A stretch of DNA of 64,000 nt, from positions 930,001 to 994,000 of the forward strand of contig OZ004586.1 of the NCBI GenBank assembly GCA_963924555.1, given 5' to 3'. A model generated the notes under the pieces. That model was not told the origin of the DNA. It did no database searches and saw only the letters and a program-made list of their open reading frames with translations. Shown piece after piece: positions 1 to 64,000 of the stretch. Every line of letters starts with the position of its first letter. Position 1 is the first letter of the stretch. The stretch is from Crambe crambe (lineage: Eukaryota; Porifera; Demospongiae; Poecilosclerida; Crambeidae). Position numbers and translations under genes: made by a program.

Positions 1-609
1 TAAAATACGTGAACTTTAACTTTTATGGCAGGATCACAGCATCCAGTTGCCTATAATAAAATAATAAAGATGATAAATAAGTAAAGTAAATAAAAAGCGG
101 TTCAAAAAAGTTCAGCAATAAGAGAGTGAACTTCAGTCAAGTAACCCCTTACCCATCACCAACTACGAGCCAACTATTCCTACTTAACTCCCTTTACATC
201 TTTGCCTGTCATGGAAGTGAAATAGGATCTAGGCTCATAGCTAGTTGGTGATGGGTAAGGACTCACTCTCTTGTTGCTGAACTTTTTTGAACCACACACA
301 GCCATTCCTACTTTTCTTTTTTCCTTCATAGCTACTAAGGTTTTGACTGATTAATTAAGTTCCCAATAGGTGACGTCTGCCTGTGATAAAACAATGGACA
401 AAGGTTATTGCCAAACTCTTCATAATCTTATGATCTTAACACACACACAAATCGAAGTCATAGCGTTGGCATACAGTTGAAAGAGTAGGAGATATGTGTT
501 ATTCAGGCTGGTTAATAACCAAATAATAAAATAAACCAAAATTATAATTATGCTAGAGAGTTAACAATCAGCTATAAGAATCAGTAAGAAATTGCATGAC
601 ACAATGTTA
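1..609. repeat. Foldback repeat and non-coding flank
   Basis: There is no gene here. Positions about 101-170 and 232-295 are inverted copies of one another: the stretch around TTCAAAAAAGTTCAGCAATA reappears reversed, with a spacer of about 60 bp. A single arm of the same repeat occurs near 14765-14830. The right arm carries TAGCTA where the left arm has only TA, an example of the 4-bp scars described in the findings. The rest is AT-rich DNA in which I see nothing. Confidence 0.6.
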
Positions 610-2620
610 CTATTGTGATGTGGTACTCCTTTTTTCTTCCAGCCGAGCTCTGGCTTCTTCAAGAGTAATTTTATCATGAGAAAGGTCTTCAATTGATTTC
701 CTTTTCTCTTCTATGTATTTTATAAGTTCAGACATCTCATTTTCAAATTCACTATACCTTATTCTACATTTTTCCTTGGCTTCCTCATCATTTTTAAGAA
801 TTTTTATCATTTCCTTGATATCATCATCTATACTTTTAATTTTTTTTTGCATATTTAATCTTTTTTCTTGTTAATAGCGTAAAACTGGCATAGAGACCAT
901 GCATGAAACCTCCTTCTAAAACCCCACGGACTCTGTAACGTTCTAGAATAAACTCTGTCCATCGGCAGTGACAATTTGTCCACCTCTGATGGTCAAAAAT
1001 TTCATACTCTGATTTTGTGTCAAAAATTTTTTTCCTTTTTAAGCCATTGCCATGCATCATCAATGGACCAGGTATGAGCCACAACAAGGTCATCAGTATT
1101 CACGTCTTCTTTGTTCTTTCTTTGCCTTTCAATTAAAGTTTTGATGATAGTAATATTTTCTTCTTTTTTTTTTCCCAATTCATCAAGAGCCTCTGTAGCA
1201 CTTGTATTCACTTTCTTTAGTCTTTCTTTGTAACCTTTAATTTCCCCTTTATAACCTTCTATCTTTTTTCCATCTTCACTCTGCAACTCCTCTGTCTTGG
1301 CAACAAGAAAATCAGTCATATGGACTTCCCTTAGTGAAAATATGTATGAGAGCATAGCATCTCTAACTTTTCTGTTCTGTTGTACTTCTTCATCTTCATC
1401 TTCTGGATCACTATCAATAGCAAATAATATTGTATCAAAACAAATGTCAGAGGATTCTTTAATTTCTTCTTTGACATTTCTTACGATAGCACCATGATGA
1501 TCTGGTTTTTTTTCCCCTTGCTTTTTTTCTCTCTTGCCATAGCGAGTCAAAACAATAAGACAGTTGTGCTCAAACAAGTCAGGCAGTAGGGTAGAGTAGT
1601 ACTTGATGGTGTCTCTGTACTGCTTATCAATAGTAGCTGAACGAAAATGCATGCTTTGAAGATCTGTTGCTCTTTCAGAGTATTAATAAAGTCAATCATA
1701 TGTTCAAGATCTTTTTCCCCACCTTCATTTACGCCAGGAGTATCGATTATAGTGAGACTTCCACTCATTTCGTTATCCTCCTTTTTGACACTTGCGAGCT
1801 TGGAAACTTTGTTATTAAAAATGTCCTTCATGAAGCCAGTAGATCTAGTGGTCACAGCTGCCTTACTTAAAACCACAACTGCCTTACTTTGATCAAAAGT
1901 AGAACTTTGAGCTCCCAAAGTATCTTCAAAAGTATCGATCTCACGAGAAAAAGTATCATGAGGAGTATCATGAGGAGTATCACTGCTTCCCTTTTCCTGT
2001 CGGTATTTAATGATACGTGTTTCTGCTTTACAAGTCGTTATTGATCGATTGTCTCTAGTGACTTCAAAACACTTTTTAACATTAGGACTGGGATCGAATA
2101 GAAAGTTCCCTAATGTGCTCTTTCCATTTCCAGTAGAGCCAATTAACAGTACAGCACCTGATGGAGGAGACCCCTGAGCGTTAGACCCCTGGATATTAAA
2201 CTGTGGTTGAGAAGACCCCTGTATATTAAACATCTGTTGGGGAGGCCCCTGAACATTAAATTACTGTTGGGCATTAAACTGTTGTTGCTGCAATGGGCCT
2301 TGGGGATATTGTGCTGAGAGATTGGGAGATGGCTGCCCACCTAAAGACATATGACCAGCAAAACTATTGGATTTTAGTTCCTTATTAGGAAATGTGCCAG
2401 CTCCAAAGGCCTGAGATTGCTGATTTTGCAATTTCAGAGAGGTATCAGATACCCCTGACTGATAGGGAGGATTGTTAAGTTGAGCCGTGGTGTTGTTGCC
2501 GAATGACATATCTATCGTGCTATTCTCCTCATCTTCATGTTTAGCCACTCTGCACAATTGAACCTCAAGGGACATATTGGCAGTGTCTTGAGGTAAGCGA
2601 AAGATGAAGTGTTCAGGCAT
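610..2620 (-). pseudogene. AIG1/GIMAP-like GTPase, Q-rich N-terminus, broken copy A
   Basis: This is a degenerate member of the local AIG1-type GTPase family. Reading from 2620 downward, it begins with a Gln/Pro-rich leader of about 120 residues with FNxQG-type repeats, then the P-loop GSTGNGKS, the G3 motif DTPG, the line RDTIKYYSTLLPDLF, coiled coil, the middle Trp-rich region and the family C-terminus ending STTSQ. It is broken at least four times: an in-frame stop near 2261 where the paralogue at 23.5-25.3 kb has CAA, a small deletion and frameshift near 1640 just after the CIFV strand, a frameshift near 1030, and a poly-A frameshift near 850. The leader exon opens at a splice acceptor shared with copy E. 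A 578-bp transposon (2669-3246) sits in the upstream region. Loss of function is well supported unless several assembly errors coincide. Confidence 0.85.
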
Positions 2621-2668
2621 GTATTTAACAACTGCAGAGATACGTACCAGTTGTAATGGCTAATAATA

Positions 2669-3246
2669 ATACAGGCCCGTAGCCAGGGGGGGTTCGGGGG
2701 GTTAGATCAAATCCCCTTTTTGAAATGGATTTTTTTAAGCGATTTGCATACGCGTGCATGCGTATGTGAATATCGTTCACTCGATCGAGAAGTAGGTCAA
2801 AGCCTATCGTCCAGAAAAGGTCAGTTGTTTTAGCCTTATGCTAGCTATAACTCTGACTCTAAAGCAGTAGTGCCTTAAAGCAGTAGTGCCTGAGACTTTA
2901 AAGCATCTAGTGCCTGAAATCTTAAGTCTAGTCTGGCGGTGCAGCCCAGCCTCGTGCTTTGCGCTCGGGGCTGCGCCGCCAGACTAATTTAAGTCTTGCT
3001 ATAAAAACTGTACAAGTAGCTAGTCTGTGGTGGATTATGAAGAAGTTTGTGAAGAAGTGGCCATCTACTCATAATCTTCATACTTCATAGCAACAATTGC
3101 TAGCAATTGTTGGCAATCAAAGATGGGCGTGGTTGTGTAAAAGTGGTCGTGGTTGTGTAAAAGTGGGTGTGGCCATGCCAAAAATTTTCCACACTAATGT
3201 GTGGATACCTTCAAATCCCATTCAAAAATTTCTGGCTACAGGCCTG
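2669..3246. mobile_element. Small TIR transposon (CAGGCC...GGCCTG), 578 bp
   Basis: The ends are inverted copies (CAGGCCCGTAGCCAG at the left; CTGGCTACAGGCCTG at the right) flanked by TAATA on both sides (2664-2668 and 3247-3251). The paralogous site upstream of copy E, near 25290, lacks the insert, so an empty site is visible. No transposase is encoded, so it is non-autonomous. A 58-bp foldback element (2929-2986) is nested inside it. Related end sequences occur near 43685-43720. Confidence 0.7.
2929..2986. mobile_element. TAGTCTGG foldback mini-element 1
   Basis: It is a hairpin of 58 bp beginning TAGTCTGGCGGTGCAGCCC and ending with the inverted copy GGGCTGCGCCGCCAGACTA. The flanks TCTTAAGTC and ATTTAAGTC match at 7 of 9 positions, consistent with an old 9-bp target duplication. 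It belongs to a family with copies near 5406, 11325, 25922, 27800 and 30327. Confidence 0.65.
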
Positions 3247-3251
3247 TAATA

Positions 3252-4239
3252 CACACCAACCCCTGAAGCTACACTTTACATGCTCTGTGTTTAACTTTCT
3301 TGGGCAGTCGGAATCTGATGATTGTGCACCTATGAGTAATATAACGAATTCCAGAATCAAAAAATGAATGCCTTTGATAGTTTGACTTCTATCTGATAGC
3401 TACTTGGAGTATGATTCTTTAGTATGGCTGCTCCAAAAAGATTTATTACTGAGGGAGGAAGGGGTTCATAAATCTGAGATCCTAGCTACTTTACTAAGAA
3501 ATATGACTGGACTCAGGGTGATGTGCAAATCCTCACTTGTGCGTGCTGAGCTACTGGAAATGGTCATCCTGCTAGCTAGTTAGTTCTTTATTCCTTAGTA
3601 GTCTCGATAAGAGGGATAAAGCAATACGCTAAATTCATTGGTCAGATCTACAGCCCCAAGTCATAGCTAGAGTGGATGTATTCATGAATGATATTCATTG
3701 TAGCTATAATTAGTATTCGGGCTTGTGAATGCACACTTGCTAGCACCTCTAAACCTAACTCAAATCATATACAGATGGTAACAGTGATCATGAGTGAAGG
3801 GGAAGGGAGAGCTGAATAATAAGATAATAATAAGAGAGAGAATATTTGAAGCAAGCGAGCTTTTAGACTTCAACTTGTTTCATAACCCCTTAAAATTTTG
3901 CTGCTGGAGGTTCCAACCAAGCAGCTGCTAGCTACATACTTAGGAATGTGTAATGTGTACTAATAGATAAACCACCATACAAATGACAAATTAATAATTG
4001 CTGTAGAAATCCTTAATAAACGGGTATGCGGTGGCCAAATTAGCATGCGGGAGGAAGACAGGAAACAATGAATTTAATCACGTTGGCTTAAACGACTAGA
4101 ATAACGTAATCAGAAATTTTGGTGCACACCATCATCATCGCCACCATTATGAAACATGACAACCTCGTTTCACTCAGAATAACAATAAAGGATATGGGTG
4201 GGGACAGGAAACACAATTGCCGGTCTTAGAGCTAGTTAC
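3252..4239. other. Intergenic, shared 5' flank of copies A and E
   Basis: Positions about 3252-3420 match 25295-25450, so the 5' flanks of copies A and E were duplicated together. From about 3430 to 4239 I see no gene, only AT-rich unique-looking DNA. Confidence 0.5.
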
Positions 4240-4770
4240 CTGTTTGATCAACTTCACAATACTTTTTCTCAATAGCCTCTGATAAAGAAGAGAATTTGAT
4301 GAGTGGTGCCTTGAGAGCTGTGGCAAGGTTTTTCCACGTACATGCAGAGCCTTGACCCATCAACCAATCCAGAAGGACTTGATTGAAACATTCGGCTGGG
4401 TCATTGTTGAACTTGGTCCTAATGGCTTCAAGATCTGAAGGATTTAGCTAATTCCAACTCCACTCCCAAATGGTACCACTTAGTGTAGGCAGCCCAGATT
4501 AAGTTCCTCACTACCTTCAGATCTTTATCAACTAAAAGAGCTGCAACAAAAATAGATCACTTGAAACTACAAAACTAGCTGTGGAGTCTTATCCACACTT
4601 TTCACAGCCCACTTTTCGCATTCCATTAAACAATAGTTTTAGAGTTCAAAATAAAGTAGCTAGTTTCGCTTGTACTATAAGCTCAAATTCATTATAGTTG
4701 TGCACCCATGCAATTATATCCAAAGACTTGCTATGATCATTCGAATTCATGCCAACTTACTTTCAGACAT
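4240..4770 (-). pseudogene. Death-domain protein, two exons seen, 4-bp frameshift
   Basis: A 10-nt first exon (4761-4770, ATG TCT GAA A) is followed by GTAAGT. A second exon starts after a TTGTTGCAG acceptor at 4540 and runs to a GTAACT donor at 4240. Joined, they read MSETLLVDKDLKVVRNLIW, then AAYTKWYHLGVELEL, then NPSDLEAIRTKFNNDPAECF, then LLDWLMGQGSACTWKNLATA and a closing SEAIEKKYC. This is the sequence pattern of a death domain (conserved W-LG, NP-DLE-I, LL-WL, TW--L--AL), a six-helix adaptor module of apoptosis and innate signalling. The two halves are in different frames because TAGCTA at 4445-4450 sits where TA alone would keep the frame. I did not find later exons. It could be a recently broken gene, an assembly error, or a fragment. 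Confidence 0.6.
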
Positions 4771-5546
4771 CTTGATGTCACCACAAAATATAATTTGAGG
4801 GTGGCTACCAGATGAGCTAAGGTAGGAGGTAAGGAGTGAGGGAAGAAAGAGCACTGATCGAGAGATGAAGTGTCTGGATGAGGAAGAGTAATCACACCAA
4901 ATGAAGAGTGGCCGACTGTATGGTACGAGCCCCAGCCCCAAGACGGAGCCGTCAACTTTATAATAAGCGATGCTTAGCGATGTAGCTAGCTACAAGCTTA
5001 ACAATGCAGTGCTATACACAACACCAGTCTAGTTATTAGTCTACGAGGGTGATAGCTATAGCGGGGTGGGTGTGGCTGAAGGTACACTTGTGTTTATGAA
5101 TAATTCATAAGTTATAATTGACTAAGCATTATATTTAATTAACTATTGGGTGTCACCAACTCACAGTTGGCCCCTCATAAATAATAGTACTGGTACAGGC
5201 TTTATAGCTTTTATTACTATAGTCTTTGCTGTATAATGAAAGATGCTATTTTACAGGTAAATGTAATGCAGACACAGTATTGCCATGACAAGGAACTCTG
5301 TCCTCTTGCAGCAACATGATCTCCTCAAGACCTCTGAAGGTGGTGCCTCCGAGCACTGTAAGTAATTCCCTCCTGCTAATTGTGTGTTATCCCCCACCTC
5401 CCATATAGTCTGGCGCAGTCCAAAGTGTGAAGGGGCTGCACCACCAGATTACCTTAATCCAACCAAATAATGATACAAAAAGAGAGATCGGCAAGATAAC
5501 AATGGTCCATAGCTACGTGTACTATAGCTACTAGCTGTAAGGAAAC
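4771..5546. other. Intergenic with decayed collagen 3' fragment
   Basis: Positions about 5140-5350 match pieces of the 3' flank and last endostatin exon of the collagen gene at 54.5-54.8 kb (the AACTCTGTCCTCTTGCAGCA block lies at about 5291-5310). The fragment is too short and rearranged to code. A foldback mini-element follows at 5406-5451. The remainder shows nothing recognisable. Confidence 0.55.
5406..5451. mobile_element. TAGTCTGG foldback mini-element 2
   Basis: It is a 46-bp imperfect hairpin, TAGTCTGGCGCAGTCC to GGGGCTGCACCACCAGATTA, with the same ends as the element at 2929. The arms have several mismatches, so it is an older copy. Confidence 0.5.
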
Positions 5547-7060
5547 TCAAAATTCACATCTTCTTTCTTTTTGCAGCCTAGCTTTAGCTTGCTCGAGAGT
5601 CATTGTATCAAGAGAAAGGCATTCAATCAATTCCTCTTCTTCTTTTATTTTCTTTTGTAAGTTCACTGCCTTGCTTTTAAATTCATCATGCTTTTTCCTA
5701 CATTCTTCCTGGGTAACTTTGGCTTCATGTAGTTTGTATTCTAATAATTGAATCTTTGCTTTTATGTTCTTGATATCTTTTTCATGAAAGATTCTTTTTT
5801 TCGTTTCCACAGTAATTCTGGCCTCAAGACCACACATGAATGCTCCTTCTAAAACCCCGTAGACTCTGTTACCTTCTCGAGTAAACTCTTTGAACCAGCA
5901 GTGCTCATTCGTCCACTTTGTTACATTGAAAACTTCAAATTCAGATGTTTCGTCAAAGTCTTTCTTTTGCCATTTGAAGAAATTCCACGGCTTATCAAAA
6001 GGCCAGACATGAGCTGTAACAAACTCATTCGTATCTATATCTCTTAAGCTTTCTTCTTGCCTACTACGGTCAGCTTCAAAAGTAGCAATTACCTCCTCTT
6101 TGGTATTCGATTCAAGTCGAGCCTCTTCTGCCTTTTTATTAGCTTCTTGTATTCTTTCCTTGTAGCTCTTAATTTTCTCTTCATGGCTTTTAATCTCTTC
6201 TTTATCTTCACTCTGCATTATACTCGTCTTGGCTACACGAAATTCAGTCACATTAACTTCCTGTAGTGAAAATATGTGCGAGAGGATAGCATCCCTAAAT
6301 TTCTTACTCTGCTTTACTTCCCCATCTTCATATGGAACACTATCAATGGAAAATATATATGGAGTGCCACCGATTTCTTTCATGAAATTTTTTTTGACAG
6401 TATCATGTTCATAATTTTGCATTTTTCGGATATTTTCTGAACGTCTGTCAGTTGCATAGTGGGTCATGACAATGAAACATTTGTTTTCACCGAACAAGGA
6501 AGGCAGTAGTGTAGAGTAGTACTGGATGACTCCTTTGTACTGCTGATCAACTTTTGCTTTGAAATCCACAACTATAATGCATGCTCTGAAGCTCTCTTGA
6601 TCTTTCAAAGTCGTGACCAGGTCAGTCATATGTTTAAAACTACTTTCATTTATGATATGGCCGGGAGTATCAATGATAGTGAGTTTTTCACTCCTTTCGA
6701 TGTACCTTTCAGTGTCCTCATCTAGCCTCCGATACCGATTGCCTTTGTAAATTTCTTAAAACTCCTAACTACTCCTGTATCTTGATGAGTACCATGAATA
6801 GTACCACCAGAAGTATGACAAGGATTCTCACGAGAAGTATCATAAGCAATATAGTGAGATTTCTCATCAGTGACATCACAAAATTCATCATGACTGCTTT
6901 GGAATGTAACATTACGTGTTACTTTTTTACATTCTTGTGTTTTTGGTAGATTGTTTGTAGCAACTTCAAAGTTTTGAAAAGGCGTGGGACTAGGATCGAA
7001 AAGAAAGTTCCCTAATGTGCTCTTTCCACTTCCAGTGGAGCCAATCAGCAGTACAGCCAT
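5547..7060 (-). pseudogene. AIG1/GIMAP-like GTPase copy B, one frameshift
   Basis: The copy starts at the ATG at 7060 with MAVLLIGSTGSGKSTLGNF, so the G1/P-loop is intact. After about 110 residues the frame closes at GIGG-stop (6722). The continuation is one base out of frame and reads DEDTERYIERSEKLTIIDTP, including G3 (DTPG), followed by the normal family body, coiled coils, the Trp-rich region and a C-terminus ending RLQKERRCEF. Only this one lesion, near 6715-6725, separates two long open segments, so it may be a young pseudogene or a sequencing error. Upstream there is a leader intron with a (GAAA)n tract and the shared CCAAT promoter block. In the family, AIG1 GTPases bind GTP and form oligomers on membranes; action here is inferred only from homology. 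Confidence 0.8.
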
Positions 7061-7138
7061 AGCTAGCACTTCACCTATAAAAGATCACACAAGAAAAATT
7101 AAAAGGGAGGGAGGGAGAGACTAGCTGACTATTCACAA

Positions 7139-7152
7139 TGTAAAGAAAGAAA

Positions 7153-7185
<33 letters not shown>

Positions 7186-7240
7186 AGGAAAAAGAAAAAA
7201 GAAAGAAAAAAGGAAAGAGAAAAGAAAAGAAGGAGATAGG
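7139..7240. repeat. (GAAA)n-rich microsatellite in leader intron of copy B
   Basis: This is an imperfect AAAG/GAAA tract. On the coding strand it is a long pyrimidine stretch close to the presumed 3' splice site of the leader intron, the same position occupied by microsatellites in four other copies. Confidence 0.8.
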
Positions 7241-7361
7241 TTTACAAATAGCTAGCTACTTACCATAAATTTTCCTGGTACACTGTAGTTAATAAAATTT
7301 CAGATACCTACTCTGGTTAGCCCTTACACTACTAGTAGTAACTCACATCTGCTCTAGTTAG

Positions 7362-7406
7362 TAGTTTTTATTTATGGATTATGGAGTGGACAGGCTGACC
7401 AATCAC
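7362..7406 (-). promoter_or_regulatory. CCAAT/TATA-like promoter cassette of copy B
   Basis: GTGGACAGGCTGACCAATCA, containing CCAAT, lies about 330 bp upstream of the ATG. A TATA-like CATAAATAAAAA (coding strand) lies between it and the gene. The block recurs at matching positions upstream of copies C, D, F and H. Confidence 0.55.
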
Positions 7407-7707
7407 AACCTAGTCTCTGCCTTACAAGGATTCATCAGCCCATTCAACACCAATTCCCTAACCAATTCCCCACAACCAACTTGCAATGAATGTAGTAGGC
7501 TATCAGTATGATTCTGATTGGTCAACTCGTGTCCACCCACTATTCACGTATACTAGACATATACATAGGCGCATGCTCAGTTTACCCAAGGTCGTCATGA
7601 AAAGAAACGCAACTCAGCTGATCAAGGAACGTTCGCGATATGCACGCGCAGGGCTACTAATCAGGTTACTGGTAATTGGTACGCTGCGCGCACGAGACTA
7701 GGTTTAC
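7407..7707. other. Intergenic, nothing recognised
   Basis: I see no gene or repeat in this stretch; it ends in GGTTTAC(C), the left target-site copy of the next element. Confidence 0.4.
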
Positions 7708-8815
7708 CATAGATATAAGAGGTTTTACGGGATTGGAAACGCCCAATGAACTGCACAACCGTGGCGCGTTGACAGATGCGCACGCGCATGCAGCATTAAT
7801 TATATTAATGGCCGTGAAAGGAGATCAATATTCACTCCTTTCAAGGCAGTTAAAGTGATGTTCTGCCCCTACAGCTCACAGAATAGTACAAGTAAGCTAA
7901 GGGGAAGGTATTGAAGAAGTGAAGAGTCAGAGAGTTGAAGTTGGAGAGTCTGAGGAAGGAAGTTATTAATTATTCATAACTTTTTTCCTTGTAATTATAA
8001 CTATGAGTACCTATCATTGCTCATTATACATTAATTTTATGTGATTGATTTGAAAGAAAGGCCAGAATGACTTTTGGTATTAAAATTAGACATAAATTCA
8101 TCATTATTATAGCTAGATAATTTTGCCCCAAAGTTATCCGCCAGTTTCTGCTCAGTTCTCCCTCATCAGCATTATTGCAATACTTCCAGCTTTTGGCTGT
8201 TGGATTTTGACACCATCCACCTCAAGAATTCGGCTCAGTCAGCTGTCCTGTGGACCCTATGGATATTAGGGGGAAATATAGTAAGCTTGCCATCTCCATA
8301 GGATGACTATTGTATAGAAAACGAATGCACCAATTCCATTTACTGTTCTATCCTTTCCCTGAAATAACTAATACAGTTGCAATATTGTTAATCTATTTCT
8401 TGGGAGAGGGATTACAGTTTTAACACCACTTGCAAATGCTAGAGACAATATATGTCAGCTAATACAAAAACTAACATTACTATTCCATGTAGCTAAAGTT
8501 TACATGCTTTTTGATCAGAAAATGGGCAACAGCAATTGATTCTATCAAGCGTGAGAGGGATTATAGTCCCATTAACCACTACAGTAGTATTTGTAGGATT
8601 AAACTTGAAAATCTGAGCTAAAATTTATTTCATACAGTAAATCTATGCCCTAATGTATTATAGTATCATTGGCATAAGTCTTACCTCATGGATCTTGTCA
8701 GAACAGCAACTTTGACAAAAGTGCTATGTCATTCAGCTGTCAACGCGCCTCGGTTGTTAGTTGCTAACGAGAGCACGTGATCCGTTTCCAATCCCGTAAA
8801 CCTCTTATATCTATG
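7708..8815. mobile_element. Non-autonomous hAT-like TIR element, 1.1 kb
   Basis: The left end CATAGATATAAGAGGTTTTA is mirrored at the right end by TAAACCTCTTATATCTATG, and the inner part of the inverted repeat contains GGGATTGGAAACG on both sides. The flanks GGTTTACC and GGTGTACC (7701-7708 and 8816-8823) look like a 7-8-bp target duplication with one mismatch. There is no transposase. The termini and the conserved GGATTGGAAAC block link it to the element at 51390-52268. Assignment to hAT rests only on duplication length and CA...TG ends. Confidence 0.65.
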
Positions 8816-10249
8816 GGTGTACCAACCATGTACCATGCATGGTACCAGTCTAATCGCCAGCGTGCATCCGGTTGTATTTACGCAATACAATTTCATTTAC
8901 ATGCTCATCACGCAGAATATACGGACACTAGGAAATTTTCATGACCTTGTATCTCTGGATTCTGTCAACATAAATCAACAAGACTTGGGCGGCAGTTTTA
9001 GGCCGGCACAGATGACCTTTAGTGTGAATTTGGTACACGTAGCTATTACCACTAGAGAGTTATCAAGCCATGTCTCAATTTCAAGTGTATTGTTGGATTA
9101 TAGGGCCATTTCCTGTAAATAAGTTATTTCATTTTGATACCAGGTACATTCTATAGAGGAATACTTACTGCATGTATAAATCCAACAATCATTTCTGTTC
9201 AAACATAATAACACAGTATAAATGACACCACATCTTTGCCACAAATAAATCACAATACACACTATAATGACTACAGTCTTGACAGCTTTGTTTCTTGAAT
9301 TTCTACTTCAGTGCCTGCAGTGATCAATGACAAGTAAAGTACATCAGAGTAAACGTGGCCCCTGCTACATTTGTGTCATAAGGAGAGCGTGCAGTATACA
9401 CATTCAGAGAATATGGAACAAATGTTAATTTTGGATCCAATGTCAAGCTTGCTATAACCGAGTAGCAGGAAATATAAATTTTCACCCAGGACCGAAGGCC
9501 TAAACCACTAACTACTGGTATATTAAACTGCAATGCAAAACAGGGTCTACAGGCATACTAACATAGCCACACCTTCTAACAGGGAAATAACTGGTGGCGT
9601 TCACTGTGAATAACACAGTAAACACTTTCAAGGAACACTACATTCAGGTTTACAGTACCTTGCAACTTGCAAGCTCATAGGGAGTGAATGTGTATCAGAT
9701 CCAACACAGAGAACAGTACTCTAAATATTGCCCATCACCCGACATATCAACCCTTATTTGAGCCAGATCAGTAATGAACAGTCTACCCTATCAAAGTAGA
9801 CATGAAAATTATTTGAGACAGATGAAAAATTCTAACTTGAGAATGATTCTAACACTGCTATGATTATATTAAACATACACTTATATATACAAACATGGGC
9901 AATTTGCTGTAAAATGTAAGTATCAACCTAAAGTATGGACATACATGTTAGAATATATACTGACTATATGTTTGTAGTAAGATAACTTCTGTTCATCTCT
10001 CTGAAGGGCCCTTAAAAACCATCTAAACTTCCATGACTCTCAACCACCATGGCTATTCTATGCTAAAAAGAGTTACTGTTTACTTACATAGCGGATAGTA
10101 AGGTAGAATAAGCCTATCACCATCTGTTGAGAACAAACCTACCACCTATAAGATATCTAGTCTGATGAAAAGCCGAGCTCAAGAGATGTACCTCAGCGGC
10201 CATTTTCTCAAAAATTATGACGTCATCATGTAATACAAAAAGTATTGTA
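8816..10249. other. Intergenic, nothing coding
   Basis: Short ORFs only. The first 50 bases (TACCAACCATGTACC... CCAGCGT) are an inverted copy of about 11232-11280, on the far side of the pogo-like element, possibly the ends of a larger decayed element. Otherwise I see nothing. Confidence 0.4.
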
Positions 10250-11227
10250 GAGTAGCGATGGGAGTTTACGGACAGCGGTAGTTTACGGACACTTTAGACT
10301 TTGACCCATGGTAAAATTGGTACCAATTAGGCGGGAGATTTCAAATTTTGCTGACAGTAGTGATTTTTTAAGAGTAAGAATCTACAGCTAATTCAGTAAA
10401 TTTGCGTATTTTTTCCTGCTCAATTTTTGCTTTGAATGATCATAGTTAGTATCTCGGTCAAATAATGAGGCATGGAAAAAATGACTGTAAGAAAAACCAA
10501 CTTTATAACTGCACATAGTAAACAAAAACTACATGTAAACACAAAACATTATATATCAATAAGGAGCAAATTTATTGCTCTTTCCAAATGTACCCTTCAT
10601 AAAATAACATGACTGACACAGTATCAGCAATTTTGGCGTAAATAGATTCTTATTGTGGAGGCAGTTACTGGACAGTGAATAATAATGGGTAATGATCTTT
10701 ATAATAGGCCATGGCAACAGCAAGGAAGCGGAGAAATTGGAAATCCGAAGATCTGGAGAGAGCTGCAGAGGAAGTTAGAGAGGGGAAGGTGTCTATCAGA
10801 GAAGCAGCAGCAAAATATTGTATACCAAAAGAGCATGGTACATGATCACTCCAGCTTGAAGGTTAAGCAAGTTTCAAGTCCTGGACCATCTCCTGTGTTA
10901 ATGATAGAAGAAGAAACTGAATCATGTTATCTTCTATTATCATTATCATTATCATTTCTTACAATAATAAGCACATGTGCAGCCATTTTACCTTCATTTT
11001 AAGAGCTGTCCGCCAACTGCCTCTATTGTCCGTTAACTGCCTCCAGTAGGCGCCTACTCTAAATCTCTCCCAGAAATCAGCATAATAGGACTTGCTTAGC
11101 TTCCTGCCTGGATAGAGCGAGGTAGGCCCATAGCTATCCAAAGCCCCCTGCAATCTTCCTTGCACTCGCTAACCCGCCGGGAAAAACCACAACTTTGTTA
11201 ACTGTCCGTTTACTACCTCCGTTACTC
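10250..11227. mobile_element. pogo/Tc1-mariner-type mini-transposon
   Basis: The ends GAGTAGCGATGGGAG and CTCCGTTACTC are imperfect inverted repeats flanked on both sides by TA (10248-10249 and 11228-11229), the target duplication of the Tc1/mariner/pogo superfamily. A GTTTACGGACAG motif is repeated just inside the ends. It contains a remnant transposase exon at 10711-10845, described separately. It is too short to be autonomous. Confidence 0.65.
10711..10845 (+). pseudogene. pogo-like transposase, N-terminal HTH remnant
   Basis: The 44-codon frame reads MATARKRRNWKSEDLERAAE, then EVREGKVSIREAAAKYCIPK and a stop soon after. This is the psq/CENP-B-N type helix-turn-helix that opens pogo and Tigger transposases (basic start, W-x-x-E-DL--A, ISIREAA--Y-IP). 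No DDE catalytic domain follows. It lies inside the TA-flanked element above, which is the expected context. Confidence 0.65.
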
Positions 11228-11324
11228 TAAATGTACGCTGGCGTGTAGACTGGTACATGGTATGCCGGTACATGGTCCACGTCTGATCCGACGTCCGTCC
11301 CCGGCCGGCCCCACGTAATGATGT

Positions 11325-11388
11325 AGTTTGCAGCGCCGACCCTTTACCATCCCAAGAAAAAGGAGGTAAAGGGTCGGCGCCACCAGTA
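11325..11388. mobile_element. Foldback mini-element 3 downstream of copy C
   Basis: It is a 64-bp hairpin whose arms are CGCCGACCCTTTACC and GGTAAAGGGTCGGCGCC around an 18-bp loop. The same hairpin lies at 30327-30391 downstream of copy F, so it was present before the C/F duplication. Confidence 0.65.
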
Positions 11389-11458
11389 CATACATTTCGA
11401 AGCAATACAAAAATGTGATTGGCAAGGTAACAATAAACACAGAATCAGTTAGCTACTA

Positions 11459-12982
11459 CTACTGTGATGTTGTGCTCCTTTGTTTTTCCAGCCTAGCTTT
11501 AGCTTGCTCAAGAGTCATCGTATCAAGAGAAAGGCATTCAATCAATTCCTTTTTCTCTTGAATGCATTTTTCAAGGGCGGACTTTTCACGATCAATTTTG
11601 CTATACTTTTTGCTACATTCTTCCTCGGCGACTTTAGCTTCATGTAGTTCAATCCCTAATAACTTGATATTTTTTTTTAAGTTCTCAATATCTTCTGCAT
11701 ACTTGATTCTTTTTTTCGTTTCCAGTGTGATACTGGCATGCAAACCATACATAAATTCTCCTTCTACTACTCCATGGACTCTGTTACCTTCTTGAATAAA
11801 CTCTTTCCATCGGCAGTGACCATTCGTCCACCTCTTTACACCATGAATTTCATATTTCGATGTTTCATCAAATTCTTTTTCCTGCCATTTAAAAAATTTC
11901 CATTCTTCATCAACGGACCAGACATGAGCTGTAACAAGATCATCTGAGTCTTTATTTCTTAAGCTTTCTTCTTGCTTGCAAAGGTTAGTTTTAATGGTAG
12001 CAATAGCCTCCCCTTTACTTTGTAATTCAAGAAGAGCCTCTTTAGCATTTTCACTCTCTTTGAGCAGCTTTTTATTGTAACCGTTGATTTTCTCTTTATG
12101 GGCATTTATCTCTTCTTGATCTTCACTCTGCAAGACTCTTGTCTTAGCAACACGAAATTCTTTCAAATGGACTTCTTTTAGTGAAAATATGTATGAGAGC
12201 ATAGCATCCCTGACATTTCTGCTCTTTCGTAGTTCCTCATCTTCAAATGGAACACTATCAATAGAAAACACTGTCGGAGTCGAACGAATGCCAGAGGATT
12301 TTTTAATTTCTTCCTTGATATTTTTAACAAAACTATCATAATTGAAGCCTTTTTTCCTTCGGAGTATTTCTGAGCGTCTGTCAGTTGCATAGTGAGTCAA
12401 AACAATAAGACAGTTTTTACTGAACAAGGAAGGCAGTAGAGTAGAGTAGCACTTTATGGTGTCTCTGTACTGCTGATCGATCTTTGCCGAAAATTTCATA
12501 ACAAAGATGCACGCTCTGATGGTCTGTTGCTCTTTCAAAGTAGTAACAAGGTCAGTCATACATTCAAGATCCTTTTCCTTGCTTTCATTAATGCCAGGAG
12601 TATCAATTACAGTCAGGCTTCCAGTTACTTCCTCGTCCTCATTTTTGACACCTATTGCCTTGGAAATTTTGCTAAGTAAGCCAGGAGAGGTAGTGGTACC
12701 ACCAGTGCCTTTACTTTGAGACGAAATAGAACTTTTAGCACTTGATGAATCTTCAGAATTAGCCCGAGAAGTATCATGAGAATTCCGAATATCACGACTG
12801 CTTCCCTGTCCCTGTGACTGTCGATATTTAACACTAAGTGTCACTACTTTGCAAGTGTGTGTCTTTGGTAGATTGTCCGTGACGACTTCAAAATACTCTT
12901 TAGCATTAGGACTGGGATCAAAGAGAAAGTTCCCTAGTGTGCTCTTTCCATTTCCAGTGGAGCCAATCAATAATACAGCCAT
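11459..12982 (-). CDS. AIG1/GIMAP-like GTPase copy C, 507 aa
   Basis: This is an intact single-exon coding region of 507 residues. The AIG1-type G domain is N-terminal: P-loop GSTGNGKST at residues 7-15, a Ser/Thr-rich loop at about 60-105, G3 DTPG at 127-130, the strand CLIVLTHYATD near 191-201 in the place of G4, then IVFSID-type G5-like sequence (here TVFSIDSVP). A charged coiled coil follows, then a Trp-rich globular segment (AHVWSVDEEWKFFKWQ to HASITLETKKR), a second coiled coil and the tail CLSDTMTLEQAKARLEK-like ending STTSQ. The ATG at 12982 is preceded by an in-frame TAG in the leader, which supports this start. A splice acceptor TTCTCTTACAG lies about 35 bp upstream. GTP binding is likely; function and partners are unknown. 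It is nearly identical to copy F. Confidence 0.9.
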   Translation of the reverse strand: MAVLLIGSTGNGKSTLGNFLFDPSPNAKEYFEVVTDNLPKTHTCKVVTLSVKYRQSQGQGSSRDIRNSHDTSRANSEDSSSAKSSISSQSKGTGGTTTSPGLLSKISKAIGVKNEDEEVTGSLTVIDTPGINESKEKDLECMTDLVTTLKEQQTIRACIFVMKFSAKIDQQYRDTIKCYSTLLPSLFSKNCLIVLTHYATDRRSEILRRKKGFNYDSFVKNIKEEIKKSSGIRSTPTVFSIDSVPFEDEELRKSRNVRDAMLSYIFSLKEVHLKEFRVAKTRVLQSEDQEEINAHKEKINGYNKKLLKESENAKEALLELQSKGEAIATIKTNLCKQEESLRNKDSDDLVTAHVWSVDEEWKFFKWQEKEFDETSKYEIHGVKRWTNGHCRWKEFIQEGNRVHGVVEGEFMYGLHASITLETKKRIKYAEDIENLKKNIKLLGIELHEAKVAEEECSKKYSKIDREKSALEKCIQEKKELIECLSLDTMTLEQAKARLEKQRSTTSQ

Positions 12983-13045
12983 GGTACATTTAACTAGCTA
13001 GCTAGAGCACTTTACCTGTAAGAGAATGCAAGAGTATAAATTATA

Positions 13046-13160
<115 letters not shown>

Positions 13161-13295
13161 TTTGGTTACTAGCTACATATAGCTAATACCTTCACAATTT
13201 AGAACGAGAGATTTTCAAGATATGTAACTAGCTAGCTACCTACTCTGTTTAGATGAACTGATTCCTTAAAATTTTCTAGCTACTACTCATCTGTT

Positions 13296-13370
13296 CCTTT
13301 TATGAACTAGTTAATACCTAATATGGTTACATTCATGAACATCAATGCAGTGGACAGGCTGACCAATCAC
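13296..13370 (-). promoter_or_regulatory. CCAAT/TATA-like promoter cassette of copy C
   Basis: GTGGACAGGCTGACCAATCA at 13350-13369 supplies a CCAAT box about 370 bp before the ATG. CATAAAAGGA on the coding strand (about 13295-13304) is TATA-like. The same arrangement is found for copies D, F and H. Confidence 0.6.
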
Positions 13371-14120
13371 AAGCCTAGTAGCCCCAGACCCTCTGGTTAA
13401 CCCCAATCCTCGATGCCATGCAGTTTGTGTAAACATAGAACCCACCTACCCCCCATAACCAACCAATGCACTACACTACTACAGTGCAAAAACAGAATTG
13501 TTATTTCAATAAACATAACTGTTAGACAAGACTAATCATCGTTGACAGTTCGCTGTATTCACCAAAAAATATAGCGTCATTTTGACAGATTTCAAAATGA
13601 TTAATCTCACCTAACTAGCTAAGTAGCTGGGTTTGTTAAAATAAAATTCGTTTTTGCAGTATATAGAAGGTATGGCAAGTCAAACATCAAAACAAGTATA
13701 TTGTCACCATCTTATAGTTTCATGCAGTAGCTACAAGTCCTATTGTGTAAACAGTATAGAACCCACCTATTCCTCAAATCTTCCTCCGCTAATGCAGTGG
13801 ACAGGCTGACCAATCACAGCACAGTCTACTTTGCAAGTTGTAGCTAGGCAGTTGTAATTGCTATTGTCATATCATAGTCTGACAGAGATAATCTAACTAG
13901 AATTTTACCCTATTAGGTAGGGTCTCGTACCACAGTGAGTCTCTTCAGGTCATCGTGTAAGCCACTCACCTTTATAGTAAGCTAGCTGCACACACATAAT
14001 GATTGAGCATGCACAATCATTATAATGATGATGTAATGATTGAGCATGTGCAGTCATGAATGAATTAATCCATGCCAAATGCCTTTCCTATAAAGATCCC
14101 AAAGATCCATTAGCCTTTGG
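13371..14120. repeat. Duplicated intergenic DNA with second, orphan CCAAT block
   Basis: The stretch is closely matched by 32331-33110 and partly by 34490-35160. It includes a second GTGGACAGGCTGACCAATCA at about 13797-13816 with no gene directly downstream. Several TAGCTA insertions separate this copy from its relatives. Confidence 0.6.
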
Positions 14121-14453
14121 GTACTTACCAGTTCTGTTTGAGAATTAGCAAGTTAAATGAAGTTGTGTGTGGAAGGATATTTGTTCCATGTCCCAATGTA
14201 GCTACCTGAAGTATTTTAGCAGTGTACAAACTCATGCAATGTTTGACAAGTGTTATTGCTTCTGAAGGTTTGACCATACTTGTTTTGTGTGTGCATGATA
14301 TCGTGGGAGGCTCAAAAGTGTCTGATGCCCCTACACCACCTCCTGGTAAACTGAAAATTCAACCCAACATATTCAACCCAGCGTATTCAACCCAACAATT
14401 AAATGAGATGGCTATTGAAATTCAAAAAGGAATTGCATGACATTAAAAGATCA

Positions 14454-14690
14454 CAGCATCCAGTTGCCTATAATGAGCAGGATCACATTGCCTATAATGA
14501 GCAGGATCACATTGCCTATAATGAGCAGGATCACATTGCCTATAATGAGCAGGATCACAGGATCCATTTGCCTATAATGACCGGATCACATTGCCTATAA
14601 TGAGCAGGATCACATTGCCTATAATGAGCAGGATCACAGCATCCATTTGCCTATAATGAGCAGGATCACAGGATCCATTTGCCTGTAATA
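14454..14690. repeat. Tandem repeat, unit about 23 bp
   Basis: The unit CCTATAATGAGCAGGATCAC is repeated about nine times with GATCCATTTG variants. A partial unit begins the window (bases 31-55). One frame stays open across it, giving an AYNEQDH repeat, but nothing suggests a protein. Confidence 0.8.
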
Positions 14691-14859
14691 AAATAATACA
14701 GCATTACATCAAAAAGATGTAATTTTTATTCTAAATAAAAAAGAAAAGTAGGGATGGCTGTGTGCTGTTCAAAAAAATTCAGAGTGAACTTCAGTCAAGC
14801 AACCCTTACCCATCACCAACTACGCGCTAGCTATTCCTACTTCACTCCCTATATATCTC

Positions 14860-15215
14860 ATCTTGGCCTGTATGAAGGAATTAACTATAAATGTTTTGAG
14901 TCACAAGGAACTCTGTCCTCTTGCAGCAACATGATCTCCTCAAGACCTCTGAATTAAGGTCGTGCCTCCTGTTCAATGTGGAGACATGCTCGTTCATGTC
15001 TCACAGTTGTCACTAGCAATGGAACCATCTTTCATCGATCCATACCAAATGTCTTTCCTGCATGGAGTAGAAGGTATAAAATTCACTTACAGTTAATTTA
15101 CTTTTTAATTAAGGTAGCTACTTACTAGACTTGCTTGAGTCAAAATGAAGTAGTGTGGAAAGAAACTCATTCCATGAAAATGCAATGATCTCTCCCTAGC
15201 TATTAGGCAAAGACC
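14860..15215 (-). pseudogene. Endostatin 3' exon fragments (collagen remnant)
   Basis: Positions about 14900-15065 match the last exon of the collagen gene at 54696-54897 (CTCTGTCCTCTTGCAGCAAC, CATGTCTCACAGTTGTCACT). Positions about 15130-15200 match the preceding exon (54953-55047). Indels break the frame. It lies upstream of copy D, one of several such fragments beside GTPase genes. Confidence 0.65.
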
Positions 15216-15948
15216 AAGCAGTGTATTAGTTCCACAAAGACCTACGTAGTCCATAATTATTTGAATAAGGGAAAAATCATTTTCTGAGATGAAAAAAGAT
15301 GTAGGGATGACCACTGCTCAAAAAAGTAAGGAAACAAGAAGGATGGAAATGGGATCAATCTTTCTGTATATCCAGCTAACAATCCCTGCATTTTTAAATA
15401 GAGGCTAAAATTGACAAAATCATAATGTCAGGGGGTGTGGCACTAATAACATGACAAGTCAGGCCGAGGGGGTGTGATACGAGGATAGTCAATGACTGCA
15501 AGTTCAGTAGAAGTAGCTCTTCATTTTCACAAAAGCACCTTGGTAGCTAAAACTTAAAAATTTTCTGCCGTATTTTTTTTCTATCCTCTTGAAAATGACT
15601 CACACCTCAGGTCTTCCACAATAACTGTGGTGACCTGGTTCAAATTTTAAGGCCTGCAGTACATGCTGCGTGTAGGAGTCTGGCTACAGTAGCTATTCAT
15701 TAGTAACTAGCCCACCCAACTTGCAGCCAGACACAACTCGATGAATCCAATATGAATAAATAGTTGATCTATGCCTACAGCTCAATTCTTCAACCAAGTT
15801 GAGCTAGACACCTGACATCCTATAGCTAGCTAAATAAATTCATTGCTTGGAGGTACATGTAGGTCTTATGTGCATGCAACCCATGGCTATGTGGTTATGA
15901 ATTTAGAAAAAAAGCGACAAGAAGTCTATATTTTTTGGGCCTGGGCTG
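15216..15948. other. Intergenic, dispersed repeat, no gene
   Basis: A block at 15290-15370 (CCACTGCTCAAAAAAGTAAG, GGAAATGGGATCAATCTTT) recurs at 17855-17940 and 34370-34445. No coding sequence is visible. Confidence 0.5.
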
Positions 15949-16024
15949 TGATTGGTTAGTCTGTCAATTGCCCATCACATTGCCATATTAAGTATTGACT
16001 AGTTCACTCAAATTACATAAAAGG
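15949..16024 (+). promoter_or_regulatory. CCAAT/TATA-like promoter cassette of copy D
   Basis: On the plus strand GTGATTGGTTAGTCTGTC is the reverse complement of the CCAAT block seen upstream of the minus-strand copies. ACATAAAAGGAGC follows about 50 bp downstream as a TATA-like box. The cassette therefore keeps its orientation relative to the gene, including here where the gene is inverted. Confidence 0.6.
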
Positions 16025-16152
16025 AGCAGCTATAGAGGTGACTACCTAGCAGAAGAGAGTACTAGTAGCAAATAAACTTCAAGGGTAAAGATATTGAGCA
16101 AAACTGAGCAACGAGTTGGTAGCTACCTGAGAATTTTGTTTACAGTGTGAAG

Positions 16153-16154
<2 letters not shown>

Positions 16155-16230
<76 letters not shown>
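16155..16230. repeat. (CT)n microsatellite, leader intron of copy D
   Basis: About 75 bp of CT precede the acceptor TTGTTTACAG at 16320-16329, which is followed at once by G and the ATG. It is pyrimidine-rich on the coding strand, as in the other copies. Confidence 0.95.
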
Positions 16231-16234
<4 letters not shown>

Positions 16235-16330
16235 CTCTGTCTTTCTTTCTTTTTTTCTTAGTCCTCACATTGTCCACTCCTCAGTACCATGTGTTTAGCG
16301 TTTGATTAATGCTCTTGTATTGTTTACAGG

Positions 16331-17689
16331 ATGGCTGTACTGTTGATTGGCTCCACAGGAAGTGGAAAGAGCAGTTTAGGGAACTTTCTTTGCGATCCCA
16401 GGTTTATGAATACAACGTACTTTAAAGTCGGTACAAGCAATAGACCAGAAACAGTAAATTGTCAATCAGTAGATGTTCCTGTTACATATCATCTTACTTC
16501 TCAGGGTGTAAAAAAAGAAAACAAGGTCAAATGCACTCTCACTTTAATTGATACTCCTTGCATAAATGATGGCATGAAAAATGATCTTGAACGTATGATT
16601 CACCTTGTTGGAACTTTGGAAAGCAAAAAGTCTTTCAAAGCATGCATTTTAGTTGTGAGGTTTGAAGCTAAAATTGATCAGCAGTACAGAGACACCATTA
16701 AGTACTACGCTACACTATTACCTTCCTTGTTCAGTCAAAACTGTCTTATTGTTATGACTAACTATCGAACTGATACAGTCTCAAAAAAAGTCCGAAAAGA
16801 AGTAGGTCGTGATTATGATGATATTGTAAGAAACACTAAGGAAGAAATTGAAAAACTCACTAACACTTATATGAGGAAACCTTTTGTTATTGATAGCGTT
16901 CCGTGTGAAACTGAAGAACATAATAAAGCAATTAGGGATGAAATACTCTCATGCATATTTTCATTAAAGGATGTCGGTATGACTGAATTTCGTGTTCCCA
17001 AGACAAGGATCATGCTGAGTGAAGATAGAGAAGAGATAAAAGGTTATGAAGTAGAAATTAAGGGTTACAGTGAAATGCTAGAGCGAGTGGATCAAGTTGC
17101 TAAAGAATCTCTTGATAAATTGAAACATAAAGAGAAGAGTATTATTGATATCAAAGATGAAATAAAAAAAGAAGAAGATGAGTTAAAAGAAATCGATATC
17201 GATAGTCTTAGTATTATAAATGCTCACCCTCTCTCCTCCCCCTGGCCTATTGATTTGCCATGGAAATTATTTAAACAGAATAAAGCAGAATTCGATCTAA
17301 CATCGGAATTCGATATTGATGAGATAGAGAAGTCGACTAATGGTCGATGGAAAATGTTTATTCAAGAAGGTAAGAGAGTCCATGGGGTTGTAAAACGAAA
17401 TCGAATGCGTTCTCTAACTGCCAAAATTACATTGAAAACGAAAACAAGAAATAAGCATGCAGAACGTATCCAAGAATTAAAAAAAGATATTGTGGAATTG
17501 AAATGCGAACTACAGCATGCCGAAGTTGCCAAGGAAGAATGTAGTGAAAAGTGTGAAGAAAAAGAAAAAGAGAAGTCTGACCTTGAAAAAAGAATATATG
17601 AGCTAAGGCAAAGGAAAGAAAACCTTTCTTCTGATACAATGACTCTCGAGCAAGCCAGAGAAAAAATGAAGAACTCAACATCACAATAG
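16331..17689 (+). CDS. AIG1/GIMAP-like GTPase copy D, divergent, 452 aa
   Basis: This is the only copy on the plus strand and the most divergent open one. It begins MAVLLIGSTGSGKSSLGNFL right after a splice acceptor. The P-loop GSTGSGKS (residues 7-14) is intact, but the G3 motif reads DTPC (74-77) rather than DTPG, and the region equivalent to THYATD reads TNYRTD. The Ser-rich loop between switch I and G3 is almost absent, which accounts for the shorter length. Coiled coil, the SPWPIDLPWKLFKQNKAEFD Trp-rich region and the terminal coiled coil with DTMTLEQAREK and SQ-stop are kept. The changed G3 glycine, which normally contacts the gamma-phosphate, suggests altered hydrolysis; that is inference. 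Confidence 0.88.
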   Translation: MAVLLIGSTGSGKSSLGNFLCDPRFMNTTYFKVGTSNRPETVNCQSVDVPVTYHLTSQGVKKENKVKCTLTLIDTPCINDGMKNDLERMIHLVGTLESKKSFKACILVVRFEAKIDQQYRDTIKYYATLLPSLFSQNCLIVMTNYRTDTVSKKVRKEVGRDYDDIVRNTKEEIEKLTNTYMRKPFVIDSVPCETEEHNKAIRDEILSCIFSLKDVGMTEFRVPKTRIMLSEDREEIKGYEVEIKGYSEMLERVDQVAKESLDKLKHKEKSIIDIKDEIKKEEDELKEIDIDSLSIINAHPLSSPWPIDLPWKLFKQNKAEFDLTSEFDIDEIEKSTNGRWKMFIQEGKRVHGVVKRNRMRSLTAKITLKTKTRNKHAERIQELKKDIVELKCELQHAEVAKEECSEKCEEKEKEKSDLEKRIYELRQRKENLSSDTMTLEQAREKMKNSTSQ

Positions 17690-18109
17690 CAACATTGTGA
17701 CTGAACTTTGTAGCTACGTAGTATGTACAATTGTGATTGTTAGCTAGTTATCTAGCCGTCTCTGTTATAACTTAAGTAATTTTCCTTTGTTGAGTTAATT
17801 CAAAGAATTTTCATGAAAACCAAATTGTTAGTGAGGGGGATGAAATAAAACGAATGACCATTGCTCAAAAAGGAAACAAGGATAGGGACTGATGAAGGAT
17901 GGAAGTGGGACCAATCTTTGTTTGTATATCCAGCCAACTACTGATATGTCAGTAGCTTCAGCTTGTGCATTATAGTGCAGTATTTTAGCAGTGTCACACC
18001 CACTGACTTGTATCTCAAATACTGATATCATTCACATGCACAGTAAGTTACATTATGTTATTGTGCAGTTATTATAAGGTATAATACAATATGAAGAAAT
18101 TAGCTATAA
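17690..18109. other. Intergenic, dispersed repeat
   Basis: It contains the repeat shared with 15290 and 34370 (about 17855-17940). No gene is visible. Confidence 0.45.
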
Positions 18110-18395
18110 AGGTTATGCTAAGTGCAGATCCAGTACTGCCATGTTTGAGTCAAACTCTGTCCTCTTGCAGCAACATGATCTCCTCAAGACCTCTGAAGGT
18201 CGTGCCTCCTCCTGTTCAATGTGGAGACATGCTCGTCCATGTCTCACAGTTGTAACTGGAACCATACCAAATGCCTTTCCTGGAGTAGAAGGTATAAAAT
18301 TCACGTACAGTTAATTTTAGTGAGTTAGCTAAAATGAAGTTGTGTGGAACGAAACTCATTCCATGAAAATACAACGACCTCTCCCTATTAGGCAA
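18110..18395 (-). pseudogene. Endostatin 3' exon fragments, second remnant
   Basis: Positions about 18120-18290 match the last collagen exon and about 18320-18390 the one before, as at 14860-15215. Internal deletions (for example between the CTCACAGTTGTAAC and GGAACC blocks) remove the frame. Confidence 0.65.
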
Positions 18396-18624
18396 AGACC
18401 AAGCAGTGTAGCTATAAGTTCCACCTACCCATATTTGAATAATGCATTTCATGCACTCTGACCTCGGAATTGATGATAGATAGATCGTCTTTTACTTACA
18501 CCTGCTAGTTAGTGATTCACTAGGTACCTTATAGCTATAGTTGTATTCATGGACCATCACTGCAGTGGACAGACTGACCAATCACAGCCCAGGTCCGGCT
18601 TTTTTCTTAAATTCATCACTGCAC

Positions 18625-18710
18625 TGTAAAAGCAAATGTGTAAAAACAACTCATTTTTAGGTTATCTGAGTTGAATTGCAACTAAAAATGTACACATTTA
18701 TTTTACTGTG
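18625..18710. mobile_element. Small foldback insertion in left duplicate
   Basis: An insert beginning CACTGTAAAAGCAAATGTG and ending CACATTTATTTTACTGTG is present here and absent in the paralogous site at about 53880, where CATCACTGCATAGCGACACA is uninterrupted. The ends are imperfect inverted repeats. Confidence 0.55.
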
Positions 18711-21184
18711 TGCATAGCAACACACAATAGACCAACCACCAAGCAATGATTAGTCAGGTGGTGTCTACTCGACCTGCTATGATGTGAAGCTATAGACGCA
18801 GATCAACTATATTATATTCATACTGGCAGTATGAATTCATCGAATTGGGTTGGGTGGGCTATGGCTACTATATAACCAGCTAGCTAGCTATGTAGCTATG
18901 TGGTGGATCTACAAGAAATTAACTACTAAAATTAAATTTTTTTACTAGCATCATTAGTTATTTTGCAGTGCTTCATTAGCAAGGGTGTCCACCACTCCAG
19001 CTGGTCTGGTTTTCACCAGACCACTTTTATTACCTCATTTTAGCCCACCTATGAAACGCGACACCTTAATCATCCATCTTTGCAAAATTCACACTAGCAT
19101 AACTTTACTGATCAAAAAGTGGGCATGGCCATCCAAAAATTTCCACACACAAACACACTGGACCACTCAAAATTCTGTGGATACACCCCTGCTTATGTAC
19201 ACTATACATGCTTTAGAATAACAGATAAGGAAATTGTTAGTCATGGCTGAAATGTATAACTGGTGGTGACTGGTGAACCCATAATAAGTACATACTGACT
19301 CATAATAGTTACATATACACACCATATACATGCATAACACCAATTATTATTCATAATCTGATTTAATTAACAATTGGGTGTCGCCAACTCACTCTACATT
19401 TAATTAAGCCCTCCATATGGTGACCTGGTAAAGGATTGCATAAGCCCATGTGCTAGCAATTGGATGATTATTGTTTTAATGTTATATAGTCTTTGCTATA
19501 TTATCATGATATTTTACAGGTGAAGGAATTAACTATAAAGGTTGTGTTAAGTGCAGACACAGTACTGCCATGTTTGAGTCACAGGGAACTCTGTCCTCTT
19601 GCAGCAACATGATCTCCTCAAGACTTCTGAAGGTGGTGCTTTCTCCTGTTCGATGTGGAGACATACTCGTCCATGTCTCACAATTGTCACTACCGATGGA
19701 GCCATCTTTCATTGATCCATGCCAAATGCCCTTCCTACAGTAGAAGGCATAAAAAATATCACTTAATTTTTTGGTACTTACCAGTCCTGTTTGAGTCCAT
19801 CAGCTGTGAGAAGTAGCGAGTTGAAATGAAGTTGTGTGGAAAGAAACTCGTTCCATGAAATTGCAATGATCTCTCCCTATAGGCAAAGACAGAACAGTGT
19901 ATAAGTTCCACTAAGAGCTAGCCATAATTATTTGTTTCATGCACTCTGACCTTGGAATTGACGATGGGTAGATTGTCTTTGTATTGATAACGTACGTAAT
20001 AGTTGTTTCAGAGATCAACGGGGTGCCGACACCAAAACAGCAAATGTGCCATGGAGTCCTGAGACAAATGCTTCGTTTTGACATGCCACGTCGAAGGCAA
20101 GTGCGCCATTGAGAATAGATTCTGCTGGATGGAGATTTGTGAGTGTACTTGATGATAGTGATGAGAAAGATGGCAGAACTTTGGAGATATTCAGTGCAAA
20201 TAAGGAAATCTATGATCATACAAATTCAAAAAGGTTTCATGTAGCTAAGGTCACAGATCCTTTTACGGCATGCCTACTTACAACTAATGGCTGGCACAAG
20301 GAATAGTCAAATGTGCACCAATCAGTGCAAGTCACAGTTCCTATGTACCTGAAGAAATTTCAAAACTTCAAAAGATCTCATGTTCTGCAGTGTGTAAAAC
20401 TCACGGTATTTTATGCAATGATAAGGTCGTATCCATCACACTCTTCCCCTTCCTCTATCCTGTCATTTCCACACTAAACAGGAACATTTGAGCAATAAGT
20501 ACACAATACATTTCCAGGGAGAACCACCTTAATCAGTCGTGGATATGCTTCACTTGCTACTTCAGTAATATCCCTCTTCTTTCTGTTATGGTCATGCGGA
20601 TGTGGAAATGTTCTTGCTTGGTCAAAAGTGTCTCTTCTCTTCCTGCTATGTCCAGAAGATGGAGAGGGTTGAGCATCTTCTGTTACCTGCATAAAATTAC
20701 AATTTAATTACTATTCTAATAACAGGGGTCACTGTACCTTGACCTCTCTCCATCCCTGAGAAGTGTATATGTAGAGAAATTGAGAATCAGTTGTGAAGGC
20801 AATGCTGCCAATAGCTGGGTCAGTAAAGGTAGAATTCAATTCTTCAAATGAAGAAAACAGTTGTGCCTAAAGTGATCACGAATATCTTTCATTGATCAAC
20901 ATCAACCATCATCATTCCCGGGGGTCCTTGTGCTCCAGTATCTCCTCTGTCCCCTCTAATTCCTTGAGGTCCTGGTGCTCCCATGCACCCTTTAGCCCCC
21001 TCATTACCAGTGTTCCCTTTTCGCCCCTGCACACCTCGTTCCCCCTGTGGTCCTTGGGGCCCAGCAGGACCAGGATTTCCCAGCAGACCACGTTTTCCCT
21101 TGGGGCCAACATCACCTAAATAGATGATGATTTTACACTAGCCAATACCCATGACATGTCCTAACACATTAGCCATTGTAGTTA

Positions 21185-21245
21185 CACAGTAGTGTGCTGG
21201 CTCGCTAAGCTTGAGGACTTAGGTTCAAGCCCCAATTTGACCAGG
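21185..21245 (+). repeat. tRNA-like SINE fragment in collagen intron
   Basis: TAGTGTGCTGGCTCGCTAAG resembles a Pol III A box region and GGTTCAAGCCC fits the B-box consensus at the expected distance. It lies in an intron and is duplicated at about 56390-56450, so it predates the segmental duplication. No complete cloverleaf is evident. Confidence 0.45.
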
Positions 21246-21765
21246 TTTTTTTTTCCTTCTCAATTTTCATTTCGCACTGATAAGCACATTATTATATAGA
21301 TTACCTGGGGGTCCAGCATCCCCCTTCTGTCCCTTCTCCCCTCCAGGGTCCCCCTTAGCTCCTTGCTCCCCCTTCACTCCACATGTTCCGGGGTTACCAA
21401 TACAACCCTTTGGCCCTAAGGAAAAAGTAAGCTTTTGTAATTTTATTTTTTGAGGACCTACTCATTCATTATACCTTCATCTCCCCTCTCTCCTTTCCGT
21501 CCACGGGGACCAAATTCTCCAATGTCCCCCTTAGGCCCAAGAGGTCCCTTCAATCCTACGTCCCCCATTAGTCCCTTCTCCCCCATCACACCTGGTGGGC
21601 CTGGAAACACTGAAGAAGAAAAGAAAAATAATAATAAGAAGAGAATTATGTAATAATAAACATACCTAAAGCATCACCAGGGAGCCCCCTGTCTCCTCTA
21701 TCTCCCTTCTCACCCATCACCCCCTACACAACAACGGAATAAGCATAATTATACACATCAATCAA

Positions 21766-21860
21766 TCAATCACATGCATGAATCACATGCATCAATCACA
21801 TGCATGAATCACATGCATGAATCACATGCATGAATCACATGCATGAATCACATGCATGTC
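21766..21860. repeat. 12-bp tandem repeat in collagen intron
   Basis: The unit ATCACATGCATG is repeated about seven times. The twin intron near 56970 has only one or two units, so the array expanded or contracted after duplication. Confidence 0.85.
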
Positions 21861-22149
21861 AATGGGGGGATTCATTACAGCCCCTGCAATAATTAGGTGG
21901 AGTGTGATCTCCCTACTTATTGATATTCACCTGTCCTCCATTAGTTCCATTCCTTCCATCTTGTCCGTCTGAGCCATTGCGTCCTTGTGGCCCTACGGGA
22001 CCCACTAGCCCTTGCTTCCCTGGGAGGCCTCTCATTCCTGGGTTTCCCCTCTTTTCTGGTAGCCCTCGACTACCAGGTCTGCCTGCACGTCCCATGGTGC
22101 CTGGCTCACCATCAGTACCATTAATACCAGCTGCAAGATTTCACGATGC

Positions 22150-22290
22150 AGCAAATCAAAGTATTCGAGGAGGAGAGGGGAAGAGGGGAGGAGGGAGGGG
22201 AAAGAGGGGAGGAGGGAGGAGAAAGAGGGAAAGGGGAAGGGGAAAGGGGGGAGGAAAAGGGGAGGAGGGAGGGAGAAAGAGGGGCAGAGT
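22150..22290. repeat. Purine (GGA/GAA)-rich intronic tract
   Basis: The tract is almost pure purine on the plus strand, with GAGGAGGGAGGGGAAAGAGG-like units. The corresponding intron of the intact gene is longer (57290-57575). Confidence 0.85.
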
Positions 22291-22599
22291 AACTACGACG
22301 AAAAGAGCTCATACATTTTCCTGGTAAGCCCATTCTTCCTGGAGTCCCAGGACGTCCTACTTTTCCCGGCAATCCCTGTCGTCCTGGGTTGCCTTCTTTC
22401 CCAGGAAATCCCCTTTGTCCCGGTCGTCCATGAGGACCAATCTTCCCAGGGAGCCCTCTGCTCCCAGGACGGCCAGTTGTTCCATTATTACCAGGCATTC
22501 CCTTTTCACCATCATTTCCTTCCTTGCCTGGTAACCCTCGACTACCAGGGCGCCCCTGTAATAATTAATAAGACTATGCACTATTATTATAATCACTGC

Positions 22600-23527
<928 letters not shown>

Positions 23528-25293
23528 CTACTGTTGTGATGTTGTCTCCTTTCTTTTTTCCAGCCGAGCATTGGCTTCCTCAAGAGTCATTGTATCGCGA
23601 GAAAGGTATTCAATCTTTTTTTCATTCTCTTTCATGTATTTTTTAAGGTTAGACATCTCACTCTCAAATTGTCCATACTTTTTTCTACATTCTTCCTCAG
23701 CATCTTTGGCATTACATAGTTCGGATTTTAATGACACTATAGCTTCTTTTAATTTTGGGATATCTTCTGCAAACCTGTTGTTTTTTTTCGTTTCCATCGT
23801 AATACTGGCATACAGACCACGCATGAATTTCCCTTTAACAACCCCATGGACTCTCTTACCTTCTTGAGTATACTCTTTCCATCTGCAGTGACCATCTGTC
23901 CACAGCAATGTGCTGGAAATTTCAAATTTCGACGTCTCATCAAATCTTTTCTTCAGTTTTTAAAAATACTTCCAGCTTTTAGAAACAGACCAGACATGAG
24001 CTGTAACAAGATCATCAGAATCTTTATCTTTTAAGCTTTCTTCCTGCTCAGTAAGGTTTACTTTGATGGTAGTAATTCTCTCCTCTTTTATTTTCAATTC
24101 ATCAAGAGCCTCTGCAGCATTTGCATTCTCTTTCTTTAGTATTTCTTTGTAACCCTCATTTTTCCCACGAAGCATACATATCTCTTCTCTATCTTTACCC
24201 TTCATATTTCTTGTCTTGGCAACATGAAATTTAGTCATATGAACTACAGTGAAAAAATGTGTGAAAGTATAGTGTCCCTAACTCTTTTGTGCTTTATTTC
24301 TTCATCGGCTTCAACTGGAACACAATCAATAGAAAATACTATTGGAGTAAAACAAATGCCAGAGGATTCTATAATTACCTTCTTGACATTTTCAATGATA
24401 ATATCATGATCATAACCTTGGTGTTTTTGGACTTCTACTGTATGGGAATCGGTTGCATAGTGAGTCAAAACAATGAGACAGTTATGATTGAACAAGTCAG
24501 GCAGTAGTGTAGCATAGTACTAGATGGTGTCTCTGTACTGCTGATTTATCGATGCCGAAGACTTAAAAACGAAAATGCATGCTTTGAATTTCTTTTGCTC
24601 TTTCAAAATAGTAACAAGGTCAATCATATGTTCCAAATCATTTCCGCTTTTATTTTCATTTAAGCCAGGAGTATCAATTATAGTGAGGCTCGTCGTACTG
24701 TCAGAAGTATCATCACTTCTTTCCTGGTATTTAACTGTCTGTGTTACTGTTTTACAAGTTTGTGTTTTTTGTAGATGGTCTGTAGCGACTTCAAAGTATT
24801 CATTATTCATGAACCTGGGATCAAAGAGAAAGTTCCCTAATGTGCTCTTTCCATTTCCAGTGGAGCCAATCAACAGTACAGCACCTGATGAAGGAGACCC
24901 CTGAGCATTAGATCCCTGGATATTAAACTGTAGTTGGGGAGGCCCCTGTGTATTAAACATCCGTTGGGGAGGCCCCTGTGTATTAAACAGCCTCTGAACA
25001 TTAAATTGCTGTTGGGCATTAAACTGTTGTTGCTGCAAAGGGCCTTGGGGATGAGTTCCTTGTTGTGCTGAGAGATTGGGAGATGTAGAGAACGGATCAG
25101 CAAAACCACTGGATTTTAGTTCCTTATTAGGAAATGTGCCAGCTCCAAAGGGAGATGACACGTTTGTTGTGCTGTTCTTTGCTGTCTCCACATCTTCATG
25201 TTCAGCCATTTCTGTTGCTCTGCACAATCGAGATTCGATATCGGCAGTGTCTTGAGGTACAACAACTGCAGAGATACCAGTTGTAATACACAT
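23528..25293 (-). pseudogene. AIG1/GIMAP-like GTPase copy E, Q-rich N-terminus, broken
   Basis: This copy is very close to copy G but carries the Gln-rich leader also seen in copy A: QQQQFNAQQQFNVQ followed by FNTQGPPQ and FNIQG repeats, then the P-loop GSTGNGKST and G3 DTPG. Three lesions are clear against copy G: GAG to TAG after RDTI near 24523, a 4-bp deletion after HIFSL near 24245, and a stop (KYF-stop in place of KFLKK) near 23960. The rest of the frame, to the C-terminus ETTSQQ, is preserved. An ATG lies at 25293, but a TCTCTGCAG acceptor just downstream suggests that the true start is in an earlier exon. Confidence 0.88.
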
Positions 25294-25921
25294 GCAGACC
25301 AACCCCTGAAGCTACACTTTACATGCTCTGGCTAGTTAACTTACATTCTGAACTTGTGTTCAACTCTCTTGGGCAGTCGGAACCTGATGATTGTGCACCT
25401 ATGAATATAACGAATTCCAGAATCAAAAAACATGATAGTTTGATTTCTATCTGATTGGAGTTTATTCTTCAGAAAAAAATTAATGTTACTTGAGATTTTT
25501 GAAGTAGCTATGGCTACTAATCTACTACGTGAATGTAATGTGTCCTATTAGGAATATTTGTATCCTGTCACTTTGTAACCTTACTTAATAGCTATCTAGA
25601 TACTTGTATCCAAGTGCACATCCACTAGGCAGCTTTTGCTATTGCAGTTTGCAGTCATTTCTAAATGTACCCAAGCTAAGCCACTATGACTGAATCCAAG
25701 TACATTTAAAAACAGGTTCCTTATGCTCCAGGGGCACATAATTCCTATGATTTTTGTGGAGGTCACCTTTGTTTTGACCAACTAAAGCTCAAAATAATTA
25801 TGACTGTGCTTGCAGTCATAGCTACTTTCCGGCTTTGATTTCAGTAATAGCGAATTTTCTTCAGGAATTTCGATAAGTAGTCCAGGGAACTAGCCTGAAA
25901 CAGCACACACTAGTAAGAAAC

Positions 25922-25967
25922 TAGTCTGGCATAGCAGTGACCCTTACCAGCTAGCTATGCCAGACTA
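25922..25967. mobile_element. TAGTCTGG foldback mini-element 4
   Basis: A 46-bp hairpin, TAGTCTGGCATAGC to GCTATGCCAGACTA, with perfect 14-bp arms. No clear target duplication is visible. Confidence 0.6.
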
Positions 25968-26068
25968 CAGTAGATTCTCAGAGTTTATACGAACTGACCA
26001 GTTAACAAAACAGTGATTTCATTGCACACACCTATAATTACATGATACCAATAAAGTGAGTGGGGAAA

Positions 26069-26093
26069 GGGGGGGGGGGGGGGGGGGGGGGGG
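26069..26093. repeat. Homopolymer G25
   Basis: It is an uninterrupted run of 25 G on the plus strand. A second run of 29 lies at 33874-33902. Confidence 0.95.
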
Positions 26094-26439
26094 TAGACTG
26101 TTATTTCCTGAGCCAGCTAGTATTGTTTATAGTACTTAGTACTTAGTATAATTATTTTTTTTAATCAGCTAGAATTCTATTATAGCATTGTACAGTAACT
26201 ACTCAAAAAAGAGAGTAATCCCACTAACTTTCTTTCTCCTTCACACTCTACCCGTTTTTTAAGTGATCGGCATTTCCCTATCCTTTATACATAGTATATC
26301 TATGCTGGACTAACCACTTCATCCATGTGGCCATGTGTCATGTGAGAATGAATTTTTAACTAGGGGTGCACTACATGCTCACGTGTAAAAGAATGTGCTT
26401 GGAATGTATTGATATGACGTATATGGAAATGCATTATTC

Positions 26440-27470
26440 AAGATTGTCAGCATTATAGCAGCTACCTTGTATTCTGAATGTTTGAATGGACGGAACCAGT
26501 CCACATTAACATGAGCCCAAGATTGTAGTTAATATTGAAAAAGTTTGAAGCAGTGAAATCTCTCCAAATTTGTCCATCTTGTACATCCTCAAGTACGTCA
26601 CCTCGTGATATCCTCTTTCTTTCCAAGAGAGTGTTGAACTGTTTATAAGTGAACAGCTTCTTTAATGTAGCAGAAGGGGGGACAAATTGGAATGTTTTAT
26701 AAGGTTTCCACTTTTGCCAGGTTATTGTAGTACCCTAATGACGTTCCACATAATATCTTATTGAATGATGTATGTGTACAGTTCACTTTTTTATCATCCA
26801 CTTTGTACAGGGCATTACAAGCATCTTTGGGGCATACCACAAACAGTTGTTTATCTATACTGTCTATGTCTGCGTCTCGTACAGCACAAAAAGTTTTCGG
26901 AAATATTCTGCCAAGTGGATGCGAAACTAAACCTACAAAAAATGAATAGATTTTTTTAAAAAATAGTAACAAGCACACAGCTAATAATAGTTAGCTAGTT
27001 ACATTAAATATATAATTCACTTAACTGCATGAGGGTATATAATATTATAGCTATCGTCCCATGTTTAGCATACCTAAAACATAGGAAATTAATGCTAGAA
27101 TCTTTGATGCAGCATTATTCGAAATATTGAAATGATGTACAATTCTGAAGAATATAGTCAAGATACTTTGTAGAAGATAATTATTGGATTCAATGTCACA
27201 CTGCTCCTCCATTCGCTCATCCTCATCTAATGATTCCACTCCCTCCTCATCATCTGTAGCAGCACTGTCGCTGTTCCCACCGATATCATCAGATTCAGTG
27301 TTATCATCATCAACATTGTCGTCATCATTGCTATCATCATCATCAATATAATTTTGAGCATAGCATTCATCAAATTCTTGAGCATCATAGTAGATATCAT
27401 CAATACCAGTATCAATATCTTGATTGATATCATCACCTCCATTCTCTTCTATACAAATAGTACAGCACAT
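26440..27470 (-). pseudogene. EnSpm/CACTA-like transposase remnant
   Basis: One exon (27051-27470) is very acidic (DDDDSNDDDNVDDDNTESDD) and ends with a hydrophobic LLQSILTIFFRIVHHFNIS. The next (about 26697-26945) contains RIFPKTFCAVRDADIDSIDK, then KQLFVVCPKDACNALYKVDD and CGTSLGYYNN. Further down, out of frame, come ISRGDVLEDVQDGQIWRDFT and, after another shift, VDWFRPFKHSEYK. This order (FPKTLY-like, VVCP-C--LY, D--DG--W, LMLNVDWFQPFKH-like) is the Transposase_21/Tnp2 pattern of EnSpm-like elements found in cnidarians and sponges. Two frameshifts (near 26715 and 26490) show decay. Terminal repeats were not found. Confidence 0.55.
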
Positions 27471-27799
27471 ACGTACATAATATTTAGAGTCAAGAGGTCT
27501 GCAAGAGAATTCTAAAAAGAGAATTAGTTTTAGCTAGACCATCAGAGATCTTAATGCTGATTATTAGCTACTATAGGTATGTGCTTTCAGCATGATGATT
27601 ATGCTTATTTTTCTCAGCTAACATGATTGAATGATAATTATGTATTAGAAACTGACCAGATATCTCTTGTATTGATTCTTCCATTGATCCATAGACGGAC
27701 AAGTGCATCCTTGTAGTGGAATACGACACATACTTACTGGCTTGGCAGTTAGCACACTCACAAAGATATTGTGTAGTCATGATCCTGCATCTCGATCCG

Positions 27800-27914
27800 T
27801 AGTCTCGCGTGGCCAGACCCTTTACCAACTGCAGCACGGATGTATTTACCAACTGCAGCACGGATGTATTACATCCGTGCTGCAGTTGGTAAAGGGTCTG
27901 GCCACGCGAGACTA
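27800..27914. mobile_element. Foldback mini-element 5 with 9-bp target duplication
   Basis: The left arm TAGTCTCGCGTGGCCAGACC is mirrored exactly by the right end GGTCTGGCCACGCGAGACTA. The 9-bp flank CTCGATCCG is present on both sides (27791-27799 and 27915-27923). The inner part repeats AACTGCAGCACGGATGTATT twice on the left arm and its complement once on the right. The whole is an almost perfect 115-bp hairpin between two divergent transcription units. Confidence 0.8.
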
Positions 27915-27994
27915 CTCGATCCGTTGCTTATGATGAAGCATTGCGCATGCGCAATAGTATAAATCTCGATCTCCAATAAGGTAGCACATGCACA

Positions 27995-29617
27995 ATGGCG
28001 ATGTACAGAGCCGTAGGGAGTCGACGTGAGTCGATTCCAGCAGGAGGGAACAAAAGCAGAAGCAATGGGATGGAACTTTTATTGAAGGAAATGAGAGAAA
28101 TTAAAGACCAGAACTCTAAGCTGTTGAGAAATATTGCAGAGAGAGAAAGAGGTAGCTTTAATATAGCTACTGGTACAGCTATGTAACGTAGCTGCAACAA
28201 TTTATAAAATGCAGGGAAAGTATTACAGGTCTAGAACAAAGATTTTTTGAACTTGAAACAGGTTGGTTGATAAAAAAAAAAAGAATTACGCCGAACTTGA
28301 ATTGTTATATACACAGCTATCTTAACAAAGAGTAGTCCAAAAGATATACTTCCAATGGTTTGTAGTATTACATCATAGTACCTATTATATATTATTGTAC
28401 TAATAAACAATACTTATGAAGACTGTCCTGCAAGATGCATTTGATGGAGAGCTAAGTGAAGAACTGAAAGATTTATATGTAAGCAAAGTGTGGAGTGAAG
28501 TGAGCGAAAACTTGAAGGATAAGATGAAGGAAACTTTAAAAAATAATTTACTCTCTTGCAATATGGAGGTATCACATACAGTGATTCAGTGGATGTATAG
28601 CTAACTATATAGTTAACTAATGTTTTAGGTGCCCTCAGAAAAGGATATTATGAAAAGGTTAAGAGGCTTTTATGCTACGAGACGCAATACTCTTACAGTG
28701 AAAGTTGACAAAGAGAGAAATAAGAAGAGAAAGCTCATGATGAAGGCGAACAAAAGAACTTTTGTAAGTTCGGGTTAATTACCTATTGCTCAAACAATGC
28801 AATTAGCTAGCTATTATATCTACATGCAAGGATACAAGACAGAGGGTTGTATCAAGAGCGATTTCTGAGGGAAGAATAGACCCCAGAGACACTGAAGCAA
28901 TCTCTAACCTGAGAAGTAGTGTCCCCCAGGTACAATAATAGAAGAATATGATGAATAGCAATGAACTCATTTATAATTATAGGTTCCTATCAATGATGTG
29001 TCACCACCAAACTCCAGTGATGAATGGGAAATACTACAAAAGAGGTTAAAGATTCTGGAAAGAGCAAGAAAGGAGAAGAGGAAAAAAAGGGATATGGTGA
29101 TCGAGCATGTGCCAATTTTTGGGTGACAGTTATTATCATAACTGGCTATGTCTTTCTATAGCATAAGCATGAAAGAAGTCATCAGGTACGTATGGTGCTC
29201 AGTGACTATAGAATGATATAATTATCATAACAGCAGGTGGCAGTACACCCATGCAAAGAGACTACAGTTCATCAGGTATTTCGTTCAACTTTGCACACTG
29301 CTTTTTGTCATCCCTACTTTGTTTTTGTTTTTTATCAGCAAGTCTCTGGTACCGGTCCATCCTCACCTCTGCTGTTTGATGACCCTAGCTCCCCTAACAC
29401 CATACTTGCAAGAAATAGCAATGATGATGATTATGATGATGATGAAACACAGGTACCATGTGGCTATAGTCATCGTAAGTATAGACTGTACAGTTGCTAC
29501 ACGTCTAACAGAATTGCTAAATAAAGTTACCTTATTCATGATTCTAATGTACTGTAGGCCCAGAAGAGACCAGCACATATCACTTCTACTGAGTATAGCT
29601 ATATATGTATCATCTGA
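27995..29617 (+). CDS. Unknown basic coiled-coil protein, ten short exons
   Basis: I do not recognise the family. The exons, bounded by GT-AG sites, are 27995-28151, 28215-28228 (least certain), 28422-28568, 28629-28763, 28831-28929, 28983-29096, 29162-29185, 29237-29275, 29339-29452 and 29558-29617. Together they give an uninterrupted frame of 300 codons. From the third exon on, every exon is a multiple of three. The start MAMYRAVGSRRESIPAGG leads into a coiled coil (ELLLKEMREIKDQNSKLLRN). Later parts are Lys/Arg-rich (RNKKRKLMMKANKRTF; RKEKRKKRD) and there is an acidic NSNDDDYDDDETQ near the end. The basic clusters suggest a nuclear protein. It is divergent from the EnSpm-like remnant and may be a second gene of that element or a host gene. 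Confidence 0.6.
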
Positions 29618-30326
29618 ACTGACACCTGAACACCATGCACACACCTACATGTTATATAAACACTACAGTATTGTGTTATTGTTCACATTTATTATTGTAC
29701 AGATACATGACTGTAATTAAAAATAATAATGATTCTATATTAGATTTTACAGTGTAAGAAATCATGAAATGATTGTATACATGATTTTACATCAAATCAT
29801 TTTGATAATCAAGTAGTGATTCCACAGCTGATTACTCAGTGATTCCACACATAAAAAATTCTGTTAAATCATAGCTCAGATTCATAGAAGATTATCTGTG
29901 AAGAATCATATAAAAATCAGACAAATATTTTATAGAGAAAAAACCTGTTACAATTTGCTTTTCAAAACTTCATCTCTAGTGCCACCTTCAGTTTGAGCTT
30001 ACCTCAGGTAGATTACCCTGTATTCAGAATTACCCTGACGTACCTTATTCATCACTTTGAATGTTACTTGGAAGTTCCCAAGTGTTTTCTCTAACGATAA
30101 CCTTGTAAACTGCAGCTGTTATGATAAGAATTTATGCGCATGCGTCTATTTATTCTGCCCTTTGAACCCCAATTTGACCGACTGAATGACCGCTTGACTG
30201 TCACTGATTTTGGGCTTGACCGCTTGACCTTAATCTTGACCCCGGTCGCGGGTGTCAGTACAGTGCGTATTATATATTGGAGTGACCACCCCTTGCTTGC
30301 TACGATCCACCCCTATTGACATGATG
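29618..30326. other. Intergenic, nothing recognised
   Basis: AT-rich DNA with short near-palindromes around 29740-29900 built on ATGATTT/AAATCAT. No gene is seen. Confidence 0.4.
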
Positions 30327-30391
30327 TAGTCTGGCGGCGCTGACCCTTTACCACCCAAGAAAAAGGAGGTAAAGGGTCGGCGCCACCAGTA
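30327..30391. mobile_element. TAGTCTGG foldback mini-element 6 downstream of copy F
   Basis: It starts TAGTCTGGCGGCGCTGACCC and ends with GGGTCGGCGCCACCAGTA. It is the paralogue of 11325-11388 but with the family's TAGTCTGG end better preserved. Confidence 0.65.
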
Positions 30392-30452
30392 CAGTAGCTA
30401 CGTAGCAATACAAAAATATGATTGGCAAGATAACAGAATCAGTTAGCTACTA

Positions 30453-31964
30453 CTACTGTGATCTTGTGCTCCTTTGTTTTTCCAGCCTAGCTTTAGCTTG
30501 CTCAAGAGTCATTGTATCAAGAGAAAGGCATTCAATCAATTCCTTTTTCTCTTGTATGCATTTTTCAAGGGTGGACTTTTCACGATCAATTTTGCTATAC
30601 TTTTTGCTACATTCTTCCTTGGCGACTTCAGCTTCATGTAGTTCAATTCCTAATAACTTTATATTATTTTTTAAGTTCTCAATATCTTCTGCATACTTGA
30701 TTCTTTTTTTCGTTTCCAGTGTGATACTGGCATGCAGACCATACATAAATTCTCCTTCTACTACTCCATGGACTCTGTTACCTTCATGAATAAACTCTTT
30801 CCATCGGCAGTGACCATTCGTCCACCTCTTTACACCGTGAATTTCATATTTTGATGTTTCATCAAATTCCTTTTCTTGCCATTTAAAAAATTTCCATTCA
30901 TCATCAACGGACCAGACATGAGCTGTAACTAGATCATCTGAGTCTTTATTTCTTAAGCTTTCTTCTTGCTTGCTAAGGTTAGTTTTAATGGTAGCAATAG
31001 CCTCCCCTTTACTTTGCAATTCAAGAAGAGCCTCTTTAGCATTTTCACTCTCTTTGAGCAGCTTTTCATTGTAACCGTTGATTTTCTCTCTATGGGCATT
31101 TATCTCTTCTCGATCTTCACTCTGCAAGACTCTTGTCTTGGCAACACGAAATTCTTTCAAATGGACTTCTTTTAGTGAAAATATGTATGAGAGCATAGCA
31201 TCCCTAACACTCCTGCTCTTTCGTAATTCATCTTCAAATGGAACACTATCAATAGAAAACACTATCGGAGTCGAACGAATGCCAGAGGATTTTTTAATTT
31301 CTTCCTTGATATTTTTAACGAAACTATCATAATTGAAGCTTTTTTTCCTTCGGAGTATTTCTGAGCGTTTGTCAGTTGCATAGTGAGTCAAAACAATAAG
31401 ACAGTTTTGACTGAACAAGGAAGGTAGCAGAGTAGAGTAGCACTTTATGGTGTCTCTGTACTGCTGATCGATCTTTACCGAAAACTTCATAACAAAGATG
31501 CACGCTCTGATGGTCTGTTGCTCTTTCAAAGTAGTAACAAGGTCAGTCATACATTCAAGATCCTTTTCCTTGCTTTCATTTATGCCAGGAGTATCAATTA
31601 CAGTCAGGCTTCCAGTTACTTCCTCATCCTCATTCTTGATACCTATTGCCTTGGCAATTTTGCCAAGTAAACCAGGAGAGGTAGTGGTACCACCAGTGCC
31701 TTTACTTTGAGAACTTTTAGCACTTGACGAATCTTCAGAATTAGCCCGAGAAGTATCACGAGAATTCTGAATATCACGACTGCTTCCCCGTCCCTGTGAC
31801 TGTCGATATTTAACACTAAAAGTCACTACTTTGCAAGTGTGTGTTTTTGGTAGATTGTCTGTGACGACTTCAAAATACTCTTTAGCATTAGGACTGGGAT
31901 CAAAGAGAAAGTTCCCTAATGTGCTCTTTCCATTTCCAGTAGAGCCAATCAATAGTACAGCCAT
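30453..31964 (-). CDS. AIG1/GIMAP-like GTPase copy F, 503 aa
   Basis: An open frame of 503 residues that differs from copy C by scattered substitutions and small indels (for example SISSQS versus SQS in the Ser-rich loop, and one Glu fewer at FEDELRKS). G1 GSTGNGKS, G3 DTPG, THYATD, the Trp-rich region WKFFKWQEKEFDETSKYEIH and the C-terminal DTMTLEQAKARLEKQRST are all present. The start at 31964 has the same leader, with in-frame TAG, as copy C. The C and F duplication covers at least 11325-14050 and 30327-33050, including promoter and downstream hairpin, so both are probably expressed from equivalent promoters. Confidence 0.9.
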   Translation of the reverse strand: MAVLLIGSTGNGKSTLGNFLFDPSPNAKEYFEVVTDNLPKTHTCKVVTFSVKYRQSQGRGSSRDIQNSRDTSRANSEDSSSAKSSQSKGTGGTTTSPGLLGKIAKAIGIKNEDEEVTGSLTVIDTPGINESKEKDLECMTDLVTTLKEQQTIRACIFVMKFSVKIDQQYRDTIKCYSTLLPSLFSQNCLIVLTHYATDKRSEILRRKKSFNYDSFVKNIKEEIKKSSGIRSTPIVFSIDSVPFEDELRKSRSVRDAMLSYIFSLKEVHLKEFRVAKTRVLQSEDREEINAHREKINGYNEKLLKESENAKEALLELQSKGEAIATIKTNLSKQEESLRNKDSDDLVTAHVWSVDDEWKFFKWQEKEFDETSKYEIHGVKRWTNGHCRWKEFIHEGNRVHGVVEGEFMYGLHASITLETKKRIKYAEDIENLKNNIKLLGIELHEAEVAKEECSKKYSKIDREKSTLEKCIQEKKELIECLSLDTMTLEQAKARLEKQRSTRSQ

Positions 31965-32032
31965 GGTACATTTAACTAGCTAGCTAGAGCACTTTACCTG
32001 TAAGAGAATGCAAGAGTAAAAAAAATTATAAT

Positions 32033-32034
<2 letters not shown>

Positions 32035-32121
<87 letters not shown>
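32035..32121. repeat. (GA)n microsatellite, leader intron of copy F
   Basis: It is the counterpart of 13049-13156 and about 20 bp shorter. Confidence 0.95.
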
Positions 32122-32123
<2 letters not shown>

Positions 32124-32255
32124 GTTTGGTTACTAGCTACATATAGCTAATACCTTCACAATTTAGGACGAGAGATTTTCAAGATATGTAACTAGCTAGC
32201 TACTCTGTTTAGATGAACTAATTCCTTAAAGTTTTCTAGCTATTACTCATCTGTT

Positions 32256-32330
32256 CCTTTTATGAACTAGTTAATACCTAATATGGTTACATTCATGAAC
32301 ATCAATGCAGTGGACAGGCTGACCAATCAC
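32256..32330 (-). promoter_or_regulatory. CCAAT/TATA-like promoter cassette of copy F
   Basis: The CCAAT block is at 32310-32329 and the TATA-like CATAAAAGGA (coding strand) is about 50 bp nearer the gene. Spacing to the ATG (about 350 bp) matches copy C. Confidence 0.6.
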
Positions 32331-33872
32331 AAGCCAAGTAGCCCAGACCCTCTGGTTAACCCCAATTCTCGATGCCATGTAGTTTGTGTAAATATAGAAC
32401 CCACCTACCCCCGTCCCATAACCAACCAATGCACTACACTGCAAACAGAATTGTTATTTCATAACTGACTAATCATCGTTGAACAGTTCGTTAAATATAG
32501 TGTCATTTTGACAGCTAGATTTCAAATGATTAATCTCACCTAACTAAGTAGGTTTATTAAAATAACAATTTCATTTTTGCAGTGTACAAGTTTATGCAGG
32601 TATGGCAAGTCAAACATCAAAACAAGTATATTGTCACCATCTTATAGTTTCATGCAGTAGCTACAAGTCCTATTGTGTAAACAATATAGAACCCACCTAT
32701 TCCTCAAATCTTCCTCCGCTAATACAGTGGACAGGCTGACCAATCACAGCACAGTCTACTTTGCAAGTTGTAGGCAGTTGCAATTGCTATTGTCATATTC
32801 TGACATAGATACTATAACCCATTGCAGCTATAGAATTTTACGTAGAGTCACATACCACAGTGAGTCCCTTCAAGTCATTGTGTGAACCACTCACCTTTAT
32901 AGTAAGCTAGCTACACACACATAATGATTGAGCATGCACAATCATTATAATGATGATATAATGATGATGTAATGATCGAGCATGCACAGTCATTATAATG
33001 ATGATGTAATGATGACGTAATGATCGAGCATGCGCAGTCATGAACGAATTAATCCATGCCAAATACCTTTCCTATAAAGATCCATTAATCTTTGGGTATA
33101 CTTACCAGTCCTGCTTGACAAGTAGCAAGTTAAATGGAGTTATGTGTGGAAAGATATTTGTTTCATGAAAATGCAATGGTCTCTCCGAAGTATTTGCAAA
33201 ATTCAAAAGATCTCATGTCATCAGCAGCAGTGCGCAAAACTCATGGTATTTATGCAATGTTTGACAAGTGTTATTGCTTCTGAAGGTTTGCCTCCTCTGG
33301 TTTGAATGGAGACATGCTTGTTTAGTGTGTCCATGATATTATTGTGGAAGTTTCTTCAAAAGTGTCTGGTCCCCTACACCACCTCCTGGTAAACTGAAAA
33401 TTCAACCCAACATATTCAACCCAGCGTATTCAACCCAACAATAAAATGAGATGGCTCAAAAAGGAATTGCATGACATTAAAAGAGCACACAAGAATAGTT
33501 AGAAGGGAGGGAGGGACTAGCTGACTATTCACTATGCAAAGAAGGAAAAAGAGTTTTAGTGATTGAGTGTTTGGTTTTCAGAATGTCCTTCATCAAAGGT
33601 TCCACTGTATACGATAGGACAACTGAGGAAATTAAATGCCCTACATGTAGCTATGTCTGTCCCTCCACCCCTGAAGAGTTCAGGCATCAGTTGCTCTGTG
33701 TTATCTTTATAGTCTGGAAGTAGGGATTGCCCAATTGTGCCCATTATTCTCACAGTATCCACCTGTTATTCTTTCAGTTTATCCCCTTTTCATGCCTTTC
33801 AACACCAAAATTATATGATTTGCACATCTGATAATATTATTATTGTACAGTGGCAGAGACACCAGTTTGAAA

Positions 33873-33904
<32 letters not shown>

Positions 33905-35650
33905 AAGGTCTCACCAGAAAACGCAACACTATTATAAGTATAGCTATTCTGACTTTTGAGTTAACTGTACATATCCTAGCTGTCAGAGTGGCATGTACAC
34001 ACCAATTATTGTGAAATTCTTATATATAAAATCAACTATAATATTATTACTTTAGGGGTAAAAAAAGTGGGGGGGGGGGCGACTGTCCCCCTGCCCCCCT
34101 GTGTCTCTGCCACTGATGTAGCTGCTTTAGTCTGCTGACCTTTAAAAGAGTTAGTAAGTAATGAAAACACTCGCTCAGCAGCTCCAGATGAAGGCTGTAG
34201 CAGTACTGATTGGCAAGTAGTAGACCAAATGGAAGCTCATGTTGATGCTCCTTCCACCACTCTATCTTTGAAATTGTACTTAAATATTTTCAGCCAGCAA
34301 GATAGCAACCATAAAATTAATGTATAAGGGAAAAAGCATTTCGTGAAATGAAAAAAAAGATGTAGGGATGACCACTGCTCAAAAAAGTAAGGAAACAAGA
34401 AGGATGGAAATGGGATCAATCTTTGTTCTGTATATCCAGCCAAGAATCCCTACATATACGTACATTACTACACTATAATCTGAAATTACCCCCCATAACC
34501 AACCAATGCACTACACTGCTGCAGTGCAAAAACAGAATAGTTATTTCAATCAACATAACTAATCATCGTTGAACAGTTCGTTGTGTTCACCAAAAATATA
34601 GTGTCATTTTGACAGATTTCAAATGATTAATCTCACCTAACTAAGTAGGCTTAACAATTTCATTTTTGCAGTGTACAAGTTATGCAGGTATGAAGTCAAA
34701 CATCAAAACAAGTAGCTATACAAGCTATTTTTTGTTGTCACCATCATAGGTTCATGCAGTAGCTACAAGTCCTATTGTGTAAACAGTATAGAATCCACCT
34801 ATTCCTCAAGTCTTCCTCCGCTAATGCATGCAGTGGACAGGCTGACCAATCACAGCACATACAGCCTACTTTGCAAGTTGTAGGCAGTTGTAATTGCTAT
34901 TGTCATAGATACTATAACCCATTGCAACTATAGAATTTTATAGGACAGTGAGTCTGTTCAGGTCATTGTGTAAGCCACTCACCTTTATAGTAGCTAGCTA
35001 CACACATTGAGCAAGCACAATCATTATAATTATGATGTAATGATGATGTAATGATTGAGCATGTGCAGTTGACTAGTCATGAATGAATTAATCCATGCCA
35101 ATGCCTTTCTTATAAAGATTCCAATGATCCATTAACCTTTGGGTAGCTCCTTACCAGTCCTATTTGAGAAGTATAGCAAGTTAAATGAAGTTGTGTGTGG
35201 AAAACTATAGTTGTTCTATGAAAATGCAATGGTCTCTCCGAAGTATTTGCAAAATTCAAAAGATCTCGTGTGTGTACAAAACTCATGGTATTTATGACAA
35301 GTCAGGGGAGTAGCAAGGTTTTTTTATTTCACTGAGGCAAAATTGGGGGTTCAGGAAGGGTCAGCAATGCTCTGGCACTGCAAACCTCTCTGTTGATCAT
35401 GTACTAAATTTCTTCACTGAGGCAAATGCCTCAGTTGCCTCAATGGTAGCTAGCTACTCCTCTGCAAGTGTTATTGCTTCTGGTTTGCCTCCTCCGGTTT
35501 GAATGGAGACATGGTTGTTTTGTGTGTTTTGCTCAAAAGTGTCTGTTTCAGTTTACCATCTCCTGGTAAACTTGAAAATTCTTTATACCAGTATTCAACC
35601 TAACAATTATTCGACCCAACACAATTATTCAACCCAATATAATTATTCAA
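32331..35650. repeat. Repeated intergenic modules between copies F and G
   Basis: Two versions of the module seen at 13371-14350 follow one another (about 32331-33440 and 34490-35330), each with an orphan CCAAT block (about 32727 and 34830) and a decayed piece of the endostatin FSWNK exon (about 33110-33190 and 35155-35235). A G29 run lies at 33874-33902. I see no gene. Confidence 0.6.
33874..33902. repeat. Homopolymer G29
   Basis: An uninterrupted run of 29 G followed by GCAAAGGTC; a shorter G9-10 run lies near 34070. Confidence 0.95.
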
Positions 35651-35721
35651 CATAACAATAAAAATGAGATGGCCATAGCTAGCTTGAAATTGACTATTCA
35701 CTATGCGAAAAAGAGTTTTAG

Positions 35722-35746
35722 TGTGTGTGTGTGTGTGTGTGTGTGT
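35722..35746. repeat. (TG)n microsatellite, short allele
   Basis: The paralogous tract at 23071-23173 is about four times longer. Confidence 0.9.
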
Positions 35747-36092
35747 AGCCTGTTCTTTGTCAGAGGTTTTTGGAGTGTCCTTTCTCAGAGGTTCAATTGT
35801 ACGTATACGATAGTACAGGAATTTGACTGGAAATTTGCTGGAAATTTCCTACATACAATCATGTCTGTCCAGAGTTCAGGCATCAGTTGCTCTGTGTTAT
35901 AGTCTCTGGAAGTGCAGCCCAGAGCACAAAGGCCACCTGCCAGAATACCTCCCATATTGACTGTTTTAATACAATACACACAAAATGAGACATGCTAGCT
36001 AACAAAAACTCAATCAAAACAATAACTGATAAATAATAAAACTATTAACTATTATACCAAGGATAATGAAATTCAGTAAGGAATCGTGTTAG

Positions 36093-37502
36093 CTACTGTT
36101 GTGATGTTGTCTCCTTTCTTTTTTCCAGCCGAGCATTGGCTTCCTCAAGAGTCATTGTATCGCGAGAAAGGTATTCAATCTTTTTTTCATTCTCTTTCAT
36201 GTATTTTTTAAGGTTAGACATCTCACTCTCAAATTGTCCATACTTTTTTCTACATTCTTCCTCGGCATCTTTGGCATTACATAGTTCGGATTTTAATGAC
36301 TCTATAGCTTCTTTTAATTTTGGGATATCTTCTGCAAACCTGTCTTTTTTTTTCGCTTGCATCGTAATACTGGCATACAGACCACGCATGAATTTCCCTT
36401 TAACAACCCCATGGACTCTCTTACCTTCTTGAGTATACTCTTTCCATCCGCAGTGACCATTTGTCCACAGCTGTGTGCTGGAAACTTCAAATTTCGACGT
36501 CTCATCAAATGTTTTCTTCTGTTTTTTTAAAAACTTCCAGCTTTTAGAAACAGACCAGACATGAGCTTTAACAAGATCATCAGAATCTTTATCTTTTAAG
36601 CTTTCTTCTTGCTCAGTAAGGTTTACTTTGATGGTGGTAATTCTCTCCTCTTTTATTTTCAATTCATCAAGAGCCTCTGCAGCATTTCCATTCTTTTCTT
36701 TTAGCATTTCTTTGTAACCCTCATTTTTCCCACGATGCATACATATCTCTTCTCTATCTTTACTCTTCATATTTCTTGTCTTGGCAACATGAAATTTAGT
36801 CATATGAACTACACTTAGTGAAAGAACGTGTGAAAGTATAGTGTCCCTAACTCCTTTGTGCTCTATTTCTTCATCGGCTCCAACTGGAACACAATCAATA
36901 GAAAATACTATTGGAGTGAAACAAATGCCAGAGGATTCTATAATTACCTTCTTGACATTTTCAATGATAATATCATGATCATAACCTTGATGTTTTTGGA
37001 CATCTACTGTATGGGAATCGGTTGCATAGTGAGTCAAAACAATAAGACAGTTATGACTGAACAAGTCAGGCAGTAGTTTAGCATAGTACTCGATGGTGTC
37101 TCTGTACTGCTGATTTATCGATGCCGAAGACTTAAAAACGAAAATGCATGCTTTGAATTTCTTTTGCTCTTTCAAAATAGTAACAAGGTCAATCATGTGT
37201 TCCAAATCATTTCCGCTTTTATTTTCATTTAAGCCAGGAGTATCAATTATAGTGAGGCTTCCTGTCATTTCAACTTCTTCATTGACACCTAGAGGACCCA
37301 TAGTATTTTCAGAAGGATCATCACTTCTTTCCTTTCCCTGTTGGTATTTGACTGTCTGTGTTACTGTTTTACAAGTTTGTGTTGTTGGTAGATTGTCTTT
37401 ACCAACTTCAAAGTACTCTTTATTCTTAAGCCTGGGATCAAAAAGAAAGTTCCCTAATGTGCTCTTTCCATTTCCAGTGGAGCCAATCAGCAGTACAGCC
37501 AT
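36093..37502 (-). CDS. AIG1/GIMAP-like GTPase copy G, 469 aa
   Basis: An open frame starting MAVLLIGSTGNGKSTLGNFL at the ATG at 37502, 15 bases after a TTTTATAG acceptor. P-loop, G3 DTPG, CLIVLTHYATD, VFSIDCVP and the coiled-coil/Trp-rich/coiled-coil C-terminal half (SWKFLKKQKKTFDETSKFEV; CGWKEYTQEGKRVHGVVKG) are complete, ending ETTSQQ. The Ser-rich loop is short. It is the intact sister of broken copy E but lacks that copy's Gln-rich leader in this exon. The CCAAT promoter cassette is not seen within 350 bp upstream, where a short tandem repeat and a 300-bp transposon lie instead. Confidence 0.9.
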   Translation of the reverse strand: MAVLLIGSTGNGKSTLGNFLFDPRLKNKEYFEVGKDNLPTTQTCKTVTQTVKYQQGKERSDDPSENTMGPLGVNEEVEMTGSLTIIDTPGLNENKSGNDLEHMIDLVTILKEQKKFKACIFVFKSSASINQQYRDTIEYYAKLLPDLFSHNCLIVLTHYATDSHTVDVQKHQGYDHDIIIENVKKVIIESSGICFTPIVFSIDCVPVGADEEIEHKGVRDTILSHVLSLSVVHMTKFHVAKTRNMKSKDREEICMHRGKNEGYKEMLKEKNGNAAEALDELKIKEERITTIKVNLTEQEESLKDKDSDDLVKAHVWSVSKSWKFLKKQKKTFDETSKFEVSSTQLWTNGHCGWKEYTQEGKRVHGVVKGKFMRGLYASITMQAKKKDRFAEDIPKLKEAIESLKSELCNAKDAEEECRKKYGQFESEMSNLKKYMKENEKKIEYLSRDTMTLEEANARLEKRKETTSQQ

Positions 37503-37652
37503 TAGCAAGCTCTTTACCTATAAAAGATCAAAGAACAATGAAAAACACAGCGTGACATCATACTTGTTAGTTAGCTACCATATTGTATACAGAAACTGTA
37601 TACAGAGGCTTGCAGAAATAGCTACCATATTGTATACAGAGGTTTGCAAAAA

Positions 37653-37952
37653 TCCGGTTTGCGGGAATGTGCATTCTTGTGCATGCTCGTCGTTGAGCTT
37701 CGAAAAATCTCACTGGAGAAGGTTAGTTGTACACCAAAGGTTTAGAACAGTCACCAGCCAGCTCTTCAAGGCTTATTTGAAGTTACTTCTCTCCAAATTC
37801 GAGCGCAATTACAAAAAGTTCAAACAGTACGGATGCGTAGTAGTCGGTTTACGGATTTAAATTCTCATGTAAGACAATACAATGTAGGAGATAAAACTGT
37901 AGAAGATGGATAAAACTGTAGACTGGCGTTTACAAGATTCCCGCAAACCGGA
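37653..37952. mobile_element. 300-bp TIR mini-transposon upstream of copy G
   Basis: The left end TCCGGTTTGCGGGAAT and right end ATTCCCGCAAACCGGA are perfect 16-bp inverted repeats. There is no coding sequence, and a target duplication is not clear. It sits about 150 bp upstream of copy G, where other copies carry their promoter region. Confidence 0.65.
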
Positions 37953-38715
37953 GTAAGTAATTGCAGTAATTGCAGCGAGCGATGACTTATTGAAATTTTA
38001 AATACTGGATTTTGCGAGCTTTTTGCAACATCCATTTAACTTACGGCGCAATGTATTTAATCAGTTGCTAGGCTCACTCCACTCTATAAGTAGGGATGGC
38101 GGGTCAAAGGTCATAAGACTGTATAAACAAAAACTCTTCTTTCTCTTCTACCCTTACTCTACAGGTTCTCAGAAGGTTACAGTGAATTATTACATCTACA
38201 AAGAAGAGAGGAGAATGTTCAAAAACCATAAGAAAAAAACGAGTTCTAAAATTGACTTTTGTTCTTTTTCTTTAGCTATAATAATGAAAAGCACTGAAGT
38301 GCTAACCCTCAGCGCACTCTAAAAGTCAATAATATTATTATAATTATGTGCTTGCAGATATTGAGCAGATCACTGATGAGGAGTAACTGTATTAAGTATT
38401 TTATTTTGAATCATCTATAAAGCAGTTGAGCTAGCTAGCAGTGTCTGTACTACAGAGTCCAAATTGTTCTCATTATGAGTGCCCATTTGGACACTAAAGT
38501 TATAAAGAAAAAAAAAGAATTATCATCAATGCCTGCATGTAAAAATATACCACTTGGAGAACTGCACAGATATGATTAAGAGTGTAGCAGCTAGCTAATG
38601 CATAAAGCCGTCATACAGTGACACCTGATACATAGCTAGGGTCTTTATGTAGTTTGGAGTAGGTAATGGTCGGCAGCACAGAGTGTGCATTATATGGAGT
38701 ATAGGCTATATAGTA
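37953..38715. other. Intergenic, nothing recognised
   Basis: No coding frame with family resemblance or splice structure was found. Confidence 0.4.
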
Positions 38716-39175
38716 CGCTGTGGCTATTCGTCCGGCAGCCGGATACTATTTTCAGAGCTATTCTTCCGGCAGTGCTGGCACTTAGAAAATTTTCAAAGAT
38801 TGAAAATCTGAAAGAAGAAAAAGAAGCAGCAATTCCGGGATCGAACCCACGATCGGACGTTCCAAAGCACACGGCACTAACCAATACACTACGGTGGCAA
38901 CGCTGCAAAACTCAGTTCGAGAGTGATATTTATACTTGTTACTCTCTGGTGGCCTTAGGGAGCCCTTTGGGCCTGCACTGCAAGCTGGGCGAGTGTTGCC
39001 TAGCCTTGGAGTCACAACAGTGCGTGAATAGTACGTCCCATGCACCTAACGCTCGCTGCGCTCGCTCCCTTGCAGGAGCTTTTATAATACATAGGCCAGC
39101 TTCGCTGGCCTATTTAGACTGCCGGACGAATAGCTCTGAAAATAGTATCCGGCTGCCGGACGAATAGCCACTTCG
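38716..39175. mobile_element. 460-bp MULE-like element with 9-bp duplication
   Basis: About 55 bp at each end are inverted copies (GTGGCTATTCGTCCGGCAGC at the left, mirrored at the right), and TATATAGTA flanks both sides (38707-38715 and 39176-39184). A 9-bp duplication with long inverted repeats is typical of Mutator-like elements. It carries a tRNA-like segment (38826-38900). Confidence 0.75.
38826..38900 (-). repeat. tRNA-derived (SINE-like) segment
   Basis: On the minus strand, TAGTGTATTGGTTAGTGC fits an A-box/D-arm and GTGGGTTCGATCCC a B-box/T-arm, about 30 bases apart. The anticodon stem and acceptor stem do not pair well, so I call it tRNA-derived rather than a tRNA gene. Confidence 0.55.
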
Positions 39176-39184
39176 TATATAGTA

Positions 39185-41348
39185 TCAAGGGCGTCGAGCT
39201 GAGTAGGGATAGCTTAAAATCTAGCTGGGCTATATATCTAATGTACTGCAGCCTCGTATAAAAAAACAATCCCTACTTTTACAACTGCCATAGCTGGCTA
39301 TAGGTAGTGGATGTAAATGTAGGGATTTTTTTTTTTTTTCATATTTTCATACTTTGACTTGGTAAGTACTTAGCTTTCTATGCATGCAGCTGCCTGCCAC
39401 TTAGCTATATAACTCAACAGCAAAGCATAAATGAACTATCAGCTCAAGCCTTTTGGGCAGCAGGCACATGCACAAGGCTTCTTGTAAGTGCTTTGAGGTA
39501 AGCATTACAGTTTTCTACCTATGTATGCAGCTGCCTGCCACTTACATATACAAAATCTTCTAAGGAGTTGAAAGCATAAATGAATAGAAAGCCTATAGGA
39601 ATACTTGCTTGCTCGCTCGCTGTGACTCAAATGTTGTACATTGCCCTAGTACTTAGCTAAGCAACAAGTGACTTAACGTCAAGCGGACTATTGTCAGATT
39701 TTGGCCTGGTAACATAGCTACATGCGCAATGGTGTTTGCGCATGCCCAGTACACGGGTATCGCTTGACGGTGTGACGACTGGTGTTTCAAGATTCCCTAA
39801 AACCGTAGTAGAGCCTAGGGCTAGGGCTAAAAAAAAAATTAAAACAAACAAACAAACAAACAAATAAAAACAAAAAGAACGAACAAACAAAAAAAACAGT
39901 TGTCGCTTGACTGCCAAGATTCCCTAAAACTGCTTTATGATACGTTAATTGCATGTGCCATGCCATATGCTGCCAAATTTGCTATGAAATTTGTTCTATT
40001 TATCATTTTTCACTTGTTGCTAAATGAGCATGCACATAATAGCTGTTATGGCACTTTCCTATTTCCAGTGCAAAAACCATGTAAATCTCTCTACTAGTAG
40101 TAGAACCTTCATCAAAACTAATGCAATAAATCAGCCTCTATGTGCCACTCTAACCAATTTCTCCTACTTGGGATGGTGTCATAAAAATTTTGGGAAATAG
40201 GGGTCCCCCAAATAGCTACTTATTAAGTTAACATTTAGCCACTCACCAGAAATGTATATACCTTCACAGAGTATAACGAAATTTTCAGGTATGTAGATAC
40301 CTTCTTTGTTTAATTATCTCTGCTAGCTAAAATGCTATACTCTCATCTGCTAGATAGTTAGTATAGCTACTCCTTTTATAGAACTAGTACATATTCCTAA
40401 TATGGTTATATCCATGGACCATCAATGGAGTGGACAGATCAGACTGACCAATCACAGCCTGGAAAACTTATAAACTTCTCATCACCACATGTATAGCCAT
40501 GGTTGCATGCACAATAAGACCTACCACCAAGCAATGAATTTCCAAGATGTCAGGTGTCTAACTACTAATGTGCTATTGATGCAGATCTATTCATATTGGC
40601 AGTGTGAATTCATGCTGGTTATATAGTTTAAAATATGGCAATGATTATTGACTACTATGGCAAGATGGTCTTTATTAGAGTCAAAGCATGGTCTATTATA
40701 TTGAGAATTCATCCAATTGGGTGATCAGAGTCAGCTTGCATATTAAGTTATATACATACGTACCACCTAGCTATAGCTATACCCCCAGGACTGTACTTAT
40801 TGCTTTTGGTATTGATATGAGCAAATGGCAGGTAAAAATATAGTCTATGAGTAAATTACCTCTTCACTTATGCTTTACAATTGCTATAAGACCATTTAGA
40901 ACTTCCGTCACTATTCCAGCCATTTCATTGACAACAAGTAGCTACACAAGAATCCTCATAGAATAATTATTAGTATGGGTAGATACTACAGTGTGTGTCC
41001 CTATATCAGGTTGCATTGGTCTGCACTACCTATAACCTATCATTCCTCCACCCCTGTGCACCAGATACACATTACGTATGTATGCTGTGCTATTCCCCAC
41101 TGGGGGGAGGGTGTGAAGGGGGTTGCAAGATACCCTAAGTGTATTTGGCTCAGGGATGCCAAATACCCTAGGGTATTTTACTCGGGGGTGCCAAAAAATG
41201 GAGATGCCAGCTAGATTCCCTGTGATACTGCGACTGATCACTTTTTAAATTCTTTTATTAATTAACTCAACCAAAAATTAATGATAAAATGAAGATGACA
41301 AAGGAATTGCACGACATAATGCTAATATTGTGATGTAGTGTCCCTTCA
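39185..41348. other. Intergenic with orphan promoter block
   Basis: It contains an imperfect orphan CCAAT/TATA cassette at about 40370-40455 (the CCAAT block is split by an extra ATCA), a run of AAAC repeats near 39840-39895 and a repeated CAAGATTCCCTAAAAC-type motif (39788 and 39919). No gene is seen. Confidence 0.45.
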
Positions 41349-42824
41349 TCAAGCTTTGGCTTCTTCAAGAATCATTTTATCACGAGAAAAGTATTCAATT
41401 TTTTTTCTATTCTCTTCTGTGTATTTTTTAAGGAAAGATATCTCACTTTCAAATTGTCCATGCTTTTTTCTACATTCTTCCTCAGCATCTTCGGCATTAC
41501 GTAGTTCGGATCTTAATGACTCGATAACTTCTTTTAATTCTGCAATATCTTCTGCAAACTTTACTTTTTTTTTCGTTTTCATCGTAATACTGGCATGCAG
41601 ACCACGCATGAATTTCCCTTTAACAACCCCATGGACTCTCTTACCTTCTTGAGTATACTCTTTCCATCTGCAGTGACCATTTGTCCACAGCTGTATCCAG
41701 GAAACTTCAAATTTTGACGTCTCATCAAATCTTTTCTTCTGTTTTTTTAAAAACTTCCATCTTTTAGAAAGAGACCAGACATGAGCTATAACTAGATCAT
41801 CAGAATCTTTATCTTTTAAGCTTTCTTCTTGCTTAGTAAGATTTACTTTGATGGTAGTAATTTCCTCCTCTTTTATTTTCAATTCATCAAGAGCCTCTGC
41901 AGCATTTTCATTCGTTTCCTTCAGCCTTTCATAGTAACCCTCAATTTTCCCACGATGTAAACATATCTCTTCTCTATCTTTACCCTTCATAATGTTTGTC
42001 TTGGCAACATGAAATTTGGTCATATCAACTACACTTAGTGAAAAAATGTGTGAAAGTATAGTGTCCCTAACTCCTTTGTGCTCTATTTCTTCATTGGCTC
42101 CTGGAACACAATCAATAGAAAATACTATTGGAGTAAAAGAAATGCCAGAAGATTCTATTAGTTCTTTCTTGACATTTTCAATGATAGTATCATGATCATG
42201 ACCTTGATATTTTCGGATTTCTTGTGAGCGCTCATCAGTTGCATAATGAGTCAAAACTATTAGACAGTTATGATTGAACAAGTCGGGCAGTAGTGTAGAG
42301 TAGTACTTGATGGTGTCTCTGTACTGCTGATCTATATTTGCTGAATACTTCGCAACTAAAATACATGCTTTGAAGATCTTTTGCTCTTTCAAAGCAGTAA
42401 TAAGGTCATTCATATGTTCTAAATCATTTCCGTTGTTTTCATTTAAGCCAGGAGTATCAATTATAGTAAGACTTCCTGTCATTTCAACTTCCTCATTGAA
42501 ACTTGCCTTGGAAAATTTACGAGTGTCCTTTAAAGAGCCAGTAGCAGGTGTATAAGAAGAGATAACACCATTTACATTACTTAGATGAGAAGTAGAACTT
42601 TGAGCACCCGAAGAATCTTCAGAAATACCATGAGAAGTATCATTATTGTTCTCCTGTCCCTGTTGGTATTTCACTGTCTGTGTTATTGCTTTACAAGTTT
42701 GTGTTTTTGGTAGATTGTCTTTACCAACTTCAAAGTGCTCTTTATTCTTATACTTAGGATCAAAAAGAAAGTTCCCTAATGTGCTCTTTCCATTTCCAGT
42801 GGAGCCAATCAACAGTACAGCCAT
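41349..42824 (-). CDS. AIG1/GIMAP-like GTPase copy H, 491 aa
   Basis: An open frame from the ATG at 42824 (MAVLLIGSTGNGKSTLGNFL). It has a long Ser/Thr-rich loop after switch I (HGISEDSSGAQSSTSHLSNV), G3 DTPG, CLIVLTHYATD, VFSIDCVP, then the standard C-terminal half. The end is unusual: the frame stops at EEAKA, and the usual tail of about 12 residues (RLEK...TTSQ) is lost through a small deletion, although a TTSQ-like remnant is readable just beyond the stop. It is closest to copies E and G. A CCAAT cassette and a (GAAA)n leader-intron tract are upstream. Confidence 0.88.
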   Translation of the reverse strand: MAVLLIGSTGNGKSTLGNFLFDPKYKNKEHFEVGKDNLPKTQTCKAITQTVKYQQGQENNNDTSHGISEDSSGAQSSTSHLSNVNGVISSYTPATGSLKDTRKFSKASFNEEVEMTGSLTIIDTPGLNENNGNDLEHMNDLITALKEQKIFKACILVAKYSANIDQQYRDTIKYYSTLLPDLFNHNCLIVLTHYATDERSQEIRKYQGHDHDTIIENVKKELIESSGISFTPIVFSIDCVPGANEEIEHKGVRDTILSHIFSLSVVDMTKFHVAKTNIMKGKDREEICLHRGKIEGYYERLKETNENAAEALDELKIKEEEITTIKVNLTKQEESLKDKDSDDLVIAHVWSLSKRWKFLKKQKKRFDETSKFEVSWIQLWTNGHCRWKEYTQEGKRVHGVVKGKFMRGLHASITMKTKKKVKFAEDIAELKEVIESLRSELRNAEDAEEECRKKHGQFESEISFLKKYTEENRKKIEYFSRDKMILEEAKA

Positions 42825-42902
42825 TACCTAGCACTTCACCTGTAAAAGAATTAAAATTATAGTTGGCAATGGAAAGGAGAGGATAAGACCTATTAACACA
42901 AT

Positions 42903-42906
42903 CATG

Positions 42907-42984
<78 letters not shown>

Positions 42985-42985
42985 G
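42903..42985. repeat. (GAAA)n microsatellite, leader intron of copy H
   Basis: About twenty GAAA units, a (TTTC)n pyrimidine tract on the coding strand. Confidence 0.95.
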
Positions 42986-43136
42986 AGAGAAAAAAAGTAG
43001 TAGCTACTTTGGATTCATACACTAGCTACGTACTTACCAGATATCTATACACATTCACACTATATTTCAGGTTGCTATGATTAGCAATGTACTCTGCACT
43101 AACTTGTTACTAACAGTTAGTCACCTCTATAGCTGC

Positions 43137-43219
43137 TCCTTTTATCCACTATAGCTAGTTAATACCTAATATGGTTATATTCATGAACCATCACTGCAGT
43201 GGACAGGCTGACCAATCAC
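43137..43219 (-). promoter_or_regulatory. CCAAT/TATA-like promoter cassette of copy H
   Basis: GTGGACAGGCTGACCAATCA at 43199-43218 and GATAAAAGGAGC on the coding strand (about 43136-43147) match copies C, D and F in order and spacing. Confidence 0.6.
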
Positions 43220-44139
43220 AGCCCAGGTCCAAATAAGGTGTAGACCTCTTGGCACTTTTTTTTCTTAAATTCATCACTGCGTAAATTCATCACTTGAAGG
43301 GCCAGACCAAACCCATCAACTACAGGCATTATACACACACTCCTGGGGGTTTCATGGTGAGCACTTAAGGGTACATTCCACAGAATTGAAGATGCATGTT
43401 TGTATACATGCTGCTCTCCTTTAGCCTTGCTGGCCAGAATAATGTATGGCATGGCATCATCTGACAGAGGGGCCATAATTATGATCTGGTTATTAGATGA
43501 TTCTCTAATGTATAAGTCCTTTATTTATAGTGAAAAAGTGGTACCATCCTCTCATAATTTCCCTGGCTGCTTCATATCTGCTTGCAAAACATCAGTGGGC
43601 ATGGTTTGGGATGTGGTTTGGCAAAAATGGGCGTGGCTGTGAAAATTTTCCGCACACATGTGCACAGATATCCTTCAGCAACCCCTTTTCTAAAATCCTG
43701 GCTACAGCCCTGTAGCTGTCAAAGTCAATGCATGATCCATTGTTTTTAAAGACAAGGTCAAGTGTTAAGATCTCTCACTGATACAGTGTTGCTGTCCCAC
43801 CATAGTACTTTGTGTATTAAATGACCTCTGAATAAAGGTCACCTCTCTGTAAAGGACACTTTCAGTGGCTCCACTGTATACTAATAGGGTACATGCAGAT
43901 GTGGGTCAAATGATTCACTCAAGAGACAGAGGTAGCTATGTACTAGCTACCAAAATTAATGATAATTATAGCTGCAGTGGAACCTCTGGACACTTTGGGA
44001 TCAGCCACTTTGTCCTTGTAGAGTGGTTGTCCTTCTCTCGGAGGTTAAAAATGTACTAATGGGGTCCCTTGTTGGGAGGTTGTCCTTTTCTTGGAGGGTC
44101 CTTTATTGGAGGTTCCACTGTAAAACTTATAACTTGAAA

Positions 44140-44995
44140 GAAAGAAAGAAAGGTGAGTAAGTGGAGGTTCATATTAGCTGAACTTGTTACTTATACACCT
44201 GCTAGTTAGTTATGATCTAGTTAATACCTAATATGGTTAAATTCATGGGGCATCACTGCAGTGGACAGACTGACCAATCACAGCCCAAGTCCGAAAAGGT
44301 GTAGACATCTTGACGCTTTTTTTCTTAAATTCATCATTGCATATGACGACATACAATAGACCTACCACCAAGCAATGAATTCATGGTATAGTCAGGTGGT
44401 GTCTAGCTCGACCTGCTATGATGTGAAGCTATGTATAGACACAGATCGACCGTATATTCATACTGGCAGTGTGAATTCATCAAGTTTGGTAGCTACTAAC
44501 AATGAATACTGCAGCTATGTATATGGCCAGATGGGTGGATCCACGTACAAACTCTGTCAAAGTCAATGCATGCATGGATAAGGTCAAGTGCTCTGAGAAA
44601 GTGGAAGCTCTGAATAATTGACACTCCGAATAAAGACACTTGTCGCTGTCCCTCCATAATACTTTGTGTAGCTATTAATGACCTCTGAGACTCCATTGTA
44701 TACTAATAGGATACATGCAGATCTGGTGTGGGTTAAATGATTCACTCAGAGGTATTATGAGACAGAGGTATATTAGCTACCAAAATTAATGATATAGCTG
44801 CAGTGGAACCTCTTCTGAGTAAAGGACACTTTGGGATCAGCCACTTTGTCCTTTGCAGAGAGGTTGTCCTTTTCTCAGAGGTTAAAAATGCTATGGGAAA
44901 GGACCCCAAAAGAGTGTCCTTTGTAGAGAGGTTGTCCTTTTCTTGGAAGGTCCTTTATCAGAGGTTCCACTGTAACTACTAAACTTCTAACTTTA

Positions 44996-45027
<32 letters not shown>

Positions 45028-45860
45028 AGGGTGAGAGTATATATAGCTTAGCTGAACTTGTTAGCTACTAGTACTTCCACCTGTTACTATATAGTTAATA
45101 TCTTATATGGTTATATCCATGGACCATCACTGTGGTGGACAGACTGACCAATCACAGTCTAGATCCGAAAAAGTGTAGACCTCTTCAAGTTGATGCTTTT
45201 TTTTCTTAAATTCATCACTGCATGGCGACACACAATAGACCTACCACCAAGCAATGAATTCATGGTATAGTCAGGTGGTGTCTAGCTTGACCTGCTGTGA
45301 TGTAAAGCTACATATAGACACAGATCGACCGTATATTCATACTGGCAGTGTGAATTCATCGAGTTGGGCTGGGTGGGCTAGCTAGCCACTAACAATGAAT
45401 ACTGCAGCTATGTATGTGGCCAGATGAACCGGATGGGTGGATCTACGAACCCTTAGCTGTCAAAGTCAATGCATGATCCATTGCTTTTGGGTGCATACAG
45501 ATGTGGGTCAAATGATTCACTCAAGAGACAGAGGTAGCTATGTACTAGCTACCAAAATTAATGATAATTATAGCTGCAGTGGAACCTCTGGACACTTTGG
45601 GATCAGCCACTTTGTCCTTGTAGAGAGGTTGTCTTTCTCTCAGAGGTTAAAAATGTACTAATGCTATGGGAAAGGGGCCCAAAAGAGCGTCCTTTGTTGG
45701 GAGGTTGTCCTTTTCTTGGAGGGTCCTTTATTGGAGGTTGCACTGTAACTACTGAACTTATAACTTTTAAGTTTAAGGAAGAAAGAAAGAAAGAAAGAAA
45801 GAGAAAGAAAGAAAGAAAGAAAGAGAAAGAAAGAAAGAAAGAAAGAAAGAGAGGTTCATA
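44140..45860. repeat. (GAAA)n tracts of the array (44139-44152, 44995-45030, 45776-45853)
   Basis: Each tract closes one unit of the array and lies about 80-120 bp from the next CCAAT block, the same relation as in the leader introns of real copies B and H. Confidence 0.75.
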
Positions 45861-46623
45861 TTAGTTATATAGCTTAGCTGAACTTGTTACTTACACCTGC
45901 TGGTTAGTTATGATTTAGTTAATACCTAATATGGTTAAATTCATGGGGCATCACTGCAGTGGACAGACTGACCAATCACAGCCCAGGTCCGGAAAGGTGT
46001 AGACCTCTTGACGCTTTTTTTCTTAAATTCATCACTGCATAGCGACACACAATAGACCTACCACCAAGCAATGAATTCATGGTATAGTCAGGTGGTGTCT
46101 AGCTCGACCTGCTATGATGTGAAGCTACAGATCGACCGTATATTCATACTGGCAGTGTGAATTCATCAAGTTTGGTAGCTACTAACAATGAATACTGCAG
46201 CTATGTATATGGCCAGATGAACCGGATGGGTGGATCCACGTAGCTACAAACTCTCAAAGTCAATGCATGCATCGTCCATTAATTTTAAAGACAAGGTCAA
46301 GTGTTAAGATGTCTCTGAGAAAGTGGAATCTCTGAATAATTGACACTCCGAATAAAGACACTTGTTGCAGTCCCTCCATAATACTTTGTGTAGCTATTAA
46401 TGACCTCTGAGACTCCACTGTATACTAATAGGATACATGCAGATCTGGTGTGGGTTAAATGATTCACTCAGAGGTATTATGAGACAGAGGTATATTAGCT
46501 ACCAAAATCAATGATATAGCTGCAGTGGGAGTCCGGACCTCTGAGTAAAAGACACTTTGGGATCAGCCACTTTATCCTTTGTAGAGAGGTTGTCCTTTTC
46601 TTGGAGGTTAAAAATCTACTAAT

Positions 46624-46629
46624 GCTATG
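46624..46629. repeat. Target-site duplication GCTATG, left
   Basis: GCTATG occurs here and at 53549-53554, on either side of the transposon. Uninterrupted array units (TGCTATGGGAAAGG at 45662 and 44889) show the empty site with a single GCTATG. Confidence 0.85.
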
Positions 46630-46672
46630 TATGGAAGCCGAGAAGTGCAATTTACATCATCCGCAAGCAAAT

Positions 46673-46880
46673 TAATTTTGGCGCAAGTCTCCGCAAGTCT
46701 CCGCAAGTCTCCGCAAGGCTCCGCAAAGCTCCGCAAGGCTCCGCGAAGTCTCCGCAAAGCTCCGCAAGGCTCCGCAAAGTCTCCGCAAGTCTCCGCAAAG
46801 CTCCGCGAAGTCTCCGCAAGGCTCCGCAAGTATCCGCAAGTCTCCGCAAGTCTCCGGAAGAGCCCGCAAGTCTCCGCAAG
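46673..46880. repeat. Left subterminal 10-bp repeats (CCGCAAGTCT)n
   Basis: About twenty units of CCGCAAGTCT with CCGCAAGGCT and CCGCAAAGCT variants. The inverted right-hand array is at 53375-53500. The array is GC-rich against an AT-rich background and open in several frames, but not coding. Confidence 0.9.
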
Positions 46881-47003
46881 TTTTTCCGCCTTGCAAAATG
46901 ATTTTTTTGAAAGTTGGTAAAGGATCTTCCGCGCGTGCGACCGATAATGTACGCGCGCGCGTATGTGTGTAAGACAACTAACTATGGATGGTAAGTCTTA
47001 TTT

Positions 47004-48758
47004 ATGGTTGAAGATAGCCGTGATTTGGATATCTTTCTAGACATACTTATAGAGTTATTCTATTCGTGGAGACCGTACAAGAGGTTATTAGCCATTTTGT
47101 ACTTGAAGTATCACATGAAGAGAAGGTATCAAGTTATTAAACTGCTAGCTAACAGATTGTGTATTGACAATGACTGTTTGGTGTCTAGTTTGAGATGGCT
47201 GAAAAACCAGTTTAATTGTCTTGGGTTATCCAGGCGTTGGCCTGATCCACCTGAACACCAAGTCAGGTCCATCATCAGGGTAAGGAACAATTACATGATC
47301 ATAAACTGGCGTCTTTACATGTAGCTATGACTTAAAACTGTAGGTTGAATTGGCCTCATCTAACCAGCTTAGAGGCTATCGAGCCATGTGGCAGATTCTC
47401 AGACTCAAGTATCATCTCCTGGTCAGAAGGTAATTAAATTTCACTTAAAGATGGAATGCTATTTCAACAATAACAGAGATACTGTGATGAAAATCATGAA
47501 AGAGGAAGATCCCTGTGGTTCCGAACGAAGGCGAAAAAAGACACTAAAGAGAAGAATTTACAGAAATAAGGTACAAACGGTGTTAAAACTAGGAATAGCT
47601 ATAGCTATTATCATAATATTATTATAGGGACCAAATTTTATCTGGCATATCGATGGATATGACAAAATGACCCCATTTGGCTTCACTCTTCATGGCTGTA
47701 TTGATGGGTATGCAAATTTGTGTGCAAGGCAAATTATCATAATGTTCCTTCAGTTTTTCTAGGAAAATCATTTGGCTGAAGCTAGCCCCATCTAATAGTA
47801 ATCCAAGAGTAATAGCTAGATATTACTTGGAAAATGTGGAGCAAGTGGGAGGTAACTGTTGCAGCATGCTAGCTAGCCAGTTTACGGTGTGCATCATATA
47901 GGATGTCCATCAGTTATAAGAGGCGATTATGGCACAGAAAATCCAACAATTGCAGCTATACAAATTGCCTTTCGTTTTTATCATACCGATGGGATGGCTA
48001 ATGAAAAAAGCTTTATCTATGGACCATCCAAATCAAATATTGTAGGTGTTCAAAAAGTACATGAAACTATTTCATTTGAACTACTACTATAACCCATTTA
48101 CAGAGAATCGAGGCATGGTGGTCTCAGCTTAGAAGGCACAAAACACACTGGTGGATTGATTTTTTTAAGGTATAAATTGTTGCTAAGATAATTGCTACCA
48201 ATAATAAAATTTTCAGACCCTAGCCCACTGTGGAGACTTTGTTTCAACTAATGACTTTCACAGGTATATAATATATATATATATATATATATTATGTCAG
48301 AAATTATTATATTGCTGTTGTAATAGGAGTTGCCTGGCATATGTTGTACTTGTACCATTGAAAAAGGATCTAGCTGAATTTATTGAAACCTGGAATTCAC
48401 ACTTGATTCGTAAAAATCGCCTTTCAGAGTGTCCCAATGGAGTGCCGAATGAGCTATACGAGTTCCCATCCCTATATGGTTAGCTATAATTCAAATATCC
48501 TTTAACTTCCTTCTTTCCTAAACTTCAGGAACAGAAGATTTCTCTAAACCAATCAGTACAGATATCTGGCTTGATGCTATGATGACAGAAAGTGAACCAC
48601 CAGCACCTTTTTATTCACCAATTTTTGAAGCATGGGCTGACACTGTGCTTCGAGTTGACTTTGCCATGGACCAACAGAGTATTAGTCAATCTTTTTGTTC
48701 ATCATTGTACCATCATTTGGTTACTCATCCAGCACGGGATTTCATTATCAACAGTTAA
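47004..48758 (+). CDS. DDE integrase-core transposase, 422 aa, ten exons
   Basis: The exons are 47004-47279, 47344-47429, 47477-47570, 47628-47707, 47754-47851, 47902-48041, 48104-48169, 48217-48263, 48327-48478 and 48529-48758. All junctions are GT-AG, introns are 46-64 bp, and the joined length is 1269 bases, in frame to TAA. The protein opens [20 protein letters not shown], a helical N-terminal part. Catalytic-core motifs follow in order: [16 protein letters not shown] (first Asp), [31 protein letters not shown] (second Asp) and [12 protein letters not shown] (Glu), then [27 protein letters not shown]. This is the animal integrase-core family also abundant in fish and cnidarians. The conserved Gln before RIEAWW is Ile here. 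The gene looks functional and sits in its own transposon. Confidence 0.85.
48262..48292. repeat. (TA)n in integrase intron
   Basis: A run of about 12 TA units fills much of the intron between exons 8 and 9. Confidence 0.85.
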
Positions 48759-48884
48759 CTACTATTAAATTTTTTGACAGAATGAAATTTTTTTGACTGA
48801 ATGTGAATTGAAAGTGAATACAATTGAGTGAGTTTCTGGGTGAGCATGTCATTTGATAGCAAACAAGAAAAAAACCTGGACTAC

Positions 48885-51800
48885 TCATTCATGTGTCAAC
48901 ATTTCAAGTACCTATAATAACAACAAAAAAAGTCAACCAGGAGCAGTAGAGAGCACACATCAAAGCTAGTGATCTGCACACCCTCACTATTCAGTGCCCA
49001 GTTACCCACAATACACATACACATTCCCAGCCAGCCACAAGTGTGTAAACATGACCCCCTTACATCTGATGATTGTGCCCTGACACTGTGTCTCTTCAAG
49101 CAAGCTGAGATAATGTTGAAATAGTAGTCACAAGAAGGAGGGGGCACACCTAAAAAAGAATCGTATACATCACTGAACTTAGTCCGATCGGAGATCTCTT
49201 CTTGTAGGGAATCAACCTACAATGCCAGATCAAGAATCAGATCATCAGTGAAAAATGTTGGATTGTAATTTAGAATGCATAGGGGCTATTATTTTAATAC
49301 ACTTTAAATCGATGTACATACCAGCTTGGGATCATCTCTCTCTTCATCATAAGCTTTAAGTCCAGAATAGGTTTCTAAAATAACCTGAAAGTACATGGAT
49401 CTAAATATTTTGGGCATGACCACCCAACTTACAACACCAAAACAGTATACATCACTCCTATCAGAGATTTTTCCAGAACACACTTCAGAAGGGTAATAGC
49501 CCTCGGATCTAGATATGAAGTTGGCAGTAAATAGTGTCTGGCCACTAGATACAGATGGTAATTCTACAGAAAAGCCGAAGTCACCCAATTTCGCTTTATA
49601 AGCCTCATCAAGAAGAATATTTGCACTGCAGCAATATATCAATATCACATAACATGAAATTACAGTCTATAAAACGTACGATTTAATATCCTGGTGAATT
49701 AGTGGAGGGGTGGCTGTATGCAGGTACACAAGGCCTTTACAAGCATCTACCAGGATAGATTTCCTCCTGTCCCACGAAAGCAACTGATCTCTTTCCTATT
49801 ACACAAAAGGAAGTCAAAATCAATTCAGCTTACAAGTACTAGGTTGGCATTACATTATGAAGCTTCTCAAATAGGCTTCCATTCATCATAAACTCAAATA
49901 TTAGTGCAGGTGGCTTGGAGCAAAACCCAAGCATCTGTAGCACATTAGGATGGCGGAAACTGAAATATGAACACAGGATTATAAGCTGAACCTTTTAAAA
50001 ACATCTCCTACCGATTCAAAGCTCCTACTTCTGTTTGAAGTAACATAGAGGAGCTACAACCAAGAGCATTCTTACCATCCTATAATAGAAGTTTACCGTC
50101 CTATAAGTTGTAACACTACAGATATACACATTCATTAGAATAACCTGTGATAAGACCTTGATTGCCACACTGCCATAACGCAACACACCTTTATACACCG
50201 TACCATAGCCACCTCTACCAATCACTGTTGAACGACAGAAATTCCGTGTCGATTCACTAAGTTCTTGTGCAAAAAATTCCATACACTGATCTATAGTACA
50301 TACGAAAAAGCATATGCTATATGTATATGCACAAGATAAAACTAGCAAACCAGCTTTAGGCCTTTTTGCAGGATGCCTTGATGCCCTAGGACAACCAGCC
50401 TCCCTAATGGTAGTTTGAGATAATGGACGCTTCCCTTTTCCCTTTCCTTTCTTTGAAAGAGCCTTATCCGAACTTTGCTCATCAACTGTTAGTAACATAA
50501 GCAATGCTAAATACTTAAGTGCCAAGTACTGTTTACTGATGATAGAATCAGTATCAGATTTTGAAGCAGGGCTGGAACAACTGCGATAACCAGAGGATGA
50601 ATGGATAGGTGAAATTGGTGCCTATGTGCACAAATCAAAATGTGAAGGTGGGCCAATACAGAATCTGATAAGACTAACCGTAGATACAAAACCAATCCCA
50701 AATTGAAGTTTGCCTGGTCCCCTATGGTGCTGATGCATATACAAACTCAATGACCAGTCCTTACTCTCCTTTATCATGGCCCCCCCAGGAGTAAATAAGG
50801 CAGTGGTATGCCTAAATGGGAGAGGAGAACAGTCGAGTGCATCACAACCCGATGACAACAGATCTTTATAATTAATATCTCTATCCACTATAATTTCAAT
50901 TGAAAAACCATCTTTAACATAATTTTTTTTCCTCTTCCTCATGGAAAAAAAAGTTACCTAGATAAATGCAATACAAGTCAAACATCTCGGGCAGTTACAC
51001 ATCAATCTGTATGCACTATATAAACCTTTACTTACAGGACATGAAGAACTTTCACCTATAATCTTAGGAGTCCTTTTCAATTTTTTCTGGATCTCATTAG
51101 CCCTTTTAAGTAGATCAGACGATTTAAGTAGATCAGACGAGGCTTCTGTGTGTGTGTGTGTGTTGAGAACAAAAATTCTCTCTTAGTCACACAAGCACAG
51201 ATAGTCTGGTACAACTCCTATATTGCATAATTGGGACACTGATAGCACCACCAGACTCTCTTCTCAGGTGAGAGTCTGTGCAAGATTTCTCTTACATAAA
51301 ATTTACTGTACTATTTCTTGAAATACAGTTCATTCTAGTGCCTGAGACTCCAATATCTCAAATAAAGCACATCACCCACTTACCTATATCATAGATAGTA
51401 GACACGGAACAGGATTGGAAACTGCCTACGTCATGTGACGTCACGCCCATTAAGCTAATACATTTCGCGCATGCTATCCGCGTTGTAACCATAGAAAATT
51501 TAGCCCTATTGTCGCAATACATTTTCTGAGGAAGAGAGGTACAGACTTTGTGGGACTAGAGCTACGAGTGCAAGTGCTTTTCTAGCAATTTTATCCTATA
51601 GAAGTTTGGAAGGTAAAGTTTCTTACTGGAATAGACTGAAATTAAGAGTGTAATAACTGTTTTTGGTGTAGGATATGTTGCTAAAGATTTTATAGGCCTA
51701 CCAATTTGTGGGACTAGAACAGGACTCACATAAATTTAGAAGTCAAGTGTTTGGTATCTTTTAGTAGTATAATAGTTTGTCTATCGGATGATATATGTTA

Positions 51801-53248
51801 TATTGATTCATAGCTGTTAGTTTTCTTTTAATGCAGTGTTAAACTATGGGTTAAATAGTTATTATTATTACATTTCTATTATTTATTTGCATTATCATGT
51901 TTTATTATCCACTCCACGAAGCTCTCTGCACAAGAACGGGCATCTATAGATGGTTGGAGAAGAAGACTAAACTCTTCATCTTTCAAAACTTGAGATACGA
52001 ATCTCTCATAGATATGTACTATCTAGCTAGATCTAGTCTCATATCAAATTTTATTATTTTTATAAAAGCACAACATGGAAACACTCTAGTCCAGCTAATA
52101 TTAAGCTACTAGACTAATATCCGCTCTGATATCTTTTGCAGAACTCATTCTTAACTATTATGTGGTAACTATGCATTCATATCTCGCGCCAAAATTTCCC
52201 GGCAAACACGGATAGCACGCGCATGGTAGTATTAAGTTTCCAATCCTGTTCCGTGTCTACTATCTATGCCTATATCCTTTTGAGGATGTGGCTCTTTTAA
52301 CATATCTGCGATAAGTCCGTGCATCTCACTTGATAGCGTCAATAAGCGTTCTTTTCTTGACCTCATTTATACTATTCAGCGAGCTCGAGACTAACTATAA
52401 CTATTCAATAGGCTAACTATTCAATAGCTGCATGCAAAGGTGAACTAACTGTAAGCTTATCACGTGCACACAATCCTACATGATGAACCCTTTACCTACC
52501 TACCCCGACCATGTTCCAGAAGGAGACATACTTTTATCTACTACTTACCCACATCACTTTCAGGATCATGCTTTTCTGGGTGTATGTTTGCAAACATCAC
52601 TCTCTCTGCCTGTATATGTAGACCTCTGAATCAGTGCTCAAGAATGAGGCTACAACTTACTTCCTCTGCATTGATACTGAATTGCTCCATCACAAGACAC
52701 TTTATTGCTTCTGGGTAGAGGATGGCAATTGTATAGCCAAAAAGCTAACCACAAGCATGCTAGTAAAACTTGTTAATACAGCCTGTGCATAATTATACCT
52801 TCATGCTTTCGACACAAAAGTGATGGGTTAGCCTGTCATATAGAGCATATGTAGCTTTTGATGAGACACAAGTTATAAAATACGATTTGTTTGTCAGCTC
52901 ATCTATTGTACATTCAATAAGCAATAACCTTACACACCTTGATTAATCAGCTAGCTACATACTTTTTGTCTTGCAGGAACCCTGCCACCACTTCCTGTGG
53001 CTTTCCAAAGGAACCTGCATATATATTATGGGTTACATTATGTTACATTATGTGCAGGTGTACTGATACAACCTGGGAGGAGTATTGATGAGGTATCTCC
53101 TACTGCTACCTGAATCTTTGCTCCTTGCACTAACCTTTCCATCAGCTATCTTCTTTAGGTGATCAATAAAAGAAGGCAGCCTAGAAAGAAGATCAGCTTC
53201 TGTTAATGTACTAAATTCAAGTGCTCTTTTCGAGTCAGTGGAACTCAT
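48885..53248 (-). CDS. IRAK/TKL-like protein kinase, 675 aa, inside transposon
   Basis: Eighteen exons read in frame from the ATG at 53248 to a TGA at 48885 (2028 bases). The exons, from 5' to 3', end or begin at 53110, 52963-53014, 52799-52928, 52661-52744, 52549-52609, 52270-52350, 51036-51145, 50679-50957, 50537-50621, 50351-50485, 50145-50290, 50012-50079, 49854-49959, 49680-49795, 49433-49625, 49322-49384, 49064-49216 and 48885-48911. The N-terminal region is helical and unrecognised (LLSRLPSFIDHLKKIADGK; LFGYTIAILYPEAIKCLVME). A KRKKNYVKDGFSIEIIVDRD segment and a Lys-rich linker follow. The kinase domain has GRGGYGTVYKG, VAIK, IHQDIKSANILLD (HQD in place of HRD), GDFGF and SDRSDVYCFGV, closest in style to IRAK/Pelle. 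Catalytic residues are present. The sixth exon's donor is disturbed by an inserted element. Confidence 0.8.
51390..52268. mobile_element. 879-bp TIR element inserted at a kinase splice donor
   Basis: The ends CATAGATAGTAGACACGGAA and TTCCGTGTCTACTATCTATG are perfect inverted repeats, extending through GGATTGGAAACT for over 30 bp. CCTATATC flanks both sides (51383-51390 and 52269-52276; 7-8-bp duplication, one base shared with the end). There is no transposase. It is related to 7708-8815 through the shared inner motif GGATTGGAAAC. Removing it restores the exon end GATATAG followed by GTAAGT. Confidence 0.8.
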
Positions 53249-53374
53249 GTCGCTGTTCTTCTTCCTATGGCTAGAAAAAATTGAGAGAGCACGCTCATGC
53301 GTACCCGCCCGCGCCACAGCTGGCCGGCCGCCGTGCGCACACGGGGATCCTTTACCAACTTGCTTTTGCACTTG

Positions 53375-53500
53375 CGGAGACTTGCGGAGACTTGCGGAGG
53401 CTTGCGGAGGATTGCGGAGGCTTGCGGAGGAATGCGGAGACTTGCGGAGACTTGCGGAGACTTGCGGAGCCTTGCGGAGATTTGCGGAGACTTGCGCCGC
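53375..53500. repeat. Right subterminal 10-bp repeats (CTTGCGGAGA)n
   Basis: About thirteen inverted units matching the left array at 46673-46880. Confidence 0.9.
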
Positions 53501-53548
53501 ATGCTAATTTGCTTGCGGATGATGTAATTGCACTTCTCGGCTTCCATA

Positions 53549-54695
53549 GCTATGGGAAAGGGGCCCAAAAGAGTGTCCTTTGTTAGAAGGTTGTCCTTTT
53601 CTTGGAGGGTCCTTCGGAAGTTCCACTGTAACTACTGAACTTATAACTTTAAAGAAAGAAAGAAAAAAAAAGAAAGAAAGAAAGAAAGAAGGGTGAGTAA
53701 GTGGAGGTTCATATTAGCTGAACTTGTTACTTACATCTGCTAGTAGTTAGTTATGATCTAGTTAATTCCTTATATGGTTATATTCATGGGGCATCACTGC
53801 AGTGGACAGACTGACCAATCACAGCCCAGGTCCAAAAAGATGTAGACCTCATGGCGCTTTTTTTCTTAAATTCATCACTGCATAGCGACACACAATAGAC
53901 CTACCACCAAGCAATGATTAGTCAGGTGGTGTCTAGCTCAATCTGCTATGATGTGAAGCTATAGATGCAGATCAACTATATTATATTCATACTGGCAGTA
54001 TGAATTCATCGAATTGGGTTGGGTGGGCTAGCTATACTAACCAGCTAGCTATATAGCTATGTGGTGGATCTACAAGAAATTATAAAAGTTAACTACTAAA
54101 ATTAAAAAACTTTTTTACTAGCATCATTAGCTATTTTGCAGTGCTTCATTAGCAGGGGTGTAGCCACCACTCCAGCTGGTCTGGTTTTCATTTATTATCC
54201 CCTTTTTTACCTATGAAATGCAACACACCTTAACCATCCATCTTTGCAAAATTCACACTAGCATAACTTTACTGGTCAAAAAGTGGGCATGGCTGTCCAA
54301 AAATTTCCACACACAGGCACACTGGACCACTCAAAATTCTGTAGATACACCCCTGTTTATGTACATGTGGATACCCTGCTTATGTACATGTGGATACCCT
54401 GCTTATGTACACTATACATGCTTTAGATAAGGAAATTGTTAGTCATGGCTGAGCTATATAACTGGTGGTGACTGGTGAACCCATAATAGGTACATACTGA
54501 CTCATAATAGCATACCATACTAATTTCTGATTTAATTAACAATTGGGTGTCACCAACATTAATTAAGCCCTCCATATGGTGACCTGGTAAAGGGTTGCAT
54601 AAGCCCATGTGCTACCCTTGGATGATTTTTAATGCTATATAGTCTTTGCTATATTAACATATATTATCATGATATTTTACAGGTGAAGGAATTAA
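53549..54695. repeat. End of tandem array and 3' flank of collagen gene
   Basis: It begins with the right GCTATG and the continuation of the interrupted array unit, then a (GAAA)n tract (53652-53690), another orphan CCAAT block (about 53801-53820), and DNA shared with 18470-19530. Several short tandem copies of ATGTACATGTGGATACCCTG occur at 54360-54405. No gene is seen. Confidence 0.7.
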
Positions 54696-55379
54696 CTATA
54701 AAGGTTGTGTTAAGTGCAGACACAGTACTGCCATGTTTGAGTCACAGGGAACTCTGTCCTCTTGCAGTAACATGATCTCCTCAAGACCTCTGAAGGTCGT
54801 GCCTCCTCCTGTTCGATATGGAGACATGTTCGTCCATGTCTCACAGTTATCACTAGCGATGGAGCCATCTTTCATCGATCCATGCCAAATGCCTTTCCTG
54901 GAGCAGAAGGTATAAAGATTTTAAAAATTTACTAACTTTTTGGGGTACTTACCAGTCCTGCTTGAGTCCATCAGCTGTGAGAAGTAGCGAGTTGAAATGA
55001 AGTTGTGTGGAAAGAAACTTGTTCCATGAAAATGCAACAATCTCTCCCTATTAGGCAAAGATAAAATAGTGTATAAGTTCCACAGAGAGAGACATACTAG
55101 AAAGTGCATTTCATGCACTCTGACCTTGGAATTGACGATGGGTAGATTGTCTTTGTATTGATAGCGTAATAGTTGTTTCAGAGATCGACGGGGTGCTGAC
55201 ACCAAAGCAGCAAATGTGCCATGGAGTCCCGAGACAAATGCTTCATTTTGACATGCCACGTCGAAGGCAAGTGTGCCATTGAGAATTGATTCTGCTGGAT
55301 GGAGATTTGTGAGTGTGCTTGATGATAGTGATGAGAAAGATGGTAGAACTTCGGAGATATTCAGTGCAAATAAGGAAAC
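54696..55379 (-). other. Endostatin domain of the multiplexin
   Basis: Translated across its introns, it starts after EAYPRLIK with [10 protein letters not shown]. It contains [60 protein letters not shown] followed by ETW, then [13 protein letters not shown]. The WHGS...CETW signature and PIVN-K-E--F-SW are hallmarks of endostatin. The four cysteines (DVACQ, DNCETW, VPCDS, VLCLH) correspond in order to the two disulphides of vertebrate endostatins. The zinc-binding N-terminal His cluster of mammalian endostatin is not obvious. Confidence 0.88.
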
Positions 55380-58300
55380 CTGCATATGGTTGATTATAAT
55401 TACAACTTCATGTAAGGTCACAGATCCTTTACGGCATAGCTACTTACAACTAATGGCTGGCATAAGGAATAGTCAAATGTACACCAATCAGTGCAAGTCA
55501 CAGTTCCTATGTACCTGAAGAAATTTGCAAAGTTCAAAAGATCTCGTGTTGTTAGCAGCGGTATGCAAACTCACGGTATTTTATGCAATGATTGACAAGT
55601 GTTGTTGCCAAGGTCATATCCATCACACTCTTCCCCTTCCTCTATCCTGTCATTTCCACACTAAATGGGAACAATTGAGCAATTAAGTACACAATACATT
55701 TCCAGGGAGATCCACCTTAATCAGTCGTGGATATGCTTCAGTATCCCTCTTCTTTCTGTTATGTTCATGAGGATGTGGAAATGTTCTTCTTGCTTGGTCA
55801 AAAGTGTCTCTTCTTTTCCTGCTATGTCCAGAAGATGGAGAAGGTTGAGCATCTTCTGTTACCTACAGAAAATGCATCGATATTACTATTCTAATTATAA
55901 GACATTTCAGGGGTCACTGTACCTTGACCTCTCTCCACCCCTGAGAAGTGTATATGTAGAGAAGTTGAGAATCAGTTGTGAAGGCAATGCTGCCAATAGC
56001 TGGGTCAGTAAAGGTAGAATTCAATTCTTCAAATGAAGAAAATAGTTGTGCCTAAGAGATTGCAATATAAAAGGAGTCAGTGGGGATCATTCATTATTTT
56101 TTACTCTGATTAACACCAACCATCATCATTCCTGGGGGTCCTTGTGTTCCGATATCTCCTTTGCCCCCTCTAATTCCTTGAGGTCCTGGTGCTCCCATGC
56201 ACCCTTTAGCCCCCTCATTACCAGTGTTCCCTTTTCGCCCCTGCACACCTCGTTCCCCCTGTGGTCCTTGGGGCCCAGCAGGACCAGGATTTCCCAGCAG
56301 ACCACGTTTTCCCTTGGGGCCAACATCACCTAAATAGATGATGATTTTACACTAGCCAATACCCATGGCATGTCCTAACATTGTAGTTACACAGTAGTGT
56401 GCTGGCTCGCTAAGCTTGAGGACTTGGGTTCAAGCCCCAATTTGACCAGGTTTTTTTTTCCTTCTCAATTTTCATTTCGCACTGATAAGCACATTATTAT
56501 ATAGATTACCTGGGGGTCCAGCATCCCCCTTCTGTCCCTTCTCCCCTCCAGGGTCCCCCTTAGCTCCTTGCTCCCCCTTCACTCCATGTGTTCCGGGGTT
56601 ACCAATACAACCCTTTGGCCCTAAGGAAAAAGTAAGCTTTTGTAATTTTATTTTTTGAGGACCTACTCATTCATTATACCTTCATCTCCCCTCTCTCCCT
56701 TCCGTCCACGGGGACCAAATTCTCCAATGTCCCCCTTAGGCCCAAGAGGTCCCTTCAATCCTACGTCCCCCATTAGTCCTTTCTCCCCCATCACACCTGG
56801 TGGGCCTGGAAACACTGAAGAAGAAAAGAAAAATGATAATAAGAAGAGAATTATGTAATAATAAACATACCTAAAACATCACCAGGGAGCCCCCTGTCTC
56901 CTCTATCTCCCTTCTCACCCATCACCCCCTACACAACAACAGAATAAGCATAATTATACACATCAATCAATCACATGCATGTCAATGGGGGGATTCATTA
57001 CAGCCCCCTGCAATAATTAGGTGGAGTATGATCTCCCTACTTATTGATATTCACCTGTCCTCCATTAGTTCCATTCCTTCCATCTTGTCCATCCGAGCCA
57101 TTGCGTCCTTGTGGCCCTACGGGACCCACTAGCCCTTGCTTCCCTGGGAGGCCTCTCCTTCCTGGGTTTCCCCTCTTTCCTGGTAGCCCTCGACTACCAG
57201 GTCTGCCTGCACGTCCCATGGTGCCTGGCTCACCATCAGTACCATTAATACCAGCTGCAGGATTTCACAATGTAGCAAATCAAAGTATTTGAGGAGGAGA
57301 GGGAAGGAGGGGAGAGGAGGGAGGAGAGAAGGGAGGAGGGAGAAGGAGAGGGAAGGAGGGGAGAGGAGGGAGGAGAGAAGGGAGGAGGGAGAAGGAGAGG
57401 GAAGGAGGGGAGAGGAGGGAGGAGGGAGAAGGAGGGAGGAGGGAGGATGGAAAGGAGAGGGGAAGGAGGGGAGAGGAGGGAGGAGGGGAAGGAGGGGAGA
57501 GGAGGGAGGAGGGAAAGGAGAGGGGAAGGAGGGAGAAGGAAAGGGGAAAGGGGGAGGGGGAGGAGAGAGAGGGGTAGAGAATATAGTAACTATGACCAAA
57601 AGAGCACATACCTTTTCCTGGTAAGCCCATTCTTCCTGGAGTCCCAGGACGTCCTACTTTCCCTGGCAATCCCTGTCGTCCTGGGTTGCCTTCTTTCCCA
57701 GGAAATCCCCTTTGTCCCGGTCGTCCCCGAGGACCAATCTTCCCAGGGAGACCTCTGCTCCCAGGACGGCCAGCTGTTCCATTATTACCAGGCATTCCTT
57801 TTTCACCATCACTTCCTTCCTTGCCTGGTAACCCTCGACTACCAGGGCGCCCCTGTAATAATTAATAAGACTATGCATGAAAATACCAATCCATTAAGCA
57901 GTGAACATGTATCGCACTAGTTTTCCTGGAAGACCCATTCTTCCTGAGGTACCATTCCTTCCACTCTCCCCTTTCATCCCCTGGTCTCCTGGTCTTCCAT
58001 CTTTCCCTGGTAACCCTCTGCTTCCCGGACGTCCAGTCAAACCAGTTTTACCAGGAACACCTTCAACCAAAAGAAAGTTTCTTGCTTTCAATTTATACAC
58101 TCCAGTCCTAGCCCTTAGCCCTAGCCCACCCCCAGCACTAGCCCTAGCCCTTAGCCCTTAGCCCTAGCCGCATACATACGTACCTCTCATTCCAGGATCT
58201 CCTGCTTCTCCCTTTTCGCCATCAAGCCCTGAGTCACCAGGAGTGCCGGAAGTGCCAGGGATTCCTGGCTTACCTGGTAAGCCTCTACCACCAGGCTCCC

Positions 58301-61300
58301 CTGGATCACCCTACAAGTCATCAGTAAAGTTATCCACAGAGAAGTCATAGCTACATACCCTTGTTCCATTTCCAGCCTGTGAGAGAAAATCAAAACATTG
58401 ATGACAATAGTACCTTTCAATACATTAATGTTACTTACCAAATCTCCTGGTATGCCGGGAGGTCCTGGGGGCCCAGCTGGACCAATGAACCCCTATGTAA
58501 TAAGCGATAATGGCATCATTATTGATAATTGAAGGGGTTGCCTCAATCTTGCGTACAGTTTTTCCAGGCAGTCCTTGCATTCCAGGCACTCCCTTATCAC
58601 CTTTTGGTCCAACGTCTCCTGGCATTCCCTGTGGTGTGATTAACATTGGAGTTAACCTAGGACTGTAGCATCGAACTAACTGACCTCTGGGCCTGACGGT
58701 CCAGTATTCCCTTTCATGCCCTGCATATACACAAACACCAAAAAATTTCACGACTTCCTTAAAAACAGGAAATTTCATTTGACCTGTTTTCCAGGCTGGC
58801 CCATTCTTCCAGGTCGTCCAGGGTCACCAGCATCACCTTTCTCTCCCTCTTCCCCCTGCAATGGAGAAACAATCATGCATTCACACTCCAGGGATAACCC
58901 TGCTAATTATAGGATTTTAAAGACACCTACTTGTAGTCCAGTTTTTCCTGCTCTCCCAGGAATACCGGGCATTCCTGATGCTCCATCAATGCCCTGTGGA
59001 TTGCAGGAAGAAGAAGAATAAGCTCAAGATCAGTAAAATAGATCATCTGCTTCATCGCCTAGTTCATTTCTTACAGGTTTTCCAGGCACACCTCTGCTCC
59101 CAGGTTCTCCTGGTGTTCCCGGGGTCCCATTTCTTCCAGGAAGACCCTGAGGAAGATAGAGAGAGAGGATGTGGGGGGAGGGAGGGAGGGAGAGGGAGAG
59201 GGTGGAGGAAGAGGGTGTGGGGAGAGAGAGGAGAGAGAGGAGGAGGGAAGAGGGTGTGGGGGGAGAGAAGAGGAGGGAGGGAGGTGGTGTGGGGAGAGGG
59301 GAGGAGGAAGGAAGAGGGTGTGGGGAGAGAGAGGAGGAGGGAGGTAGAGGGTGTGGGGAGAGAGAGGAGGAGGGAGGAAGAGGGTGCGAGAGAGAGGAGG
59401 AGGGAAGGAGAGGGTAGGAGAAAGAGGAGGAGGGAGGTAGAGGGTGTGGAGAGAGAGGAGGAGGAGGGAAGGAGAAAGTGTGGAGAGAGAGGAGGAGGGA
59501 GGGAGAGGGTGTGGGGAGAGAGAGGAGGAGGGAGGGAGAGGGTGTGGGGAGAGAGAAGGGGTTGATTAAAATGCACACTAGAGTGTACATAACTATGCAC
59601 CATTTTCCCTGGCAACCCCCTGCTGCCCGGCTCTCCAACAGCTCCATTTGTACCATTAATTCCAACACTGCCCTGAATCATACACAATGTTATGTACAGA
59701 AAGTTGATATCAGTTCTTCCAAGCTACATTTGATTCACACCTTTTCACCACTTTCTCCCTTCATTCCAGCTTCCCCCTTTTCTCCGGTCATGCCTGGAAT
59801 ACCCTACAATCAAAGGAAATGGTGAAGATCCAAGGAGATATGAGACAAAGGTAGGTACTACTACTTACAGGAAAGCCCTTTCGTCCCTGTTGTCCTGGAA
59901 TTCCAGCATCTCCTTTCATGCCAGGCACTCCCTTACCCCCCCTCTCTCCTGGAATTCCATCAGCACCTTTTTCACCATCAGCACCAGACCGACCCTGAAG
60001 TACAAAATGTCCCATATTGAACACTTGGAGAGAGTTATCATAATGTGTGTGCATTTTATATTTTTACTGGTTTTCCTGTCCTTCCTTCAGCTCCTGGCAA
60101 CCCTGGGGGCCCTTGTGGTCCTGGCAACCCCTAAAATATAAACAATATGTGATCATATAGTGGAAGTCATGACACTCAATAAACTGCACACCCTTTTTCC
60201 TACTGGTCCAGTCCTGCCAGGTGTTCCAGGTATACCATCAGTGCCATTGATACCAGGAAGGCCCTAAGTTGTTGAAAAAGCAAACAGACAGATCAACAAA
60301 CAAACAAATAAACAAATAAACAAAATTATAACAAACAAACAAACTAGCTAATAAAAAAACCAGTAATGACTCACAGTATTTCCTTTTCTTCCAGGTATGC
60401 CTGGAGTTCCATCAGTCCCGTTGATTCCATCTCTGCCAGGAATGCCTGGGACCCCCTAACAGGTGAAAATGAAAATGAACTTTGAACTCTCAGGAACTAT
60501 AATGGAGATAAGCTTATCATTAGCTCTATATGCACATTTTTTCCAGGGACACCTCGAGAACCAGGAACTCCCGATGTTCCATTCAAACCTGGAGACCCAC
60601 TCTCTCCAGGAAGACCCTATACGAAAAAGAAAGATGATATATTGCTATGTTAGCTACTCCCACATTTAACGATTAATACTTACAGACTTTCCAGGAACTC
60701 CTCGCTGTCCAGGATCTCCAGGTTCACCTTTGACCCCTCCTGGACCTGGAGGACCCTATTGAGAGTGTCAGTGAGTAGCTAAATGTTACTTGCTGTCACA
60801 CTTAAACTTACAATCATTCCAGCAGGGCCTTGCTCGCCGATACCTCCCTTCTCTCCTTTGACCCCTGATAGACCCTAATCAGCAGAGAGGGCAGAGTTTA
60901 GCTAGTGCATCATAAGAGGAGGATACAACGAACGATACTGTTACCATTTTCCCCGGCAATCCAGTCATTCCTGGTTCTCCTGGTGCACCATCATCTCCTG
61001 GATCGCCAGAAGAACCCTACAAGCACAGAGAGAAATTGTAAATATGTTGGGGAATGCACAAGTTTACCTGTGGTCCTGGGGAGCCTGGTGCTCCTGGCAT
61101 TCCTGTTGGTCCCATTGGTCCTGGAACCCCCTTGAATATTAAAGAAGTTGATAAGACCTTTGGTTAATTGATACATGTAACTCACTTTTTTACCAGGTGG
61201 ACCTGTTCGTCCTGGTTGTCCTGAGAGACCATCCATACCCGAAGTACCAGGAAGACCAGGCTTTCCCGGAAGCCCCCTCTGTCCTGGTTCTCCTGCCCCA

Positions 61301-62561
61301 CCCTTTTCCCCTTTCTCACCAGGTCCACCCTACACGATAATCGAAAGTACATAAGTAGACGATTGATCACCTTCACAAGCCCCTTTCATTACTTACGTTT
61401 ATACCAGGAAATCCTTTTCTTCCAGGAACTCCAGTTGGCCCAGGTGGTCCAGCAGGACCTGGTAGTCCCTAACAATTAAGAGAATTTTATAGGAATGAAT
61501 AGAATGAACAATTTTTTTCAAAATTACTCTACCTGTTTTCCTGGAATCCCTCGAGCACCAGGTTCACCTTTGCTTCCAGGAATACCCTGATCGCCACGGT
61601 CACCCTATATAATACAAAGGCATCATCGACACTGATGAAATTTTCATTGGTGGGTGACCCAACGAAATTAAATAAGTTGTATGCCATCTTACTTTCATTC
61701 CAATGGGGCCGACTGTTCCATTTCCGCCAGGCACACCATCACTACCTGGTAGTCCAGGAGGTCCCTGCAATGTGTAATATTAACAGTATCCAAACGGAGA
61801 TGACACCATCAGATCCTAAGCCACTGATGATGACTCTGAGCTGAGCATGCACTAACTCAATTAAGATCTTACTGGCACTCCCATTCTTCCTTCCTCCCCT
61901 TTCTCTCCCTTTGCACCCGACAATCCAGAATCTCCCTGTTCTCCCTGAAAGATTGACAGCAACAATTTGTATACTACATACGTACATGTAACTACTGGAA
62001 ACAGTGTGAGGGTTTACTCCCCCCCCCCCCTTGTGGCCCGAACAATTATCTTTGGTCAACTCACATTTATTCCTGGTTGTCCTTTCCTTCCTGCAAGTCC
62101 TGGCACACCTAGAGGTCCTGCTGGTCCCTGAAGTTTAGAGGAAAAGTGATCACATCAAGAACCATTTAGCTATCATTCACACGTACATCTTTTCCAGCTA
62201 AGCCGTCTGTTCCTGGTTCCCCATCCACTCCAGGGCTTCCCGTTGGACCTGGTGGCCCAGGATCACCCTGCATAACAACATTCGTTATTAACTTTCAATA
62301 GTTAGTACTAGAGGTAATGTTCACACTGCCTCACCATTACACCAGGGTTTCCATCATCACCTGGGGTACCAGGATCTCCAGGATTCCCAGTTGGACCCAT
62401 AGGACCCTGTCAAAATCACGCAAATCTAGTTTGATTTCAGAGCAGTTGATTGTCCAAGGTACCTGTAAACCTGGATCTCCCTTGTCTCCCTTCTCTCCTC
62501 CTTCACCTGGGGGACCTGGATCACCCTGGAAATGTAAACATATCAAGCATGAAATTAGCTA

Positions 62562-62622
<61 letters not shown>

Positions 62623-64000
62623 TCATCCTCACATCTTTTCCAGGGAGACCTTTTCTGCCAGTGTCTCCTGGCATTCCTGGTGCACCTATTCCACCAGGCG
62701 TGCCTGAATTACCCTGAAGATATAAGGTATGGAGTTCAGGTGGTAGTTACTGTATGTGGTGTTCAAACACATTATACCTTCTCTCCTGGTCTGCCTCGAT
62801 TTCCTGGCTGCCCCTTCTCACCTGGTGGCCCCTGAATTAAGAAGATAGAACAAATTTCATATAATGTTGATTATGTCATACTTACCTGACCGCCTTTCTC
62901 TCCCTGTTCCCCTGGCAACCCTTTTCTCCCTGGAGTTCCTTTTGGCCCCTGTCATTAGTGCCAAAGATTGATAACAGAGTGTAGAGGTCTCTCACAGTCA
63001 TTAGCAAACACATACCACTTCTCCATCACTGCCTGGGGGTCCTTGAGGGCCTTGGACACCAGGATCTCCCTGAAAATCATAAAAATGCATCATATGATTC
63101 AGTATGGTGTCTCAATTCACCATCTCTCCAGGTAAGCCTTTTCTTCCTTGATCACCTTGCTGGCCTGGGGGGCCGGGAGGACCCTATAATAATAGATAGT
63201 TTCCATAGTTACTTGTCTGAACATGGAAAAATGGGTTGTGGTTTCTATGACGGGTATATACATAGTTGTGGCCAGTGTATGAACACTAACCAATGCAAAT
63301 CAAAGTCTGGCTAGATTCTAGAATGTGGCTTTATTTTTATGACGTCACTTACTGGCGGTCCGGCTGGTCCTGTGTTTTCCTACGTAGTAATTAATGAAGA
63401 GAGGTTTGAACTTGGTTAATAGTGTGCCTAGCTACTTACATTTCCACAGTCAGTAGCTGCAACTTTGCCTTGGTTTGATACCAATAATGTGTGGATCTGG
63501 ACAGAGTAAGGGCACAATGTTATAGCAAACACAGTTATAGCTTCAACGATAATTGATACCTCCATGAATAATATGATTTATCAAGAGTCTAGCAGTCTGA
63601 ACTTACAATCGCTTGACTTTCAAAGACCATAAGAGTTGCATTGGCCACTTGGAGGGGATCTGGTGCTTGCGTGAGAGTGATGAAGCCAACTACAGTGCAA
63701 TTCAAAGAGACAACCAATAGTGAGTTCTTTAATCGGATTCCTATTCTCTGAAAAGGCGAGTCTGGAGTTGCAGTTGGTACATCGATGCTAAGTGGAGTAA
63801 GTCCTGGGAGAGAAATCACCAGACTATTCAATTCCGGAGAAGTCGTGGAATTTTCCAATGAGATTCTGAGTGGTGTGAATGTGCTATTGCTCGTGTTGAT
63901 TGAAAAAATCAGTCCACGATATCGTAATGAGTTGAAGATGGTGAAGATTCCAAATTCAGAGGGGAGATTGGCTCCAATTAGGTTCCAATCTGCACCACCA
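54696..64000 (-). CDS. Multiplexin: collagen XV/XVIII-like with endostatin (5' partial)
   Basis: The gene runs off the right edge, so its start and signal peptide are missing. From the N-terminal side: a TSPN/LamG-like domain (63607-64000), a short link [19 protein letters not shown] (63440-63496), then several dozen small exons, mostly phase 0, encoding Gly-X-Y repeats with short interruptions (about 63385 to 56110), a trimerisation domain (55923-56051), a Ser/His-rich hinge with two basic sites (55716-55862), and endostatin in three exons (55125-55379, 54953-55047, 54696-54897) ending CLHLTQPL-stop. This domain order is that of multiplexins, which are basement-membrane-zone collagens in other animals. 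The helix includes an RGD ([10 protein letters not shown] near 56900). I see no frame-breaking lesion in the parts I translated, but I did not check every helix exon. Confidence 0.85.
55716..56051 (-). other. Trimerisation domain and protease-sensitive hinge
   Basis: The exon at 55923-56051 encodes [20 protein letters not shown] followed by [10 protein letters not shown], resembling the multiplexin NC1 trimerisation domain (G-L-F-----LYVR---GWR-V). The next exon (55716-55862) encodes [20 protein letters not shown] and [21 protein letters not shown] and RKKRD are good proprotein-convertase-type sites and lie where endostatin is cut from other multiplexins. Confidence 0.75.
57290..57575. repeat. 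Purine-rich intronic tract (GGA)n-like
   Basis: It is nearly pure A/G on the plus strand over about 285 bp, with repeated GAGGGAGGAGGGAGAAGGAG units. Spurious long frames cross it on both strands. Confidence 0.9.
58095..58170. repeat. (CCCTAG/CCCTTAG)n intronic repeat
   Basis: Tandem CCTAGCCCTTAGCCCTAGCC units over about 70 bp. It resembles, but is not, the TTAGGG telomere repeat. Confidence 0.7.
59153..59562. repeat. Purine-rich intronic tract (GTGTGGGGAGAGAGAGGAGG)n
   Basis: About 410 bp of 30-40-bp units such as GGGTGTGGGGAGAGAGAGGA with few pyrimidines. It produces long but meaningless open frames. Confidence 0.9.
62561..62620. repeat. (GA)n in collagen intron
   Basis: About 29 GA units next to a helix exon; on the coding strand this is (TC)n near the acceptor. 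Confidence 0.95.
63607..64000 (-). other. TSPN/LamG-like domain of the multiplexin (partial)
   Basis: The exon reads [60 protein letters not shown], continuing to [20 protein letters not shown] and FESQAI before a GTAAGT donor at 63606. The P-EF-IF alternation, the L-FSI strand and V-LNCT-V are typical of thrombospondin-N-terminal/laminin-G-like folds that begin multiplexins and FACIT collagens. Several Asn-X-Ser/Thr sites fit a secreted protein. It continues beyond the window. Confidence 0.75.

Follow-up and report, generated by a model that had tools for sequence, protein, structure and literature searches.

The window, a 64,000-nucleotide stretch of the Crambe crambe genome (contig OZ004586.1, positions 930,001 to 994,000), contains a transposable element with two convergent spliced genes, one for a DDE integrase and one for a protein kinase (Table 1). 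The interval first annotated from the sequence, 46624..53554, corresponds to the element at 46630-53548 plus its two GCTATG duplications, and the border features of that initial annotation are all borne out. The inverted ends are a perfect 20-bp match, and this exact end recurs across the genome (22 + 24 = 46 occurrences versus 0 for the reversed pattern); GCTATG is present on both sides; and the flanks match paralogous units at 45663 and 44890 that read through without the element and thus represent empty sites. These flanks belong to a tandem-repeated region with units of roughly 0.8-0.9 kb. The subterminal 10-bp arrays are possible integrase-binding sites. The array unit is family-specific, being CCGCAAGTCT in the window copy, CCGCACTGAA in L062 and CCGACGCGAA in L011. 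Purine-rich GGAGG-type tandem arrays also occur in the window outside the element, at 57291-57573 and 59178-59559.

Table 1 Features of the two-gene element, in positions of the window.
Feature	Position	Strand	Remarks
Whole element	46630-53548		Two convergent spliced genes (integrase +, kinase -); 46624-53554 with both duplications
Left target-site duplication	46624..46629	.	GCTATG
Left terminal inverted repeat	46630..46649	+	TATGGAAGCCGAGAAGTGCA
Left subterminal array	46682..46881	.	~20 copies of 10-bp unit CCGCAAGTCT
Integrase gene (rva_4, DDE)	47004..48758	+	10 exons as modelled; Pfam match, splicing
Integrase exons 1-5	47004-47279, 47344-47429, 47477-47570, 47628-47707, 47763-47851	+
Integrase exons 6-10	47902-48041, 48104-48169, 48217-48263, 48327-48478, 48529-48758	+
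Probable extra integrase intron (within exon 1)	47126-47188	+	63 nt, GT-AG, frame-neutral in window copy
Kinase gene	48885..53248	-	18 exons, 642 aa; kinase domain ~residues 355-636, ubiquitin-like fold ~187-279
Kinase exon 15	49433..49625	-	ANILLD segment and DFG motif
Kinase exon 14	49680-49795	-	Holds HQDIK
Kinase exon 8	50679..50957	-	Conserved domain, predicted ubiquitin-like (beta-grasp) fold
Nested 879-bp repeat	51390..52268	.	34-bp perfect inverted ends, ATATAGG on both sides; at kinase exon-6 donor
Right subterminal array	53370..53496	.	~13 copies of 10-bp unit CCGCAAGTCT, inverted orientation
Right terminal inverted repeat	53529..53548	-
Right target-site duplication	53549..53554	.	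GCTATG

The ten modelled exons of the integrase gene splice to a 419-aa frame with GT-AG introns. The protein matches rva_4 in Pfam at 1e-28 and, weakly, HTH_21, with D161, D217 and E258, assigned by position, as the putative DDE residues. Because stop codons interrupt the central part of exon 1 in the integrases of L059, L060 and L062, an additional intron in that stretch is likely, and the gene is likely to have 11 exons and to encode 398 aa. An intact ten-exon DDE integrase had been annotated initially; the open frame and splice sites agree with this, and ten exons is a minimum.

The kinase protein matches Pkinase (PF00069) at 3e-34. Compared with solved structures, its kinase domain is closest to plant RIPK/PBL kinases (6.5e-40 and 2.5e-39), which slightly outscore IRAK1 (1.7e-38) and IRAK4 (2.4e-38). 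The VAIK, HQDIKSAN and DFG motifs are all present, with HQD standing where IRAK/RLK kinases have HRD. A Death domain was detected neither in the window kinase, at E 1, nor, at E 5, in three relatives whose N-termini are incomplete, and neither the alpha-kinase family, an atypical kinase family, nor a TET domain is among the Pfam matches. An RTC4-like N-terminus (PF14474) was considered and rejected, as it scores 16.7 bits against a cut-off of 23.7 and does not recur in the three relatives scanned, which lack part of the N-terminus. The modelled exon-8 domain (pLDDT 88.7, from 5 sequences) has the strand-helix order of a beta-grasp, and its best structure matches, RYBP C-terminal, UBL, Atg8/LC3 and ubiquitin chains, are weak (E 0.008-0.1, best 0.0084, none <= 0.001); this middle domain is a candidate ubiquitin-like fold.

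Counting the window's own, the genome holds 41 long matches to the repeat nested in the kinase gene, at 94-100% identity. At the exon-6 donor beside it the window copy has GC versus GTAAGT in the 7/10 other copies read at this site (ATATAGGCATAG versus ATATAGGTAAGT, the latter preceded by an extra A in L014). With the repeat in this position the window kinase is therefore probably mis-spliced, and this copy of the gene is probably damaged. Copy L019 holds the same 879-bp repeat elsewhere and inverted. An in-frame, eighteen-exon, IRAK-like kinase on the opposite strand had been described at this locus, and its 18 exons, 642 aa, convergent orientation and IRAK-like kinase domain are retained here; no Death domain was detected in it, and in this copy the gene is probably disrupted at its exon-6 donor.

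The window's own family (family A) was surveyed in twenty stretches of the genome. The initial annotation had asked whether other full copies share both genes: among exact 20-bp end pairs 5.9-7.1 kb apart, 10/11 hold integrase and kinase (L009, L012, L013, L014, L015, which is the window copy, and L016-L020). These ten are ~94-100% identical in nucleotides by pieces, except for one 1.1-kb stretch of L019 (89%), and 7/10 have exact duplications, over 6 bp in L009, L014, L015, L016, L017 and L020 (6/10; the CTTTTT of L016 is simple sequence) and over 7 bp in L013; L019 matches at 5 of 6 positions, and L012 and L018 have none. L013, L015 (which contains the nested insert), L016 and L017 keep both genes open. 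Kinase exon 7 of L016 has lost 18 nt in frame, and flags at the exon-6 donor or exon-7 acceptor in the projections of L013, L016 and L017 proved to be alignment effects. Each of the remaining six pairs has one or both genes broken when the gene model is projected onto it. The eleventh pair, L011 (G000:C3:5748439-5754842), has the same ends, an AATTAT duplication, a diverged and nearly open kinase and no integrase. A further copy with both genes (L025/L026) has TAATGG at both ends and spans 23.6 kb, interrupted near one end, and L010 and L023 are partial or decayed copies. It had also been envisaged that copies with identical ends might never contain the kinase; short end-paired derivatives are present, such as L008 of 0.4 kb and L028 of 1.3 kb, but the long pairs carry both genes or, in L011, the kinase alone. 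Ten dispersed, end-paired, two-gene copies with different flanks, seven of them with exact duplications, together with the empty sites, rule out a single accident in which assembly error or chance brought ends and kinase together, a reading of negligible probability for which no supporting point was found.

Kinase loci were tallied from genome searches with the integrase and kinase proteins, and the counts are among the matches listed; 41 loci were classed as element-type by identity and exon-like pieces, host rows were classed by low identity and long open frames, and proximity was set as an integrase within 4 kb. Among the matches listed, 24/41 element-type kinase loci are convergent with an intron-type integrase (family A, 12/12; family B, 5/5; family C, 5/6; others, 2/18), 16/41 lack an integrase within 4 kb, and at one further locus the integrase is on the same strand. 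None of the host-type kinases lies near an integrase (0/40 rows entered). A 16-bp terminus, TATGGAAGCCGAGAAG, is common to diverged families whose kinases are 42-55% identical. Ten pairs of this terminus were picked from the first 100 of 112 places; 9/10 bracket a kinase locus (families B and C, L061, L011 and L021), and 6 of these 9 also an integrase. The ends of L062 are TATGGAAGCCGAGAAGGGCA, with a GTATAT duplication. The 16 integrase-less kinase loci are 41-82% identical by matched piece. L011, L021 and one family C locus among them sit between paired 16-bp ends, and C16:4509391 lies near a single end; among the places listed, no 16-bp end lies beside seven others (C3:1094103, C3:3939684, C5:3342109, C8:9050361, C9:3378495, C11:6248682 and C12:3072373), and the rest are on contigs outside the 16-bp-end list. 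Some of the seven loci with neither end nor integrase could be host genes. We note that the tenth 16-bp pair (C3:5115514-5122162 of G000), with ends 6.6 kb apart, brackets neither gene in the tallied tables, and that contig C11 (G000:C11:1631179-3837452) has eighteen isolated 16-bp ends over ~2.2 Mb, 17 on the + strand, whereas ends elsewhere are paired.

The kinase travels with the element, and between lineages it retains its frame, splice sites and catalytic motifs. In spliced alignments, stop-free diverged kinase frames extend over 621 aa in L059 (46.7% identical), 492 aa in L062 and 279 aa in L060, with one frameshift over 574 aa in L011 and two over 231 aa in L061. HQDIKSAN and DFG are identical in 6/6 lineages, the VAIK lysine is retained, within VA(I/V)K or LAVK, and splice positions are kept between kinases of lineages 42-55% identical. 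As dS is saturated in 14/15 kinase pairs, pN and pS alone were used; pN is below pS in 15/15 lineage pairs (pN 0.22-0.44; pS 0.72-0.86, at or near saturation), and when two of these pairs were divided by region, the kinase domain had the lowest pN (0.26-0.32) and the linker the highest (0.54-0.59). Within family A (11 copies), exons have diverged as much as introns (kinase 0.0052 versus 0.0051, integrase 0.0059 versus 0.0057) and show no sign of selection, a pattern expected of copies that decay once inserted. When 5 lineages were compared for parallel divergence of the two genes, integrase and kinase distances correlated only weakly (Pearson r = 0.38, p = 0.28, from 10 pairs that are not independent). 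In a kinase tree with long branches and no outgroup, the six element kinases fall on one side of a branch (100/98) and 12 host kinases on the other.

Trapping of a host gene between transposon ends is known as Pack-type capture, and the kinase could in this way be passive cargo, copied without serving the element. Such an origin would agree with the equal divergence of exons and introns within family A and with the movement of gene-less short end-paired copies, but it is quite unlikely in view of the frame, splice positions and catalytic motifs kept at 42-55% identity and of a layout that recurs in families A, B and C.

A different gene accompanies more distant integrases. Of three distant rva_4 loci examined, L076 carries a HECT frame of 369 aa in convergent orientation (2.4e-10), L077 has HECT pieces (1e-7 and 0.07), and inspection of the 5.5 kb of L078 gave no convergent HECT frame. 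L076 and L077 thus resemble the kinase element in pairing an rva_4 integrase with a convergent signalling-enzyme gene, and differ in having a HECT ligase for the kinase and an integrase that is one long frame. Among the rva_4 matches entered (93 of 155), 31 have a HECT match within 4 kb and none has an element-type kinase nearby; among the intron-type integrases (n=36), 25 have such a kinase nearby and none a HECT match. The HECT rows entered form 71 clusters, 28 of them at >= 42 bits with none near an rva_4 match, and 43 below 42 bits that are convergent with rva_4 (26), divergent (3), on the same strand (1) or alone (13). No HECT-type ends were found by end pattern in L076-L078 or by inspecting inverted repeats of L076 and L077, so the placement of HECT genes inside element borders is presumptive. 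In L076 a weak UBX match (0.0068, below its cut-off) lies upstream of the HECT frame, a hint that this locus too encodes a ubiquitin-like domain.

These loci bear on whether the kinase instead benefits the sponge, as a signalling gene (in immunity, for instance) carried along by the element and maintained by host-level selection. We regard this as unlikely, since there is no constraint within family A, the distant rva_4 integrases are accompanied by a HECT ligase rather than the kinase, and rows classed as host kinases are 27-38% identical to the queries; on its side are the IRAK/RLK-type kinase domain, a genome rich in related kinases, and the 16 integrase-less kinase loci, some of which could be element-free host genes.

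With reasonable confidence, we interpret the element as a two-gene, IS3EU-type cut-and-paste transposon in which the convergent second gene, the kinase, is retained through selection on elements and would contribute to the element's success. Most likely this second gene is old and selected, and it seems to have been long in the company of this transposon family. The integrase would recognise the ends, and perhaps also the subterminal CCGCAAG arrays, and move the element, making 6-bp duplications. An ancestor common to at least four present-day families would have acquired the kinase, most simply in one event, and selection on elements would have retained it thereafter. Its predicted product, in which an uncharacterised N-terminus precedes a ubiquitin-like domain and a serine/threonine kinase of IRAK/RLK type, may be active and aid the element by phosphorylating either the element's transposase or a host factor. 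Such a factor would act in chromatin, DNA repair or defence, and the ubiquitin-like domain would direct the kinase to it. Of these two likeliest targets, the host factor is favoured because HECT genes adjoin distant rva_4 integrases, which suggests post-translational modification of a host protein as the common task of kinase and HECT. The initial annotation had left open whether the kinase is a captured host gene spread by transposition or serves the element; the ten copies bear out its spread with the element, and conservation across diverged families favours service to the element, by an action that is putative. The usual view of eukaryotic cut-and-paste elements is that they require hardly more than a transposase. 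A kinase kept across diverged families and a HECT gene in the matching position point to post-translational control of host factors in the element life cycle, and the element kinase is a concrete gene with which to test such control.

IS3EU families, a superfamily held in Repbase and grouped with GingerRoot, are described as having TA..TA termini and usually 6-bp duplications (PMC10045372), and those of rust fungi as having TAYGG..CCRTA termini (PMC12730594). The sponge element has TATGG..CCATA termini and an integrase-like DDE transposase, and its duplications are mostly 6 bp long (GCTATG here; exact 6 bp in 6/10 two-gene copies). Ends, duplication and integrase therefore fit IS3EU, the integrase being a candidate member of the IS3EU clade by its rva_4 domain match. 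It differs in its intron-rich transposase gene and its IRAK/RLK-type kinase, a gene that does not appear in the portions of the published descriptions consulted. A search of published papers found neither an IRAK/RLK-type kinase inside an IS3EU element nor IS3EU together with HECT. A paper on kinases and transposons in Coccidioides (PMC5872316) was set aside as a precedent, as the kinase genes it describes, in the text available, lie near elements and not inside them.

The closest likeness is to fungal IS3EU elements: in all TET-carrying families as described in 2025, a TET/JBP gene lies between oppositely oriented transposase and alpha-kinase genes (PMC12730594). A kinase is thus the second gene, opposite to the transposase, in both; the fungal elements have an alpha-kinase and the intervening TET/JBP gene, whereas the sponge element has a conventional Pkinase with a ubiquitin-like domain. 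A kinase in an IS3EU element therefore has a precedent, of another kinase family, and the initial statement that a two-gene element with a kinase was not known as described was too strong. Rather doubtful, although compatible with these cases, is the wider proposal that IS3EU transposons are generally two-gene machines, in which a transposase is joined by an exchangeable convergent signalling-enzyme gene (IRAK/RLK-type kinase or HECT here, alpha-kinase in fungi) whose product a ubiquitin-like domain would lead to one transposition-limiting host process. The element kinase resembles IRAK1/IRAK4 and plant RLK/RIPK kinases in its kinase domain (best E ~1e-40 to 1e-38) and differs from them in lacking a detected Death domain, in HQD for HRD and in being transposon-borne. 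KolobokP transposons, which carry a homing endonuclease (PMC9587614), are likewise DDE transposons with a second enzyme gene, of another superfamily and with another enzyme.
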